Assembly (NCBI RefSeq): GCF_003428335.1
Contig: NZ_CP031704.1
Location: 2,418,001 to 2,482,000, forward strand
DNA length: 64,000 bases
Source: Solimonas sp. K1W22B-7
GTDB taxonomy: Bacteria > Pseudomonadota > Gammaproteobacteria > Nevskiales > Nevskiaceae
Direction of reading: 5' to 3'
Part shown: positions 1 through 64,000 of the stretch, piece by piece
Layout of the letters: every line of letters starts with the position of its first letter
Position numbering within the stretch: the first letter of the stretch is position 1
Notes under the pieces: generated by a model
Seen by the model: the letters and a program-made list of their open reading frames with translations, nothing else
What the model was told of the DNA's origin: nothing
Database searches by the model: none
Translations under genes and position numbers: made by a program

Positions 1-1824
<1,824 letters not shown>

Positions 1825-1831
1825 GTTTCGA

Positions 1832-1857
1832 CGGGGCGCCCTCGGGCGCCCCGTTTT
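1832..1857 (+). terminator. Rho-independent terminator after ftsH
   Basis: A 10-bp GC stem (1832-1841 with 1844-1853) with a nominal 2-base loop is followed by TTTT. It lies 7 bases after the ftsH stop and 10 bases before folP, so it probably attenuates read-through into folP rather than fully separating them. Confidence 0.75.
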
Positions 1858-1867
1858 CGCTTTCCCC

Positions 1868-2719
1868 ATGTTCCTCCAACTTCCCAGGCGGCGGTTGGCG
1901 CTCGATGCGCCGGTCGTCATGGGCATCCTCAACGTCACGCCGGATTCCTTCTCGGACGGCGGCGTCCACGCCACGCTGGAACAGGCCTGCGAACGCGCCC
2001 GCCAAATGGTGGCGGAGGGAGCGGGGATCATCGACATCGGCGGCGAGTCGACCCGACCGGGGGCGGCTTCGGTCTCCGAGGCGGAGGAACTGGACCGGGT
2101 GGTCCCGGTGATCGAACGCCTGGCGCGGGAACTCGACGTGGTCCTGTCGGTCGATACCACCAAGCCCTTGGTGATGCGCGAAGCCATCCGGGCTGGCGCT
2201 GAAATGATAAATGATATCAATGCACTGCGAGCCGAATCTGCAGTGGAAACGGCGGCTGCCAGCGGTGCCGCGGTCTGCCTGATGCACATGCAGGGCGAGC
2301 CGCGGACGATGCAGCAGGACCCGCGCTACCAGGACGTGGTGGGCGAAGTGCATGCCTTCCTGCAGGAACGCATCCGGCACTGCCTGGCCGCCGGCATCGG
2401 CCGGGAGCGCATCGCCGTGGACCCCGGCTTCGGTTTCGGCAAGCGGCTGGAGCACAACCAGGCGCTGCTGGGCCGGCTGGCCGCTTTCGACGATCTTGGC
2501 TGCCCCCTGTTGGCGGGGTTGTCGCGCAAGTCGATGTTTGGACAATTGCTGGGCCTGCCGGTCGAGCGCCGCCTGCCGGCCAGCCTGGCCGCCGCGGTGC
2601 TTGCCGCATGGCAGGGGGCAAGAATCCTGCGCGTCCATGACGTGGGTCCTACCGTAGAGGCACTGAAGGTCGCACAATTCGCAAGGCAGGCCGGAACGCC
2701 GGCTGCCCCAACGGGCTAG
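1868..2719 (+). CDS. folP: Dihydropteroate synthase
   Basis: Condenses hydroxymethyl-dihydropterin pyrophosphate with p-aminobenzoate in folate synthesis, and is the sulfonamide target. Signatures: MGILNVTPDSFSDGG near residues 18-32, the GGESTRPGA loop, the DINA segment, DPGFGFGK and the late SRKS motif. I chose ATG 1868 because the protein then begins just before the conserved core. The frame stays open upstream into ftsH but shows no folate-enzyme sequence there. Length 283 aa is normal. The stop codon TAG lies in the CTAG that forms the left edge of the palindromic element 2716-2985, so the last residues could have been altered by its insertion. Confidence 0.97.
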   Translation: MFLQLPRRRLALDAPVVMGILNVTPDSFSDGGVHATLEQACERARQMVAEGAGIIDIGGESTRPGAASVSEAEELDRVVPVIERLARELDVVLSVDTTKPLVMREAIRAGAEMINDINALRAESAVETAAASGAAVCLMHMQGEPRTMQQDPRYQDVVGEVHAFLQERIRHCLAAGIGRERIAVDPGFGFGKRLEHNQALLGRLAAFDDLGCPLLAGLSRKSMFGQLLGLPVERRLPASLAAAVLAAWQGARILRVHDVGPTVEALKVAQFARQAGTPAAPTG

Positions 2720-2985
2720 GGCCTGTTAACACTACGGCAGTCGCTGCGATGCCCCCGTATTTGCGGCCAGGCAAGGCGCGAGGAGAGAGTTTGGTGGTTC
2801 CAAATAACCGACGAGCAACACAGCATGGCCGCAAAGACGGGGGCACCCGAAGGGCGGGGCCGCCTGGGCGCAGGGCGGCGCCCCGAGTCGCTGATGTACT
2901 TCGAGTACACGGCGCGCCTCGGGGCATAGCCCTGCACCCAGGCGGCCTCCGTCGCAGCGACTGCCGTAGTGTTAACAGGCCCTAG
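2716..2985. repeat. 270-bp three-armed palindromic element (MITE-like)
   Basis: Perfect 34-bp terminal inverted repeats at 2716-2749 and 2952-2985, each ending in CTAG. Inside are two further long imperfect hairpins: 2751-2772 with 2823-2844, and 2858-2887 with 2918-2947. The second has a small TGTACT/AGTACA palindrome at its tip. Transcribed, it would fold as a closed stem with two arms; as DNA it could extrude a cruciform. It sits between folP and glmM and contains no credible gene. CTAG or TA may be a target-site duplication. Confidence 0.85.
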
Positions 2986-2997
2986 AGAGATAACGAT

Positions 2998-4353
<1,356 letters not shown>

Positions 4354-4358
4354 GGATA

Positions 4359-4466
4359 CGAATAAACCTACTGCGCTGCCCGATCTTGCATCTCCGGTGC
4401 TCGCCGTACTTCAGTACGGCTCCGCTCCTCGATGCAACCTCGGGCATGCTCGCTACGGTTTCTTCG
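4359..4466. repeat. Palindromic intergenic repeat, family B copy 1
   Basis: An imperfect long stem runs from CGAATAAACC at 4359 to GGTTTCTTCG ending at 4466, with internal pairing TTGCATC/GATGCAA and an apical hairpin GCCGTACT-TC-AGTACGGC. A second, longer copy is at 28432-28598. It begins 5 bases after the glmM stop codon. Confidence 0.8.
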
Positions 4467-4533
4467 CACCCTCATGGGGTGATCCTCTAAAATCCACGAT
4501 TCACCGAACAAATAACCGAGACAGGGGAATGCA

Positions 4534-5304
4534 ATGAGCCGCCGTTACATGGTTGCCGGCAACTGGAAGATGAATGGCAACCGCGCCGAGAACGCGGTGC
4601 TGCTGGACGGCCTGCTGGCCGGTGCCGGCACCCATGCGAAGGTCGAAATCCTGGTCTGCCCGCCGTTCCCCTACCTGGACTCGGTCGGCACCCGCCTGCA
4701 GGGTTCCGCCGTGCTGCTCGGTGCCCAGAACCTCAGCGAGCAGGACAAGGCCGGCGCCTACACCGGCGAAGTGTTGGGCGCGATGCTGCGCGACACCGGC
4801 TGCGGCCATGTCCTGGTGGGCCACTCCGAGCGCCGTGCGCTCTACGGTGAGACCGACGCCCTGGTGGCGCAGAAGTACCAGGCCGCGCAGCGCGCCGGGC
4901 TGGTACCGGTGCTCTGCGTCGGCGAGACCCTGGCCGAGCGCGAGGGCGGGCAGACCGAGGCGGTGCTGGCGCGCCAGCTGGCCGCGGTGCTGGACCTCTG
5001 TGGTATCGACAGCTTCGCCAACGCCGTCGTCGCCTATGAGCCGGTCTGGGCCATCGGCACCGGCAAGACCGCCTCGCCGCAGCAGGCGCAGGACGCCCAT
5101 GCCTTCATTCGTGGCCAACTGCGCGGTCGCAGTGCTAATATTGCGGATTCCACGCGGATTCTTTACGGCGGCAGCGTCAAGGCGGACAACGCCCAGGCGC
5201 TTTTCGCCAATCCGGATGTCGACGGCGGCCTGATCGGCGGCGCATCCCTCAAGGCCGCGGATTTTCTGGCGATCTGCGCCGCGGCGCAGTCGTTGAGCCA
5301 ATAG
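4534..5304 (+). CDS. tpiA: Triosephosphate isomerase
   Basis: Interconverts DHAP and glyceraldehyde-3-phosphate in the cytoplasm. Visible: N-terminal GNWKMNG with the catalytic lysine, GHSERR with the catalytic histidine, YEPVWAIGTGK with the catalytic glutamate, and the phosphate-binding GGSV and GLIGGASL loops. Length 256 aa is standard. A purine-rich GGGGAA precedes ATG 4534. Placement between glmM and secG is the order seen in pseudomonads and relatives. Confidence 0.98.
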   Translation: MSRRYMVAGNWKMNGNRAENAVLLDGLLAGAGTHAKVEILVCPPFPYLDSVGTRLQGSAVLLGAQNLSEQDKAGAYTGEVLGAMLRDTGCGHVLVGHSERRALYGETDALVAQKYQAAQRAGLVPVLCVGETLAEREGGQTEAVLARQLAAVLDLCGIDSFANAVVAYEPVWAIGTGKTASPQQAQDAHAFIRGQLRGRSANIADSTRILYGGSVKADNAQALFANPDVDGGLIGGASLKAADFLAICAAAQSLSQ

Positions 5305-5317
5305 GATTTTCGAGTAA

Positions 5318-5680
5318 ATGCATACGATTCTGGTCATCGTGCAGGTATTGGTGGCGCTCGGCCTGGTCGGGCTGATCCTGCTGCAGCACGGCAAGGGCGC
5401 CGACGCCGGCGCCGCTTTCGGCAGCGGCGCCTCCGGCACCGTCTTCGGCTCGCGCGGCACTGCCAACTTCCTGTCGCGTGCGACGGCCTGGCTGGCGACG
5501 GTGTTCTTCGCCACCAGCCTGGCCCTGGCCTACCTGGTGCATGGCGCCAAGGCACCGACCTCGGTGACCGACAGCATCCCGCAGCAGGCCCCGGCCACCG
5601 CTCCGGTCCCGTCCGTGCCGGCTGCTCCGGCCCCGTCCGCCGATCCCGCCGCGCCCAAGGCGCCGGTGGTTCCGGAGTAA
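5318..5680 (+). CDS. secG: Preprotein translocase subunit SecG
   Basis: Small auxiliary subunit of the SecYEG channel. Two membrane helices (about residues 3-22 and 52-74) flank the conserved LILLQHGKGADAGAAFG loop and FLSRAT. The roughly 45-residue C-terminal tail is rich in Ala and Pro, low-complexity and variable in this family. It starts 13 bases after tpiA and ends just before a short palindrome and the tRNA-Leu gene, matching the secG-leuU order of E. coli. Confidence 0.96.
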   Translation: MHTILVIVQVLVALGLVGLILLQHGKGADAGAAFGSGASGTVFGSRGTANFLSRATAWLATVFFATSLALAYLVHGAKAPTSVTDSIPQQAPATAPVPSVPAAPAPSADPAAPKAPVVPE

Positions 5681-5686
5681 GAAGCA

Positions 5687-5759
5687 GTCCGCGAATGAAC
5701 GCGAATTAACGCAAATGTCTGAATGGGTTATTTGCGTTTATTAGCGTTAATTTGCGGAC
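5687..5759. repeat. Inverted repeat, GCGAATNAACGC family, copy 1
   Basis: 30-bp imperfect arms at 5687-5716 and 5730-5759 made of short repeated units (GCGAATGAAC, GCGAATTAAC and their complements). Related to the longer copy at 11362-11465. Begins 6 bases after the secG stop. Confidence 0.75.
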
Positions 5760-5784
5760 CGGGGTTTTGATTCTTCAAAGCCTA

Positions 5785-5813
5785 GAGACAAATCAGAAAA
5801 CGGGCGCTACAAT
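5785..5813 (+). promoter_or_regulatory. Probable promoter of tRNA-Leu
   Basis: GAGACA at 5785-5790, a 17-base spacer and TACAAT at 5808-5813, about 57 bases before the tRNA. The -10 is good and the -35 partial. Confidence 0.5.
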
Positions 5814-5870
5814 CCGCGCCCCTCGACGGACCGCAGCGATATCGCGATCCACCGATGGTTTTGGTTCAGT

Positions 5871-5955
5871 GCCCACGTGGTGGAATTGGTAGACACACTA
5901 CCTTGAGGTGGTAACGGCGAAAGCCATGGGAGTTCGAGTCTCTCCGTGGGCACCA
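5871..5955 (+). tRNA. leuU: tRNA-Leu (anticodon GAG)
   Basis: An 85-nt gene with a 7-bp acceptor stem GCCCACG/CGTGGGC, D-arm with GGTAGAC, anticodon loop TTGAGGT giving GAG, a long variable arm typical of class II tRNAs, T-arm GTTCGAGTC and encoded CCA. The outermost anticodon-stem pair appears mismatched (C/A). The position after secG corresponds to leuU in E. coli. Confidence 0.95.
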
Positions 5956-6037
5956 CCCCAAAAGCAAGACCCGGGAAGTACTGTATTCCGGGGCGGTTCC
6001 AGGGCTGGTGGAAATGGTCCGGGACAGCGCAAAGTGG

Positions 6038-6066
6038 TTGATTGATCAGCGGTAACAGACTACAAT
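6038..6066 (+). promoter_or_regulatory. Promoter of initiator tRNA gene
   Basis: TTGATT at 6038-6043, exactly 17 bases, TACAAT at 6061-6066, ending 14 bases before the tRNA. A strong sigma-70 match that could also feed the downstream rimP-nusA-infB genes by read-through. Confidence 0.75.
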
Positions 6067-6080
6067 GGTCGTCTGTCTGG

Positions 6081-6157
<77 letters not shown>

Positions 6158-6184
6158 ATTTAAGATTTATGTAGGCTCCGACAT

Positions 6185-6204
6185 GGCCCCTTGTGGGCCT
6201 TTTT
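6185..6204 (+). terminator. Terminator after tRNA-fMet
   Basis: Hairpin GGCCC-CTTGT-GGGCC (6185-6199) followed by TTTTT. It is short, so read-through into rimP is plausible. Confidence 0.7.
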
Positions 6205-6226
6205 CATTTCTGAAGATTTTCTGAAG

Positions 6227-6691
6227 ATGACCGTGCTGCGTGAAAGGTTGGTACAGCTGCTGGAGCCCGTCGTGGAATCGATGGGTTACGAGCTTGTGCT
6301 GCTTGAGTACAGCCCGAACAGCCACAACGCCCTGCTGCGCCTTTTCATCGACAGCGCCGGCGGCATTGGCCTGGAAGATTGCGAGAAGGTCAGCCGCGAA
6401 GTGGCTGCCCAGCTGGATGTCGAAGACCCCATCAGCACCCCTTATTCACTGGAAGTGTCGTCGCCTGGCCTCGATCGCCCGCTGGCCAAGCCGGCGCATT
6501 TCGAGCGTTTCATGAACGAGCAGGCGCGCATCCAGTTGCTGGCCCCCAAGAACGGACGCCGCCGCTACATCGGCTGGATCCGTGCCGTCGGTGACAGGGC
6601 GGTGACCCTTGAAACCGAGCAGGGCAGCATCGAATTCGAATATTCCGAGATGGAACGGGCTCGTCTCGTTCCTGACTATGACCGGGAGTAG
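6227..6691 (+). CDS. rimP: Ribosome maturation factor RimP
   Basis: Binds the 30S subunit and helps its maturation. I chose ATG 6227 (154 aa), since the longer frame from 6191 would begin inside the upstream terminator. Sequence features: N-terminal domain with GYELVLLEY, the conserved SREVAAQLD, the highly conserved SLEVSSPGLDRPL around residues 77-89, then the small Sm-like C-terminal domain. First gene of the rimP-nusA-infB-rbfA-truB series, with nusA starting 6 bases later. Confidence 0.96.
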   Translation: MTVLRERLVQLLEPVVESMGYELVLLEYSPNSHNALLRLFIDSAGGIGLEDCEKVSREVAAQLDVEDPISTPYSLEVSSPGLDRPLAKPAHFERFMNEQARIQLLAPKNGRRRYIGWIRAVGDRAVTLETEQGSIEFEYSEMERARLVPDYDRE

Positions 6692-6697
6692 CAGCGC

Positions 6698-8188
6698 GTG
6701 AACAAGAACATTCTCTTGATGGTAGACGTGGTCTCCAACGAGAAGGGCGTCGAGAAGGAAATGATTTTCCTGGCCCTCGAGGCCGCGCTCGCTTCCGCCG
6801 GCAAGGAAAAGTACGGTGACGAGTCCGAACTGCGCGTCGCCATCGACCGCCACACGGGCGAATACGACACCTACCGCCGCTGGACCGTCCTGGAGGACGA
6901 CAGCGAGGACTTCGAGTTCCCCGAGCGCCAGATCAAGCTGACCTATGCGCAGAAGGAAAAGGACGACGCCGAAGCCGGTGACGTCATCGAGCGCAAGGTC
7001 GAGTCCGTCGACTTCGGCCGCATCGGCGCGCAGAAGGCCAAGCAGGTCATCGTGCAGAAGGTGCGCGAGGCCGAGCGTTCCCAGATCGTGGCGGCCTACA
7101 AGGCCCGCGTCGGCGAGTTGATCACCGGCCTGGTCAAGCGCATCGAGCGCGGCAACGTCATTCTCGACCTGGGCGGCAACGCCGAGGCCATCGTGTTGCG
7201 CGACCAGCTGATCCCGCGCGAGCCGGTGCGTCCGGGCGACCGCATGCGCGGCTACCTCTACGAGGTCAGCCCGCAGGTCCGCGGCCCGCAGCTGTTCCTG
7301 TCGCGCACCTCGCCGCAGTACCTGATGGAGCTGTTCAAGCTCGAAGTGCCGGAAATCGCACAGGGCCTGATCGAACTCAAGGGCGCCGCCCGCGACCCGG
7401 GCCTGCGCGCCAAGATCGCGGTGCAGGCCAAGGACAAGCGTATCGATCCGGTCGGCGCCTGCGTCGGCATGCGCGGTTCGCGCGTGCAGAGCGTGTCCAA
7501 CGAGCTGGCCGGCGAGCGCGTCGACATCGTGCCCTGGGACGACAACATCGCCCAGTTCGTCATCAATGCCATGGCCCCGGCCGAGGTCGAGACCATCGTC
7601 GTCGACGAGGAATCCCACGCCATGACCATCGGCGTGTCGGAAGACAAGCTGGCGCAGGCCATCGGCCGCGGCGGCCAGAACGTGCGCCTGGCGTCCGAGC
7701 TGACCGGCTGGTCGCTCAACGTCATGACGGCCACCGAGGCCGAGGCCAAGAAGGAACAGGAAAACCAGGGTGTCCTGCAGGTGTTCATGGACAACCTCGA
7801 CGTCGATGCCGAAGTCGCCAGCGTGCTGGTGCAGGAGGGCTTCACCTCGCTGGAGGAGATCGCCTACGTGCCGGCCGAGGAGCTGCTGCAGATCGAGGAG
7901 TTCGACGAAGCCATCGTCGAGGAGCTGCGCAACCGCGCACGCGACGTGCTGCTGACCAAGGCGATCGCCAAGGCCGAGCGCGCCGCCGGCGCGACGCCTT
8001 CCGACGACCTGCTGTCGCTGGACGGCATCGACGAAGACACCGCCTACGCGCTGGCCGAGGCCGGTGTGGCGAACTGCGAGGCCCTCGCGGATCTCGCCAC
8101 CGATGAATTGCTGGAAATGTTGCCCGACCTGGGCGACGAGCGGGCCTCCGCGCTGATCATGGCGGCGCGTACCAAGGCTTATGCCTGA
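6698..8188 (+). CDS. nusA: Transcription termination/antitermination factor NusA
   Basis: Binds RNA polymerase and nascent RNA to control pausing, termination and antitermination. Starts at GTG 6698, 6 bases after rimP. Domains: N-terminal RNAP-binding domain (1-125, with QKVREAER), S1 domain (about 135-200), two KH domains (about 230-345, with [12 protein letters not shown] and [12 protein letters not shown]), and two acidic C-terminal repeats (about 365-420 and 435-495) as in gammaproteobacteria. At 496 aa it is full length. Confidence 0.98.
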
Positions 8189-8214
8189 GGCCGCCTGAAG
8201 GCGAAGGAAGCACT

Positions 8215-10938
8215 ATGTCGACTAATGTCACGGTTCAGGATTTTGCCAACGAGCTGAAGAGGCCTGTGGCCGAACTGCTGGTTCAGTTCAGCGAGGCCGG
8301 CGTGCCGGTCGCCGACGCGCTGTCCGCGGTCACGCCGGAAAACAAGGTGGCGCTGCTGGCCTACCTGCGCCAGAAGGCGCCGGGCGGGGCGGGTGGCGGT
8401 ACGCTGAGCGCACGCAGCAGCATCACCCTCAAGCGCAAGGAAACCACCGAGCTCAAGTTCGGCGGTGGCCGTGGCGCGCCGACCAAGACGGTCAGCATCG
8501 AGGTGCGCAAGAAGCGCACCTACGTCAAGGAAGACCTGCTCGAGGCCGGCAACGAAGCCGCCGCTCTTACCGCCGCGGCCGCCCAGCCGCAGGACGAGGA
8601 ATCGATCCGCGCCGCCGAGGAAGCCGCGCAGCGCCTGGCCGCCGAGCGCGAAGCCGCCGCCGCGCATGCCGCCGAACTGGCCGCCCAGCACGCCGAGAAC
8701 GAGCTGGCGCGCCAGCAGGCCGTTGCCGAGGAAGAGCGCAAGCGCGCCGAAGCCGAGGCCGCAGCCCGCGCAGCCCGCGAGACGCACGAGCGCAAGCTGA
8801 AGGAAGACCCGCTGTACCGCGCCAAGTACGAGGCCGAGTCCTCGCGCAACCGCGCTGCCGAGAACGTGCGCCGTGCCGCCGAGGCCGCGCGCCTGGCCGC
8901 CCTGGCACCGCCGCCGCCGCCGCCCGCCCCCGTGGTGGCGCCGCGCCGGCCGCCGGCCGCCGCTGCCGCGACCCCGGCACCGGGAACCGCCCCGGCACCC
9001 GCCGGTGCCGATCGTGGCGGCCGCCGCGACGACCGTCACCACCGCACCGAGCTGCACCTGGCCGAAGGCAAGGGCGGCAAGCGCGACAACAAGAAGAGCA
9101 AGAAGCCCACCGGCCGCATTCGCGTCGACAATGCCCACGGCTTCGAGAAGCCGGTGGCGCCGATCGTGCGCGAGGTCGAGGTGCCGGAGGCGATCACTGT
9201 CGGTGAGTTGGCCAACCGCATGGCGGTCAAGGCCACCGAGCTGATCAAGGTCATGATGAAGAACGGCGTCATGGCCACCATCAACCAGACCCTCGACCAG
9301 GACACCGCGGTGCTGATGGTCGAGGAAATGGGCCACACGGTCCGCACGGTCAAGGCCAGCGACTTCGAGGAAAGCCTCGAGCAGGCCGTCACCGGCGCCG
9401 AGCAGGAGGGCGAGGGCACCACCCGTCCGCCGGTGGTCACCATCATGGGCCACGTCGACCACGGCAAGACCTCGCTGCTGGATCACATCCGCAAGACCCG
9501 CGTCGCCGCGGGCGAGGCGGGCGGCATCACGCAGCACATCGGCGCGTACCACGTGGAAACGCCGAAGGGCATCATCACCTTCCTCGACACTCCGGGCCAC
9601 GCCGCGTTCACCAAGATGCGCGCCCGCGGCGCCCAGGTGACCGACATCGTGATCCTGGTGGTGGCGGCGGACGACGGCGTCATGCCGCAGACCCGCGAGG
9701 CCATCCAGCACGCCAAGTCGGCCAAGGCGCCGATGATCGTGGCGGTGACCAAGATCGACAAGCCGGATGCGGACCTCGATCGCGTCAAGAACGAGCTGAC
9801 CAAGTACGAAGTGGTCGCCGAAGAATGGGGTGGCGACACCCAGATCGTCGGCGTGTCCGCCTTCACCGGCCAGGGCATCGATGCCCTGCTCGACGCGATC
9901 CTGGTGCAGGCCGAAATCCTCGAGCTGACCGCGCCGATCGACGCGCCGGCTCGCGGCAACATCCTGGAATCCTCGGTGGAGAAGGGCCGTGGCCCGGTCG
10001 CCACCGTGCTGGTTCGCGCCGGTACCCTGAAGCAGGGCGACGTGATCCTCAGCGGTCCGCATTTCGGCCGCGTGCGTGCGATGTTCGACGAGGCCGGCCG
10101 TCCCGTGAAGGAAGTCGGTCCCTCGATACCCGTGCAGGTGCTGGGCCTGTCCGGCGCCCCGGATGCCGGCGACGACGTGGTCGTCGTGGCCGACGAGCGC
10201 AAGGCCCGTGAACTGGCCGTGGTGCGTGAGCAGAAGGCCCGCGAGCAGCGCATGGCGCAGTCGCAGGCCGTGCGCATGGACCAGGTCTTCGCCCGTATGG
10301 GCGAGGGCGAGCAGAAGTCGCTCAACCTGATGGTCAAGGCCGACGTGCAGGGCTCCGCGGAAGCGATTTCCGAAGCGCTGCGCAAGCTGCCCAGTGCCGA
10401 GGTCAAGGTCAACGTGCTGTCGACCACGCTGGGCGGCATCAACGAGTCCGACGTCGACCTGGCGCTGGCGTCCAAGGCCATCATCATCGGCTTCAACGTC
10501 CGTGCCGACGGCGGCGCGCGCAAGCACATCCAGGATACGGGTGTGGACGTGCGCTACTACTCGATCATCTACGAGATCATGGACGACGTCTCCGACGCCA
10601 TCTCGGGCCTGCTGGGCACCGAGACGCGCGAGCAGATCGTCGGCATCGCGCAGGTCCGCGATGTGTTCCGCAGCTCCAAGTTCGGCGCCATCGCCGGCTG
10701 CCTGGTCATCGACGGCGCGGTGCAGAAGAACCTGCCGATCCGCGTGCTGCGCAACCAGACGGTCATCTACGAAGGCACGCTGGAATCGCTGCGCCGCTTC
10801 AAGGACGACGTGTCCAAGGTCGAGGCCGGCACCGAGTGCGGCATCGGCGTGAAGGACTACAACGACGTCAAGGCCGGCGACCAGATCGAGTGCTTCCAGC
10901 GCATCGAAGTGCGTCGCAAGGTCGAGGCGACAGCCTGA
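8215..10938 (+). CDS. infB: Translation initiation factor IF-2
   Basis: GTPase that places initiator tRNA on the 30S subunit and promotes subunit joining. Layout: IF2N domain (1-50), a long Ala/Glu-rich charged region and Pro-rich linker (about 90-300), a second IF2N motif near 325-350, G domain with GHVDHGKT at 412-419, DTPGH and TKID motifs, then domains II-IV. At 907 aa it is in the normal range for the long proteobacterial form. Starts 26 bases after nusA and ends 2 bases before rbfA. Confidence 0.98.
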
Positions 10939-10940
10939 CC

Positions 10941-11360
10941 GTGCCCAGGGAATATCCGCGCAAGCTACGCGTCAACACCCAGCTGCAGGCCGAGCTGTCG
11001 CAGCTGATCCGCAGCGAGCTGTCGGATCCCCGCGTGGCCGGCGTCACCGTGACCAGCGTCGACGTGGCGCCGGACATGCGCGAGGCCAAGGTCATGGTCA
11101 GCCTGATCGGCTCCGACGAGCAGCTCAAGCAGGCGGTGAAGGGCCTCGGCAGTGCCGCCGGCAAGCTGCGCCATGGCCTGGCCAAGCGCATGCTGCTGCG
11201 CACCGTGCCCAACCTGCGCTTCGTGCCGGACCTGGCGCTGCGTGCCGGCGACGAGGTCAGCGGCCTGATCCGCAGCGTGATCGAGGCCGACAAGCAGCAC
11301 GCCCGCGACCGCGGCGAAGAGCCGGGCGGCGAGCAGGACGCCCCTGAAGAAAAGCAATGA
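10941..11360 (+). CDS. rbfA: Ribosome-binding factor A
   Basis: Binds helix 1 of 16S rRNA during 30S maturation and cold adaptation. I place the start at GTG 10941, two bases after the infB stop, where the family N-terminus PREYPRKLRV begins; the frame open further upstream lies inside infB. It has the KH-like fold signatures VAGVTVTSVDVAPD and LRFVPDLAL. The C-terminus is an acidic, Glu/Gly-rich tail. 139 aa. Confidence 0.95.
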   Translation: MPREYPRKLRVNTQLQAELSQLIRSELSDPRVAGVTVTSVDVAPDMREAKVMVSLIGSDEQLKQAVKGLGSAAGKLRHGLAKRMLLRTVPNLRFVPDLALRAGDEVSGLIRSVIEADKQHARDRGEEPGGEQDAPEEKQ

Positions 11361-11361
11361 C

Positions 11362-11465
11362 TTGCCGCGGATTACGCGGATGAACGCGGATCAAGATGCA
11401 TTGCGGCCAAGCTGGATTCTTGAAGTCTTTGTAAAATCCGTGTCATCCGCGTTGATCCGCGGCAA
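11362..11465. repeat. Inverted repeat, CGCGGATNAACGCGGAT family, copy 2
   Basis: 30-base imperfect arms at 11362-11391 and 11436-11465, both beginning or ending in the identical TTGCCGCGGAT/ATCCGCGGCAA. The unit structure resembles 5687-5759. It fills almost the whole rbfA-truB gap, starting one base after the rbfA stop. Confidence 0.8.
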
Positions 11466-11480
11466 AAACTTCTTTTCCGC

Positions 11481-12404
11481 ATGAAATCCCGGATTCCCCG
11501 GCGTCCGGTCCACGGCATCCTGCTGTTCGACAAGCCGCTGGGCCTGTCCTCCAACGATGCCCTGCAGCGCGTCAAGCGCCTGTTCCGCGCCGAAAAGGCC
11601 GGCCACACCGGTAGCCTCGATCCCCTGGCCAGCGGCATGCTGCCGATCTGCTTCGGCCAGTCCACCAAGCTCTGCGGCTACCTGCTCGACTCCGACAAGC
11701 GCTACACCGCGCGCCTGCGCCTGGGCGAGAAGACCGTCACCGGCGACGCCGAGGGCGAGGTCATCGCCCGCAGCGACGCCAGCCTACTGACGCGCGAGGC
11801 CCTGGAAGCGGTCCTGCCGGCCTTCACCGGCCCCATCATCCAGGTGCCGCCGATGTACTCGGCGATCAAGGTCCAGGGCCAGCGGCTCTATGAACTGGCC
11901 CGCGAGGGCGTCGAGATCGAGCGCCAGCCGCGCCAGCTGACGATCCACGCGCTGCGCCTGACCGCCTTCGGCGGCGGCGAGTGCGAGCTGGAAGTGCATT
12001 GTTCCAAGGGTACCTATATCCGCACCCTGGCCGAGGATATCGCGGCGGCGGCGGGGCATTGCGCCCACCTGGCGGGCCTGCGCCGCAGCGCGGTCGATCC
12101 CTTCGAGGGTGAGTTGCTGGACTGGGCGGCCCTGGAGGCGCTGGCGGTGCAGGGCGAGGCGGCCCTCGACGCCTGCCTGATCGACCCGGCCCAGGCCCTG
12201 CGCGACTGGCCCCAGCTGCGGCTGGAACAGGAGCGGGCGCACTATCTGGAGCGCGGCCAGGCCGTGCGGGTCGCCGGCGCCCCCCGCGAGGGACGGGTGG
12301 CGGTCCTGGACGAGGGCGGCCGGCTTTTGTGCCTGGCCGAGATCGACGCCGACGGCATGGTGGCACCGCGCCGCTGGATGGCGGCCCCGCCAGCCGGGCA
12401 ATGA
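11481..12404 (+). CDS. truB: tRNA pseudouridine(55) synthase
   Basis: Makes pseudouridine 55 in the T-loop of tRNAs. The catalytic motif GHTGSLDPLASG carries the nucleophilic Asp at residue 47. Also visible are the substrate-binding RYTARLRLG, PPMYSAIK, and the KGTYIRTLAEDI motif with its conserved Arg. The C-terminal part (from about 230) is a PUA-like extension. 307 aa, full length. Conserved place between rbfA and rpsO. Confidence 0.97.
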   Translation: MKSRIPRRPVHGILLFDKPLGLSSNDALQRVKRLFRAEKAGHTGSLDPLASGMLPICFGQSTKLCGYLLDSDKRYTARLRLGEKTVTGDAEGEVIARSDASLLTREALEAVLPAFTGPIIQVPPMYSAIKVQGQRLYELAREGVEIERQPRQLTIHALRLTAFGGGECELEVHCSKGTYIRTLAEDIAAAAGHCAHLAGLRRSAVDPFEGELLDWAALEALAVQGEAALDACLIDPAQALRDWPQLRLEQERAHYLERGQAVRVAGAPREGRVAVLDEGGRLLCLAEIDADGMVAPRRWMAAPPAGQ

Positions 12405-12451
12405 ATCGCCCCGCCGCCGGTCGGTTGGTTAAAAAATCCCGCAGGAATCAC

Positions 12452-12481
12452 TTGTTAGGCCATGCCCCGGGCCGCTATAAT
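12452..12481 (+). promoter_or_regulatory. rpsO promoter
   Basis: TTGTTA at 12452-12457, 18-base spacer, consensus TATAAT at 12476-12481, 44 bases before the rpsO ATG. Matches the known separate rpsO promoter arrangement in enterobacteria. Confidence 0.75.
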
Positions 12482-12525
12482 CCGGCGCTTTACGACAGAC
12501 GATTTTAGAGTTGGAGCAAGAGTCA

Positions 12526-12795
12526 ATGACGTTGACCGTTGAACAGAAGGCCGAAGTGGTGAAGAAGCATGCCCGCGGCCAGGGTGATACCGGCTCGCCG
12601 GAAGTCCAGGTTGCCCTGCTGACCGAGCGCATCAATAGCCTCGCTCCGCACTTCGACCAGAACAAGAAGGACAACCACTCCCGCCGTGGCTTGCTCAAGA
12701 TGGTGAACCAGCGCCGCCAGATGCTGGACTATCTCAAGAGCAAGGATGAGCCCCGCTACAGCAAGCTCATTTCCGAGCTGGGCCTGCGCCGCTAA
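12526..12795 (+). CDS. rpsO: Ribosomal protein S15
   Basis: Primary-binding 30S protein, 89 aa as in E. coli. ATG 12526 is chosen over the in-frame TTG 12511 because GGAG at 12513-12516 then serves as ribosome site and the protein begins with the family N-terminus. Conserved [28 protein letters not shown] and the C-terminal LGLRR are all present. Confidence 0.98.
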
Positions 12796-12808
12796 TAGCG
12801 GCGTTTTT
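12787..12808 (+). terminator. rpsO terminator overlapping the stop codon
   Basis: 7-bp stem CGCCGCT/AGCGGCG with a 3-base loop, then TTTTT. The rpsO stop codon TAA begins at the last stem base and runs into the loop (12793-12795). Comparable to the t1 terminator between rpsO and pnp in E. coli. Confidence 0.85.
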
Positions 12809-12816
12809 GCTTTCTG

Positions 12817-12889
12817 GAGTTGCGGCCGGTGCGACCGCTCTCCAACGGACTGAAATCCACGCGGCCCGCTCGAATCCTCGGCGGGCCGC
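12817..12889 (+). promoter_or_regulatory. pnp 5' leader with two stem-loops (candidate autoregulatory/RNase III region)
   Basis: The first hairpin (about 12817-12844) pairs GGAG...GCGG with CCGC...CTCC. The second has a perfect 9-bp stem GCGGCCCGC/GCGGGCCGC (12861-12869 and 12881-12889), 10 bases before the pnp ribosome site. In E. coli a pnp leader stem-loop is cut by RNase III and PNPase then represses itself; that the same happens here is inference from position and structure. Confidence 0.55.
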
Positions 12890-12910
12890 CTAGTTAACGA
12901 GGACATGCCC

Positions 12911-15019
12911 ATGGCGATCTCCGCCTATCCTGCAGCGCCCGTCACCAAGACGTTCCGCTATGGCAACCACACCGTCAGCCTGCAGACCGGCCACATGGCC
13001 CGCCAGGCTACCGGCGCCGTCGTCGTCAGCATCGACGACACCGTCGTGCTGGTCACCGTGGTCGCCAAGAAAGAAGCCAAGGCCGAGCAGGATTTCTTCC
13101 CGCTCACGGTCGACTACATGGAGAAGTTCTACGCCGGCGGCCGCATCCCGGGTGGCTTCTTCAAGCGTGAAGGCCGTCCGACCGAGAAGGAAACCCTGAC
13201 CTCGCGCCTGATCGACCGCCCGATCCGCCCGCTGTTCCCGGAGGGCTACTACAACGAAATCCAGCTGATCGCCCAGGTGGTCTCGCTGAACCCGGAAGTC
13301 GACGGTGACATCCCGGCGCTGCTCGGCGCTTCCGCCGCGCTGGCGCTGGCCGGCGTGCCCTTCCAGGGCCCGATCGGCGCCGCCCGCGTCGGTTACAAGA
13401 ACGGCAACTACATCCTCAACCCGAACGTCTCCGAGCTGGTGGATTCCGAGCTCGACCTCGTCGTCGCCGGCACCAGGGACGCCGTGCTGATGGTGGAGTC
13501 CGAGGCCGACATGCTGTCCGAGCAGGTCATGCTCGGCGCCGTGCTGTTCGGTCACGAGCAGATGCAGGCCGCGATCACCGCGATCAACGAATTCGTTGCC
13601 GAAGCCGGCAAGCCGAAGTGGGACTGGAAGGCCGCCGATCGCTCGGCCGTCCAGACCTTCGTCGCGCCCTTCGAGGGCAAGATCGCCGAAGCCTACGGCT
13701 TCACCGACAAGCAGGTCCGCTACGGCAAGCTCGACGAAGTGACCAAGGCCGCCAAGGCCGCGCGTCCGACCGACGGCAGCCTGACCGACAACCAGATCAA
13801 GTACGAACTGGACGAGCTCAAGGCCAAGATCGTGCGCAACCGCATCCTCGATGGCCATCCGCGCATCGACGGCCGCGACAAGGTCACCGTGCGTCCGCTG
13901 TCGATCAACGTCGGTACGCTGCCGCGCACCCACGGTTCGGCCGTGTTCACCCGTGGCGAGACCCAGGCCCTGGCCGTGGTCACCCTGGGTACCGGCAAGG
14001 ACTACCAGATCATGGACGCCATCAGCGGCGAGTGGCATGAGCACTTCATGTTCCACTACAACTTCCCTCCGTACTCGGTGGGCGAGACCGGCCGTCTGAA
14101 CTCCCCCAAGCGCCGCGAGATCGGCCATGGCCGCCTGGCCAAGCGCGGCGTCGCCGCCGTGATGCCGGACCTCGAGAAGGAATTCCCGTACGTGGTGCGC
14201 GTGGTTTCGGAAATCACCGAATCCAACGGTTCCTCGTCGATGGCCTCGGTCTGCGGTTCCAGCCTCGCGCTGATGGACGCTGGCGTGCCGATCAAGGCGC
14301 CGGTTGCCGGCGTGGCGATGGGCCTGATCCTGGAAGAAGGCCGCTGGGCGGTGCTCACCGACATCCTCGGTGACGAAGACCACCTCGGCGACATGGACTT
14401 CAAGGTCGCCGGCACGCAGGACGGCATCACCGCGCTGCAGATGGACATCAAGGTCGCCGGCATCACCGGCGAGATCATGGCGCAGGCCCTCAAGCAGGCG
14501 AAGGACGCCCGCCTGACGATCCTGGCGCAGATGAACGAAGTGCTGCCGAAGGCTCGCACCGAGCTGTCGATGCACGCGCCGCGCATCACCATGATCAAGA
14601 TCCACCCGGACAAGATCCGCGAAGTCATCGGCAAGGGCGGCGCGACCATCCAGGCGATCACCCGCGAGACCGGCACCTCGATCGACATCGACGACGACGG
14701 CACCATCAAGGTGGCCGCGGTCGACGGCAAGGCTGCCGAGGCGGCGATCGCCCGCATCCAGGCCCTGACCCGCGACGTCGAAGTCGGCGCGATCTACGAA
14801 GGCAAGGTCGCCAAGATCATGGACTTCGGTGCATTCGTGACCATCACCCCGGGCAAGGACGGCCTGGTCCACATTTCCCAGCTCGCCGACAAGCGCGTGG
14901 AGAAGGTGGAAGACGTGGTCAAGGAAGGCCAGGTCGTCAAGGTCAAGGTCCTGGAAGTCAGCAAGGACGGCAAGATCCGCTTGTCGATGAAGGCCTTGGA
15001 CCTGGAAACGCCGGCCTGA
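12911..15019 (+). CDS. pnp: Polyribonucleotide nucleotidyltransferase (PNPase)
   Basis: 3'-5' phosphorolytic exoribonuclease of the RNA degradosome. ATG 12911 is preferred over ATG 12905 because GAGG at 12899-12902 is 8 bases from the former and only 2 from the latter. Layout: RNase PH domain 1, alpha-helical linker, RNase PH domain 2 (with the catalytic [12 protein letters not shown] segment), KH domain from about residue 559 ([10 protein letters not shown]), and S1 domain from about 627. At 702 aa it is full length. Confidence 0.98.
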
Positions 15020-15029
15020 GCGGCTTGAT

Positions 15030-15099
15030 TTGTGCGGTGCGATAACCGCACAATTGACTGTAGTGGCAGCTTGTGGCGCATCGAGAGGTGCGCCACAAG
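15030..15099 (+). terminator. Two hairpins after pnp
   Basis: A 9-bp perfect stem TTGTGCGGT/ACCGCACAA (15030-15053) and an 11-bp perfect stem (15070-15080 with 15089-15099) followed by TCTTTCT. The second is the likelier pnp terminator or 3'-stabilising structure; neither has a perfect T run. Confidence 0.5.
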
Positions 15100-15180
15100 T
15101 CTTTCTGGAGAGGGGGAAAAGCGCCTACAACCACTAGAACATGGCGCTAAATATAAAAACTGATGGGCTTACGCGGTCAT

Positions 15181-15308
15181 AAAAAAACCCCCGGGAGTGC
15201 CGGGGGCAAGGTGCGAGAAAGGCGCTAGGCCTTTCTGGAGGAGACCGTTCAGACCCGGCAGCCACCCGTTGCCGGGTTTTTTGTTGCTTGGCTGTTGATC
15301 TATGTTGC
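15181..15308 (-). ncRNA. Candidate PhaR-controlled small RNA
   Basis: A roughly 125-nt transcript predicted on the minus strand. Promoter TTGACA-17-TATACT lies just upstream (15337-15342 and 15314-15319). The RNA would fold into three hairpins: CCCGGCA/TGCCGGG (15254-15276), AGAAAGGC/GCCTTTCT (15216-15236) and the terminator CCCCCGG/CCGGGGG (15188-15206) followed by seven U (15181-15187). A single-stranded CUCCUCC (complement of 15237-15243) adjoins the second hairpin and is complementary to Shine-Dalgarno sequences, a hallmark of mRNA-repressing sRNAs. A GTTGCAGTGCAG motif shared with the phaR leader covers the start site. No coding capacity is apparent. The family is not recognised. Confidence 0.6.
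15254..15282 (+). terminator. Plus-strand terminator of the pnp operon
   Basis: CCCGGCA...TGCCGGG stem followed by TTTTTT. A strong intrinsic terminator for transcription arriving from pnp. The same DNA encodes the first hairpin of the minus-strand sRNA candidate. Confidence 0.8.
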
Positions 15309-15342
15309 AGTGCAGTATAGATATGGTTAGCGTGCTTGTCAA
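15304..15342 (-). promoter_or_regulatory. Sigma-70 promoter with PhaR-like operator
   Basis: On the minus strand: -35 TTGACA (15337-15342), 17-base spacer, -10 TATACT (15314-15319). The motif GTTGCAGTGCAG (15304-15315, plus-strand reading) overlaps the -10 and the expected start at about 15306-15308. This is the classical repressor position. Confidence 0.7.
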
Positions 15343-15406
15343 TAAATTTAACGAAAATTTAATAACAAACTAATCAACCACTTGCAGCGAAAATCGAAGG
15401 GATTTT

Positions 15407-15418
15407 GTTGCAGTGCAG
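15407..15418. promoter_or_regulatory. Second PhaR-like box
   Basis: Exact repeat of GTTGCAGTGCAG, 103 bases from the first copy (nearly ten helical turns), in an AT-rich intergenic stretch. It has no gene start of its own nearby and could assist looping with the first box. Confidence 0.5.
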
Positions 15419-15458
15419 CGTAAGCTTTTTGGCCGGTGGCGATCGCCGCCGGCGGGGC

Positions 15459-15980
15459 TTACTCGGAGGGCGGCAACTCTTCGCCCGTCGTCTCGTCGAT
15501 GCCGGCGCGGCGCTTGATCAGCTTGGCCTTGGTCGACAGGTTCTTGAGGAACTCGCGACGCACCGAGCGCCAGATCGGCACCTGCTTGTCGGCCATTTCC
15601 TTGAGTACGTACAGCGGCTGCTGGGCCTGGCCCAGCATGTTGCGCAGCTGCTCGGTGAACTGCTGCTGCTGGTCCTGGAACAACTGGGCCGACAGCTCCA
15701 GGTAGCGGCTGATGCTGTTCTGCATCGGGTCGCCGTAGTAGCGGATGATCGATTCCAGCAGGTCGTTGGTGAAGATGGGGTTGCCGCCTTCCTCCTGCTC
15801 GGCGATCACCTGCAGCAGGATGCTGCGCGTGATGTCCTCGTGGGAGCGCTTGTCCTCGACCCGGAACTTCGCACCCTGCAGCACCAGCAGCCGGATTTCC
15901 TCCAGCGTGATGTAGCGGCTGATGTGCGTGTCGTAGAGACGACGGTTCGGGTACTTCTTGATGATGCGGATGTCGGACAT
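15459..15980 (-). CDS. phaR: Polyhydroxyalkanoate synthesis regulator PhaR
   Basis: DNA- and granule-binding repressor of phasin and PHA genes. When PHA accumulates, PhaR leaves its operators for the granule surface. The N-terminal PHB/PHA accumulation regulator DNA-binding domain (about residues 3-62) carries the family signature IIKKYPNRRLYDTHISRYIT. A second accumulation domain follows (about 65-110), then a Gln-rich segment. I chose ATG 15980 (173 aa) because the family begins MSDIRIIKKYPNRRLYD; the ATG at 16019 would put the operator-like CTGCACTGC inside the coding sequence. No phaC or phasin gene lies in the window. Transcription runs toward the sRNA candidate. Confidence 0.93.
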   Translation of the reverse strand: MSDIRIIKKYPNRRLYDTHISRYITLEEIRLLVLQGAKFRVEDKRSHEDITRSILLQVIAEQEEGGNPIFTNDLLESIIRYYGDPMQNSISRYLELSAQLFQDQQQQFTEQLRNMLGQAQQPLYVLKEMADKQVPIWRSVRREFLKNLSTKAKLIKRRAGIDETTGEELPPSE

Positions 15981-15999
15981 TAGTCTTCTGGCTGTTTTG

Positions 16000-16008
16000 C
16001 TGCACTGC
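16000..16008. promoter_or_regulatory. PhaR-like box in the phaR leader
   Basis: CTGCACTGC (GCAGTGCAG on the minus strand), about 20 bases upstream of the phaR start codon. Same core as the boxes at 15304 and 15407. Suggests autoregulation, as is known for PhaR in other bacteria. Confidence 0.5.
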
Positions 16009-16037
16009 GTTTGCTGCATAGCATCATGCCAGAACGG

Positions 16038-16985
16038 TCAATGAGTCTCCACCGCAGGGGGTGCAGGCTGCAGCAATTGCCCGGGTCTCCAGTGCTGCAG
16101 GGCCCAGGCCAGCAGTTCCCGCACATCGGCGCCGCGCAGGTCTCGTGGCGGCTCCTGTCGCAGCTGCTGCAGGCAAGACCAGAGGCTGGTGCCGGCAGCC
16201 TCGTCGGCCAGCGGTGCCGCGTGGTTCTGCTTGCTGAGCTTGAGCCCGTCGTCGCCCAGCAACAGCGGGCCATGGCGATAGGCCGGCGGCTCCCAGCCCA
16301 GTTGGCGCATCACTGCGATCTGGCGAAAGGTCGAGCCCAGCAGGTCGGCGCCGCGTGCCACCTCGGTGATGCCCTGCTCATGCTCATCCACCGCGCAGGC
16401 CAGCTGGTAGCCGGTCATGCCGTCGCTGCGGCGCAGCACGAAGTCGCCGACCTCGGTTGCCGGATCGCGCTGCTGCAGTCCCCGCCAGCCATCGACGAAC
16501 CGCAGCATGCCGGTGCCGGCACGGCAGCGCAGGGCCAGCGGCTTGCCCGGTTCCGGCGGGTGAGTGCGGCAGCGGCCGTCGTAGACCGGGCCATCGGGGC
16601 CGGGCAGGGCGCTTTGCTGCAGCTGCGCACGGCTGCAGGAGCAGGGGTAGGTGAGGTCCTGCGCCGCCAACTGTTCCAGGGCCTCGTCGTACTCCGGCTG
16701 GCAGGCCGTCTGGTAGCGCGGGGTTCCGTCCCACTCCAGGCCATGCGCTTCCAGCTGTCGCAGGATCACCGTGTCCATGCCCGCCGGGCAGCGCGGACGG
16801 TCGAGGTCGTCGATCCGCAGCAGCCAGCGCCCGCCCATGCTGCGCGCCTGCAGCCAGCTGGCCGCGGCGGTCAGCAGCGAGCCCAGGTGCAGGGGGCCGC
16901 TGGGCGTGGGCGCAAAACGCCCGATATAGGCCGGGGGCGTAGTTCCATCGGCTGCCGGGGCCCTGTCGTCGGTGGAATGCTGCAT
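16038..16985 (-). CDS. gluQ: Glutamyl-Q tRNA(Asp) synthetase
   Basis: Class I synthetase paralogue that attaches glutamate to queuosine in the anticodon of tRNA-Asp. It keeps the HIGH-type motif PSGPLHLG (residues 28-35), the zinc ligands CSCSR and YDGRC, and a KMSKS-like LKLSKQ near residue 248, but lacks an anticodon-binding domain. At 315 aa this is the family length. It is not beside dksA here, unlike E. coli. A queuosine-pathway gene, queF, lies 7 kb away. Confidence 0.95.
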   Translation of the reverse strand: MQHSTDDRAPAADGTTPPAYIGRFAPTPSGPLHLGSLLTAAASWLQARSMGGRWLLRIDDLDRPRCPAGMDTVILRQLEAHGLEWDGTPRYQTACQPEYDEALEQLAAQDLTYPCSCSRAQLQQSALPGPDGPVYDGRCRTHPPEPGKPLALRCRAGTGMLRFVDGWRGLQQRDPATEVGDFVLRRSDGMTGYQLACAVDEHEQGITEVARGADLLGSTFRQIAVMRQLGWEPPAYRHGPLLLGDDGLKLSKQNHAAPLADEAAGTSLWSCLQQLRQEPPRDLRGADVRELLAWALQHWRPGQLLQPAPPAVETH

Positions 16986-17146
16986 CTGGATATAGGCGGT
17001 CTACAGTAAATATCAGCAGGAATCGCGAACATCAGAAGTGTGATGAAAGTGAGGAGAATCACACAATGTGTTCGAAATCATGCTACAGTAATCCCGTGTC
17101 AACAGTTGCAGGACACCATGGAATCAGAGCCTTGCCAAAGTAGTTG

Positions 17147-17179
17147 CCGTAACGACGGAGCCCTTCCGTGACGTTACGG
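17147..17179 (+). promoter_or_regulatory. Hairpin enclosing ribosome site and start codon
   Basis: CCGTAACG (17147-17154) pairs with CGTTACGG (17172-17179), with an inner CGGA/TCCG stem. The Shine-Dalgarno GGAG (17157-17160) and GTG start (17168) lie inside. In RNA this would occlude initiation of the HAD gene. Confidence 0.55.
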
Positions 17180-18001
17180 GCTGTATTGTTCGATGTGGAC
17201 GGCACCCTTGCCGACACCGAGGCGCTGGGCCATCGCCCCGCCTACAACCGGGCTTTCCGTGAACTGGGCCTGCAGTTCCGCTGGGGTCCCAAGCTCTACC
17301 GCAGGCTGCTGAAGCAGCCCGGCGGCCGCGAGCGGCTCAAGTATTACTTCGAATCCGAGCGTCCCCCCCTGGGCGAGCACCAGGCCGAGGCCGAGGCCAA
17401 CATGGACGCTTGGGTTTCCCGCGTCCACGAACTCAAGTCGCGTCACTTCAAGCGCTACATGCGCCATGGCCGCGTGCCCCTGCGCGCCGGCATCGCCCGC
17501 ATCATGCGCGAGGCGCGCGAGGCCGGCGTGCAGCTGGCGATCGTCACCAACGCCAGCCGCAAGACCCTGCATCCGGTGCTGCGCTACAGCATGGGGCCGG
17601 AACTGGCCGCCGAGATCGCAGTGATCGCCAGCGGCGAGGAAGTGCGCAACAAGAAGCCGGCACCGGACCTGTACCGCCTGGCCATGCAGCGCCTCGGGGT
17701 TGCGCCGGAGGATTGCGTGGTGCTGGAGGATTCCGAGATGGGCCTGGAAGCCGCCGCCGCCGCGGGCCTGGCGGCCGTCGTCACGGTCAATTCCGACACC
17801 CAGGCGCAGGACTTCTCCGAGGCGGCCCTGGTGGTCAGCAGCCTGGGCGAACCGGGCGCGCCGACGCGAGTGATCCACGGCCAGCTCGGCGAGTTGCCCT
17901 GGGTGACGCTGGAAACGCTGCGCGGGATCTGCGATACGCGGCCGTTGGCTGTGATACAGCCGCAACGCGCGCCCCTGCTGCAGCATGCCCAGGCTGCCTG
18001 A
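17168..18001 (+). CDS. HAD-superfamily hydrolase (CbbY/phosphoglycolate-phosphatase-like)
   Basis: Predicted cytosolic phosphatase or phosphomutase-like enzyme. Motif I DVDGT at residues 9-13, motif II TNAS, the lysine of motif III in NKKPAPD, and motif IV LEDSEMG are all present, with an alpha-helical cap between I and II as in the CbbY-type subgroup. The C-terminal 60 residues are an extension without recognised motifs. GTG start at 17168 lies in a hairpin. It is 85 bases upstream of the alkylglycerone-phosphate-synthase-like gene and may act on a phosphorylated C3 compound or sugar, but the substrate cannot be read from sequence. Confidence 0.85.
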   Translation: MTLRAVLFDVDGTLADTEALGHRPAYNRAFRELGLQFRWGPKLYRRLLKQPGGRERLKYYFESERPPLGEHQAEAEANMDAWVSRVHELKSRHFKRYMRHGRVPLRAGIARIMREAREAGVQLAIVTNASRKTLHPVLRYSMGPELAAEIAVIASGEEVRNKKPAPDLYRLAMQRLGVAPEDCVVLEDSEMGLEAAAAAGLAAVVTVNSDTQAQDFSEAALVVSSLGEPGAPTRVIHGQLGELPWVTLETLRGICDTRPLAVIQPQRAPLLQHAQAA

Positions 18002-18086
18002 CAGCTCCGCGAGAGCCGCGGTTACCGCCGTTCCCTGAGCCCCCGCAGGCCCTATACTCCCCGAAAATTCGAGGGAGCCCGAATCC

Positions 18087-19679
18087 GTGCGACGCTGGAA
18101 TGGCTGGGGCGACGACGCCGAGCATAACCCCCTGAGCGAAGACGCCCTGGCGTTCCTGAAGGAACGTGTCGGCGAGACGCGCCCCAATCGCGACGCCAGC
18201 CTGGAGGACGCGCTGGCGCAGGTGCCGGCCAGCCGGCTGCCGCAATCCACCACATTCAATACCGATGCGCGTCTGCGCATGCTGCATGCGCGCGGGCAGA
18301 GCTTCCCCGACTGGATCGCGATGCGCGCCGGCCGCTTCGGCCCGGTGGCCGACGGCGTGGCACTGCCGGCCAGCCACGAGGAGGCGGCGCAGGCGCTGGC
18401 CGAGGCGCAGCGCATCGGCGCTGTGGTGATCCCCTATGGCGGCGGCACCAGCGTCGCCGGCCATCTCGACGTGCCGGCCGGCGACCGCCCGGTGGTGAAC
18501 ATTTCGCTGGAGCGCATGAACCGCCTGGTGGACGTCGACGCCGAATGCCAGCTGGCGCGCATCGGTGCCGGCACACCCGGGCCGATGGTGGAGGCGCAGC
18601 TGGCGCGCTACGGCTTCCTGCTCGGTCACTTTCCGCAGTCCTACGAATATTCCACGGTCGGCGGCTGGGTGGTGACCCGCTCCTCCGGCCAGCAGTCCTA
18701 CCGCTACGGCCGCATCGAGCAGATGTTCGCCGCCGGGCGCCTGGCCACGCCGCGCGGCGAGCTGCGTGTCGGCGGGCACCCGGCCTCCTCGGCCGGCCCC
18801 GATCTGCGCGAAGCGGTGATGGGCTCGGAGGGGCGCTTCGGGCTGCTCACCGACGTCACCGTGCGCGTGCGCCCCCTGCCCAAGGAAGAGAGCTTCCACT
18901 CGGTGTTCTTCCCGAACTGGGACACGGGCCTGCAGGCGGTGCGCGCGATGGTGCAGGCGGACGTCCCGCTGTCGATGCTGCGCATGTCCAACGAGGTGGA
19001 GACCGAGACCCAGCTGCGCCTGGCCGGCCACCCCGAGATGATCAAGTGGCTGCAGCGCTACCTCGGCGTGCGCGGCGTCGGGCCGGGCCAGTGCATGCTG
19101 GTGGTCGGCGTCACCGGCAGCCTGGCCGAAGTGCGGCGCATGCGCCGCGATGCGCTGGCCATCGCCAAGCGCTACCGCGGCGTGCACGTCGGCAAGACCA
19201 TCGGCAAGGGCTGGGCCAAGAACCGCTTCCGCGGCCCCTACCTGCGCAACTCGCTGTGGGAGGCCGGCTACTCGGCGGACACGGTGGAGACCGCGATCAA
19301 CTGGAACCGCGCCACGCCGATGATGCGCGCCATCGAGCAGGCGGCACGCGACGTCATGGAGGCTGAGAACGAACGCATCCACGCCTTCACCCACCTGTCG
19401 CATGTCTACCGCCAGGGCTGCAGCATCTACTCGACCTTCGTGTTCCGCTCCACTGGCACGCCGGAGGCGGATTACGAGCGCTGGCGCAAGCTGAAAGCAC
19501 GGTTGTCGGAAACCATCGTCACGCAGGGCGGCACCATCAGCCACCAGCATGGCGTCGGCCGCGATCATGCGCCGTACCTGCCGGCGGAGAAGGGCGAGCT
19601 GGGCATGGGGCTGATCCGCGCCATGGCGCGCGAGTTCGATCCCGAAGGCATCATGAATCCAGGGAAGCTGTTCGCATGA
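18087..19679 (+). CDS. FAD-linked oxidase, alkylglycerone-phosphate-synthase-like
   Basis: Flavoprotein of the VAO/PCMH family. The FAD pyrophosphate loop PYGGGTS is at residues 116-122. The C-terminal region carries the Cys/Ile-Tyr strand CSIYSTFVFR and the HQHGVGRDH motif (His486, His488), which align with the conserved HHHGVG active-site motif of eukaryotic alkyl-DHAP synthase. That enzyme exchanges an acyl for an alkyl chain on DHAP to start ether-lipid synthesis. Neighbouring glpD and an FGGY kinase supply DHAP chemistry. Alternatives are a D-lactate/2-hydroxyacid dehydrogenase or another AGPS-like oxidase. GTG start 18087, 530 aa. Confidence 0.82.
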   Translation: MRRWNGWGDDAEHNPLSEDALAFLKERVGETRPNRDASLEDALAQVPASRLPQSTTFNTDARLRMLHARGQSFPDWIAMRAGRFGPVADGVALPASHEEAAQALAEAQRIGAVVIPYGGGTSVAGHLDVPAGDRPVVNISLERMNRLVDVDAECQLARIGAGTPGPMVEAQLARYGFLLGHFPQSYEYSTVGGWVVTRSSGQQSYRYGRIEQMFAAGRLATPRGELRVGGHPASSAGPDLREAVMGSEGRFGLLTDVTVRVRPLPKEESFHSVFFPNWDTGLQAVRAMVQADVPLSMLRMSNEVETETQLRLAGHPEMIKWLQRYLGVRGVGPGQCMLVVGVTGSLAEVRRMRRDALAIAKRYRGVHVGKTIGKGWAKNRFRGPYLRNSLWEAGYSADTVETAINWNRATPMMRAIEQAARDVMEAENERIHAFTHLSHVYRQGCSIYSTFVFRSTGTPEADYERWRKLKARLSETIVTQGGTISHQHGVGRDHAPYLPAEKGELGMGLIRAMAREFDPEGIMNPGKLFA

Positions 19680-19707
19680 AGCAGCCGCGCACCGGTTCTA
19701 CCATCGC

Positions 19708-21225
19708 GTGACGCAAAACATCGACGCACTCGCTTCGTCCTACGACCTTGCCATCGTCGGTGGCGGCATCACCGGCGCCGGCATCTTCGGCGAAGCCCTG
19801 CGTGCCGGTGCGAAAGTATTGCTGGTGGAGCAGGGCGACTTCGCCTCGGGCACCTCGGCCTGGTCCTCCAAGCTGGTGCATGGCGGGCTGCGTTACCTGA
19901 AGGAGGGCCAGTGGCGGCTGACGCTGGAGTCCGTGCGCGAGCGCGAGCGCCTGCTGCAGGATGCGCCCGGGCTGGTGGAAATCCAGCCTTTCCTGATGCC
20001 GATCTACAAGGGCGCGAAGCCGGGGCGCCACGTGATGCGCATCGGTCTGGCGCTCTATGACCTGATGGCGGGGCGCCTGGCCTCGCGCTGGGTGCCGCGT
20101 GAGGAACTGCTGCAACTGGAGCCTGGCCTGCGCCAAGAGAATCTGCTCGGCGCCATGGCCTACGAAGATGCCCGCACCGACGACACACGCCTGGTGCTGC
20201 GCCAGATTCTCGAGGGTGTCGCCGCCGGTGGCAGCGCGCTGAACTACACCCGCGCCGAACTGCGCCTGGATGGCCGGCGTGTCCGCGGCCTGCGCTTGCG
20301 TGACGTGGAGAACGGCGCGGAGCGCGACATCGACGCCGCCATGGTGATCAATGCTGCGGGTTGCTGGGCCGGTGGGCTGCCCGGGGCGCCCGAGGGTGCT
20401 CCCGCATTGCGCCCGCTGCGCGGCAGCCACTTCGTGTTTCCGGCATCGACGCTGCCGATCCACCGCGCTGTGTCCTGGATGCACCCGCGCGACCGGCGCC
20501 CGATCTTCGCCTACCCCTGGGAGGGCGCGGTGCTGCTGGGCACCACCGATCTCGATCACGAAGGCCCGCTGGACCAGCCGGGCATGAGCGAGGCCGAGTC
20601 CGCCTACCTGCTGGATGGCCTGGCGGCGCAGTTCCCGCGCCTGGGGCTGAAGGCCAGTGACGCGATCTCGGCATATGCCGGTGTGCGGCCGATCGTTGCC
20701 AGTGGCGATGGTGACCCCTCCGCCGCCTCGCGCGAGTCCGCGTTGTGGAGCAGCCCGGGCCTGGTCGGCGTCACCGGCGGCAAGCTCACCACTTTCCGCG
20801 TCACCGCGCGCCAGGCCCTGGCCGAGGCCGCCAGGCAGCTGCCCAGGCTGGCACCCGCACAGGAAGCGCCGGTCTTTTCCGTGCCGGCCGGCGGCGGCAG
20901 CCAGCGCCTGCAGGGCCGGCTCGGTGCGGCGGCGGTCGCGGGCATTGCGCGCGCCTTCCCGCGCGAGGCGATGCAGGCCATCGGCGGTACGCCTTTCACC
21001 TGGGGCGAGCTGCGCTGGGCCGCGCGCCATGAGCGGGTCCGGCATCTCTCCGACCTGATGCTGCGGCGCACGCGCCTGGGCCTGCTGTTGCCGCGCGGCG
21101 GCGCCGATCAGCTGGAGAGCATGGGTCCGGTCTGCCGCGAGGAACTGGGCTGGGACGCCGCGCGCTGGGCCGGGGAGCGCGACGGCTGGCTCGCCCATTG
21201 GCAGCGGCAGCACGCGCCACGATGA
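19708..21225 (+). CDS. glpD: Glycerol-3-phosphate dehydrogenase, FAD-dependent (GlpD family)
   Basis: Oxidises sn-glycerol-3-phosphate to DHAP at the inner membrane face and feeds electrons to quinone. N-terminal FAD Rossmann motif VGGGITGAG around residues 16-24, the GTSAWSSKLVHGGLRYL segment, RGSHFVF, and the late GGKLTTFR motif are family hallmarks. At 505 aa it is full length. GTG start, 28 bases after the AGPS-like gene; its stop overlaps the kinase start (ATGA). The AGPS-like gene upstream makes this a candidate second, pathway-specific copy rather than the standard glpFKD locus. Confidence 0.92.
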   Translation: MTQNIDALASSYDLAIVGGGITGAGIFGEALRAGAKVLLVEQGDFASGTSAWSSKLVHGGLRYLKEGQWRLTLESVRERERLLQDAPGLVEIQPFLMPIYKGAKPGRHVMRIGLALYDLMAGRLASRWVPREELLQLEPGLRQENLLGAMAYEDARTDDTRLVLRQILEGVAAGGSALNYTRAELRLDGRRVRGLRLRDVENGAERDIDAAMVINAAGCWAGGLPGAPEGAPALRPLRGSHFVFPASTLPIHRAVSWMHPRDRRPIFAYPWEGAVLLGTTDLDHEGPLDQPGMSEAESAYLLDGLAAQFPRLGLKASDAISAYAGVRPIVASGDGDPSAASRESALWSSPGLVGVTGGKLTTFRVTARQALAEAARQLPRLAPAQEAPVFSVPAGGGSQRLQGRLGAAAVAGIARAFPREAMQAIGGTPFTWGELRWAARHERVRHLSDLMLRRTRLGLLLPRGGADQLESMGPVCREELGWDAARWAGERDGWLAHWQRQHAPR

Positions 21226-22781
21226 GCACGGCGCGCCTGCTGGCGATCGATGTCGGCACCCAGAGCGTCCGCGCCATCGTGTTCGACGCGCAGGGCCGGC
21301 TGCTGGCCAAGGCGCAGCATCTGTTCGAGCCGACCTACGTGTCGCCGCAACCGGGCTGGGCCGAGCAGGATCCCGAGGTCTACTGGCAGGGCGTGGTGTC
21401 CTGCTGCCAGCGCCTCTGGCAGCAGGGCAGCGTCAAGCCCGGCGAGATCAGCGGTATCTCGCTGACCACGCAGCGCGCCACCGTGGTCTGCGTGGATGCC
21501 GCCGGCAAGGTCCTGCGCCCGGCGATCCTGTGGCTCGACCAGCGCCGCTGCGAACAGCCGCCGCCGATGGGGCCGCTGTGGAACACGCTGTTCGGCCTGG
21601 CCGGCGCCAGCGACCTGATCGCGCACCTGCAGGGCCAGGCCGAGGCCAACTGGCTGGCGCAGCACGAGCCGCAGCTGTGGCGCGACACCGAGAAATTCCT
21701 GTTGCTGTCGGGCTGGCTCAGCTACCGGCTCACCGGCGAGTTCGTCGACTCGGTGGGTTCGCAGGTCGGCTTCATTCCCTTCGACTACAAGCGCCTCGCC
21801 TGGGCTGCGCCCAGCGACTTCAAGTGGAAGGCGGTCGCGGTGCGTCCCTCGCAGCTGCCGCGGCTGGTGGCGCCGGCGGCACCGATGGGACCGCTGGCCG
21901 CCGCGGCCGCCGCCGAGCTGGGCTTGCCGGCCGGCGTGCCGGTGATTGCCGCCGCCGCCGACAAGGCCTGCGAGGTGCTGGGCTGCGGCGTGCTGGAGCC
22001 CGACATCGGCCAGCTGTCCTTCGGTACCACCGCCACCATCAACACCACGCAGTCGCGCTACATCGAGGTGCAGCGCATGCTGCCGCCGTACCCGGCGGCG
22101 CTGCCGCGGGCCTACAACACCGAGATCCAGATCTTCCGCGGCTTCTGGATGGTGAGCTGGTTCCGTCGTGAATTCGGGATGCGCGAGGAGAGTCTTGCGG
22201 CCGAACGCGGCGTGGCGGTGGAAGCCCTGTTCGATGAACTGGTGAAGACCGTGCCGCCGGGTTCCATGGGCCTGATGCTGCAGCCCTACTGGACCCCGGG
22301 CGTGCGCGAGCCGGGGCCCGAGGCCAAGGGCGCGATCATCGGCTTCGGCGACGTGCACACCCGCGCCCACGTCTACCGCGCGATCCTGGAAGGCCTGGTC
22401 TACGGCCTGCGTGCCGGGCGCGAGCAGATCGAGCGCCGCATCGGCAGGCCGCTGCGCCTGCTGCGTGTGGCCGGCGGCGGCTCGCAGTCGGACGAGGCGC
22501 TGCAGATCACTGCAGACGTGTTCAACCTGCCGGCGGAACGGCCGGAGCACTACGAGACCTCGGCGCTGGGCGCGGCGATCAGCTGCGCCGTGGGCCTGGG
22601 CCTGCACGCGGATCACGCGTCGGCGGTGGCGGCCATGGCCCGCATCGGCCGCCGCTTCGAACCGCGGCCCGAGGTGGTGAAGACCTACGATGCGCTGTAC
22701 CGCGAGATCTACCGCGGCATGTATCCGCGGCTGAAGCCGCTGTACCGGAAGATCCGGCGGATTACGGGGTATCCGGCCTGA
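21222..22781 (+). CDS. FGGY-family carbohydrate kinase
   Basis: ATP-dependent sugar or polyol kinase. N-terminal DVGTQSVRAIVFD phosphate-1 motif, the catalytic-domain WLDQRR segment, the adenosine motif GGGSQSDE, and a C-terminal SALGAA motif. It differs from canonical glycerol kinase (which starts with DQGTTSSR), so the substrate is open: glycerol, dihydroxyacetone or another polyol. ATG 21222 overlaps the glpD stop by 4 bases, showing translational coupling. 519 aa. Confidence 0.88.
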   Translation: MSTARLLAIDVGTQSVRAIVFDAQGRLLAKAQHLFEPTYVSPQPGWAEQDPEVYWQGVVSCCQRLWQQGSVKPGEISGISLTTQRATVVCVDAAGKVLRPAILWLDQRRCEQPPPMGPLWNTLFGLAGASDLIAHLQGQAEANWLAQHEPQLWRDTEKFLLLSGWLSYRLTGEFVDSVGSQVGFIPFDYKRLAWAAPSDFKWKAVAVRPSQLPRLVAPAAPMGPLAAAAAAELGLPAGVPVIAAAADKACEVLGCGVLEPDIGQLSFGTTATINTTQSRYIEVQRMLPPYPAALPRAYNTEIQIFRGFWMVSWFRREFGMREESLAAERGVAVEALFDELVKTVPPGSMGLMLQPYWTPGVREPGPEAKGAIIGFGDVHTRAHVYRAILEGLVYGLRAGREQIERRIGRPLRLLRVAGGGSQSDEALQITADVFNLPAERPEHYETSALGAAISCAVGLGLHADHASAVAAMARIGRRFEPRPEVVKTYDALYREIYRGMYPRLKPLYRKIRRITGYPA

Positions 22782-22797
22782 GGGCTGCGTGTCTTTT

Positions 22798-22869
22798 GTA
22801 GGAGCGGCCGTTGGCCGCGAAGGCCGGTTGTCATGATGACCGGCGCTCGCGGCCAATGGCCGCTCCTAC
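22798..22869. repeat. REP-type palindrome (GTAGGAGCGGCC family)
   Basis: 23-base arms at 22798-22820 and 22847-22869 with one mismatch, enclosing an inner GCCGGT/ACCGGC stem. Lies between convergent genes and may act as a bidirectional 3' structure. Related sequences: 48726-48752, and more distantly 32203-32226 and 42020-42043. Confidence 0.8.
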
Positions 22870-22879
22870 ATGTAAAGCC

Positions 22880-23131
22880 TCAAGCCTTCCTGAGCACCCG
22901 GTACAGCGCCAGCAGCAGCACTGCGCCGCCGGTGGCGACCAGGATGCCCTGCAGGGTGAAGCCGTTGAAGCTGGCGATGCCCAGCTGGGTGCCGACCCAG
23001 CCGCCGACGAAGGCGCCGCCGACGCCGAGCAGGATCGTGATGATGAAGCCGCCCGGATCCCTGCCCGGCATGAGGTACTTGGCCAGCACGCCGGCGATCA
23101 GGCCGAGCACGATCCACGAGATGAAACCCAT
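22880..23131 (-). CDS. GlsB/YeaQ/YmgE family membrane protein
   Basis: An 83-residue inner-membrane protein with three hydrophobic helices and Gly-rich turns (LGVGGAFVGGWVG). It belongs to the transglycosylase-associated/GlsB stress family, whose role is poorly defined but often stress- or envelope-linked. It begins MGFISWIVLGLIAG, the typical start, preceded by a GGGAG ribosome site. Monocistronic between a REP element and the DUF4124 gene. Confidence 0.88.
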   Translation of the reverse strand: MGFISWIVLGLIAGVLAKYLMPGRDPGGFIITILLGVGGAFVGGWVGTQLGIASFNGFTLQGILVATGGAVLLLALYRVLRKA

Positions 23132-23200
23132 TTGCCGCTCCCTAATTGGTGTGCAGGAGCCCGATTGTGGGCATGCAAAATGAACGGTGGCTGTCTGGCC

Positions 23201-23641
23201 CTAGTTGCAGTTCTGGTCGATCGCGGCCCTGGCGTCGGCCCGATGCTGGTCGATCTGCTTCGAACTCAGGTAGCTGCGGTCGCCCTTCGCGTCGGGGACG
23301 TAGTAGCGGCCATCGTCCTTCATGTAGGCGGAGCGCTGCCGGGCATTGGCGCAGCGGGCCTCCCGCTCGGCCTGCTTCCTGGCCTTGTCCGTTGCGGCCT
23401 GCTGGGGGTCGGCGGGCTTGGACCCGCCCAGGCTCCCGGCGTAGTCGCTGAGTTCCTCGACGTTGGGGCTGCGGCCGGGTGAAGGCGGGGGCGGGGCGAC
23501 GACGCCGTAGTCGCCCTTGGGCGGCGGGGTCTGCGTGTAATGGACCTTGCCCTTCTCGTCGACCCAGCGGTAGGCCTGGGCCAGGCCCAGGGCGGGGGTC
23601 AGCAGCAGGAGCAGGGCAATGCCTTGGGTGCGCAGGCGCAT
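23201..23641 (-). CDS. DUF4124-domain secreted protein
   Basis: Signal peptide (residues about 1-22, ending LGLAQA), then the DUF4124 core YRWVDEKGKVHYTQTPPP, a Pro-rich linker, an Ala/Lys/Arg-rich stretch predicted to be helical, and a C-terminal part with two cysteines. Periplasmic. The family is widespread in Xanthomonadales and Pseudomonas and has no established function. 146 aa. Begins 15 bases after the queF stop on the same strand, so the two are probably co-transcribed. Confidence 0.85.
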   Translation of the reverse strand: MRLRTQGIALLLLLTPALGLAQAYRWVDEKGKVHYTQTPPPKGDYGVVAPPPPSPGRSPNVEELSDYAGSLGGSKPADPQQAATDKARKQAEREARCANARQRSAYMKDDGRYYVPDAKGDRSYLSSKQIDQHRADARAAIDQNCN

Positions 23642-23656
23642 GGAGTTCCTTCGGTG

Positions 23657-24079
23657 TCAGGGGGTCTGGCCGGCCCCGGTGGGGTCGACGTGCCAGGCGG
23701 ACGGGGGCAGGCTGCCGTTCCAGCCTTTCTTGCGGTGCTCGGCGGTGACATGGGTATAGATGCCGCCGCGGACGTTGAACACGGCCGTCAGGCGCATGAA
23801 CCGAGGTTTCGTCGCCTTGACCAGGTCGTCGAGGATCTGGTTGGTCACCGCCTCGTGGAAGCAGCCCTCGTCTCGGAAGCTCCAGATGTACATCTTCAGG
23901 GCCTTGAGCTCCACGCAGGCCTTGTCCGCCACGTACTCCAGGTACAGGGTGCCGAAGTCCGGCTGGCCGGTCTTGGGGCAGAGGCAGGTGAACTCCGGGA
24001 TGCGCATGCGGATGGTGAAATCGCGCTGCGGAGCCGGGTTGGGGAAGGTTTCGAGGGTCTTGCTGGGCAGGGAGGGCAT
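23657..24079 (-). CDS. queF: NADPH-dependent 7-cyano-7-deazaguanine reductase QueF
   Basis: Reduces preQ0 to preQ1 in queuosine biosynthesis. The short, single-domain form (140 aa), with the catalytic [11 protein letters not shown] motif placing the thioimide Cys at residue 34 and Asp at 41, and the substrate motif [13 protein letters not shown]. Its presence near gluQ fits a complete Q pathway. It is divergent from smc across 114 bases; no preQ1 riboswitch is evident. Confidence 0.95.
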
Positions 24080-24193
24080 AAATAAGGGCAGAAACGGCTT
24101 CTGGCCGTGAATTGGGGGCGCCCCATAATTTACACTACGGCTTTACCGTCATAACCCACTAGAAGGCCCGTTCAGGGCCGGCCCGACCAATCC

Positions 24194-27100
24194 ATGCGTC
24201 TTTCTGGCATCAAACTCGCCGGGTTCAAATCCTTTGTCGACCCTTCGGCCCTGCCGTTGCCGACGAACCTGACCGCCGTCGTCGGTCCCAATGGCTGCGG
24301 CAAGTCCAACATCATCGACGCGGTGCGCTGGGTGCTGGGTGAAACCAGCATGAAGAACCTGCGCGGCGCCGATTCCGAGGACGTGATCTTCAACGGCTCC
24401 AAGTCGCGCAAGCCCGTGGGCCGCGCCATGGTCGAGCTGGTGTTCGACAACTCCGACGGCACCATCGCCGGCCCGTACGCCGCCTACGCCGAAATCTCGG
24501 TGCGCCGCGAGCTGACCCGCGACGGCAGTTCGCAGTACTTCCTCAACGGCCGCAAGTGCCTCAAGCGCGACGTCACCGACCTGTTCCTCGGTACCGGCCT
24601 GGGCGGCAAGAACCAGTACGCGATCATCGAGCAGGGCATGGTCTCGACCATGATCACGGCCAAGCCCGAGGAACTGCGCCAGTGGCTGGAAGAGGCCGCG
24701 GGCATTTCCAAGTACAAGGACCGCCGCAAGGAAACCGAGTCGCGCATCCGCGGCACGCGCGAGAACCTGGCGCGCCTCAACGACCTGCGCTCGGAAATCC
24801 AGCAGCGCCTGGAAGTGCTGGGCAAGCAGGCCGCCAACGCCGAGAAGTACAAGGAATTCAAGAGCGGCGAGCGGCAGCTGCGCGCCGAAATCCTGGCCCT
24901 GCGCATCCGCACGCTGCAGCAGCAGTCGGCCGGCCACGAGACCGCGATCGGCGAGCTGGAGCAGGCCCTGGAGGCCGCGCGCCTGCGCGTCAGCGAGCTG
25001 TCCGACGCCCGCATCGCCGCCGAGATCGAGCAGCGCGTGCAGGCACAGAAGCTCAACGAGGAACAGAGCCAGGTCTACGAGGCCGAGGCCGGCCTGGCGC
25101 GCCAGGAGCAGGGCCTCAACCATTCGCGCCAGCTGCAGCAGATGAAGCTGCGCGAGCTGGAGCAGCTGGCCCGCCAGGTGGCGGAGCTGGAGCAGCGCCA
25201 GCAGCGCGAGCAGCAGCGCCTGCAGGATTCGGCGCGCCTCACTGCCGAGCTGGAAGACCAGGCACAGCAGGCGGCCGACCAGGAAGAGACGGCGCAGTCC
25301 AGCCTGATCGAGTCCGACGACGACGCCAACGCCGAGCAGAAGCGCTGGGACAGCTTCTCTCAGGACGCCGAAACGCCGCTGATGCAGACGGAAGCCGAGC
25401 GCGTCCGCGTGCAGCAGCTGGAGCGCGCGCGCTTCCAGGCCGACGAGCGCTACAAGCGCCTCGAGGCCGAGCACGGCGCGATCAACGTCACGCCGATCCA
25501 GCTCAGCCTGGCCGACGCCGACCAGGAGCTGAAGCTGCTGGCCGACGAGATCGAGGTGGCGCAGGAACGCCTGCAGACCCTGGATGTCGACCTGCAGACC
25601 CTGCGCGACGACCGCACGCAGACCGAGAACGCGCTGCATGAGTCGCGGCAGATCCTGCAGAGCGCGCGCGGCCGCATGTCCTCGCTGGAGACGCTGCAGC
25701 AGGCCGCGCTGCGCCAGGACGACGCCGAGCTGAACCAGTGGCTGCGCCAGCAGCAGCTGACCGAGGCCCCGCGCCTGGCCACGGCCCTGCAGGTGGAAGG
25801 CGGCTGGGAAGCGGCCGTGGAGCAGGTGCTGGAAGGCCTGCTGCAGGCACCGCTGCTGCCGGACTTCGTCGAGCGCCTGCGCAGCATCGGCGAATCGCCC
25901 AAGGCCGGCATCGCCCTGGTCAACCAGGCCGGCGGCAGCGCCAGCACCGGCTTGGGTGCCAAGGTCACGGGCCCGCAGGCGGTGCTGGACCTGCTGTCGA
26001 CCGTACAGATCGCGCACAACCCCGGCGAAGCCGAGGCCATGGCCCAGACCCTGGGGCCGGCCGAGTCGGTGATCACGCCGGACGGCATCTGGCGCGGCCG
26101 CAACTGGATCCGTTACCCCAAGCGCGGCGAAGCCAGCAGCGGCGTCATTGCCCGCGGCCAGCTGCTCAAGCAGCTCAAGGCGCAGGTGGAAGAGCAGTCT
26201 GCCGCCGTGCAGACCCATGAGACGCGCCTGGGCGAGCTGCACCAGCGCATCCGCAGCCTCGAGACCGAGCGCCGCGAGCTGGCCGGCAAGTTCGACCAGT
26301 CGCGCAACCGCCAGGCGCAGAAGCTGGCCTTCCGCCAGGCCCAGGCCGTGCGCCTGGAGCAGGCCCAGGGCCGCCAGTCGGCGCTGGCGCAGGAGCTGGA
26401 GACGTTGCGCGAGCAGCGCGAACTGCAGACCATGGAACTGGAGGAATCCAGGAGCCGCCTGGTGTCGCTGGAGGACGTGGCGCAGCAGCTGCGCAACCAG
26501 CGCGCCGAGATGCAGCAGACACTGGCGCGCAAGCGCGACCTGGTGCAGCGTGCCCGCGTGGTGCTGCAGCAGACCCAGGCGGCGCGCAACCAGCTGCAGG
26601 TGCGCATGGCCAGCCAGGTGTCGTCGGTGGCGGCGCTGGAGCAGAGCATCCAGGACATCGCCGCCAACCGCGAGCGCATGATCGAGCGCAAGGTCGAGGA
26701 GGAGGCCCGCGCCGGCGAGCTGGACGCGCCGCTGGCCGAGCAGGTCGAGGGTGTGGAGATCGCGCGTGCCGCGGTCAACGCTGCCCGCGAGAAACTGCGT
26801 GACGCGCGCCTGCAGGGTGAGGCGCTGGACAAGTCCCTGACCGAGACCATCCAGACCGCGCGCAATGCCGAGTCCACCAAGGACGAGGCGCTGGAGAAGC
26901 TGCAGCAGGCCAAGCTGGAGTTCGAAAACCTGCGCGCCCACCGCGAAAGCCTGGACGAGCAGTTCGTCGAGACCGGCTTCAATCGCGAGGAGCTGTTCGC
27001 CGGCCTGGCCGAGGAGGCCGAACTGCAGGGCTGGGAAGAGAAGCTGGCCTCGGTCCTGCGCCGCATCGACCGCCTGGGCGCGATCAACCTCGCCGCCATC

Positions 27101-27715
27101 CAGGAACTGGAAGAGTCGCAGCAGCGCTCACAGTACCTGGCCGACCAGCACGCCGACCTTCACGGCGCCCTGGAAACCCTGGAGGAGGCGATCCGCAAGA
27201 TGGACGCCGAGACCAAGGAGCTGTTCAAGCAGACCTTCGACAAGGTCGACGCCGTGTTCCGCGACCGCTTCCCCAAGCTGTTCGGCGGCGGCGAGGCCTA
27301 CCTGGAGCTGACCGGCGACGACCTGCTCGACGCCGGCGTGCGCGTCATGGCGCGTCCGCCGGGCAAGCGCAACAGCTCAATCCAGCTGCTCTCGGGCGGC
27401 GAGAAGGCGATGACCGCGGTGGCCCTGCTGCTGGCGCTGTTCCAGCTCAACCCCGCGCCGTTCTGCCTGATGGACGAAGTCGACGCCCCGCTGGACGACG
27501 CCAACGTCGGCCGTTTCTGCGAGATCGTCCGGGAGATGTCGCAAGGCGTTCAATTCATTATCATTACCCATAACAAGATCACCATGGAGCTGGCCAAGCA
27601 GCTGCACGGCGTGACCATGCAGGAGCCGGGCGTGTCGCGCCTGGTGAGCGTGGACATCGACCAGGCAGTGGAAATGACCGCCAGCATCCCAGCCGAGACC
27701 GAGAAAGCCGAATGA
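24194..27715 (+). CDS. smc: Chromosome segregation protein SMC
   Basis: ATPase of the SMC-ScpAB condensin that organises and segregates the chromosome. The N-terminal Walker A GPNGCGKSN is at about residues 33-41. Two long coiled coils (about 165-500 and 680-1000) surround a hinge (about 520-670). The ABC signature LLSGGEKAMTAVAL and Walker B CLMDEVDAPLDDAN are near the C-terminus. At 1173 aa this is a full-length SMC rather than MukB, consistent with scpA and scpB elsewhere in the window (45.6-47.4 kb). A small GGCCC/GGGCC hairpin lies just upstream of the ATG. Confidence 0.98.
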   Translation: MRLSGIKLAGFKSFVDPSALPLPTNLTAVVGPNGCGKSNIIDAVRWVLGETSMKNLRGADSEDVIFNGSKSRKPVGRAMVELVFDNSDGTIAGPYAAYAEISVRRELTRDGSSQYFLNGRKCLKRDVTDLFLGTGLGGKNQYAIIEQGMVSTMITAKPEELRQWLEEAAGISKYKDRRKETESRIRGTRENLARLNDLRSEIQQRLEVLGKQAANAEKYKEFKSGERQLRAEILALRIRTLQQQSAGHETAIGELEQALEAARLRVSELSDARIAAEIEQRVQAQKLNEEQSQVYEAEAGLARQEQGLNHSRQLQQMKLRELEQLARQVAELEQRQQREQQRLQDSARLTAELEDQAQQAADQEETAQSSLIESDDDANAEQKRWDSFSQDAETPLMQTEAERVRVQQLERARFQADERYKRLEAEHGAINVTPIQLSLADADQELKLLADEIEVAQERLQTLDVDLQTLRDDRTQTENALHESRQILQSARGRMSSLETLQQAALRQDDAELNQWLRQQQLTEAPRLATALQVEGGWEAAVEQVLEGLLQAPLLPDFVERLRSIGESPKAGIALVNQAGGSASTGLGAKVTGPQAVLDLLSTVQIAHNPGEAEAMAQTLGPAESVITPDGIWRGRNWIRYPKRGEASSGVIARGQLLKQLKAQVEEQSAAVQTHETRLGELHQRIRSLETERRELAGKFDQSRNRQAQKLAFRQAQAVRLEQAQGRQSALAQELETLREQRELQTMELEESRSRLVSLEDVAQQLRNQRAEMQQTLARKRDLVQRARVVLQQTQAARNQLQVRMASQVSSVAALEQSIQDIAANRERMIERKVEEEARAGELDAPLAEQVEGVEIARAAVNAAREKLRDARLQGEALDKSLTETIQTARNAESTKDEALEKLQQAKLEFENLRAHRESLDEQFVETGFNREELFAGLAEEAELQGWEEKLASVLRRIDRLGAINLAAIQELEESQQRSQYLADQHADLHGALETLEEAIRKMDAETKELFKQTFDKVDAVFRDRFPKLFGGGEAYLELTGDDLLDAGVRVMARPPGKRNSSIQLLSGGEKAMTAVALLLALFQLNPAPFCLMDEVDAPLDDANVGRFCEIVREMSQGVQFIIITHNKITMELAKQLHGVTMQEPGVSRLVSVDIDQAVEMTASIPAETEKAE

Positions 27716-28431
27716 GCGCCTTGCAGTGGGCCTTGCTGATCGTGGGAGCCGTCGCCGTCATCGCGGTGTATGTCATCAGCCGGCGCAGCAACCGCCTGCC
27801 CAACGACTGGGAACCGCCGTCGGGGCGGGCCGGCGGCGCGCGGCCGGTGGTGGCCAAGCCGGGCAGCGACCAGATGGACATGTTCGCCCAGGGTTCCCGC
27901 GGCGGGGAGTTCGACGAGTTCGGCGTCGGCAAGCCGCGCAAGCGCAACGAGCCCGGCCTGTTCGGCGAGGCCGAAGCTGAAGAAGCGACGTCCGAGGCAC
28001 CCGCCGCCGCGCCGGTCGAGGAGAAGATCGTCACGCTGCTGATCGCCGAGCGCGAGGGCACCGCGATCTTCGGCCCCAAGATCCACCTGGCGCTGCAGGC
28101 CCAGGGCCTGGTCTACGGCGACCACCGCATCTATCACCGCCAGCAGGGCGGCAAGACCGTGTTCTCGGTGGCCAGCCTGGTCAAGCCGGGCCTGCTGGAT
28201 CCGGCCGAGCAGAAGGATTTCTCCACCCCGGGCCTGACTGTGTTCATGCTGCTGCCGGGGCCGGCCAAGCCGGCGGCGGCGCTGCAGGACATGATCTCCA
28301 CCGCCCAGGCGCTGGCCGCCGCGCTCAACGCCCAGGTGTTCGACGCCAGCCGCCAGCCGCTGACGCCGGACAACACGCGCACGCTCAAGGCCGACGTGGG
28401 CGCCTGGGCTCAGCGCAACGGCATCGGCTCG

Positions 28432-28434
<3 letters not shown>
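27712..28434 (+). CDS. zipA: Cell division protein ZipA
   Basis: Membrane anchor for FtsZ at the divisome. One N-terminal membrane helix (residues 5-22), a short charged/Pro-containing linker (about 25-100) and the C-terminal FtsZ-binding domain (about 105-240, with HLALQAQGLVYGDHRIYHR and FSVASLVKPG). The ATG overlaps the smc stop. The stop codon TGA is itself the first three bases of palindromic repeat 28432-28598. The smc-zipA-ligA order is conserved in gammaproteobacteria. Confidence 0.95.
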
Positions 28435-32088
<3,654 letters not shown>

Positions 32089-32108
32089 GCTACAGGGGCA
32101 TGTGCCGC

Positions 32109-32190
32109 ATGTAGGTTGGACTGAGCGCAGCGATGTCCAACAATCCGACCATCGCGCGTTGGACATCGCTGCGCTCAGTCCAACCTACAT
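32109..32190. repeat. Perfect 33-bp palindrome (GTAGGTTGGACTGAG family), copy 1
   Basis: Arms 32109-32141 and 32158-32190 are perfectly complementary, with a 16-base loop containing AATCCGACCAT. A near-identical copy with the same loop theme is at 40949-41026. Confidence 0.9.
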
Positions 32191-32202
32191 ACACGAGCTA
32201 TT

Positions 32203-32226
32203 GTGGGAGCGACGCAAGTCGCGATC
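32203..32226. repeat. REP-like 24-mer left of the Rhs island
   Basis: GTGGGAGCGACGCAAG... contains GCGAC-GCAA-GTCGC and is followed by T6, so it may also terminate the mscS transcript. The exact 24 bases recur in inverse orientation at 42020-42043. Confidence 0.7.
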
Positions 32227-32372
32227 TTTTTTACATCGACCGCGCATCGCACCTGCTATGGCTATGGCAGAGTCTGACTCGATCTCAGCCTGAGTTAGCC
32301 ATCAGCCACGGCCTCGGCCTCAGGCTTCGCCCGACGCGCGATGCATCCTTGCGGATGACCGGAATGGTCAAG

Positions 32373-32404
32373 GAAATGCCAGCGCAAGCCGGCATTTCTT
32401 TTTG
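32373..32404 (+). terminator. Terminator-like hairpin upstream of the Rhs gene
   Basis: GAAATGCC/GGCATTTC stem (32373-32380 and 32391-32398) followed by TTTTT. A wider CCGGAATGG/CCATTCCGG pairing surrounds it. The remaining 32405-32543 is non-coding and holds the Rhs-gene leader; I see no clear -35/-10 pair there. Confidence 0.65.
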
Positions 32405-32543
32405 GGCCTCGGCTCCATTCCGGATGCATGTGAACTCTCCAACCTGACGGCATCGTCACGTTGACGAAGCTCTGCCCATGAGTTGATATGAGCCCGAAGC
32501 AGGAACTTCGGGCGGCGCAGATCGCCCTTGATTGGGGAATTTC

Positions 32544-35500
32544 ATGGGGTCGCGATTCGCTTTCGGCAAGGCGTTCTTCTTGGCGCTTGCCATGTGTATG
32601 ACTACTCAGTCCCACGCTCAATCCGAGGGGGAAGCCCTCTGGATCGGTGAAAAGACGGCACTAGTTAAGCTTGATCCGGCCACGGGACAGCGGTTGGCTC
32701 GACTTACGCAGTTGACGGATGTGCGCGCAGCCGCGATCGACGAGCGCGGTGGAGTCATGTGGGTCTATTCCAGTCATCGGTTACTCCGACTCGGATTGGA
32801 TGGCGCAGTCCAGAAGACGATTGCCTTGCCTCAGATCAGCGGCATGCTGACCTTGCCGTTTCCCTTGCTGCCGCCCCTGGTGCAAGAAGACCTGCAGTGC
32901 TCTGGAGAGGGGGCGATTCCGGCGCTCGCCCCCGATTCGCCGTCGTTCCCGATGCCCGCGTTGGCGGTCGAGCCGGTGGACGGCGCCGTGTGGCTGGCTG
33001 TGGCCAATCGCCTGTTCAAGTTCGACTTCGCGGGTCAGAAACTCGCCGAGGTCACTCTCGATGGTGTGGCGGTGGATGTTGCTTATGATCGCCAGCAGAA
33101 TCGCACCTGGGTTGCTCAGTGCCGCAAACTCAAGGCGTTCGATGCAAGCGGCCAGGTGGTTGCCACATTGCCCGTGCTGGCTACCGGAGAGAGGATGCCG
33201 CTGCGAGCCATCGACTATGACCCCACGTCGAACGAGCTTTGGGTTGCTCTGAGCAAGCGGTTGCGCCGCTACTCGGCGGATGGCAGCCGCACCCTGGACG
33301 TCGCCCGCGGTAGTCTGCGTAGTGTTCGTGCCGATCAGCAGGGAGGCGCCTGGGTCGCGGACGGAACCACTCTTCAGCACGTCAGCGCAGCGGGTGCTGT
33401 GGCTGCCAGTGTCACTCCCTTTCCAGGCCTGTTGCCGAAGTACATCAGCAGCCTTGCAATCGACCTGAGCAGAGGTGGTGTCTGGGTTCTGGCCAAGGAT
33501 ACTTTGCGATACGTTGATTCCGCCGGAACGCTGCAGTTCAACGTCACTGCGGCAACCATAGGAGCTGGATTTCTCCCGCAGCTATACGCTGTCGCGCCGA
33601 TGGGTGATCTGATTCCACCCGACCTGTCGATCACTTCGCCGCTTGCCGAAGCGCAAGTGGCCACGCGCAAGCCGCTGGTGGTCCTGCAGTACGTTGATCT
33701 TGGATCGGGGGTTGATCCAAGTTCCATAGAAATCAGCGCCAACGGCGTTGCGAATGCGGTTGCATGTACTCATGCGGCAGGAGGAAGCACCTGCACCCTG
33801 GCCCAACTGCCGGCGGATGGCACGGCCGCAGTGGCGGCAAGTGTTGCAGACATGGCGGGAAATCGTTCTGAAACTGCCACCGTTACTTTCACGGTGGACA
33901 CCGTTCCTCCGCCCCTGCCCAATGACTCAGGCATTGCCATGAGTCCCTCCGTTGGCGGAAACACGACGGTCACGGGCGGAGCGGGTGCGGTTGAGGGCGG
34001 GATCAATGTCGTCGTCACAAATGTACGTACCGGGCAGCGCTTCACCGTCCGAGCAAACGCGGACGGCAGCTTCTCTCTGGTGGTCCAGGCCGCGCCAGAC
34101 GATGTACTGAAGATAGTTTCCGAAGATGCGGCCGGTAATCGCAGTGGCCAGCTTGAACGAACCGTTGCGGGCGTCAGCCCGCCGCCCGATCCTTCAACGG
34201 TGGCACCTCCGCTGGTCGAAAATGGCAGCACGCCCTTTGCGTCCACGGTGGATTTCTTGTACACCGGTGGCAGCCCGATCCAGACCGGTGTCGCCAGTGC
34301 CACTATCTACCCGGATCGTGTCGCGGTCTTGCGGGGACAGGTACGTACGCGAGCCGGAGCCGCACTTTCGGGCGTGGTCGTCAAGGTGCTCAATCACCCG
34401 GAGTTCGGCCAGACCCTGACGCGAACAGATGGTGTCTTCGATCTGGCGGTCAATGGTGGAGCAACGCTGACACTGGACTATCAGAAGAATGGATACCTGC
34501 CGCTGCAGCGCCAGGTCAGCCCGGGTTGGAAGTCCTACAAGTGGGCAGACGACGTCGTGATGATCGGTTTCGATCCGCAGGTGACCGAGATCAATCTGGC
34601 TGACCAGTCACAGTCGTTCCAGGTCGCAAGAAGCAGTGTGACAAACGACGCTTCAGGATCTCGCCAAGCGACGATGCTCTTCCCATCCGGGATGACAGCG
34701 CAGATGGAGCTGCCGAACGGCCAGCAGCAGGCTCTGACGCAAATGAATGTCCGGGCCACGGAGTACACGGTCGGTTCCAATGGCTCTCAGGCCATGCCTG
34801 GCAATCTGCCCCGGACATCCGGGTACACCTATGCTGCGGAGTTGAGTGTCGATCAGGCCGTTGCCGCGGGCGCCACCACGGTGCGCTTCAGCAAGCCGGT
34901 CATCGTCTACATCGACAATTTCCTGAATTTCCCCGCCGGACAGACCGTTCCTGTTGGCTACTACGATCGTCAGGCCGGTGTTTGGCGTGCGAGCGAGAAT
35001 GGAAAGGTAGTCAAGATCATCGGCACTCAGTCCGGCAGGGCAGTGCTCGACGTGACCGGAAATGGCCAAGCCGCTACCCAGGCTGCATTGGATGCCCTGG
35101 GTATCACGCAGCCGGAACTCCAGCAGCTGGCACAGCTCTACTCGGTCGGGAAAAGCATGTGGCGCAGCCCGATCTCCCATTTCACGCCGGATGACTGGAA
35201 TTGGCCATATGGACCGCCGATGGACGCCAGGAAGCCGCCACGTGAGTCACCCGATAAAAGCGACAAGCACGAGCCCAAGGACTCTGATGAGGAATGCGAT
35301 AAGAGCGGGTGTGTCATCAGTGCGCAAACCCGGTCGCTCAAAGAGCACCTGCCTATTCCCGGAACCGCGTTGTCCTTGACCTACGGCAGCGACAGGGTTC
35401 CGGGATACGCCAAGAACTCCATGCGCATTCGCCTCACTGACGGTGCCGCACAGCCGGCCAGCCTAAAGTCCATAAGCGTTGAGATCGAGATTGCAGGCAG

Positions 35501-38500
35501 GAAATATGTCACGAACTATCCGGGAGCCCCAAACCTGTTTCACAACTTCACCTGGACTGGATATGACGGGTATCACCGCAAGCAATTCGGAACCCACGAC
35601 GCCAAGGTAAAGCTCGTTCACCATTATCCTTGCCAGTATTACGCGACCCTCGCGGGAGTCCAGAATGCCTGGGCTACCATCGGAGATGCTGATGCAATCC
35701 TTGGCGTCCGGAATGACGGCTGCGACTCAGCCGACGTATTCGTTGAATGGGCGGTTTCCATGGAGTCTCCGTTCAAATTCAAGGCTCAGCAGAGTGTGGG
35801 AACTTGGTCGCTCAACCCGCATCACGCGTATGAGCCTAGCCGCGGTAGCCTTCACTTCGGTGATGGCCGGCGTTCGCAACTCGCAGCCCACATAGAAACA
35901 GTGGCGGGCGGTGGTGCGTTCCGACCTTCCTATGGTGATGGAGGCCCCGCAACTGATGCTCATCTGGTGCGTCCTGGCGACGTGGTAGCCGGACCTGATG
36001 GCAGCCTCTACATAACTGATATGGATGCGGGCTCAGTTCGCAAGGTGAACCGAAACGGCATCATTACCAGGTTCGCGGGCATGGGCCAGAACGGATGGAG
36101 GAATACTAACGACGACGGTGGCCTCGCAACGCAGGCCTATCTGCACACCCCGTTCGGGGTCGACGTGGACGCAGCGGGTAACGTCTATATCGCGGATACC
36201 TACAACGCGCTCATTCGGAAAGTGAGTCCCAGTGGAATCATTACCACCATTGCGGGCACCGGGGCGCCAGGGTTTTCTGGTGATGGCGGCCCCGCGACAG
36301 CAGCAGAACTAACCTCGCCCCAAGCTGTGGCAATCGATGCCATGGGAAATATCTATGTTGCCGACACATATGCGCATCGTGTTCGAAAGATTGATTCAGA
36401 CGGAATCATCACAACGGTGGCGGGTACCGGCGAGCGTGGTCGGTTCGGAAACGGTGGGCCCGCAACAGAAGCACAACTCGACAAACCGGATGACATAGCT
36501 GTCGATGCTGCAGGCAATCTGTATATTGCCGAAGCTCTCTATAGAGTTCGTCGGGTTCGTCCGGATGGCATTATTGAGGCAGTAGCGGGGACCGATCAGT
36601 CGGAATTCTCTGGCGACGGTGGGCTGGCAACTATCGCAGGTCTAAATTTCCCCTATGGCATTGATGTGGATGCGATAGGAAACATCTACATCGCCGATTG
36701 TGCCAATGCTCGAGTGCGGAAAATTGACGTCAGGGGAATCATTTCCACTGTTGCCGGTAAGGATCCCGGTGGTTTTTCCGGTGACGGCGGACTGCCCACC
36801 GCCGCAGACATGGGCTGTGTCTTCGGAATCAGCGTGGATGCCGCTGGCAATATCTATACGGCCGAAACCGGCAATCAACGCGTCCGCAAGATTACCTCCG
36901 AAAGCTTCATCGGATTCCCCGCGGATGCTGAATCCGTCAACGTTCCGTCGTCTGACGGATCGGAAGTCTACGTCTTCAACAAATACGGATTCCATCAAAG
37001 GACACTGAATGCCTACACGGGGGCAATCCTGTTGTCCTTTGGGTACGATGCCGAAAACCGGCTGCTGACACTGACGGATGCTGACGGCAACGTCACTACC
37101 ATTGAGCGTGATGGCAGGGGTGAAGCTACAGCTATCGTTGCGCCGGATGGACAGCGCACTACCGTGACTGTGGACGGAAATGGCGACCTCGCATCGCTGA
37201 CCTATCCCAATGGCAGCAGCTGGTCCATGGACTATGACGGTGCAGGTTTGCTGACTCGCTTCGAGACGCCGAATGGGCATGCGAATGCCTACGCATATGA
37301 TGGCGACGGCCGCCTCAACAGCGATGTGGCCCCGAATGAAGGTGGGTGGCAGCTCGCACGGGAAAGCCTGGGTGATAGCGGCTATCGCACCACCATGACC
37401 AGCGGAGAGGGGCGTGTTTCAAGCTTCACCGTACAACTCGATGCACTCAATGCCCGCGTATATACGGACAAGGGTCCGGACGGTCTCGCGAGCATGCGCC
37501 GGTATCTTGCAGACGTGACAACCGTTGAAGAACCCGATGGCACTGTCACCACTGCTAGGGAGGGCCCAGATCCGCGATTCCAGCTGTTCTCGCCGCTGAT
37601 CACGGACCGCAGTATCGCCACTCCGTCGGGCTTGATGCGGCAGCAGACCTTGCAGCGTACCGTTCAGCTCCAGAATCCTGCTGACTCCTTGAGTCTGATC
37701 AGTCAAACCGACCTGATCGGGGTCAACGGCCGCCAGTCCTCCCAGAGCTTCGATGCTGCCACCAACCGGTGGACGGGGACTTCCGCTGGCGGGCGTTCCC
37801 TGATCCAGGATGTCGATGAGCAAGGGCGAGCGTTGCTGGTGCAGGGTGGCGGTCTGGCTCCAATTCACTACAGTTACGACACTCGCGGCCGTCTCAGCGA
37901 CATGGTTGTAGGCAACGGGGCAGCGGCGCGGGCATGGAGCTTCACCTACTATGGCGACGATGCTGGGGCGCAGGCTGGCCGGCTCGCCTCCGCTACCGAT
38001 CCGGCGGAGCGAACCACAAGCTTTGAGTACGACGCTGCGGGGCGCCTGACAGCAGAGGTTTTGCCCGGCAACCGGCGTGTCGAGTACGGGCATGATCCCA
38101 ACGGCAACCTGACGGCGCTCAAGCCGCCGGGCAGTGAACTGCATGCCTATGAGTATGACAACGTCGATCAGGTAGATGGATACCTGCCGCCTGAGGTGGA
38201 TGAAGACGAGATAGCGACTCGCTACCACTACAATCGCGACAAGCAGCTGACCTCGATCGTGCGGCCTGACGGCGAGCTGTATGAACTCAGCTACGATGGC
38301 AGTGGCAGGCTGCAATCGCTTAGCACTGCGCCAGGTGCGATTGTCTACTCCTACCATCCGGTGACTGGGCAGCTCAGCAACATGCAGTCGCCGGGCGGAA
38401 CGCTTAGCTACACCTACGATGGCTTTCTGCCGACGAGTGAATCCATCAGTGGTCTGTTCAGTGCCACGGTTTCGCGTAGCTACGACAACAATTTCTGGCT

Positions 38501-40013
38501 GCGCAGTCTGAGCGTCAATGGCGAAGCGGTATCTTTCGACTACGACGCTGATGGGCTGCTAATCCAGGCAGGCGAAATGACCCTGACTCCAGACGCACAG
38601 AACGGGCTATTGCGAGCCACCGCGCTGGGAGATTTGCATACGAGCCAGAGCTTTAACGTCTTCGGCGAGTTGGAAGATCAGCAGGCCAGCTATGACGGCG
38701 ATGCGCTCTATTCAGCTCACTACGTTCGCGATGAACTCGGCCGTATCGCCGAGAAACAGGAATCCGTCCAGGGCGAGCAAGTCAACTATGGCTATGCGTA
38801 CGACACACCGGGCCGACTCGTCCAGGTAACGATCAATGGCGCTATCGCCCGGACCTATGTCTATGATGACAACGGTAACCGCCGCTGGGCCAATGCAACT
38901 GAGGGGACCTACGACGCCCAAGACCGACTACTGACCTACGGGGCCGTGAGCTACAGCCACAATGCCAACGGCGAGCGCAAGACCAGAACCGAGGGCGTTG
39001 CAACCACGCGCTATGACTACGATGCCCTGGGAAATCTATGGCGAGTTGAGTTGCCAGGAGACGTGGTGATTGACTACCGCGTGGACGGCCGAAATCGGCG
39101 TATTGCCAAGAAGGTGAACGGCACTACGGTGCAAGGGTTTGTCTATCAGGATCAACTCAATCCGATTGCGGAACTGGATGGCAGTGGCAACGTCGTCGCA
39201 CGCTTTGTGTACGCGGATAAGGGCAATGTGCCGAGCTATATGGTCAAGGGTGGGCAAGCATACAGAATCATTAGCGACCAGCTAGGTAGTCCCAGGATTG
39301 TCGTTGACGCCAACACTGGCGAGGTGGTTCAGAGAATGGACTACGACGAATTCGGGGGGGTAACGCAGGACACAAATCCCGGCTTCCAGCCGTTCGGATT
39401 TGCCGGCGGACTCCACGATCAACACACACAACTATTGAGGTTCGGCGCGCGTGATTATGATCCCGAAACTGCCCGATGGACCGCAAAAGACCCTATAGGT
39501 TTTGGAGGCGGCGATTCGAATCTTTACGCATACGTCGGAGGGGATTCAGTTAACTACGTGGATCCATTTGGGCTTGAGATAGCTATCGTTGTTAATGGCC
39601 CCACATCGGGAAATCCGTTTGGACACGCGGCTATTGCCGTCACCGGCGCTGGTGTTTATAGCTTTGGTAACGACACCAATCTAGGGTCGTCTTTAACTGA
39701 CTATCTTGAGCGCCAAGCACCCCTTCGAGATACTGAAATTAGGATAATCCCTACCACCACGGAGCAGGAGCGAGAGACCCTCGACTACTTAAAGAAATTC
39801 TCCGATAGGAACGGCGTTGGCTACTTCGATAACTGCGCAGTCAGAACTGGCGATGCGTTACGTGCAGCAGATATTCCTGTCAGAGATCCGCTGGCCACCT
39901 CATCCTTTCCAGAAGGGATTCGCAGGGCAATGAATAATTTGCCTGGGATAACCGTGAATATTCCGCGAAACGGGAGCGTTCCTGCGAATTTATCTAGCTT
40001 CAATCCAAAGTAG
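32544..40013 (+). CDS. Giant secreted NHL/YD-repeat (Rhs-like) protein with C-terminal effector domain
   Basis: 2489 aa from ATG 32544 (GGGG ribosome site at 32534). Signal peptide 1-25 (ends SHA). Order of parts: beta-propeller-like N-terminus (about 33-350), two Ig-like segments (about 356-536), a carboxypeptidase-regulatory-like domain (about 592-642), a charged linker (about 895-920), six NHL repeats with VDAAGNVYIADT motifs (about 1132-1452), then YD repeats with the Rhs core-associated RFGARDYDPETARWTAKDPIG. The Rhs boundary DPFGL is followed by a 145-residue tip (2345-2489) with a GHAAIAV histidine (2361) and a DNCAVRT cysteine (2431), the His-before-Cys order of permuted NlpC/papain-like folds. 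Composition becomes AT-richer in the tip. Likely a contact-delivered toxin or adhesin. Confidence 0.85.
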   Translation: MGSRFAFGKAFFLALAMCMTTQSHAQSEGEALWIGEKTALVKLDPATGQRLARLTQLTDVRAAAIDERGGVMWVYSSHRLLRLGLDGAVQKTIALPQISGMLTLPFPLLPPLVQEDLQCSGEGAIPALAPDSPSFPMPALAVEPVDGAVWLAVANRLFKFDFAGQKLAEVTLDGVAVDVAYDRQQNRTWVAQCRKLKAFDASGQVVATLPVLATGERMPLRAIDYDPTSNELWVALSKRLRRYSADGSRTLDVARGSLRSVRADQQGGAWVADGTTLQHVSAAGAVAASVTPFPGLLPKYISSLAIDLSRGGVWVLAKDTLRYVDSAGTLQFNVTAATIGAGFLPQLYAVAPMGDLIPPDLSITSPLAEAQVATRKPLVVLQYVDLGSGVDPSSIEISANGVANAVACTHAAGGSTCTLAQLPADGTAAVAASVADMAGNRSETATVTFTVDTVPPPLPNDSGIAMSPSVGGNTTVTGGAGAVEGGINVVVTNVRTGQRFTVRANADGSFSLVVQAAPDDVLKIVSEDAAGNRSGQLERTVAGVSPPPDPSTVAPPLVENGSTPFASTVDFLYTGGSPIQTGVASATIYPDRVAVLRGQVRTRAGAALSGVVVKVLNHPEFGQTLTRTDGVFDLAVNGGATLTLDYQKNGYLPLQRQVSPGWKSYKWADDVVMIGFDPQVTEINLADQSQSFQVARSSVTNDASGSRQATMLFPSGMTAQMELPNGQQQALTQMNVRATEYTVGSNGSQAMPGNLPRTSGYTYAAELSVDQAVAAGATTVRFSKPVIVYIDNFLNFPAGQTVPVGYYDRQAGVWRASENGKVVKIIGTQSGRAVLDVTGNGQAATQAALDALGITQPELQQLAQLYSVGKSMWRSPISHFTPDDWNWPYGPPMDARKPPRESPDKSDKHEPKDSDEECDKSGCVISAQTRSLKEHLPIPGTALSLTYGSDRVPGYAKNSMRIRLTDGAAQPASLKSISVEIEIAGRKYVTNYPGAPNLFHNFTWTGYDGYHRKQFGTHDAKVKLVHHYPCQYYATLAGVQNAWATIGDADAILGVRNDGCDSADVFVEWAVSMESPFKFKAQQSVGTWSLNPHHAYEPSRGSLHFGDGRRSQLAAHIETVAGGGAFRPSYGDGGPATDAHLVRPGDVVAGPDGSLYITDMDAGSVRKVNRNGIITRFAGMGQNGWRNTNDDGGLATQAYLHTPFGVDVDAAGNVYIADTYNALIRKVSPSGIITTIAGTGAPGFSGDGGPATAAELTSPQAVAIDAMGNIYVADTYAHRVRKIDSDGIITTVAGTGERGRFGNGGPATEAQLDKPDDIAVDAAGNLYIAEALYRVRRVRPDGIIEAVAGTDQSEFSGDGGLATIAGLNFPYGIDVDAIGNIYIADCANARVRKIDVRGIISTVAGKDPGGFSGDGGLPTAADMGCVFGISVDAAGNIYTAETGNQRVRKITSESFIGFPADAESVNVPSSDGSEVYVFNKYGFHQRTLNAYTGAILLSFGYDAENRLLTLTDADGNVTTIERDGRGEATAIVAPDGQRTTVTVDGNGDLASLTYPNGSSWSMDYDGAGLLTRFETPNGHANAYAYDGDGRLNSDVAPNEGGWQLARESLGDSGYRTTMTSGEGRVSSFTVQLDALNARVYTDKGPDGLASMRRYLADVTTVEEPDGTVTTAREGPDPRFQLFSPLITDRSIATPSGLMRQQTLQRTVQLQNPADSLSLISQTDLIGVNGRQSSQSFDAATNRWTGTSAGGRSLIQDVDEQGRALLVQGGGLAPIHYSYDTRGRLSDMVVGNGAAARAWSFTYYGDDAGAQAGRLASATDPAERTTSFEYDAAGRLTAEVLPGNRRVEYGHDPNGNLTALKPPGSELHAYEYDNVDQVDGYLPPEVDEDEIATRYHYNRDKQLTSIVRPDGELYELSYDGSGRLQSLSTAPGAIVYSYHPVTGQLSNMQSPGGTLSYTYDGFLPTSESISGLFSATVSRSYDNNFWLRSLSVNGEAVSFDYDADGLLIQAGEMTLTPDAQNGLLRATALGDLHTSQSFNVFGELEDQQASYDGDALYSAHYVRDELGRIAEKQESVQGEQVNYGYAYDTPGRLVQVTINGAIARTYVYDDNGNRRWANATEGTYDAQDRLLTYGAVSYSHNANGERKTRTEGVATTRYDYDALGNLWRVELPGDVVIDYRVDGRNRRIAKKVNGTTVQGFVYQDQLNPIAELDGSGNVVARFVYADKGNVPSYMVKGGQAYRIISDQLGSPRIVVDANTGEVVQRMDYDEFGGVTQDTNPGFQPFGFAGGLHDQHTQLLRFGARDYDPETARWTAKDPIGFGGGDSNLYAYVGGDSVNYVDPFGLEIAIVVNGPTSGNPFGHAAIAVTGAGVYSFGNDTNLGSSLTDYLERQAPLRDTEIRIIPTTTEQERETLDYLKKFSDRNGVGYFDNCAVRTGDALRAADIPVRDPLATSSFPEGIRRAMNNLPGITVNIPRNGSVPANLSSFNPK

Positions 40014-40022
40014 TCGATAGGA

Positions 40023-40493
40023 ATGAAAAAATTTCCGCGTCTTTTTGCAATTTATTTGATACTAGGATTCTCTTTTTGGGGATGTTCCTCGGATGCAAAT
40101 AGAACACTCGTTACCGCCTCAGGCGATGGAGACGTGGAAAAAATTCAGGAACTTTTGCGGAATGGTGCCGATGTAAATTTTCACTTGTTCGATTCTGGCA
40201 TTACTCCTCTTATGGCGGCATCAAAAAGAGGGAACATAGCCGCGATTGAAGCGCTTCTTGTAGCAGGCGCAGATATAAACGCCACGGACCATGACGTGGG
40301 TACGGCATTGTATTGGGCTGCATTTGAAGGACAGCTGGAATCAATGAACATTCTGCTCAAACGCGGCGCGAGGTTAAGGTGTAAAAAAGAGTCAACGCTA
40401 TATTTGTTGAAAATTATCCGTGCAAAGGGACGGGACGATGTGCTGCGGCTAGTGTTAGCGCATCTGAGGAAAGAGTGTCCAGAACAAAAGTAG
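40023..40493 (+). CDS. Ankyrin-repeat putative lipoprotein (candidate immunity protein)
   Basis: 156 aa. N-terminal hydrophobic signal ending FSFWGC, an imperfect lipobox with Cys21, then three to four ankyrin repeats (RNGADVNFHLFDSGITPLMAA, VAGADINATDHDVGTALYWAA, ILLKRGARL). It begins 9 bases after the Rhs stop, is AT-richer than the chromosome, and would sit in the envelope where a periplasm-acting Rhs tip needs neutralising. The toxin-immunity pairing is inferred from position and type; ankyrin proteins also have other roles. Confidence 0.8.
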   Translation: MKKFPRLFAIYLILGFSFWGCSSDANRTLVTASGDGDVEKIQELLRNGADVNFHLFDSGITPLMAASKRGNIAAIEALLVAGADINATDHDVGTALYWAAFEGQLESMNILLKRGARLRCKKESTLYLLKIIRAKGRDDVLRLVLAHLRKECPEQK

Positions 40494-40525
40494 TGAGAAA
40501 ATTCATATCCCCTCACTAGTTTTTT
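40491..40525 (+). terminator. Terminator after the ankyrin gene
   Basis: TAGTGAG/CTCACTA stem, the first base triplet being the stop codon, a 20-base loop, then TTTTTT. Modest stem strength. Confidence 0.5.
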
Positions 40526-40688
40526 GGTGCCGAGGCTGGCGCTCAGCGATCCTGAATCAGCCCGACTAGGGCGGGTCTTTGACCCGCCGGTCGCGACTCT
40601 TGAAATGCTGACAGCATGATCAACCGAGGGCATCTAGCGCATAGCGAAACGGCGCCATTCCCGCGTATAGGCATGGGATGAGAGGAAC

Positions 40689-40919
40689 ATGAATAGAGAC
40701 ACTTATCGCAGAGCGGTGTTTCATTACATGCGAGTTGCAAGCATGGTGATGGGTGTCATCTGCGTCTTGTTCTGTTTTCTCGCGATCTACGACGTTGCAT
40801 TCAATGGGCGAAAATGGGGATATCCAATCTGGACGTTGCTGGTTCTCTTGGGCTTCATAGCTATCCTCTGGATTGTGCATAAACTGGCCAAAGATGAGTT
40901 GGCGAAGAATGGCCTGTGA
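40689..40919 (+). CDS. Small two-helix membrane protein
   Basis: 76 aa with two hydrophobic helices (about 18-35 and 46-64), a basic N-terminus and a charged C-terminus. Preceded by GAGAGGAAC, a good ribosome site. No family recognised. Its place behind the Rhs/ankyrin pair suggests an island cargo or an orphan immunity gene, but this is only context. Confidence 0.6.
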   Translation: MNRDTYRRAVFHYMRVASMVMGVICVLFCFLAIYDVAFNGRKWGYPIWTLLVLLGFIAILWIVHKLAKDELAKNGL

Positions 40920-40948
40920 AAGCGCGTAGGTTGGACTGCCCAAAGCTC

Positions 40949-41026
40949 GTAGGTTGGACTGAGCACAGCGATGTCCAACAATCCGACCATTGCACGTTGG
41001 ACATCGCTGCGCTCAGTCCAACCTAC
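40949..41026. repeat. 31-bp palindrome (GTAGGTTGGACTGAG family), copy 2
   Basis: Arms 40949-40979 and 40996-41026 with one mismatch and a loop almost identical to copy 1 at 32109-32190. A partial extra copy of the arm start lies at 40926-40937. Confidence 0.88.
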
Positions 41027-41060
41027 ATGAGCTGCCTGTGTCAAAAACAGCGAAGATTAC

Positions 41061-41384
41061 GTGGGCGAACTAGATAAGATGATTCGGGATCATGCACTTT
41101 GCAGGCTTGCAGAGATATTCAAAGTTCCCTTGGAGAGCCTGCGCCCCTTCCATCGCTTTGATGTCGATCTTAAGTCAAGCTTTGTCTCTGACTTTCGGAG
41201 AAATGAACTCGACAAGGTCAGTGATGATATTCACGATGTTGCGGATAAGCACATCATGAAGGAGTTTGCTTCTGATAAAACAGTTATTGGAACCGTTGAA
41301 GACTACTGCAACCATATGATCCGGTGCGGCAAACTAAACCCTAAGGAGGTGGAAAGGCTTCTCGGGGTAAAAATAGAAAATTAA
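41061..41384 (+). CDS. Hypothetical protein, island gene
   Basis: 107 aa from GTG 41061; an internal ATG at 41079 is an alternative. Soluble, mixed charge, predicted mostly helical; ends in a segment TVEDYCNHMIRC then LNPKEVERLLGVKIEN. The general pattern (acidic helix 2, TVEDY near the third helix) faintly recalls acyl-carrier-like domains, but the carrier DSL serine motif is absent, so I do not assign it. AT-rich compared with housekeeping genes. Confidence 0.55.
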   Translation: MGELDKMIRDHALCRLAEIFKVPLESLRPFHRFDVDLKSSFVSDFRRNELDKVSDDIHDVADKHIMKEFASDKTVIGTVEDYCNHMIRCGKLNPKEVERLLGVKIEN

Positions 41385-41416
41385 AAGGGCCAAGTGCTCA
41401 AGGCGGATGGGATGGA

Positions 41417-41812
41417 ATGACTGAAGGTGCGTGTGGCTGCACACATAGAGGTATGACGCGCTTTTGGATAGTTGCAAACTACTTGTTTGGTGCTCTGCTA
41501 CTAATTGGAGCAATCGTAATTGCATGGACGATGGCAACTCGCGGTGTCTTTACTGGCTTTGGCGTCGCGTGTGTAAGCATCCTCACAATACTTGCCATAG
41601 GTCACATCAGATTTAATCGTTGGGCTGCATGTGCTTCAGCCATTCTTGCGTGGGGCGCATGTTTTTTGGCGACGGTATACTTATACGGGGAATACGAGCA
41701 GCGCCTTCTTCCTCCTTTTGAAGAACGGCTCTTTCACTTTGCAGGGGTTCTAGCTCTGGCAGTGTTGCTAACTGCTAACTACAAAGCGTTGCGAAATGGA
41801 CGTGCCGCATAG
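41417..41812 (+). CDS. Hypothetical four-helix membrane protein
   Basis: 131 aa from ATG 41417, or 119 aa from ATG 41453 (the latter starts directly before the first helix). Four hydrophobic segments (about residues 19-40, 45-62, 69-90, 104-122) and a short basic C-terminus. No family recognised. AT-rich like its neighbours. Last gene of the accessory stretch before the bolA cluster. Confidence 0.55.
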   Translation: MTEGACGCTHRGMTRFWIVANYLFGALLLIGAIVIAWTMATRGVFTGFGVACVSILTILAIGHIRFNRWAACASAILAWGACFLATVYLYGEYEQRLLPPFEERLFHFAGVLALAVLLTANYKALRNGRAA

Positions 41813-41946
41813 AGGATTACGTCATCCCGTGTTCCGTAGTGTTTAAAACTAGAAACGGACCACTTCGGGGTACTTCATCTGACTTCAAATCTAGCCCGGA
41901 CTAGTCGCAGGGAGATTTACAGAAACCCTCTCCCGCCCTCTGGGCA

Positions 41947-41970
41947 CCCTCTCCCGCAGGCGGGAGAGGG
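41947..41970. repeat. Short palindrome CCCTCTCCCG-CAGG-CGGGAGAGGG
   Basis: Perfect 10-bp stem with 4-base loop; a partial copy (CCCTCTCCCG) is at 41926-41935. It lies in the 240-base gap 41813-42052, which holds no gene. Confidence 0.75.
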
Positions 41971-42019
41971 GACTATTGCAGCGAACTTCCAGCTCGGGAC
42001 ACCAGTCATGGGAGGACAG

Positions 42020-42043
42020 GATCGCGACTTGCGTCGCTCCCAC
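42020..42043. repeat. REP-like 24-mer right of the Rhs island (inverted copy)
   Basis: Exact reverse complement of 32203-32226. It sits 9 bases beyond the bolA stop. Confidence 0.75.
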
Positions 42044-42052
42044 GGGTGAGGC

Positions 42053-42319
42053 TCAGGCTTCGCTGGGAGTTCGCGCGCTGATGGCCAGCGCGTGGATATC
42101 CGTCTGCATCATCTCGCCCAGCGCGGCGTAGACCTGGCGGTGGCGCGCGACGTGCCCCTGGCCTTCGAAGGCGGCGGACACGATCTTGACGCGGAAGTGT
42201 CCGCGGCCGGTGGCGGCGCCGGCGTGGCCGGCATGCAGGTGGCTTTCGTCTTCCACCGCCAGTTCCACCGGTGCGAAGGCCTGCAGCAGGCAGTCGCGGA
42301 TGCGTTCGACGCGGTTCAT
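42053..42319 (-). CDS. bolA: BolA family protein
   Basis: 88-aa member of the BolA family, which works with monothiol glutaredoxins in iron-sulfur handling and affects envelope and morphology genes. Conserved helix-turn region ending in the family C-terminal IHALAISA; the N-terminal [12 protein letters not shown] helix and the [14 protein letters not shown] strand are typical. Its start overlaps the yciI stop by 4 bases. A longer frame upstream lies within yciI and is not used. BolA versus IbaG assignment is not certain. Confidence 0.9.
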
Positions 42320-42615
42320 GGCAGGGCCTGTACGAAGGGCGTGACTTCCACGCGCTCGTAGACGCCGGCGGCGAGGTAGGGGTCGGCCTCGGCCCAGGCC
42401 TTGGCGGCTTCGAGGCTGGGGAATTCGGCGACGATCAGGCTGCCGTGGAAGCCGGCCTGCGGCGCGTCGGCGGCGTCGGCCCTGGGGCGTGGGCCGGCCA
42501 GCACCAGGCGGCCTTCGGCGACCAGCAGCTTGATGCGCTCGACGTGCGCCGGGCGCGTGGCCAGGCGGCCGGCGAGGCTGTCGGGCACGTCCACGCCCCA
42601 GATTGCGTAGAGCAT
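42316..42615 (-). CDS. yciI: YciI family protein
   Basis: 99-aa ferredoxin-like alpha+beta barrel protein of the YCII family (muconolactone-isomerase-like fold), of unknown physiological role. Family marks: MLYAIWGVD start, [11 protein letters not shown] with the conserved histidine, GPRP and [17 protein letters not shown] 42615 has GGAG 8 bases upstream; GTG 42618 is an alternative. Between yciB and bolA with 1- and 4-base overlaps, so a tight operon. Confidence 0.92.
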
Positions 42616-43148
42616 CACTTCTGCTCCTGCAGGTAAGGCGACAGGAAGGGTGCATGCGCCAGCATGAACACGAACATCAGGATCAGGGTGCCCGGAAATT
42701 TGAACAGCATCCAGGTGTCGTAGCTGAAGGTCTTTGCCACCCAGATATTGAGTGCGGCGCTGAATGCGAAGTAGACCACCCAGGCAACGTTGACCTTGCG
42801 CCAGACCGGATCGGGCAGGGCGAAGGACTTTTCGCCCATGCGCTGCAGCAGCACCTTGTCGCCGACCAGATGGCTGCCGGCCAGGGCCAGGGCGAAGATG
42901 CCGTAGACCAGGGTGGGCTTGTACTGGATGAAGGTGGCGTTGCGCAGGTACAGCGTCAGCCCGCCCAGCGCCAGTGCAATCAGCGCTGTCACGAAATGCG
43001 CCTTGTGCAGGCGTTTCTCGGTGAACCCGTAGTACGCCACCAGCAGGAACAGGGAGACGATCAGCGCGATGGTGGCGGCGTAGACGTCGAACAGGAAATA
43101 GGCGCCGAGGAAGACCAGCGCAGGCAGGGAGTCGAGCAGGAATTTCAT
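42615..43148 (-). CDS. yciB: Inner-membrane septation protein YciB (IspZ family)
   Basis: 177 aa with five or six membrane helices and the family signature [18 protein letters not shown] at the N-terminus, followed by [10 protein letters not shown] and [10 protein letters not shown]. YciB is involved in envelope synthesis and cell division in enterobacteria. First gene of the minus-strand yciB-yciI-bolA cluster. Confidence 0.93.
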
Positions 43149-43269
43149 GCGCGCATTGTAAGCCGCTTGCTGCAGGATGGTGTCATTGGATGATCGGTGC
43201 GTCCCTCGATACGCACGCTTCGCGGGCTACTCGGGATGAACGGTTCGCTGATTGCATTAAGATGACCGG

Positions 43270-43896
43270 ATGACTGCCCAATGGCTCGAGCTGCACCCCC
43301 AGAATCCCCAGAAGCGCTTGCTCACGCAGGCCGCCGAGCGGCTGCGCGAGGGCGCGGTGATCGCCTGGCCTACCGACTCCTGCTATGCCCTGGGTTGTCA
43401 CCTGGACGACCGCGAGGCGGCCGAGCGCCTGCGCCGCATCCGCGACTTCGACCGCCACCACCAGTTCACCCTGGTCTGCCGCGACCTGTCGGAGATCGCG
43501 ACCTATGCCCGCGTCGACAACCAGCAGTTCCGCCTGCTCAAGTCGCTGACACCGGGGCCCTATACCTTCATCCTGGAAGCGACCAAGGAACTGCCCAAGC
43601 GCATCGCCCACGAGAAGCGCAAGACCGTGGGCATCCGCGTGCCGGAGCACGTGGTGGCCCAGGCCCTGCTGGAGACCCTGGGCGAGCCGCTGATCTCCTG
43701 CACCCTGCAGTTCCCGGACGAGGACGGCCCGGTGAGCGACCCCCAGGACTTCCGCCAGCGGCTGATGCGCGAGGTGGACCTGGTGCTGGACGCCGGCAAC
43801 TGCGGCACCGAGCCGACCACCGTGCTGGACCTCAGCGGCGGCGGGGTGCAGCTGATGCGCCAGGGCAAGGGCGATACCTCCCGCCTGGGGCTCTGA
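43270..43896 (+). CDS. yciO: YciO-type Sua5/YrdC-domain protein
   Basis: 208-aa single YrdC domain. Signatures: AWPTDSCYALGC nucleotide/bicarbonate-binding N-terminus, the KSLTPGPYTFIL motif and GIRVPEHVVAQALLE. Resembles the YciO subgroup, whose role is unclear, rather than TsaC, which makes the threonylcarbamoyl-AMP for tRNA t6A. Divergent from yciB across 121 bases. Confidence 0.9.
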   Translation: MTAQWLELHPQNPQKRLLTQAAERLREGAVIAWPTDSCYALGCHLDDREAAERLRRIRDFDRHHQFTLVCRDLSEIATYARVDNQQFRLLKSLTPGPYTFILEATKELPKRIAHEKRKTVGIRVPEHVVAQALLETLGEPLISCTLQFPDEDGPVSDPQDFRQRLMREVDLVLDAGNCGTEPTTVLDLSGGGVQLMRQGKGDTSRLGL

Positions 43897-43935
43897 AAGA
43901 GCCTTCTGAGCGCCGGTTCACCGGCCTCCATCCCG

Positions 43936-43941
43936 TATAAT
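43936..43941 (+). promoter_or_regulatory. -10 element of the M50 protease gene
   Basis: Consensus TATAAT flanked by CCCG/CGGG, ending 7 bases before the ATG at 43949. The expected start would fall at or next to the start codon. The -35 is poor (CGGTTC region near 43914). Confidence 0.5.
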
Positions 43942-43948
43942 CGGGCTC

Positions 43949-44635
43949 ATGCCAGTCGATTCCAGCCTGGTCCAGACCATCGCCATCTGGGCCCTCCCGG
44001 TTTTATTCGCGATCACGCTGCACGAGGTGGCCCACGGGCTGGCCGCGCGGCGCCTGGGTGACCCCACGGCCGCGAGCCAGGGACGGCTGAGCCTGAACCC
44101 GCTGCGCCATGTCGATCCGGTGGGTACGGTGGTGGTGCCGATCGTGCTGCTGGTGCTGAGCAAGCTGGCCGGCGGCGGCTTCCTGTTCGGCTGGGCCAAG
44201 CCCGTTCCGGTGGACTACCGTCGCCTGCGCCATCCGCATCGCGACATGGCGCTGGTGGCCGCTGCGGGGCCGCTGGCCAATCTGCTCATGGCCATCGGCT
44301 GGGGGCTGCTGCTGAAGCTGGCGCTGACGATGGGCAGCGACGAGGGCCTGTGGCTGGGCCTGCGCTACATGTCGGTGGCCGGTGTCACCGTGAACCTGGT
44401 GCTGATGGTCCTGAACCTGATCCCCCTGCCGCCGCTGGACGGCGGCCGGGTACTCACCGGCCTGCTGCCGCTGCCGCTGGCGGTGCGCTATGCCAAGCTG
44501 GAACCCTATGGCCTGCTGATCGTCGTCGGCCTGCTTGCGACCGGCCTGCTGTCGAAGATCATGTACTGGCCCCTGTTCATCTCCGAGAGCCTGCTCTACA
44601 CGTTGCTGGGCCTCAACCCGTCCTTGCTCTACTAG
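43949..44635 (+). CDS. Site-2 protease family (M50) membrane metalloprotease
   Basis: 228 aa, about six membrane helices. The zinc-binding HEVAH lies in the first helix (about residues 25-29) and the second metal motif [11 protein letters not shown] in a later one (about 158-168). The YwhC-like subgroup lacks a PDZ domain, unlike RseP. Substrates unknown. Ends 4 bases before trpS, so the two are likely co-transcribed; yciO-M50-trpS-scpAB-rluB is a recurrent proteobacterial order. Confidence 0.92.
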
Positions 44636-44639
44636 AACC

Positions 44640-45637
<998 letters not shown>

Positions 45638-45641
<4 letters not shown>

Positions 45642-46534
45642 ACGAGACCGAAACCCCTGTCGCCGAGGAAACCAGCGTCGTTGCGGTTGCCGACGCGCTG
45701 AGGATGCCGAAGATCCATGGCCAGTCCATGGACAAGTTGCCTGAGGATCTGTACATCCCGCCGGATGCGCTCGAAGTGTTCCTCGACGCCTTCGAAGGCC
45801 CGCTGGATCTCTTGCTGTACCTGATCCGGCGCCAGAACCTCAACATCCTCGATATCCCGGTACTGCAGATCACGAAGCAGTACGTGCAGTACATCAGCCT
45901 GATGCGCGAGATGAAGCTGGAGCTCGCCGCGGAGTACCTGGTGATGGCGGCGCTGCTGGCCGAGATCAAGTCGCGCATCCTGCTGCCGCGTCCGCCGCCG
46001 GATGAGGTGGAGGAGGAGGGCGACCCGCGCATGGAGCTGGTGCGCCGCCTGCAGGAGTACGAGCGCTACAAGAGCGCCGGCGAGAGCCTGGAGAAGATGC
46101 CGCGCGTCGGCCGCGACCTGTTCATGGCGCAGGCACGCCCCGAGGTGATCCCGCAGATCGCGCGGCTGCCGATGCCGACGCTGCGCGAGCTGCTGATGTC
46201 CTTCCGTGACGTGATGGAACGGGCCAAGCTGTTCACCCACCACCACATCTCGCGCGAGCCGCTGTCGGTGCGCGAGCGCATGTCGCACATCCTGTCGCTG
46301 GTGCAGGGCGGCCCGCGCCGGCTGGAAGACCTGGTGGACCCGGAAGAGGGCCGCCTCGGCGTGGTGGTCTGTTTCCTCGCGATCCTGGAGCTGACCAAGT
46401 CGGCGCTGCTGGACGTGGTGCAGGAATCTGCGTTCGCGCCGCTGATGGTGCAGACCGCCAAGGCCCGTCCCTGGCTGGAAGACGAAGAAGATGAACAGGC
46501 GGACGGCGCAGCCGCCGCCGGGGAAGACGCATGA
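45638..46534 (+). CDS. scpA: Segregation and condensation protein A
   Basis: Kleisin bridging the SMC heads, partner of the smc gene at 24.2 kb. The family core begins with the [23 protein letters not shown] motif near residue 53. [21 protein letters not shown] follows, and a winged-helix C-terminus ([13 protein letters not shown]). The N-terminal 40 residues and the C-terminal acidic tail are variable. 298 aa. Confidence 0.96.
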
Positions 46535-47415
46535 ACCAAGAAATCACCGAAATCCAGACCGCCGAACCGGAACAGCCGGGCCTGCTCGCCAGCGAGCCCG
46601 TGACGCAGCTGGTCAACATCCTCGAGTCGCTGCTGCTGGCCTCCGAATTGCCGCTGTCGCTGGAACAGCTGCACCGCCTGCTGGGCCCCGAGCTGGGCGT
46701 CGGCAAGAAGGAAATCCGCGCCGGGCTCGACGCCCTGACGCAGGCCCTGGAAGGCCGCGCCACGGAGCTGTCGGAAGTCGCCAGCGGCTTCCGCATCCAG
46801 GTGCGCCCGAGCTATGCCGAGTGGGTCAGCCGGCTGTGGCAGGAGAAGCCGCCGCGCATGTCGCGTGCGCTGCTCGAGACGCTGGCGATCATCTGCTACC
46901 GCCAGCCGGTGACGCGCGGCGAGGTGGAAGAGATCCGCGGCGTGGCGTTGTCGCCCAACATCATCCGCACCCTGCTGGAGCGCGGCTGGATCCGCGAGCT
47001 GGGCGTCAAGGAAGTGCCGGGCCGCCCTTCGCTGTTCGGCACCACGCACCAGATGCTGGACGATCTCAACATCAAGTCGCTGGACGACCTGCCGTCGCTG
47101 CCCGAGATCAAGGACCCGGCGCAGCTCGAAGCGGCGCTGGCGCGCCTGGGCGAGGGCCTGCCCGGAGCGGTCGCCGCGCTGGCGGGGCCGGAGGCGGAAG
47201 CGGAAGGCGAGGCTGAAGCAGAAGCCGGGGTTGCGGCTGAAGCCGCGGAGCCGGTCGACGTGGAGGCGGAGGCTGGCGAAGAGCCGGTGGCTGCAGACGC
47301 TGATGCTGAGACCGGGACTGACCCCGCTACAGATGCCGCCGCGGATGCCGAAGAGCCGGATGCTCTGGGCGACGAGCCGCCCACCGAAGCTTCCGACGAA
47401 CCGAGCCTCCATTGA
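46531..47415 (+). CDS. scpB: Segregation and condensation protein B
   Basis: Winged-helix dimer of the SMC-ScpAB complex. Core about residues 20-190 with LLLASELPLSLEQL, MSRALLETLAIICYRQPVTRGEVEEIRGV and RGWIRELGVKEVPGRP. The last ~90 residues are an Ala/Glu-rich acidic low-complexity tail with repeated EAEAE-like units, longer than usual. Starts overlapping scpA; its stop overlaps the rluB start. Confidence 0.95.
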   Translation: MNQEITEIQTAEPEQPGLLASEPVTQLVNILESLLLASELPLSLEQLHRLLGPELGVGKKEIRAGLDALTQALEGRATELSEVASGFRIQVRPSYAEWVSRLWQEKPPRMSRALLETLAIICYRQPVTRGEVEEIRGVALSPNIIRTLLERGWIRELGVKEVPGRPSLFGTTHQMLDDLNIKSLDDLPSLPEIKDPAQLEAALARLGEGLPGAVAALAGPEAEAEGEAEAEAGVAAEAAEPVDVEAEAGEEPVAADADAETGTDPATDAAADAEEPDALGDEPPTEASDEPSLH

Positions 47416-48716
47416 AGACCCCCCCCAGAGCGCCGCGCAAGCCATCGTCGAGGACCTCCTCGACGTTCTCGAAGTCCTCGTCCCGTTCATCGGACTCCAG
47501 GACCTCGGAGAAGTCGTCGGCGCGATCGGCGTCGCGGCCGTCCTCGGCACGGCCTGCTTCGAAGTCGTCGTTCTCGAAGCCGTCGTCTTCAAGGCCGTCC
47601 TCCTCGCGGCCGCCGTCTTCGAAGCCGCCGGTGCGGGCGCCGCGCTCGGCGCCGAAACCGGCTGCGCGGGCCGCTGCCGACGGATCCACCCGGTCGCCGG
47701 CAGTGACGACGCCTGCCGCGCCGTCGGCACCCGGTGCGGGCGAGCGCATCCAGAAAGCCCTGGCCACCGCCGGCGTCGCCTCGCGTCGCGAGATCGAGTC
47801 GATGATCGCCGAGGGTCGCATCCACGTGAACGGCCAGCCGGCCAAGGCCGGCCAGCCGGTGTCGCCGGGCGACCGCATCACGCTCGACGGCAAGCCCCTG
47901 CGCCTGTCCAGCAAGGTGGAACCGCCGCGCGTGCTGCTGTTCAAGAAGCGCGCCGGCGAGATGGTGACGCGTGACGATCCCGAAGGCCGCCGCACGGTGT
48001 TCCGCAAATTGCCCGAGCTGGACAGCGGCCGCTGGATCGCCGTGGGCCGTCTCGACATCAACACCTCCGGCCTGCTGCTGCTGACCAACCATGGCGAGCT
48101 GGCGCGGCGCCTGACCCACCCCAGCTTCGAGGTGCCGCGGCGCTACGCGGTGCGTGTGCTGGGCGAGATCACTCCTGAAGTGCTGCAGCGCCTGCGCACC
48201 GGCGTGACGCTGGAGGACGGCGAAGCCCATTTCGAATCGATCGCTCCCGGCGTCAACGAGGACGGCCACAGCGCCAACCAGTGGTACGAGGTGATGCTGC
48301 GCGAGGGGCGCAACCGCGAGGTGCGGCGCCTGTTCGAATCGCAGAAGCTGCAGGTCAGCCGCCTGATCCGCGTCAGCTACGGCCCGCTGGAACTGGGCCG
48401 CGGCATCCGCAGCGGCGGCTATCGCGAGGCCACGCCGGAAGAACTGCTGGCGCTGATGTCGGCCGTGGGCCTGGAAGCCGAGGCGGTGGTGGCCAAGCCC
48501 AAGTCCGACCGCAAGCGGCGCATCGACGAGGACGATGACTCCGAGGTGCCGTTCCAGGCCAAGAAGCTGACGCGCCATGCCGGCAAGAGCGCGCGTCCCT
48601 GGGAGTCGCAGCCCTCCGCGCGCACGCCCCGTTCCGGCGGCACCAAGAAGATCGCCCCGTCGAACAAGGGTGGTGTTTCGCGGAAGCCGGGTGGTTCGAA
48701 GAAGGGCGGGCGCTAG
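47412..48716 (+). CDS. rluB: 23S rRNA pseudouridine synthase RluB-like
   Basis: Modifies uridine 2605 of 23S rRNA (by family). An S4 domain (GERIQKALATAGVASRREIE) begins near residue 111. The catalytic domain with the active aspartate in GRLDINTSGLLLLTN is near 210-225. The C-terminus is a Lys/Arg-rich tail. The first ~85 residues are Ser/Arg/Pro-rich and come from repeated TCGAAG/TCGTC units; the only upstream start in frame is TTG 47412, overlapping the scpB stop. If that is not used, translation must begin at a GTG near 47629. Confidence 0.9.
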   Translation: MKTPPRAPRKPSSRTSSTFSKSSSRSSDSRTSEKSSARSASRPSSARPASKSSFSKPSSSRPSSSRPPSSKPPVRAPRSAPKPAARAAADGSTRSPAVTTPAAPSAPGAGERIQKALATAGVASRREIESMIAEGRIHVNGQPAKAGQPVSPGDRITLDGKPLRLSSKVEPPRVLLFKKRAGEMVTRDDPEGRRTVFRKLPELDSGRWIAVGRLDINTSGLLLLTNHGELARRLTHPSFEVPRRYAVRVLGEITPEVLQRLRTGVTLEDGEAHFESIAPGVNEDGHSANQWYEVMLREGRNREVRRLFESQKLQVSRLIRVSYGPLELGRGIRSGGYREATPEELLALMSAVGLEAEAVVAKPKSDRKRRIDEDDDSEVPFQAKKLTRHAGKSARPWESQPSARTPRSGGTKKIAPSNKGGVSRKPGGSKKGGR

Positions 48717-48725
48717 TTGTTTCCC

Positions 48726-48752
48726 GTAGGAGCGGCTGTCAGCCGCTCCTGC
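48726..48752. repeat. Short REP palindrome (GTAGGAGCGGCT family)
   Basis: AGGAGCGGCT and AGCCGCTCCT arms around a 3-base loop, 10 bases after the rluB stop. Same family as 22798-22869. Confidence 0.8.
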
Positions 48753-48808
48753 AAAAGCCCTCCAGCCGCGGCGCATACTCCGGTGCACCTTTTTCGCCGG
48801 AGCCTGCC

Positions 48809-49189
48809 ATGCCCAGCACCGAAACCCTCGAGCGCTTCATCGCCCGCGTCGAAGACAACGCGCATCCGGAGGCGATCGAGGAGTTCTACGCGCCGCACGC
48901 GACCATGCGTGAGAACCAGTCGGCGCCGCGCGTCGGCCGCGGTACGCTGGTGAGCAATGAGCGTGGCGTGATGGCGCGGGCGCAGTCGGTGCGCTCGCAG
49001 TGCGTCCGCCCGGTGCTGGCCAGTGGCGAGCACGTGGCGATCCGCTGGATCTTCGATTTCCATTGGCGCGACGGCAGCCACAGCCACATCGAGGAAGTGA
49101 CCTGGCAGCGCTGGGAAGGCGAGCAGATCGCCGAGGAAACCTTCTTCTACGATCCGGCGCAGATGCGGCCGGTGAAGCGGCCGGCCTGA
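48809..49189 (+). CDS. NTF2-like (SnoaL/nuclear transport factor 2) family protein
   Basis: 126 aa. Helix-then-sheet pattern of the NTF2-like fold: LERFIARVEDNAHPEAIEEFYAPHATMREN, a central strand HVAIRWIFDFHWRDG with a histidine-rich loop, and EEVTWQRWEGEQIAEETFFYDP. Such proteins serve as small isomerases, hydrolases or ligand-binding domains, so no reaction can be named. Convergent with the acetoacetate-decarboxylase-like gene. Confidence 0.82.
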   Translation: MPSTETLERFIARVEDNAHPEAIEEFYAPHATMRENQSAPRVGRGTLVSNERGVMARAQSVRSQCVRPVLASGEHVAIRWIFDFHWRDGSHSHIEEVTWQRWEGEQIAEETFFYDPAQMRPVKRPA

Positions 49190-49249
49190 TTCGCAAGGGA
49201 CCGCGATCGCCGTCCCCTGCAAGCTCCGGGTGAAAGCGCCCGGGCCTGC

Positions 49250-50185
49250 CTACGCCGGCCCGAGCAGTTCCGGCGTGCCGACGATCCAGTTGAGCCGCGC
49301 GCAGACGCGGGTTTCCATCGGCCGTGCCAGCAGCGGCAGCTTGCCGAAGCGCTGGTAGGCCGGATGATCGCCGAACTCCACCTTGGCGCTGCCGCGCGCG
49401 CCGCGGTAGCCCTCGCCGACGGCGGCACAGCGGCTGCGCAGGACCTGCCCCTGCAGGATCGAGAAGCTGTTGAAGCTCAGGTCCATGTGCCATTGCAGGT
49501 AGCTGCGCGGCGCGGAGACTTCCAGCGCCGCCAGGCGGTGGCCGTCGGCTTCCATGCTGGCCAGGCCGGTCTGGCTGCCGAGTGCGAACTCCGCATGGGC
49601 GAGCTGACGCGGCAGGCCGTAGAGCTGTACGCCGACATCGCGCGCCCGCACACGGTCCACCGCCGATTCCAGCGTGAACAGTCCCAGGGCAGGATCCTGC
49701 CCACCGCGCAGGGCTTCGCGCAGCAGCGACCAGGCGGGCAGGCGCCTGGGGGTATCCAGGAACATCGGCGTGGCGATGCTCAGCTCCTGGTAACGCCCGA
49801 GGCCGCCGCGATGAACGTGGTTGGCGGACACCAGCAGCACGCCGTGCCAGGGCGTGATGCGCGCCGGCGTCAGCCGCGTGGTCGGCGGCAGCAAGGGGCG
49901 CAGGGTGGCCAGCGGCACGGCGAAGGCGGCCGAGACCATGCTGACGTCGGTGTGGATCAGCGGGAAGCGGTTGGGCGGGCCATACCAGCCCGACCATTCG
50001 ACCTGCACCAGCGGCTGCGCGGCCAGGGCCTCGAACAGCTTCGGCTCGATCAGGTTGTCGCGGCCCTCGGCCTCGTCGGCCAGCAGGGTTTCAGGAGTCG
50101 GCGCCACGCCTTCCCTGAGACGCGCGCGCAGCTTGCCCGGCAGTTCCACGGGCACTACCGGCGGCAACCCCGGCAGGCGCAGCAT
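49250..50185 (-). CDS. Acetoacetate-decarboxylase-like superfamily protein
   Basis: 311 aa, soluble. The central region (LLPPTTRLTPARITPWHGVLLVSANHVHRGGLGRYQELSIATPM) resembles the acetoacetate decarboxylase fold around its glutamates. I cannot identify a secure Schiff-base lysine, so true decarboxylase activity is doubtful. The start overlaps the SDR stop by one base (TGATG), so it is translationally coupled to that oxidoreductase; the pair may process a lipid- or ketone-like substrate. Confidence 0.65.
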   Translation of the reverse strand: MLRLPGLPPVVPVELPGKLRARLREGVAPTPETLLADEAEGRDNLIEPKLFEALAAQPLVQVEWSGWYGPPNRFPLIHTDVSMVSAAFAVPLATLRPLLPPTTRLTPARITPWHGVLLVSANHVHRGGLGRYQELSIATPMFLDTPRRLPAWSLLREALRGGQDPALGLFTLESAVDRVRARDVGVQLYGLPRQLAHAEFALGSQTGLASMEADGHRLAALEVSAPRSYLQWHMDLSFNSFSILQGQVLRSRCAAVGEGYRGARGSAKVEFGDHPAYQRFGKLPLLARPMETRVCARLNWIVGTPELLGPA

Positions 50186-50979
50186 CAGGGGGTCCTCATC
50201 AGGCGCGCCGCCAGCCAGGCCAGCCAGGGGCGTGGCGTGAGGCGCGTGAAGAAGGCAGACAGGGCATTGAACCAGCCGGGCACCACGACGTAGCGCCGCG
50301 ACAGCATGGCGCGGATGCCGGCCTGCGCCACGGCGGGGCTGGTCATCATCGTGGCGTCGTGGAACCAGTTGCGCTTCTGGCCCGAGACGTCCAGGAACTC
50401 GGTGGCGGTGACGCCGGGGCAGATCACGGTGCAGGACACGCCGCTGCCGCGCAGCTCGAAATTGAGGGCGTTGCCGTAGTTGAGCACGTAGGCCTTGGCG
50501 GCGCCGTAGGAGGCGTAGGTCGGCGAAGGCTGGAAGGCGCCGGTGGAGGCCACCTGCAGGATGTAGCCGCTGCCGCGCTTGACCATGTCCCTGGCGAACA
50601 GCTGGGTCAGCTGGGTCAGCGCCACCACGTCCAGTTGCAGCATCTCGTTGGCACGGCGCGGCGGCAGGTCGATGTCGCGGCCGAACAGGCCGAAGCCGGC
50701 GTTGTTGACCAGCACGTCCACGGCCAGCTTCTGCTGGCGCATGAGGTCATGCAGGGCGCGGGGCGCCTCGGGCTGCGACAGGTCCAGGGTCACCACGGTG
50801 ACCTCGGTGCCGTGGGCGGCCTTCAGCTCCTGCTGCAGCTGCTTGAGCCGGTCTTCGCGGCGTGCCACCACCACCAGGCGGCAGCCGCGGCGTGCCAGTT
50901 CGCGGGCGAAATCCACCCCGAGCCCCGACGAGGCCCCGGTGACGAGCGCAGTCTTGCCAGCGATGACGGGATCCGCCAT
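50185..50979 (-). CDS. Short-chain dehydrogenase/reductase
   Basis: 264-aa classical SDR. Nucleotide motif TGASSGLG near residues 14-21, NNAGFG, the catalytic Ser in QVASTGAF and YGAAK with catalytic Tyr and Lys. The Arg pair in VVARREDRL after strand 2 suggests NADP(H) use. The C-terminal 35 residues are hydrophobic/basic and may touch the membrane. Substrate unknown; operon with the acetoacetate-decarboxylase-like gene. Confidence 0.9.
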   Translation of the reverse strand: MADPVIAGKTALVTGASSGLGVDFARELARRGCRLVVVARREDRLKQLQQELKAAHGTEVTVVTLDLSQPEAPRALHDLMRQQKLAVDVLVNNAGFGLFGRDIDLPPRRANEMLQLDVVALTQLTQLFARDMVKRGSGYILQVASTGAFQPSPTYASYGAAKAYVLNYGNALNFELRGSGVSCTVICPGVTATEFLDVSGQKRNWFHDATMMTSPAVAQAGIRAMLSRRYVVVPGWFNALSAFFTRLTPRPWLAWLAARLMRTP

Positions 50980-51090
50980 GGCTCCCCCTGAATAATAATT
51001 GGTCGCAATTGTTGCATGGAGCGGCCACCCGTGCCGCTCTCCGCAACGGAATTCCTGCTCCCGCTGCTGTCAGCAATTCCCGGCGGCGGA

Positions 51091-54000
51091 TCAGGCCAGG
51101 GGCCCGGCCGGCGCGTCCGCGTCTTCGCGGGCCAGCCGCGCGCCGTGCCGGCCGGGCGAACCGGTATTGCGGCACAGCGCCGAGTAGAACGCCGGCACCA
51201 CGTACAGCGTCAGGACGGTGGAGAACAGCACCCCGAACAGGATGACGATGCCCAGGATGCTGCGTGCCTCGTGACCGGCTCCGCTGGAGAAGATCAGCGG
51301 CACGGCGCCGGCCATGGTCGCCACCGAGGTCATCAGGATCGGCCGCAGGCGGATCTGGCTGGCGGTCATCAGGGCTTCCTCGAAGCCGTGCCCGGCATCG
51401 CGCTGCTGGTTGGCGAATTCCACGATCAGGATGCCGTTCTTCGCCGCCAGGCCGATCAGCATGACGATGCCGATCTGCGCGTAGACGTTGAGCGTGATGC
51501 CCAGCGCCCACAGCGCGCCCAGGGCGCCGAACACGGCCAGCGGCACGGTGGTCATGATCACCAGCGGGTGCATGAAGCTCTCGAACTGTGCCGCCAGCGC
51601 GAGGTAGACGATCAGCAGCGCCATGGCGAAGGTGAACAGCAGCGCGCTGCTGGACTCCTTGAAGTCGCGCGAGTCGCCCTTGTAGCTGAGGCGCACGTGC
51701 TCGGGCAGTTCCTCGCGGATGATGCCCTCCATGTAGTCCAGCGCCTGGCCCAGGGTGTAGCCGGGCGTCAGGCCGGCGGTGAGGGTGATCGAGCGCAGGC
51801 GGTCGACGCGGTTGTAGCTGGCGGCGGCGGCCTTTTCCTTGAGTGTCACCAGCGAGGTCAGCGGCACCAGGCTGTTGTCGGTCTGCGAGCGCACGTAGAT
51901 GTCGGACAGGTCCTGCGGATCGCGGCGCTGCTCGTCCGGTGCCTGCAGGATGATGTCGTACTCCTCGCCGTTCTGCTCGAAGCGGGTCACCGTGCGGCCG
52001 CCCATGAAGGTTTCCAGCGCGGTGGCGATGGCCGTCACCGGCACGCCGCGGTCGCCGGCGCGGTTCAGGTCCATGTCCAGCTCGATCTGCGGCTTGGTCT
52101 CCTTGTAGTCGGAGTCCAGGCGCTGCAGGCCGGGATTCTCGGCGGCGCGGCGCAGGATGCGGTCGCGCCACTCGGCCAGCTCGGCGTAGTCGCTGCCGCC
52201 CAGCACCACCTGCAGCGGCTGGTTGGCGCCGCCGCGCTGGCCGAAGCCGGCACGCTGGTTGACCACGGCGCGCACGCCCGGCAGGTCGCGCAGGGCCTTG
52301 CTGTATTCCTCGCCGACCTCGAGGGAGCTGCGTTCGCGTGCCTTCCAGTCGCTCAGCGTCAGCGACAGGTTGCCGTTGTTGACGTCGTCCGAGCCGCCGC
52401 CGGTGGAGGGGATGCGGAACATCACGCGATCGACTTCGCCCTGGCCGATGCGCGGCAGGACCATCGCTTCGATCTGCTGCATCTCGCGCTGGGTGTAGGA
52501 CAGGCTCGCGCCTTCCGGCGCGGTGACCTGGATGATGAAGCCGCCGCGATCCTCGCTGGGGGCGAATTCCTGGGGGATGGTGTGGAACAGCAGCCAGGTA
52601 CCCAGGCCCAGCAGTCCCAGCGCGATCCAGGCGTAGCGTGGCCGCCGCACGAAGCCGCCCAGCGTGCGGCCATAGGCCTGCGACAGGCGCTCGAAGTTGT
52701 GCTCGATGGCCTGTGCCAGCCGGCCGCCGTGGTCGTTCTTGCGCAGCAATGCGGCGCTCAGCACCGGCGCCAGGGTCAGCGCCACGATCGCCGAGCAGAT
52801 CACGCTGCCGGCCAGGGCCAATGCGAATTCGCGGAACAGTCGGCCGACGTTGCCCTCGAGGAAGCCGATCGGCACGAATACCGCCACCAGCACGGCGGTG
52901 ACCGCGACGATGGCGAAGCCTACCTCGCGCGCACCGCGGTAGGCCGCCAGCAGCGGCGACTCGCCCAGTTCGATGCGGCGGTGGATGTTCTCCACCATGA
53001 CGATGGCGTCGTCCACCACCAGGCCGATCGCCAGCACCAGCGCCAGCAGTGTCAGGATGTTGATGGAGAAGCCGAAGGCGTTGAGGAAGATGAACGAGGC
53101 CAGCAGCGAGATCGGCACGGTGATCGCCGGGATCAGCGTGGCGCGGGCGTTGCCCAGGAACAGGAAGATCACCACGATCACGAACAGGGCGGCATAGACC
53201 AGCGTCAGTTCCACCTCGTGCAGCGAGGCCTCGATGAAGGTCGAGGTGTCGTAGTTGACCTCCAGCTTCATGCCCTCGGGCAGGTCGGCCGAGATGACCT
53301 TCATCAGGTCCTTGGCCTGCTGCGCCACCGTCAGGGTATTGGCGGTGGAGGTCTTGACGATGCCGATGCCCAGTGCGTTGACGCCGTTGGCGCGGAAGGC
53401 GCCGCGCGGGTTCTGCGGGCCCAGCTCCACCTTGGCGACATCGGACAGGCGCACCGGGAAACCGTCGGCGCCGCGCGCCACCACCAAGTTGTTGAAGTCC
53501 TCGGCGCTGCGGAAGGGCCGCGCCGTGCGCAGGCCGAACTCGCGCTCGGTGGACTCGATGCGCCCGGCCGGGCGTTCGATGTTCTGCTGGCGCAGGGCGG
53601 TCTCGATGTCCTCGGCCGTGAGGCCGCGCGCGGCGATGCGGCCGCGATCCAGCCAGACACGCATGGCGTAGCGGCGGTCGCCGCCGTAGCGCACCTGCGA
53701 CACGCCGTCGATGGTCGAGAAGCGGTCGGTCAGGTAGCGCTCGGCGTAGTCGGTGAGCTGCAGCGTGTTCATCCGGTCGGAGGTCAACACCAGCCAGATG
53801 ATCGGGTTGGAATCGGCGTCGGCCTTGGCGATCTCGGGCGGATCGACCTGGTCGGGCAGGCGGCCGACCACGCTGGAGACGCGGTCGCGCACGTCGTTGG
53901 CAGCGTCGTCGACGTTGCGCGACAGCTGGAACTCCACGCTGATCTGCGAGCGCCCGTCGCGCGAGGAGGAGGTGACGGTCTTGATGCCCTCGATGCCGGC

Positions 54001-54213
54001 GACGCGGTCTTCGATCAGCTGGGTGATCTGGGTCTCGACCACCGCCGCCGAGGCGCCGGGGTAGTTGGTGCTGATCGAGACGATCGGCGGGTCGATGTCC
54101 GGGTATTCACGGACCGAGGTCGAGGTCAGGCCGAACAGGCCGAAGACTACCAGCAGCAGGTTGATGACCGTGGCCAGGACAGGGCGCTTGACCGAGGTGT
54201 CGGTGATCCACAT
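51091..54213 (-). CDS. RND efflux transporter, HAE1-type permease
   Basis: 1040-aa inner-membrane proton antiporter of the HAE1 family: twelve membrane helices, two large periplasmic loops, typical start WITDTSVKRPVLATVINLLLV and the TM4 motif GLVVDDAIVMVEN carrying the proton-relay Asp pair. Normally forms a tripartite pump with a membrane fusion protein and outer-membrane channel, but no adaptor gene adjoins it; upstream lies exbD. It may share an adaptor coded elsewhere. Confidence 0.95.
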   Translation of the reverse strand: MWITDTSVKRPVLATVINLLLVVFGLFGLTSTSVREYPDIDPPIVSISTNYPGASAAVVETQITQLIEDRVAGIEGIKTVTSSSRDGRSQISVEFQLSRNVDDAANDVRDRVSSVVGRLPDQVDPPEIAKADADSNPIIWLVLTSDRMNTLQLTDYAERYLTDRFSTIDGVSQVRYGGDRRYAMRVWLDRGRIAARGLTAEDIETALRQQNIERPAGRIESTEREFGLRTARPFRSAEDFNNLVVARGADGFPVRLSDVAKVELGPQNPRGAFRANGVNALGIGIVKTSTANTLTVAQQAKDLMKVISADLPEGMKLEVNYDTSTFIEASLHEVELTLVYAALFVIVVIFLFLGNARATLIPAITVPISLLASFIFLNAFGFSINILTLLALVLAIGLVVDDAIVMVENIHRRIELGESPLLAAYRGAREVGFAIVAVTAVLVAVFVPIGFLEGNVGRLFREFALALAGSVICSAIVALTLAPVLSAALLRKNDHGGRLAQAIEHNFERLSQAYGRTLGGFVRRPRYAWIALGLLGLGTWLLFHTIPQEFAPSEDRGGFIIQVTAPEGASLSYTQREMQQIEAMVLPRIGQGEVDRVMFRIPSTGGGSDDVNNGNLSLTLSDWKARERSSLEVGEEYSKALRDLPGVRAVVNQRAGFGQRGGANQPLQVVLGGSDYAELAEWRDRILRRAAENPGLQRLDSDYKETKPQIELDMDLNRAGDRGVPVTAIATALETFMGGRTVTRFEQNGEEYDIILQAPDEQRRDPQDLSDIYVRSQTDNSLVPLTSLVTLKEKAAAASYNRVDRLRSITLTAGLTPGYTLGQALDYMEGIIREELPEHVRLSYKGDSRDFKESSSALLFTFAMALLIVYLALAAQFESFMHPLVIMTTVPLAVFGALGALWALGITLNVYAQIGIVMLIGLAAKNGILIVEFANQQRDAGHGFEEALMTASQIRLRPILMTSVATMAGAVPLIFSSGAGHEARSILGIVILFGVLFSTVLTLYVVPAFYSALCRNTGSPGRHGARLAREDADAPAGPLA

Positions 54214-54279
54214 GAAAGCTGCTGCCTGGTTCTTGGGTTGGCGTTGAGACTCGCCGGCGCGTCAGGGGTTCCACAAACG

Positions 54280-54308
54280 ACTGTGCCGGACTTCGGGTCC
54301 GGCACAGT
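54280..54308 (-). terminator. 11-bp hairpin between exbD and the RND gene
   Basis: ACTGTGCCGGA/TCCGGCACAGT stem around a 7-base TTCG-containing loop. On the minus strand it is followed by CGTTTG, a poor U tract. Could partly terminate or insulate tonB-exbB-exbD from the efflux gene. Confidence 0.5.
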
Positions 54309-54338
54309 GTGACAGCTGCTTGCGGTGCCGAGCTAGCC

Positions 54339-54776
<438 letters not shown>

Positions 54777-54777
54777 C

Positions 54778-55500
54778 TCAGACTCCGGTCTTGAGCTTGA
54801 CGACGTTGTTGCCGCCGGCGAACTGCTGGCCGGTGGTCAGGAACGCGAACAGGTCGTGGGCGAAGGCATCGAGGGAGCCCAGCACCACGCGGTTGCTGCG
54901 CGTCAGGTAGTTGTAGCCCAGCACCGCCGGGATGGCGACGGCCAGGCCGACGCCGGTCATGATCAGCGCCTCGCCCACCGGGCCTGCGACCTTGTCCAGC
55001 GTGCCGGCGCCGGACATGCCGATGCTGACCAGCGCGTGGTACACGCCCCAGACCGTGCCGAACAGGCCCACGAACGGCGCGGTGGAGCCCACCGAGGCCA
55101 GCACGCTGAGGCCGGATTCCATCTTGGTGGTTTCCTCGTCGATCACCTTGCGGATCGTGCGGGTCAGGAACTCCGAGGAGGTGCCGGCTTCCTCCAGGCG
55201 GCTGGCGCCGAAGCGCGCGTGATGGTCGCGCGCAGTGATGGCGTGATGCGCCAGGTGCGAGAAGGGCTCGTCGGCGCGGTGCGCGGCGACGGCATCGTGC
55301 ACCTGGTCCAGGTTCTTGGCGTTCCAGAAGAAGTCGAGGAACTCCTTGCTGCGCTTGCGCTCGATGCGGCCGCGGATCGTCTTGAGCACGATCAGGTACC
55401 AGCTGGCGACGCTCATCACCAGCAGCACGCACAGCAGGAACTTGCCCACCGCGTCCGACTGGCCGATGAAGTGGGAAAAGCCGAGGGTCTGGGTTTCCAT
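54778..55500 (-). CDS. exbB: Biopolymer transport protein ExbB (MotA/TolQ/ExbB family)
   Basis: 240 aa, three membrane helices. Diagnostic segments: GLSVLASVGSTAPFVGLFGTVWGVYHAL and AGPVGEALIMTGVGLAVAIPAV. Forms the pentameric proton channel that houses ExbD. Between tonB and exbD on the same strand. Confidence 0.96.
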   Translation of the reverse strand: METQTLGFSHFIGQSDAVGKFLLCVLLVMSVASWYLIVLKTIRGRIERKRSKEFLDFFWNAKNLDQVHDAVAAHRADEPFSHLAHHAITARDHHARFGASRLEEAGTSSEFLTRTIRKVIDEETTKMESGLSVLASVGSTAPFVGLFGTVWGVYHALVSIGMSGAGTLDKVAGPVGEALIMTGVGLAVAIPAVLGYNYLTRSNRVVLGSLDAFAHDLFAFLTTGQQFAGGNNVVKLKTGV

Positions 55501-55521
55501 GGAACTCCGGGGAATCTTTTT

Positions 55522-56184
55522 TTACTTGGGTAGATTGAAAATGATGGGCACGGATGCCACGCCCGCAACTGCGACGTCGCCGCGCTTCGAAGGGGTGAAG
55601 CGCCAGCGGCGCACCGCCATCTTTGCTGCTTCGTCAAGACGCGGGAATCCGCTCGACTGCTGCACGCTCACGCTCAGAACCGAGCCGGTCGCGCTGACAT
55701 TCACGAGAAGCTTCACCGTACCTTCCTCGCCCAGCTGCCTGGATCGCTGCGGATAGGCGGGCGGCGGGTTGTTGAGATAGGCCAGGTCGAACCTCGGCGG
55801 CTCCACCACGGGCTCCGGCGCGGCGACCGGCGAAGGCGGCGGCGCGGCCTGGATCGGCGGCAGGGGTTCGGGTTCCACCGGCTCCGGCGGCGCCTCGATG
55901 GCGTTGGGCGCCGGGGCGGTGGCCGTGGTGGTGATCAGCGGCTTGGGCTTGGGTTGCTCGACCGGGCGCGGCGGTTCCGGCGGCGGCGGCTCGGGCGGCT
56001 TGACCGGCTCCGGCGCCGTGGTCTCGATGAAGCTCACGTACAGCGGCTTGGGAGCGGCGGCTTCCGGGGCGATCTTCGACGCGGCCAGGATGCCCCAGAG
56101 CGCCAGCAGGTGCACTGCGACAACCACGGCAAGGCTGCCGAGGTTCAACGGGCGATCATCGTCGTAGGAAAGGGCAGCCAGCAT
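55522..56184 (-). CDS. tonB: TonB energy transducer
   Basis: 220 aa. N-terminal membrane anchor (about 15-37) with VAVHLLALWG, whose His is the conserved functional residue of TonB. A long Pro/Glu/Lys-rich spacer (about 55-130) follows, then the C-terminal domain (about 135-220) with NPPPAYPQRSRQLGEEGTV and the final AVRRWRFTP. Opens TonB-dependent outer-membrane receptors. First gene of the operon, with a Fur box upstream. Confidence 0.95.
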   Translation of the reverse strand: MLAALSYDDDRPLNLGSLAVVVAVHLLALWGILAASKIAPEAAAPKPLYVSFIETTAPEPVKPPEPPPPEPPRPVEQPKPKPLITTTATAPAPNAIEAPPEPVEPEPLPPIQAAPPPSPVAAPEPVVEPPRFDLAYLNNPPPAYPQRSRQLGEEGTVKLLVNVSATGSVLSVSVQQSSGFPRLDEAAKMAVRRWRFTPSKRGDVAVAGVASVPIIFNLPK

Positions 56185-56257
56185 GGGAGGAGGGTGACGG
56201 CAGTCAGAACGGCTTGTAGCGAAAAATCCCTGTTCCGGCTGTGATCGCCGGATCGAT

Positions 56258-56276
56258 TGAGAATGTTTCTCATTCT
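56258..56276. promoter_or_regulatory. Fur box upstream of tonB
   Basis: TGAGAATGTTTCTCATTCT: AGAATG/CATTCT and TGAGAA/TTCTCA are overlapping inverted hexamers, the classical Fur pattern. 74 bases upstream of the tonB start. Confidence 0.8.
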
Positions 56277-56348
56277 AACTAGCAGCATGGAACCCCGCAA
56301 GCATGCCCGGCCAATTTTGTTAGCGAGCTATGTATTCGGCATGCGAGA

Positions 56349-56402
56349 ATGTCACCGTTATGTCACCGCCATGTCACCGTCGCGTTACTGCGGTGACATA
56401 AT
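56349..56402 (+). promoter_or_regulatory. Pho-box-like triple direct repeat and -10
   Basis: ATGTCACCG occurs at 56349, 56360 and 56371, each exactly 11 bases apart, with an inverted CGGTGACAT at 56391-56399, and CATAAT at 56397-56402. TGTCA repeats with 11-base phasing match the PhoB-type binding pattern. It drives the gene at 56441. Confidence 0.6.
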
Positions 56403-56440
56403 TCTCTGAGTGTGGAGCGCGGCTCCAAGGCGAGGTTTCG

Positions 56441-57127
56441 ATGTTCAAGCTTGAGACAGCCACCCGGGTGGCCCTGGCGGTGCTGCTGATATACGCGGGT
56501 TACCTGGTGATGCTTGCCGGCAGCCTGCCCCGTGAGATTTTTGCCCCGCTGTTTTCCGAGAAGGGGCCCTTCGAGCAGATGAGCATCGTGCTGTGGCTGG
56601 CGCTGGGCTCCGTGCTGCTGTTCCATGATTTCCGCTCGCCCAAGGTGCTGCCGCTGGCCTTGCTGGCTTTCGTGTTCGCCGCCCGCGAGGCCGACATGCA
56701 CAAGGCCTTCACGGTGATGAGCATCGAGAAGATCAAGTTCTACCTGAGCCCCGATGTCCCGGTCATGCAGAAGCTGATCGGCGGCCTGGTGCTGCTGTCG
56801 GTGGCGGGGCTGGTCGTGTTCCTGGCTCGCCAGTTCTACCTGTTCTTCGTCAGGCGGGATGGCGCACGCACCCCGGTGGGCCAGGTGCTGCTGCTGCCGG
56901 TGCTGATGCTGCCCATCGCCAAGGTGCTCGACCGTGGTGCCAACGTGCTCAAGGAAAGCTTCGGCATCCATCTGCCCGCCACGGTTGGCCAGTTCAACGC
57001 GGCCTTCGAGGAAGGCATGGAGATGGCGATCCCGGTGTTGTTCATCGTGGCCCTGCTGCTCTACCGGGCCAGCCAGCGCGGCGAGCAGTCGCTGCCGGCC
57101 CCGGTGTTGACGCCCGGCAAGCGCTGA
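56441..57127 (+). CDS. Hypothetical integral membrane protein
   Basis: 228 aa with about six hydrophobic helices (near residues 10-30, 45-63, 70-83, 105-130, 145-165, 195-210) and a short Pro/Arg tail. Internal marks: PLFSEKGPFEQMSIVLWL, AREADMHKAF and ESFGIHLPATVGQFNAAFEEGMEMAIP. No family recognised. Monocistronic, ended by a terminator; GAGG precedes the ATG. The Pho-like array suggests phosphate- or two-component-regulated expression. Confidence 0.8.
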   Translation: MFKLETATRVALAVLLIYAGYLVMLAGSLPREIFAPLFSEKGPFEQMSIVLWLALGSVLLFHDFRSPKVLPLALLAFVFAAREADMHKAFTVMSIEKIKFYLSPDVPVMQKLIGGLVLLSVAGLVVFLARQFYLFFVRRDGARTPVGQVLLLPVLMLPIAKVLDRGANVLKESFGIHLPATVGQFNAAFEEGMEMAIPVLFIVALLLYRASQRGEQSLPAPVLTPGKR

Positions 57128-57140
57128 GGCCCCGCGGGAC

Positions 57141-57172
57141 AAAAAAGGCTGCCTGACGGCAGCCTTTATCTT
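57141..57172. terminator. Bidirectional terminator between convergent genes
   Basis: GGCTGCC-TGAC-GGCAGCC stem flanked by A6 on the left and TTTATCTTT on the right, so it serves both the plus-strand membrane protein and minus-strand alkB. Confidence 0.9.
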
Positions 57173-57191
57173 TGGCGAGTGTCCTGGCGGA

Positions 57192-58592
57192 TCAGCCCAG
57201 GGCGATGAAGTCCGGCTTCTCGCGCACGGCGCAGTCCGGGCAGGCCCAGCTTTCCGGGATCTGCGACCAGGGCGTGCCCGGCCGGAAGCCCTCGTGCGGG
57301 CAGCCGGCCGCCTCGTCGTAGACGTAGCCGCAGTCGCTGCACTGGTAGCGGGCGGTATGGGCCGTGACGCCGGCGGCCGGGGGCGCGTGCCCGCCCGGAA
57401 AGGTTTCCGGATGGCCGTCGTCCAGCGGTTTGCGATGCCAGCGTGCCATCAGGGCCGCGCGCTTCGGCGGGTAGATGTTGGCCACGCTCAGGTCGCACTG
57501 GTAGTGGCGTGCCACCAGCGGGTCCATCTGGCGGAACCACAGCCAGGGGATATAGGCCGGGATCAGCATCGAGGCGTAGCCCGAGGGCAGCTGCGGCGAC
57601 TCGTCGAAGTGACGCAGGGCCTGGAAGCGGCGCGTCGGGTTGGCGTGATGATCCGAGTGGCGCTGCAGCTGGTACAGGAAAAGGTTGGTCACCACGTTGT
57701 TGCTGTTCCAGGAATGCGCCGGCGAGCAGCGCTCGTAGCGGCCGCTGGGCAGCTTCTGGCGCAGCAGGCCGTAGTGCTCGATATAGTTGATCACCTCCAG
57801 CAGCGAGGCGCCGTAGAAGGCCTGCGCCAGCAGGAAGCCCAGTGCCGGCCAGCCCAGCCAGGCACTGAGGGCGCCGAACAGCAGCGCGGTCATGGCCCAG
57901 GCCTGCAGGTTTTCGTTGTGGACGGTCCAGATGCCCTGGCCGTTGCGCGCCAGGCGCTCCTTCTCGATGTGCCAGGCCGAACGCAGGCTGCCGATCATGG
58001 TGCGCGGCAGGAAGGCCCAGAAGCTTTCGCCCATCTTGGAACTGGCCGGATCGTCCGGCGTGGCGACGTTCTTGTGGTGGCCCTTGTTGTGCTCCACGAA
58101 GAAATGCCCGTAGGCCACCGGCGCCAGCGTCAGCTTGGCCATCCAGCGATCCAGCGAGTTGGTCTTGTGTCCCAGCTCATGGGCGGTGTTGATGCCGATG
58201 CCGTTGATCGTGCCGACGGTGAACATCAGTCCGATCCACTCCCAGGCGGCGAGGTTGCCGTTGACCGCCAGCCAGGCGCCCCAGCCGGTCAGCAGGAACT
58301 GCGTCGGCAGGTAGGCCAGCACGATGGCGCGGTAGTAGCGGTCGTTCTCCAGCTGCCCGACCGCGCTTTCCGGCGGATTGCTGCGGTCCACGCCCACCAG
58401 CCAGTCCAGCATCGGAATGATGAAGTAGACCAGCACCGGGCCGCCCCAGAGGAAGGCGCCCCAGCCGGTCAGCAGGTAGATCACCACCGCCGCGGTGCCC
58501 AGTACCGGGATCAGCGGGCTCAGCAGCCACAGCATGCGTTTGCCGTCTACCCAGGGCGCGGCGTCGGGCGCCGCCATCGTTGTTGTATTCAT
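57192..58592 (-). CDS. alkB: Alkane 1-monooxygenase AlkB fused to rubredoxin
   Basis: Di-iron membrane hydroxylase that converts n-alkanes to 1-alkanols. Six hydrophobic helices; histidine clusters HELGHK (138-143), EHNKGHH (167-173), NYIEHYG (269-275) and LQRHSDHH (309-316). After a Pro/Gly linker (about 395-412) comes a complete rubredoxin domain (about 415-466) with CSDC (418-421) and CPDC (451-454) iron ligands. The fusion supplies its own electron carrier. Start at ATG 58592, with GGAGG before it; the longer frame lacks support. 466 aa. Divergent from an AraC regulator. Confidence 0.95.
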   Translation of the reverse strand: MNTTTMAAPDAAPWVDGKRMLWLLSPLIPVLGTAAVVIYLLTGWGAFLWGGPVLVYFIIPMLDWLVGVDRSNPPESAVGQLENDRYYRAIVLAYLPTQFLLTGWGAWLAVNGNLAAWEWIGLMFTVGTINGIGINTAHELGHKTNSLDRWMAKLTLAPVAYGHFFVEHNKGHHKNVATPDDPASSKMGESFWAFLPRTMIGSLRSAWHIEKERLARNGQGIWTVHNENLQAWAMTALLFGALSAWLGWPALGFLLAQAFYGASLLEVINYIEHYGLLRQKLPSGRYERCSPAHSWNSNNVVTNLFLYQLQRHSDHHANPTRRFQALRHFDESPQLPSGYASMLIPAYIPWLWFRQMDPLVARHYQCDLSVANIYPPKRAALMARWHRKPLDDGHPETFPGGHAPPAAGVTAHTARYQCSDCGYVYDEAAGCPHEGFRPGTPWSQIPESWACPDCAVREKPDFIALG

Positions 58593-58776
58593 TGTGTACC
58601 TCCAGCTCCAGACCACCCGCAAAAGGCCGCGGTGAGCCGCTCTCCGATTTCTACGCCGGGGGCGGTGCTATAGTCAATTCGCAGGCAGGCAGGGGGAAGT
58701 CGCCATCCGCCGCTGTATCATTGCAAAACGCCGCGATGCTCTCGGAAATCCGGAAAAACCCTTAAAAAACGCGGGC

Positions 58777-59703
58777 ATGGATACGCTGAGCCTGATCCTC
58801 GACGACATCCGCCTCAAAGGCGCGGTGTTCCGCCAGTACGAGCTGGTTTCGCCCTGGGTCCTGCGCCTCCAGACCCCCGGCCTGGCCAGCTTCCATATCG
58901 TCACCCGCGGCCAGGCCTGGCTGCTGCGCGAGGGCGCCGCGCCGCTGGCCCTGCAGCTCGGCGACCTGGTGCTGCTGCCGGGCGGTATCGACCACCGCGT
59001 GCAGGACAGCCCGGAGTCCAGTGCCCCAATCCGCGACCTGCTGCCCGATCTCGACCGGCCTTCCGGCGACGTCCCGAGCTTTTCCGGCGGCAGCGGTACC
59101 AGCCTGCTGTCCGGCTACTTCCGCTTCGAGGTGGAACTGGCGCGGCCGCTGATGACGGCGCTGCCGCCGCTGCTGCACCTGCGCAGCCTCGGCTCCAGTC
59201 CGCCGCTGTGGCTGCGCGCCGGCCTGGAGTTCATCGCCGACGAGTTCAGCCAGCCGCGCCCGGCGCGCCAGGCCATCGTCAACCGCGTGGCCGACATCCT
59301 GCTGATGGAGTTCCTGCGCCACCATGTCGAGAGCCTGCCGGAGGGGTCCGGCAACTGGCTGCTGGCCTTGCGCGACCAGTCCCTGTCCGCGGCGCTGGCG
59401 GCGATGCACCGCGAACCGCAGCGGGCCTGGACCGTGCCGGAGCTGTCCGACCTGGCCTGCCTGTCGCGCTCCGCCTTCGCCGAGCGCTTCACCCAGGTGC
59501 TGGGCCAGCCGCCGCTGGCCTACCTCACCGAGCACCGCATGCGCCTGGCGGCCTGGCAGCTGCGCAGCGGCAGCCAGACGGTGGCCCGGATTGCCGAGGC
59601 CAGCGGCTACGGTTCCGAGACGGCGTTCAGCCAGGCTTTCAAGCGGGCCTACGGCGCCAGCCCCTCGGCCTGGCGCAAGGGGCAGGGAGCGGTACAGGGG
59701 TAA
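58777..59703 (+). CDS. AraC-family transcriptional regulator (cupin N-terminus)
   Basis: 308 aa. N-terminal AraC-binding/cupin-6 domain (about 1-190, with FHIVTRGQAWL and GDLVLLPGGIDHRV) and a C-terminal double helix-turn-helix (about 205-300, with DLACLSRSAFAERFTQVLGQPPLAYL and IAEASGYGSETAFSQAFKRAYGASP). Shares a 184-base intergenic region with divergent alkB, so it is the obvious candidate regulator of alkane use. No strong ribosome site is visible. Confidence 0.9.
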   Translation: MDTLSLILDDIRLKGAVFRQYELVSPWVLRLQTPGLASFHIVTRGQAWLLREGAAPLALQLGDLVLLPGGIDHRVQDSPESSAPIRDLLPDLDRPSGDVPSFSGGSGTSLLSGYFRFEVELARPLMTALPPLLHLRSLGSSPPLWLRAGLEFIADEFSQPRPARQAIVNRVADILLMEFLRHHVESLPEGSGNWLLALRDQSLSAALAAMHREPQRAWTVPELSDLACLSRSAFAERFTQVLGQPPLAYLTEHRMRLAAWQLRSGSQTVARIAEASGYGSETAFSQAFKRAYGASPSAWRKGQGAVQG

Positions 59704-59858
59704 TTCCGGCCCATGGCCGAAAGCGAACGGTGGAATTGTCACGCAGTTGCGCTAAAGTCGGGCCGCTAAGGTTGCGGCTGGACGGTTTTCGGCCGTCACC
59801 ATCACTGGCTTCAAACAATCAACCCGGACGGATTCGGGGCTACAGGGGAGAGTTGTCC

Positions 59859-60605
59859 ATGCATATGCGTCATGCAGCGGTGCTGGCTGTGCTGGTTTCG
59901 GCGCCGGCCTTCGCCGTCACCACCCAGGGTTATGACATCCCGTACGTCGGCGTCTACTACGGCTTCGAGATTCCCGACAGCTCGCGCGACTCCGACGGCG
60001 CCGATGGCCTGCAGCTCAATGTCGGCAGCTCGATCGACTGGGGCACCAACAACGCCATCGAGCTGAGCCTCTACGACGCCGGCCGCAAGCGTGACGTCGA
60101 TGGCGGCAAGGACTACCAGACCGCCCTGTTCGTGGACCTGGTGCATCACTACGCCACCACCAACGGCGGTGTCGAGATGGTGCCGAAGTTCACGCCCTAC
60201 GTCCTCGGCGGCGTCGGCGCGATCCAGGAAGACGTGGGCGGCGACGACCACCTGCACCTCGGCGGCAGCGTCGGCGGCGGCCTGTTCTTCCCGCTGCCCT
60301 GGCATGGCCTGGCGGTGCGCACCGAAGCCCGCGCGCAGCTGCAGCTCAACGACAAGTCGGTGGGCGGCGAAGACTTCCTGATCGACTACCGCGTCAACGT
60401 CGGCCTGCAGATCCCGCTGTACTTCCTGTCCGAAGGCAGCTTCGCCACCGCCCCGGCGCAGGAATGCGTCGTCACCGTGGTGGACCCGGTCACCGGCCGC
60501 AAGGACTGCGCGGTGGACACCGATGCCGACGGCGTCAACGACACCGCCGACCAGTGCCCGGCCACGCCGGCGGGTGTGAAGGTGCAGGCGAACGGCTGCC
60601 AGTAA
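59859..60605 (+). CDS. Outer-membrane beta-barrel protein with C-terminal TSP3-type repeat
   Basis: 248 aa. Signal peptide 1-19 (ends AFA), then alternating strands of an OmpA/OprF-like eight-stranded barrel (about 25-195), a disulfide-type CVVTVVDPVTGRKDC loop, and one thrombospondin type-3 calcium motif DTDADGVNDTADQCP near the end. The OmpA peptidoglycan-binding domain that normally follows such repeats is absent; the protein ends naturally at TAA and is followed by a terminator. Start ATG 59859 has AGGGGAG upstream. Function unknown, possibly a porin or hydrophobic-compound channel given the neighbours. Confidence 0.82.
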   Translation: MHMRHAAVLAVLVSAPAFAVTTQGYDIPYVGVYYGFEIPDSSRDSDGADGLQLNVGSSIDWGTNNAIELSLYDAGRKRDVDGGKDYQTALFVDLVHHYATTNGGVEMVPKFTPYVLGGVGAIQEDVGGDDHLHLGGSVGGGLFFPLPWHGLAVRTEARAQLQLNDKSVGGEDFLIDYRVNVGLQIPLYFLSEGSFATAPAQECVVTVVDPVTGRKDCAVDTDADGVNDTADQCPATPAGVKVQANGCQ

Positions 60606-60627
60606 GCGTTACTGCTTCAAACAAAAG

Positions 60628-60652
60628 AGCCCCGCTTCGGCGGGGCTTTTTT
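60628..60652. terminator. Bidirectional terminator
   Basis: AGCCCCGC-TTCG-GCGGGGCT stem with a T6 run on the plus strand and A-rich sequence on the other side. Serves the barrel gene and the convergent desaturase gene. Confidence 0.9.
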
Positions 60653-60675
60653 GTTTCTGGCTCCCACCGAGCCTC

Positions 60676-61683
60676 TCAGCTTTGAGCCGGCGTTGCGGCC
60701 AACCTCAATACCTCTCCATACCCCGGCGGCTCCACCGATTCCCCACGCTCGCGCAGCAGCGCATGCAGCTGCGGCAGGCGGTAGTAAGGCACGGACGCCA
60801 TCGCGTGGTGCTCCTGGTGGTAGTTCACGTTCATCGGCGCGAAGAACAGCCGCTGCCAGGCGCGGGCGCGCGTGGTGCGCGTGTTCTGGAACATGTCCTG
60901 CACCCGCGGCAGCATGCCGTGCTCGGCGATGGAGCGGATGCGCACGAACAGCGGGAACGGCGTGACGTAGGCCAGCACCCACAGGGCGTACAGCCAGGCG
61001 TGGCCGCTGGCCGCCAGGATGCCGGCCAGCAGCAGGTTGGTGGCCAGCATGCCGCCGGCATTGCGCAGGAAGTCCAGCGGATAGTTCCACCAGCGGCGGC
61101 CGTCCTGCGGCAGCTTCTCGATGTTGTTCGCCACGGTCCACTTCAGCACGCCGGCATCCATCAGCAGCAGGCCGAGCATCAGCTTGATGCCGGTGTAGCC
61201 GGACAGATCGCGCAGCATCTTGCGGCGCAGCGACGCAGCGGTGGTGGGGTAGCCGGCATGCAGCGACATGTCGGGGTCCAGCTCGGTGCCGGTCCTGGTG
61301 TGGTGCACCAGGTGGTGCGCACGGTACTTGTGCATCTGCTGCCAGACGGGGCGTGCGCAGAACCAGTCGCCGAAGAAGTCGTTCATCCCGCGCGTGCGGA
61401 ACAGGGTGCCGTGCGCCGCCTCGTGCTGCAGGATCGCCAGCGCCAGCTGGCGCCCGGCCAGCAGGGGCAGGGCCAGCAGCACGGTCAGTACGCCCGGCCA
61501 CAGCGCCACCATCGCGAAGCTCGCGGCGATCGTGGCCCAGGATACGGCGATGGCCCAGAAACCGCGCCAGTCGGAGCGTGCGGTCAGTTCCGTGACTTCT
61601 TCCGCCGACAGCAGCGAGCGCAGGCGCCGCCGCGTGACGGCCGGCAGTTCCACTGGCGTGGAGGTGGGGGCTTCGATGCTCAT
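60676..61683 (-). CDS. Membrane fatty acid desaturase
   Basis: 335 aa di-iron acyl desaturase/hydroxylase family. Histidine boxes HEAAHG (87-92), HKYRAHHLVHH (118-128) and NYHQEHH (287-293); four to five membrane helices. Members introduce double bonds into acyl-CoA or phospholipid acyl chains, or act on carotenoids and sphingolipids; the exact substrate is not readable. Monocistronic. Its promoter is overlapped by a 36-bp dyad, so expression is probably repressor-controlled. Confidence 0.92.
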   Translation of the reverse strand: MSIEAPTSTPVELPAVTRRRLRSLLSAEEVTELTARSDWRGFWAIAVSWATIAASFAMVALWPGVLTVLLALPLLAGRQLALAILQHEAAHGTLFRTRGMNDFFGDWFCARPVWQQMHKYRAHHLVHHTRTGTELDPDMSLHAGYPTTAASLRRKMLRDLSGYTGIKLMLGLLLMDAGVLKWTVANNIEKLPQDGRRWWNYPLDFLRNAGGMLATNLLLAGILAASGHAWLYALWVLAYVTPFPLFVRIRSIAEHGMLPRVQDMFQNTRTTRARAWQRLFFAPMNVNYHQEHHAMASVPYYRLPQLHALLRERGESVEPPGYGEVLRLAATPAQS

Positions 61684-61730
61684 GAGGGCTCCGGCATGGC
61701 AGGCGCCAGTTCTTACTGGTGCCGACGGTA

Positions 61731-61766
61731 ATGGATAACTTAAGTAATATTACATTAATTATCCAT
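61731..61766. promoter_or_regulatory. 36-bp dyad operator at the desaturase promoter
   Basis: Halves 61731-61748 and 61749-61766 are complementary at 15 of 18 positions: outer ATGGATAA/TTATCCAT, centre GTAATATTAC. On the minus strand the -10 GATAAT (61758-61763) lies inside and the -35 TTGTTT (61782-61787) just outside, with an 18-base spacer. Confidence 0.7.
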
Positions 61767-61799
61767 AAATGAAAATATAGGAAACAATCGGCGCATCCA

Positions 61800-61937
61800 T
61801 GGCTGCCCGCCGCTCATGCGGCGTTTCGGTACGCGCCGTCGTGCGCGACAGCAGGGAACCAAATCGCCGGAGCAGACTCTGAATGTCTCCTCTCCCAAGG
61901 AACCCATTGGCCCGCCCCGTGCGGGCCGCTCTTTTTT
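61800..61937 (+). other. Structured region ending in a terminator, possible small RNA
   Basis: Contains GCCGC/GCGGC, a GGAG..AGAC/GTCTCC pairing and a final GGCCCGC/GCGGGCC hairpin (61909-61927) followed by GCTC and T6. It lies divergent from the desaturase gene. Short frames exist on both strands but none is convincing. No known RNA family recognised. Confidence 0.35.
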
Positions 61938-62755
61938 GGGCTCCCTCTGTCCTCGAACGAGGCGCGCCCGGTTCCGGTGCACAGACCTCGGCACAGGACG
62001 GCGGTGAATTTTTCGCCAGGTGAAGGAAGCGGCGCGATACCGCGCAGATCGAATGCGAGCGTCCGCCGAATGCGCAGCGCTGCCGTTGTCGTGCGACGGA
62101 CGGATGACCGGGTGTCGCGAGGATGACGGCTACAGGCAGCAGATCGCGCGCGAGTCTTGTGCCCGCCGCACGACAACGGCCGCGCCTCGTCGTTTCATCG
62201 GGGTGACGTTCTGCGGCGATAACATGCACTTTGTGACGCGTCGTGTCTGTTTGCTGTGCATCGCGTGTTCTGAATGCGATTGCGATCTTGATCGCCGGAA
62301 ATTTTTTCCGCCGGAATGATGGCTTTCAATATCTCCTTTCGTCGCCTGCGGATTGCCGTACATCGCCGTGCAAGAAAAACCTACAGCGATTTCCTTGGGT
62401 TCATATAAGAATCTGGCGCGAACGATGCGTACGTAAAAGAACTGCCGGTTCAGGCATGTATTGTTCGGGAATGAGGTGCGACCAGGAGAGGTCGAGAGGA
62501 CACCGCGACGACGATTGCGGGTCCTCCATTTGATGTTTTTGATTTTTTTGCTGAATTTTTTGCTCTGACATTATGGATCAGCGCAGCACCAACGGTCGTA
62601 GTGCGCCGGAAAACCCGCCATGCGCGGATGCACCCCCTGCCGGGCGTGCTTATTCCGGAAATCGCACCGCTTATACCCGCAAGCGCCAGTGCATCTCCCC
62701 TTGTCCGACGCCCGCCGCCGCTGCGGCCGGCGTTCGCTCCCAGGGGAGATAGCCG
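61938..62755. other. Stretch without a convincing gene
   Basis: About 800 bases with only short frames on either strand. The right half (62270-62580) is AT-richer than the surroundings, with T-rich runs near 62535-62562 and a CGGAAA-TTT-TTTCCG hairpin near 62296-62313. It must hold the promoter of the ABC operon; the best ribosome site is AGGGGAGA at 62742. The composition suggests acquired or decayed DNA. Confidence 0.5.
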
Positions 62756-63630
<875 letters not shown>

Positions 63631-63634
<4 letters not shown>

Positions 63635-64000
63635 AACGTCTACTGGCAATGATCCGCGCGCGCCTGCTGGAGGTCGTACGCGACCGCTCCGCACTGGCCT
63701 GGAACCTGCTGTTCGCGCCGCTGCTGGTGGTCGGCATGGCGGTGGTGTTCTCGGGCTCGCCGCCGCCGCTGTTCAAGGTGGGCGTGCTCGGCGAGTCGCC
63801 GCTGACGGCGCAGACGCACCCCTTCCTTGCCACGGAGGCCACGCAGTTCTATCGCGAGCCGGACCTGGAGAAGGCCGTCGTCAAGCTGCAGCGCCACCGC
63901 ATCGACCTGCTGCTGGATCCGTCTGCGCGGCCGCTGCGCTACTGGGTCAACACCGAGTCCGCCAAGGGGCGGCTGCTGCAGTCGATGCTCAAGGGCGGCG
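63631..64000 (+). CDS. ABC-2 type permease (3' end outside window)
   Basis: Start ATG 63631 overlaps the ATPase stop (ATGA). 123 codons are visible: a basic N-terminus, one membrane helix (about residues 24-41, LAWNLLFAPLLVVGMAVVF), then the start of a large extracytoplasmic domain (VGVLGESPLTAQTHPFLATE...), the layout of YhhJ/NodJ-related ABC-2 permeases. The gene continues past base 64000. Confidence 0.85.

Follow-up and report, generated by a model that had tools for sequence, protein, structure and literature searches.

Does the interval between pnp and phaR in Solimonas sp. K1W22B-7 encode a small RNA (sRNA) and, if so, what controls it and which messages might it silence? The question arose from an original prediction of an undescribed minus-strand sRNA under PhaR control, made on the window, i.e. 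the whole 64,000-nt stretch of DNA analysed here. phaR is located directly upstream of the putative sRNA gene on the same strand, and pnp is convergent (Table 1).

The predicted RNA gene and its conservation

The predicted near-consensus promoter, TTGACA-17-TATACT (15342..15314, minus strand), was found with 11/12 consensus matches and was the sole such site in 14000-17000 (shuffles 0.4, sd 0.7). It is followed, as also predicted, by a terminator with U7, which would give an RNA of 127 nt with a fold of -47.5 kcal/mol (z = -2.94). The CUCCUCC segment, claimed to be exposed, was indeed unpaired. Of the two further hairpins proposed, the 8-bp hairpin 1 is conserved, whereas the 5′-most one (about 15279..15251) was found in only part of the relatives. 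Because its plus strand reads as a terminator-like hairpin and some relatives lack it, the 5′-most hairpin may serve pnp and not the sRNA. The sRNA region matched no Rfam family at the gathering threshold, in agreement with its having been called undescribed, and an open-licence literature search returned nothing relevant on an sRNA in Solimonas, Hydrocarboniphaga or Salinisphaera.

Table 1. Features of the pnp-phaR interval and its flanking genes (window coordinates).
Feature	Position	Strand	Basis and remarks
pnp, polynucleotide phosphorylase, convergent	12905..15019	(+)	named from sequence; synteny by tblastn
Predicted full transcript, about 127 nt	15181..15307	(-)	limits predicted from the -10 (start) and the U-tract (end)
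Conserved double-hairpin core, 65 nt	15181..15245	(-)	covariance model R2, 92.6 bits (the window sequence is part of the R2 seed)
Intrinsic terminator hairpin + U7	15181..15207	(-)	stem 15207..15187; covarying
Unpaired conserved linker CGCACCUU	15208..15215	(-)	alignment and fold
Hairpin 1, 8 bp, covarying	15216..15236	(-)	fold and covariation
Unpaired anti-Shine-Dalgarno segment GUCUCCUCC	15237..15245	(-)	alignment and fold; CUCCUCC itself 15243..15237
Terminator-like hairpin facing pnp transcription	15251..15279	(+)	12 pairs and T-run; complement is the sRNA 5′ hairpin
Main PhaR-type operator TGCACTGCAACA	15303..15314	(-)	first T is the last T of the -10; covers the expected start
-10 hexamer TATACT, spacer 17	15314..15319	(-)	promoter scan; comparison of copies
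-35 hexamer TTGACA	15337..15342	(-)	promoter scan; kept in nearly all copies
Second, possibly auxiliary operator TGCACTGCAACA, exact copy	15406..15417	(-)	103 bp 5′ of the main box; follows the phaR stop
phaR, PHA accumulation regulator	16019..15459	(-)	PF07879 (PHB_acc_N) 1.2e-27, PF05233 (PHB_acc) 1.3e-12

By blastn, the element was present in 58 of 61 genomes of the order Nevskiales/Salinisphaerales (one per species, partly drafts), in 1-3 copies and mostly between pnp and phaR. The core pattern matched records of Solimonas, Nevskia, Hydrocarboniphaga, Polycyclovorans and Fontimonas, and also of Sinimarinibacterium, Stagnimonas, Panacagrimonas, Abyssibacter and Salinisphaera. Among 81 distinct copies, 55 were situated between pnp and phaR, 11 had one of these genes in the stretch examined, and 15 had neither. 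At ten loci, at least two copies stood side by side; the tandem copies at L031, L032, L042 and L043 each had a promoter and an operator. Promoter, CUCCUCC and hairpins were conserved in relatives keeping pnp-phaR, the very comparison that the original prediction had named as able to overturn it.

CUCCUCC was invariant in 71/71 aligned copies, whose exposed consensus segment is RUCUCCUCC. In the structure-based R2 alignment, standard pairs occupied 97.8% of the cells. Both hairpins covaried, with two-sided changes in 14/16 pairs and none of 500 shuffles as high. Sliding the partners brought pairing down to 44-65%, a control favourable to the structure, as R2 was derived from members of the tested set; that derivation leaves the two-sided changes unexplained. 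The free variation in loop lengths speaks against a coding reading. An earlier covariance model, R1 (MAFFT alignment), was dropped because of its poor structure (7 pairs), and R2 was used instead. Beyond the order, R2 gave clear copies in a few families, some linked to phaR (L121, L123) and others not (L115, L117, L118).

Each of the four genomes from the genus also contains one more copy, which has diverged (L060 at 3344-3413, L072, L073, L076); this copy has a longer terminator hairpin and no PhaR box at the fixed position. L060, which belongs to the Solimonas sp. K1W22B-7 genome itself (G000), lies just 3′ of a MarR-like regulator gene and beside an efflux-adaptor-like gene.

A PhaR-type operator at the sRNA promoter

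The motif proposed to sit over the start site was found there as TGCACTGCAACA (15314..15303, minus strand). The recurrence of its core in the phaR leader did not hold: since phaR is on the minus strand, the second box lies 3′ of the gene, following its stop codon and preceding the sRNA promoter. A TGCN3GCA box was present at equal distance upstream in three other genomes of the genus.

A PhaR-type box (TGCAYYGCAACA) was fused to the -10 at one fixed position in 64 of the 81 sRNA copies, the background for TGCN3GCA being about 0.17 per 190 nt. In the fused form, TGCN3GCA starts at the final T of the hexamer (TATACT-GCAYYGCAACA). The fused box also occurred in copies without phaR found nearby (L009, L010, L033, L034, L045, L049, L063, L071). 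The TGC-N3-GCA palindrome agrees with the published consensus: it shares its core with the PhbF consensus known from footprinting, TG[N]TGC[N]3GCAA (PMC3206438), and the box is close to the R. eutropha PhaR site YTKNTGCRNYGCANMAR (PMC12849132). The pattern TATRNTGCRNYGCARCA was found in 54/61 genomes, and its reversed control gave only a handful of matches. The box covers about -7 to +5, which is a repressor position.

The phasin promoter is a textbook PhaR target. The sole Phasin_2 gene detected in the same genome (PF09361, 26.5 bits) bears the same operator, its promoter TTGACA-17-TATGAT being fused to GCGTTGCAACA and followed by a second box (G000:C1:1266106-1266122). Moreover, 16/20 further fused-box loci, picked mainly for the TATGAT form, precede ORFs homologous to this phasin (E 1e-19 to 1e-85). 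The predicted operator architecture is common to the sRNA and the phasin, and this identical geometry backs the PhaR control that had been proposed. We regard the computational case for such control, through a predicted operator, as well supported. Many other boxes in this genome lie within open reading frames and are probably due to chance.

Two genomes from a different family (L121, L122) carry the sRNA directly behind a phasin-like gene with a PhaR-boxed promoter. At L121, phaR stands in front of that gene, giving the row phaR - phasin-like - sRNA, and at L123, phaR, a fused box, the sRNA and pnp follow in succession. The phasin-like gene of L121 extends over about 1059-1385 and the sRNA over 1501-1566; as no separate box precedes this sRNA, it may derive from the 3′ UTR of the phasin mRNA.

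The PhaR Pfam domain was found in 11/13 genomes tested. G044 and G047 have no phaR and keep the sRNA with no box, which fits PhaR control; that the sRNA is kept there also points to a role of the RNA beyond PhaR. In the Salinisphaera-type genomes G055, G056 and G060, PhaR is present but the sRNA has no box. PhaR control is therefore not universal, given the missing operators in these three genomes and at the second copies L060, L072, L073 and L076.

We must also note a spacer element, AGTMAGT(Y), between the -35 and -10 of many sRNA promoters (e.g. L005, L014, L036, L082). The pattern GTVAGTBM matched 15/70 sRNA promoter spacers (shuffled mean 0.2). The element also occurred in copies without a PhaR box, none was seen in phasin promoters, and it suggests a second regulator. 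At the Salinisphaera-type loci L059, L067, L069 and L075, we observed no PhaR box and a spacer palindrome, ACGAAAGTCGT, with phaR absent in 2/4 genomes; it looks as if the sRNA had there been transferred to another regulator.

Predicted function and alternative readings

PhaR is known to leave DNA for PHA granules (PMC12849132). We consider it likely that the element is a trans-acting sRNA gene of the PhaR regulon, made with phasin upon PHA storage and silencing mRNAs with GGAGGAG sites. PhaR on the box fused to the -10 would block transcription of the sRNA; when granules form and draw PhaR off the DNA, the sRNA would be made together with phasin. The shared operator geometry is visible in the sequence, whereas the joint de-repression is what PhaR biology would lead one to expect. 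As sequence, folding and covariation indicate, RUCUCCUCC, a copy of the ribosome's anti-Shine-Dalgarno, would be exposed 5′ of a stable hairpin and the terminator. There it could occlude GGAGGAG-type ribosome sites and repress translation of the respective mRNAs. The likely logic would be that a carbon-storing cell turns down the genes for uptake and breakdown of further substrate.

In four genomes from the genus, the sequence GGAGGAGAY-N3-9-ATG occurred 17-30 times each, compared to 3-9 times for the control GGAGGAAAY, an excess for which base composition could account. Ribosome-site target prediction had been suggested as a check; recurrent matches here included lipid-catabolism genes (DUF1329, DUF1302, acyl-CoA dehydrogenase and enoyl-CoA hydratase). 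Across the order, GGAGGAG was present in 3/29 DUF1329 ribosome sites vs 2/341 other ORFs, and the DUF1329 duplex energies gave p = 0.05 with automatically chosen start codons. With 31 copies in G000, DUF1329 is a lead only. It was undetected in five of 37 genomes searched; four of these five belong to genus g17 (Salinisphaera-type). Lipid uptake and beta-oxidation genes are a weak lead as sRNA targets, the statistics being thin, and a brake on substrate intake would make sense with such targets. The pairing proposed for alkB was rejected as weak: the match comprises 7 bases and needs partial opening of hairpin 1, and alkB has no full GGAGGAG complement.

An alternative that differs from this explanation only in the targets is that the sRNA mainly exerts feedback on PHA genes, e.g. 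on phasin mRNA. Such feedback has been proposed for MmgR of Sinorhizobium meliloti, which lowers phasin protein post-transcriptionally (PMC8401924), and the sRNA encoded directly behind the phasin-like gene at L121 and L122 would suit it. The phasin ribosome sites in the examined loci are mostly of CAGGAG or TGGAGT type, however, and in most genomes lack the full GGAGGAG complement, so we regard PHA feedback as the main role as rather unlikely. That the conserved sRNA is genuine but its box belongs to another regulator, or that PhaR activates rather than represses, appears less probable still. PhaR does both in R. eutropha (PMC12849132), and in several copies an extra element in the spacer, of AGTMAGT or ACGAAAGTCGT type, points to other regulators. 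Nevertheless, the box agrees with the PhaR/PhbF consensus, recurs in identical geometry at the phasin promoter, and occupies a repressor position.

A terminator region or phaR 3′ tail without trans function would be in keeping with an element directly 3′ of phaR on the same strand, whose 5′ hairpin doubles as a pnp-side terminator-like site. We consider this very improbable: a near-consensus promoter belongs to the element itself, each of the tandem copies carries promoter and operator, and other copies lie away from phaR. Moreover, termination has no need of an unpaired CUCCUCC that is invariant across families.

If the trans-acting, PhaR-controlled sRNA is correct, PHA storage in hydrocarbon- and lipid-degrading gammaproteobacteria would also act through an RNA whose gene is wired exactly as that of phasin, and a cell accumulating the polymer would probably silence a set of messages as well. 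PhaR targets can be sought in one line by means of the fused -10/operator signature, and work on PHA yield gains a concrete handle in the sRNA.

Comparison with known anti-Shine-Dalgarno sRNAs

The closest functional counterpart is MmgR, an anti-Shine-Dalgarno sRNA repressed by PhaR (PMC12542648, PMC8401924); gel shifts have demonstrated binding of PhaR from S. meliloti to the promoter of mmgR (PMC12542648). An sRNA released by PhaR, as originally proposed, is in consequence not new in kind, and this precedent lowers the conceptual novelty of a PhaR-repressed anti-Shine-Dalgarno sRNA. In Caulobacter, the alpha-r8 sRNAs SisA-D silence a large regulon in nutrient-rich cells by an anti-Shine-Dalgarno 10-mer, and alpha-r8 sRNAs have been tied to carbon storage and feast/famine (PMC12559287). 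The Solimonas sRNA resembles MmgR/alpha-r8 in being short and terminator-ended, with an unpaired anti-Shine-Dalgarno core and multiple copies in some species. Its promoter has a PhaR-type operator and may be repressed by PhaR, as that of mmgR is. MmgR/alpha-r8 sRNAs are, however, alphaproteobacterial, and their 10-nt single-stranded core UUUCCUCCCU follows a weak hairpin (PMC12559287); in the Solimonas sRNA, GUCUCCUCC lies 5′ of an extra 8-bp hairpin and the core is RUCUCCUCC, not UUUCCUCCCU. The neighbour of alpha-r8 in most species is an N-formylglutamate amidohydrolase gene, in place of phaR and pnp. As core sequence, architecture and neighbours differ, we did not file the sRNA as alpha-r8. 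No alpha-r family was among the Rfam matches of the region, although alpha-r8 itself may be without an Rfam model.

If the proposed circuit holds, PhaR-sRNA coupling would be no rhizobial peculiarity. We tentatively suggest, as a possibility short of an even chance, that PhaR was coupled independently to anti-Shine-Dalgarno sRNAs in alpha- and gammaproteobacteria, as a general storage circuit that silences part of the proteome. In Nevskiales/Salinisphaerales, the sRNA might have come from the phasin transcription unit (phaR - phasin - sRNA, as at L121) and then been amplified into tandem copies.

In the double-hairpin sRNAs ncS03/05/27/62 of Burkholderia, of which a genome has several homologues, an unpaired CU-rich 5′ segment can pair with ribosome sites. 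Processing of ncS27 yields a short core, and growth attenuation on overexpression is reported for ncS27 only (PMC5688073). A link to PhaR was not found in the passages of PMC5688073 consulted. The closest Rfam family to our sRNA, below threshold, is RF02278 ('Betaproteobacteria toxic small RNA'), with which it shares the layout of CU-rich unpaired 5′ segment, hairpin, linker and terminator hairpin. Hairpin 1 and the linker differ, and the scores, 18 bits for the window and 28 for L121, fall short of the threshold of 50; a search of G000 with the RF02278 model gave no match. L084, which RF02278 matches above its threshold, was found only weakly with R2 (22 bits, E 5.5e-5). RF02837 (anti-hemB) is alike in its short C-rich hairpin and terminator layout but reached only 17.6 bits in the window, on the sRNA strand, and 25.2 bits at L121 (threshold 49.5).

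RF02278 matched at E <= 0.001 in 82/274 genomes, with only 2 above the Rfam cut-off. We observed a sub-threshold class (L086-L113), with a consensus like NGACUCCUCCAUCCUCCUUUGGUGG plus terminator, in many gammaproteobacterial families and sometimes in tandem. Its promoters are mostly unrelated to PhaR; L095 and L100 have a PhaR-like box about 30 nt upstream. This suggests that, in gammaproteobacteria, double-hairpin anti-Shine-Dalgarno RNAs form a larger class than the RF02278 threshold reveals. We propose to treat the Solimonas element as a new family of double-hairpin sRNAs in gammaproteobacteria, with MmgR-like wiring and predicted PhaR control.

What the first reader, a model, noticed from the sequence alone, without database searches (positions are those of the whole stretch)
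32544..40013. Secreted NHL-plus-YD-repeat giant with a permuted papain/NlpC-like tip
Six NHL repeats placed inside an Rhs-like shell, with Ig-like and carboxypeptidase-regulatory domains in front, is an unusual architecture. The tip after DPFGL has GHAAIAV (His2361) before DNCAVRT (Cys2431), the order of circularly permuted NlpC/P60- and LRAT-like enzymes, implying an amidase, peptidase or acyltransferase effector. It has a Sec signal and no PAAR or VgrG gene nearby, so delivery is not ordinary type VI.
Basis: partly seen in the sequence, partly recalled or inferred. Interest (0 to 1): 0.7.

Follow-up and report, generated by a model that had tools for sequence, protein, structure and literature searches.

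The report
Bacterial teneurin-like toxin, papain-like tip
This gene encodes a bacterial relative of the animal nerve-wiring proteins called teneurins: a secreted shell carrying a small toxin that probably attacks membrane lipids of rival bacteria, with its likely antidote gene next door; the class is already known, so this is a new member with a toxin of a rarely seen sort.

Summary
The 2489-aa protein (32544-40013) is real and the quoted residues (H2361, C2431) are right. The architecture is not new: TTR, TIP, FN-plug, NHL and YD-shell are collinear with the cryo-EM bacterial teneurin-like protein BiTLP (1166 bits), a class published in February 2026 (PMC13018210). Both Asp and the Arg of the shell protease are present. 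The tip (2345-2489) belongs to a small family that no Pfam or NCBIfam model matched. AlphaFold2 gives pLDDT 85.8; its only clear structural neighbours are circularly permuted papain-like proteins, led by YiiX (Z 10.1). The permuted-papain reading is thus supported. Ankyrin lipoproteins follow this tip in two other genomes; six of seven relatives are followed by an exported protein. That points to a periplasmic toxin with its immunity protein, most likely a lipid acyl-hydrolase (precedents Tox-Act1, Tle6/Tli), less likely a cell-wall amidase. The genome has no T6SS sheath gene. The unit is a 10-kb insertion missing from three congeners. Side finding: a conserved Cys in the plug cleavage loop (29 of 29 relatives), plus a second at +1 or +5. 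New member of a known kind.

The parts
32544..40013 (+). bacterial teneurin-like protein (TLP), 2489 aa
   Evidence: ORF; collinear phmmer match to BiTLP 9pt5/9ifo, 1166 bits
32544..32618 (+). predicted Sec signal peptide (SPI type, cleavage after SHA, read by eye)
   Evidence: hydrophobicity and lack of a lipobox-like motif
32622..33650 (+). N-terminal region, propeller-like repeats by eye; no accepted Pfam match
   Evidence: protein 1
33723..34166 (+). two bacterial Ig-like stretches (Big_13, Big_6)
   Evidence: Big_13 above its cut-off; Big_6 just below it
34314..34562 (+). teneurin TTR domain (PF25020), residues 591-673
   Evidence: E 1.1e-24
34563..35141 (+). TIP region between TTR and FN-plug, about residues 674-866 (limits transferred from BiTLP)
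   Evidence: alignment; domain limits from PMC13018210
35142..35891 (+). FN-plug, about residues 867-1116 (limits transferred from BiTLP)
   Evidence: PF24329 weak, E 0.0073, under its cut-off
35295..35312 (+). plug cleavage loop C918-D-K-S-G922|C923, aligned with BiTLP C719-N-K-E-G723|S724
35892..36905 (+). NHL propeller
   Evidence: PF25021 E 1.7e-39, PF01436 E 2.5e-23
36906..39575 (+). YD shell and RHS core
   Evidence: PF25023 E 6.2e-42, RHS_repeat, Rhs_assc_core E 3.3e-20
39450..39575 (+). autoprotease motif: R2303, D2316 (DPIG), D2340 (DPFG), spacings as in BiTLP R2103, D2116, D2140
   Evidence: positions and the sequence; BiTLP residues from PMC13018210
39576..40010 (+). toxin tip, residues 2345-2489, permuted papain-like fold
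39624..39626 (+). H2361, predicted catalytic His
   Evidence: invariant in 6 of 6
39834..39836 (+). C2431, predicted catalytic Cys, only Cys in the tip
40023..40493 (+). exported ankyrin-repeat protein (probable lipoprotein, FWGC), candidate immunity protein
   Evidence: relatives next to the same tip in L010 and L016
32111..32190 (.). 80-nt palindromic repeat, left flank
40949..41028 (.). 80-nt palindromic repeat, right flank, 96% identical to the left one
32037..42056 (.). inserted segment missing from three congeneric genomes
41061..41384 (+). small ORF of unknown family inside the inserted segment
41417..41812 (+). small membrane-type ORF (by eye) of unknown family inside the inserted segment

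Best explanation
A polymorphic toxin of the bacterial teneurin-like protein (TLP) class. Shown by sequence: a Sec-exported shell protein with the TTR-TIP-FN-plug-NHL-YD order of BiTLP and an intact set of shell-protease residues. Shown by prediction: the tip folds as a circularly permuted papain-like (YiiX/LRAT-type) domain with a His-Cys pair. Inferred: the shell cleaves itself in front of the tip (after DPFGL) and in the plug loop (G922|C923), holds the tip inside, and presents it at the cell surface or outside the cell through the N-terminal propeller-like and Ig-like modules. After contact with another bacterium the tip reaches the target periplasm by an unknown route and hydrolyses acyl bonds of membrane phospholipids or lipoproteins (favoured), with C2431 as nucleophile and H2361 as base. 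The adjacent ankyrin-repeat lipoprotein neutralises it in the periplasm of the producer and its kin. My estimates per step: TLP membership about 0.97; permuted papain-like fold about 0.9; toxin/immunity pair with the ankyrin protein about 0.8; periplasmic action about 0.75; lipid acyl bond rather than peptidoglycan about 0.55.
For: TLP: single collinear match to 9pt5/9ifo over residues about 592-2344, 1166 bits; teneurin-specific Pfam domains; R2303/D2316/D2340 with the BiTLP spacing. Tip: G-H and D-[N/T]-C-A-x-R invariant in six sequences from different carriers; AF2 pLDDT 85.8, pTM 0.83; VIA-align Z 10.1 YiiX (2.9 A, 124 residues), 8.3 BcPPNE, 6.8 RID, 5.3 Aichivirus 2A, 5.1 DUF862, all recalled as or stated in PMC3142127 to be permuted papain-like, then a drop to 3.0. 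Immunity: ankyrin gene 9 nt downstream; 51% identical relative behind the same tip in G034; a third in Desulfocapsaceae L016. Periplasm: of 7 tips with a readable downstream side, 6 are followed at once by a protein with an N-terminal hydrophobic export signal, 4 of these with a lipobox-like motif; L018 is not. Lipid: permuted NlpC/P60 enzymes have a hydrophobic S1 pocket and YiiX binds a fatty acid (PMC3142127, passages); Tox-Act1, a permuted NlpC/P60 T6SS effector, is toxic only in the periplasm and cleaves PG and PE (PMC12994826, passages); the Tle6 phospholipase is neutralised by the lipidated periplasmic ankyrin protein Tli (PMC11470151, passages). Not T6SS.
Against: Foldseek found no PDB match at E <= 0.001, and the YiiX match rests on a second look at Foldseek's list. 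No member of the tip family matches a Pfam papain or LRAT family, and hhalign of the family profile with E. coli YiiX is not significant (Prob 0.1). The YiiX-type catalytic Glu is replaced by an invariant Ser (S2373, my reading of the register). The ankyrin-tip complex could not be predicted (fused model pTM 0.52). Ankyrin immunity also exists against a peptidoglycan endopeptidase (Bd3460, PMC4686830). The window's own ankyrin lipobox is imperfect (FWGC). No delivery route is known for any TLP.
Confidence: 0.6

Rival explanations
1. Same TLP and same fold, but the tip is a peptidoglycan amidase or endopeptidase, as canonical NlpC/P60 enzymes are, and the ankyrin protein protects the cell wall.
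For: Periplasmic immunity fits the cell wall equally well; Bdellovibrio Bd3460, an exported ankyrin protein, blocks peptidoglycan DD-endopeptidases (PMC4686830, passages).
Against: Permuted members studied so far have hydrophobic S1 pockets and act on lipids; TseH, once called an endopeptidase, showed phospholipase activity in a fluorescence assay though none in the mass-spectrometry assay (PMC12994826, passages).
Confidence: 0.25
2. The tip is a protein-directed peptidase or acyltransferase acting in the cytoplasm of bacteria or of eukaryotic predators (RID- or PPPDE-like).
For: RID and DUF862/PPPDE are among the fold neighbours.
Against: An adjacent exported immunity-like gene is found in 6 of 7 tip loci, which suits a periplasmic antibacterial toxin; Z falls from 10.1 for YiiX to 6.8 and 5.1 for these.
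Confidence: 0.08
3. The protein is chiefly a surface adhesin or motility/signalling protein and the tip is a vestige or non-toxic.
For: The N-terminus is adhesin-like; the TLP paper leaves cell-cell communication open (PMC13018210); only three of nine tested TLP CTDs inhibited E. coli there.
Against: Tip residues expected to be catalytic are invariant across distant carriers, the tip moves between unrelated Rhs carriers with an exported neighbour gene, and tip plus ankyrin gene have the lowest G+C of the locus, 47.6-48.5% in the windows at 39500-40999, as expected of a swapped toxin cassette.
Confidence: 0.07

Closest known systems
BiTLP, teneurin-like protein of Bacillus inaquosorum (PDB 9pt5, 9ifo; PMC13018210)
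   Same: Same order TTR-TIP-FN-plug-NHL-YD shell; same protease residues and spacing; plug loop with Cys and a G|nucleophile bond; C-terminal toxin; downstream gene.
   Different: BiTLP tip is a 92-aa hydrophobic membrane-active CTD; here a 145-aa permuted papain-like domain. Scissile Ser is Cys here. BiTLP is Gram-positive; N-terminal modules differ.
YiiX / BcPPNE (permuted NlpC/P60, YaeF/YiiX-like; PDB 2if6, 3kw0; PMC3142127)
   Same: Predicted fold and topology, His strand before Cys helix, Z 10.1 and 8.3.
   Different: No significant sequence match; catalytic Glu replaced by Ser; signature Tyr not identified.
Tox-Act1/Imm-Act1 (Salmonella T6SS effector; PMC12994826)
   Same: Permuted NlpC/P60 toxin tip with His and Cys; membrane-associated immunity; periplasmic action (for our tip inferred).
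   Different: T6SS-delivered; immunity with two transmembrane helices; our tips match no known NlpC/P60 Pfam model. Not compared in sequence here.
Tle6/Tli of Enterobacter cloacae (PMC11470151)
   Same: Ankyrin-repeat lipoprotein as immunity protein, paired with a periplasm-acting effector.
   Different: Tle6 is a Ser lipase carried by T6SS. Homology of Tli to our ankyrin protein was not tested beyond the repeat family.
Animal teneurins (PDB 6fb3 and others)
   Same: Same superfold order FN-plug-NHL-YD; 242-326 bits for the teneurin chains with our protein.
   Different: Animal ones keep an uncleaved ABD/Tox-GHH C-terminus outside the shell and are adhesion receptors (PMC13018210).

Membership tests
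Bacterial teneurin-like proteins (TLP) | FN-plug, NHL and YD shell adjacent, in this order, in one frame | tested here: met
   collinear with BiTLP; NHL and YD Pfam models strong, FN-plug model weak
Bacterial teneurin-like proteins (TLP) | TTR domain and TIP insertion before the FN-plug | tested here: met
   PF25020 E 1.1e-24; alignment through BiTLP 399-720
Bacterial teneurin-like proteins (TLP) | shell aspartyl protease: two Asp in DPxG motifs and the Arg | tested here: met
   D2316, D2340 and R2303, spacings 24 and 13 as BiTLP D2116, D2140, R2103 (PMC13018210)
Bacterial teneurin-like proteins (TLP) | highly conserved (not defining) Ser after the plug cleavage point (S724) | tested here: not met
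   Cys923 instead; Cys in 12 of 29 gammaproteobacterial TLPs examined, Ser in 17, so this is a variant within the family; the paper defines TLPs by the three superfold domains, not by this residue
Bacterial teneurin-like proteins (TLP) | actual cleavage and encapsulation of the tip | not testable with these tools
   needs protein
Bacterial teneurin-like proteins (TLP) | gene for an immunity protein directly downstream | tested here: met
   ankyrin gene 9 nt downstream, relatives at two other tip loci; binding not shown
Permuted NlpC/P60 (YaeF/YiiX, LRAT type) | papain-like core with His before Cys | tested here: met
   AF2 model and VIA-align; predicted, not solved
Permuted NlpC/P60 (YaeF/YiiX, LRAT type) | polar third catalytic residue (Glu in YaeF/YiiX) | tested here: inconclusive
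   an invariant Ser (S2373) falls at the expected strand by my hand register with YiiX; geometry not measured
Permuted NlpC/P60 (YaeF/YiiX, LRAT type) | signature Tyr of the superfamily | tested here: inconclusive
Permuted NlpC/P60 (YaeF/YiiX, LRAT type) | hydrophobic S1 pocket | not testable with these tools
   no coordinates returned
Permuted NlpC/P60 (YaeF/YiiX, LRAT type) | match to a curated family model (C92, LRAT, DUF4105 and the like) | tested here: not met
   0 of 6 members match any of them; hence 'folds like', not 'is a member of a named family'
T6SS Rhs effector | T6SS in the genome | tested here: not met
   no T6SS_VipA in G000
T6SS Rhs effector | PAAR or VgrG partner | not tested
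   not searched as such

The most novel reading that the evidence does not exclude
TLP shells are redox-clipped. In 29 of 29 TLPs examined the plug loop has a Cys within 14 residues upstream of the autoproteolytic bond, and 27 of 29 have a second Cys: at +1 (12) or at +5 (13), never both, or a second one upstream (2). The pair would form a disulfide that straddles the cleaved bond and keeps plug and toxin in place until it is reduced; in BiTLP, which has only the upstream Cys, the same Cys holds the toxin directly (C719-C2216). If so, reduction would be the missing trigger that opens a teneurin shell. A bolder variant for this protein, that C918 pairs with the catalytic C2431 and so keeps the enzyme off, is less likely because C923 offers a nearer partner and ordinary Rhs tips also nearly always carry a Cys (17 of 18).
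Probability: 0.25. Interest if true: 0.65.

Novelty: new member of a known kind. Interest (0 to 1): 0.42.

Why it matters
Bacterial teneurin-like proteins are the relatives from which animal teneurins are thought to derive, and how they release their toxins is unknown (PMC13018210). This locus gives a compact, testable pair: a tip with a predicted enzyme fold and nucleophile, and an ankyrin protein as candidate antidote, in a host without T6SS. It extends lipid-type permuted papain toxins to the TLP platform (3 of 22 TLP tips that I could read look so). The cysteine pattern around the plug cleavage point offers a concrete hypothesis for shell opening.

Tried and rejected
Family models: Pfam, NCBIfam and PHROGs gave no usable match for the tip; PDB sequence searches with the tip and with its profile gave only chance-level hits. 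Foldseek alone gave nothing at E <= 0.001. No relative of the tip was found in viral contigs or phage records.

Weak tip hits in four class genomes (L004-L007, E 0.004-0.009) were dropped. The plasmid fragment H1/L015 was not used in alignments. G034's tip is cut by its contig start and was left out of A3; G032's distant tip was left out too.

Fused tip-ankyrin prediction to see whether the antidote covers the active site: pTM 0.52, relative placement not trustworthy.

Catalytic-Cys latch (C918-C2431): TLP tips have a Cys in 21 of 22 readable cases (20 of the 21 hand-entered, which left out L100), but so do 17 of 18 ordinary Rhs tips (11 of 29 control loci dropped because no core was recognised), so there is no enrichment; exactly one Cys is commoner in TLP tips (12 of 21 against 4 of 18, p 0.049), which I regard as weak. 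The 22 readable TLP tips come from 30 loci; 6 ran off a contig and 2 had a broken frame. An earlier control on own-genome Rhs loci read only two tips. The +1/+5 Cys pattern (p 6e-5) ignores relatedness of the sequences; the seven TLP loci of the phylum search (L091-L097) were not added to it.

Full report
What is there. The window lies in a 5.37-Mb single-contig genome (99.7% complete). A family-mate, G049, carries on its contig 33 (42,037 bases) the same tip locus as record PNMW01000024.1, also 42,037 bases, titled Lysobacteraceae bacterium BC.045, so the window's organism is of that family. The ORF 32544-40013 codes for 2489 aa.

The shell is a bacterial teneurin. Pfam finds teneurin-specific models: TTR (591-673), NHL, YD-shell and, weakly, FN-plug. 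A PDB sequence search aligns residues about 592-2344 in one collinear stretch with the 'Teneurin-like protein' chains 9pt5 and 9ifo, 1166 bits; animal teneurins follow at 242-326 bits and T6SS Rhs shells at about 110 bits or less. These chains are BiTLP of PMC13018210 (I read parts 1-4 of 11 of its text, and passages). That paper defines TLPs by FN-plug, NHL and YD shell in order, finds a TIP domain between TTR and FN-plug, a cleavage before the C-terminal domain by two Asp and an Arg, a second cleavage in the plug at G723|S724, a C719-C2216 disulfide, polymorphic tips, and an immunity gene downstream. Here R2303, D2316 and D2340 sit with the BiTLP spacings, and the plug loop reads C918-D-K-S-G922|C923 against C719-N-K-E-G723|S724. 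So the 'unusual architecture' has a name. TLPs are uncommon: with the TTR-TIP-FN-plug query, 22 of 369 genomes of the class, 6 of 146 relatives and 8 of 398 of the phylum match, the own genome counted each time; in the own family only the own genome, of 58, does.

The tip. Residues 2345-2489 match no Pfam, NCBIfam or PHROGs model and no PDB sequence. Relatives exist on different carriers: an ordinary YD protein of a Desulfocapsaceae MAG, Stenotrophomonas acidaminiphila, a Lysobacteraceae MAG, Lysobacter maris and Diaphorobacter aerolatus, plus a contig-cut copy in G034 and a distant one in G032. Six aligned sequences keep 19 columns invariant, among them G-H, the Ser 12 residues after the His, and D-x-C-A-x-R. 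AlphaFold2 gives pLDDT 85.8 and pTM 0.83. Foldseek finds nothing significant, but VIA-align on its candidates puts YiiX first (Z 10.1, 2.9 A over 124 residues), then BcPPNE (8.3), RID (6.8), Aichivirus 2A (5.3) and DUF862 (5.1), with the sixth row at 3.0. PMC3142127 (passages) treats YiiX, BcPPNE and PPPDE1 as one permuted class; that RID, DUF862 and the 2A protein share it I partly recall. E. coli YiiX can be laid on the tip by eye in the same order (His strand, Glu/Ser strand, helix, strand, helix, Cys helix), but hhalign sees only an insignificant 15-column patch, in that same register. I therefore say that the tip folds like permuted NlpC/P60 enzymes, not that it is a member of a named family.

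The neighbour. Nine bases after the stop codon lies a 156-aa protein with a hydrophobic N-terminus, FWGC and ankyrin repeats. In G034 a 51% identical protein with IVGC follows the same tip, and in the Desulfocapsaceae contig a third with LLGC. In L. maris a lipoprotein-like gene and in D. aerolatus an exported gene, weakly related to each other, take that place; in S. acidaminiphila it is a protein with an N-terminal membrane stretch; in the Lysobacteraceae MAG no such gene was seen. So 6 of 7 tips are followed by a protein fit for the periplasm. A joint fold of tip and ankyrin protein was not decisive (pTM 0.52).

How it likely works. Export signal on the toxin side, exported antidotes on the other, and a fold whose studied permuted members act on lipids: YiiX holds a fatty acid (PMC3142127); Tox-Act1 is toxic in the periplasm and cleaves PG and PE (PMC12994826, passages); Tle6 phospholipase is neutralised by a lipidated ankyrin protein (PMC11470151, passages). 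Against this stands Bd3460, an exported ankyrin protein that guards peptidoglycan (PMC4686830, outline and passages). I favour lipid acyl hydrolysis over cell-wall cleavage by about two to one. The search that I ran for teneurin-like proteins together with NlpC, papain, Rhs or ankyrin and a term search inside PMC13018210 (no 'papain', 'NlpC', 'phospholipase' or 'ankyrin') found no earlier report of this combination; supplementary files were not readable. Ankyrin repeats as immunity proteins are listed in PMC3482391 (passages), there with another toxin (Tox-AHH).

Delivery. VipA/TssB is absent from the genome, so an ordinary T6SS cannot carry this protein. The TLP paper states that no delivery machinery is known.

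Origin. In three congeners the flanking genes lie side by side: window 31776/32036 and 42057/42066 are 83 to 328 bases apart there. About 10 kb was gained here, or lost in all three. G+C is 64-71% in the flanking genes, 53-62% in the TLP, and 48-49% at the tip and ankyrin gene, which suggests that the cassette came separately from the shell. Two 80-nt palindromic repeats, 96% identical, bracket the pair; other copies of the arm in the genome differ at 2-3 positions.

Two side results. First, permuted-papain-like tips recur on TLPs: besides the window, G300 and G058 (L085, L090) have such tips, picked by eye and weakly supported by the A3 profile (E 3e-4 and 2e-6 among three test sequences), so 3 of 22 readable TLP tips. 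Second, the plug loop: of 29 TLP genes (one split gene counted once), all 29 have a Cys within 14 residues upstream of the scissile bond; +1 is Ser in 17 and Cys in 12; Cys at +5 occurs in 13 of the 17 Ser cases and 0 of the 12 Cys cases (Fisher p 6e-5, relatedness ignored). Ser/Cys exchange at +1 suits a nucleophile that starts the autocleavage, and the Cys pattern suits either a disulfide across the cut or metal binding (the TLP paper mentions possible metal density there).

Verdict. A genuine, intact bacterial teneurin-like toxin locus with a permuted papain-like tip and a likely ankyrin antidote: a new member of a known kind, worth a bench test mainly for its tip chemistry and for the cysteine clip.

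Noticed in passing
window 35295-35312 and loci L041-L070: Plug cleavage loop of TLPs: conserved upstream Cys (29 of 29) and a second Cys at +1 or +5, mutually exclusive.
   Followed up: partly
L085 (G300) and L090 (G058), C-terminal about 115-125 aa of the TLP: Two other TLPs carry tips with the GHxxI...[TN]C order, so permuted papain-like tips look recurrent on TLP shells.
   Followed up: partly
window 32111-32190 and 40949-41028: Two near-identical palindromic 80-nt repeats bracket the TLP-ankyrin pair; looser copies of the arm occur at other sites in the genome.
   Followed up: partly
window 41061-41384 and 41417-41812: Two small ORFs of no known family in the same inserted low-G+C segment; possible further immunity or orphan genes.
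   Followed up: no
L112 and L113 (G000:C1 about 998500-1018400 and 1020000-1039900): Two neighbouring open frames of 6632 and 6661 aa with many YD repeats in the same genome.
   Followed up: no
L008 13069-15353: In G049 a row of orphan Rhs tip fragments with small exported ORFs and a transposase, among them the tip relative: looks like a store of displaced toxin cassettes.
   Followed up: no
L015 3848-4216: A fragment like the front half of the tip on a Pseudomonas aeruginosa plasmid, next to transposase genes.
   Followed up: no
L014 1429-3396 (-): An ordinary YD protein with a distant GHVS...NNC tip (E 6.7e-8 to the A1 profile).
   Followed up: partly
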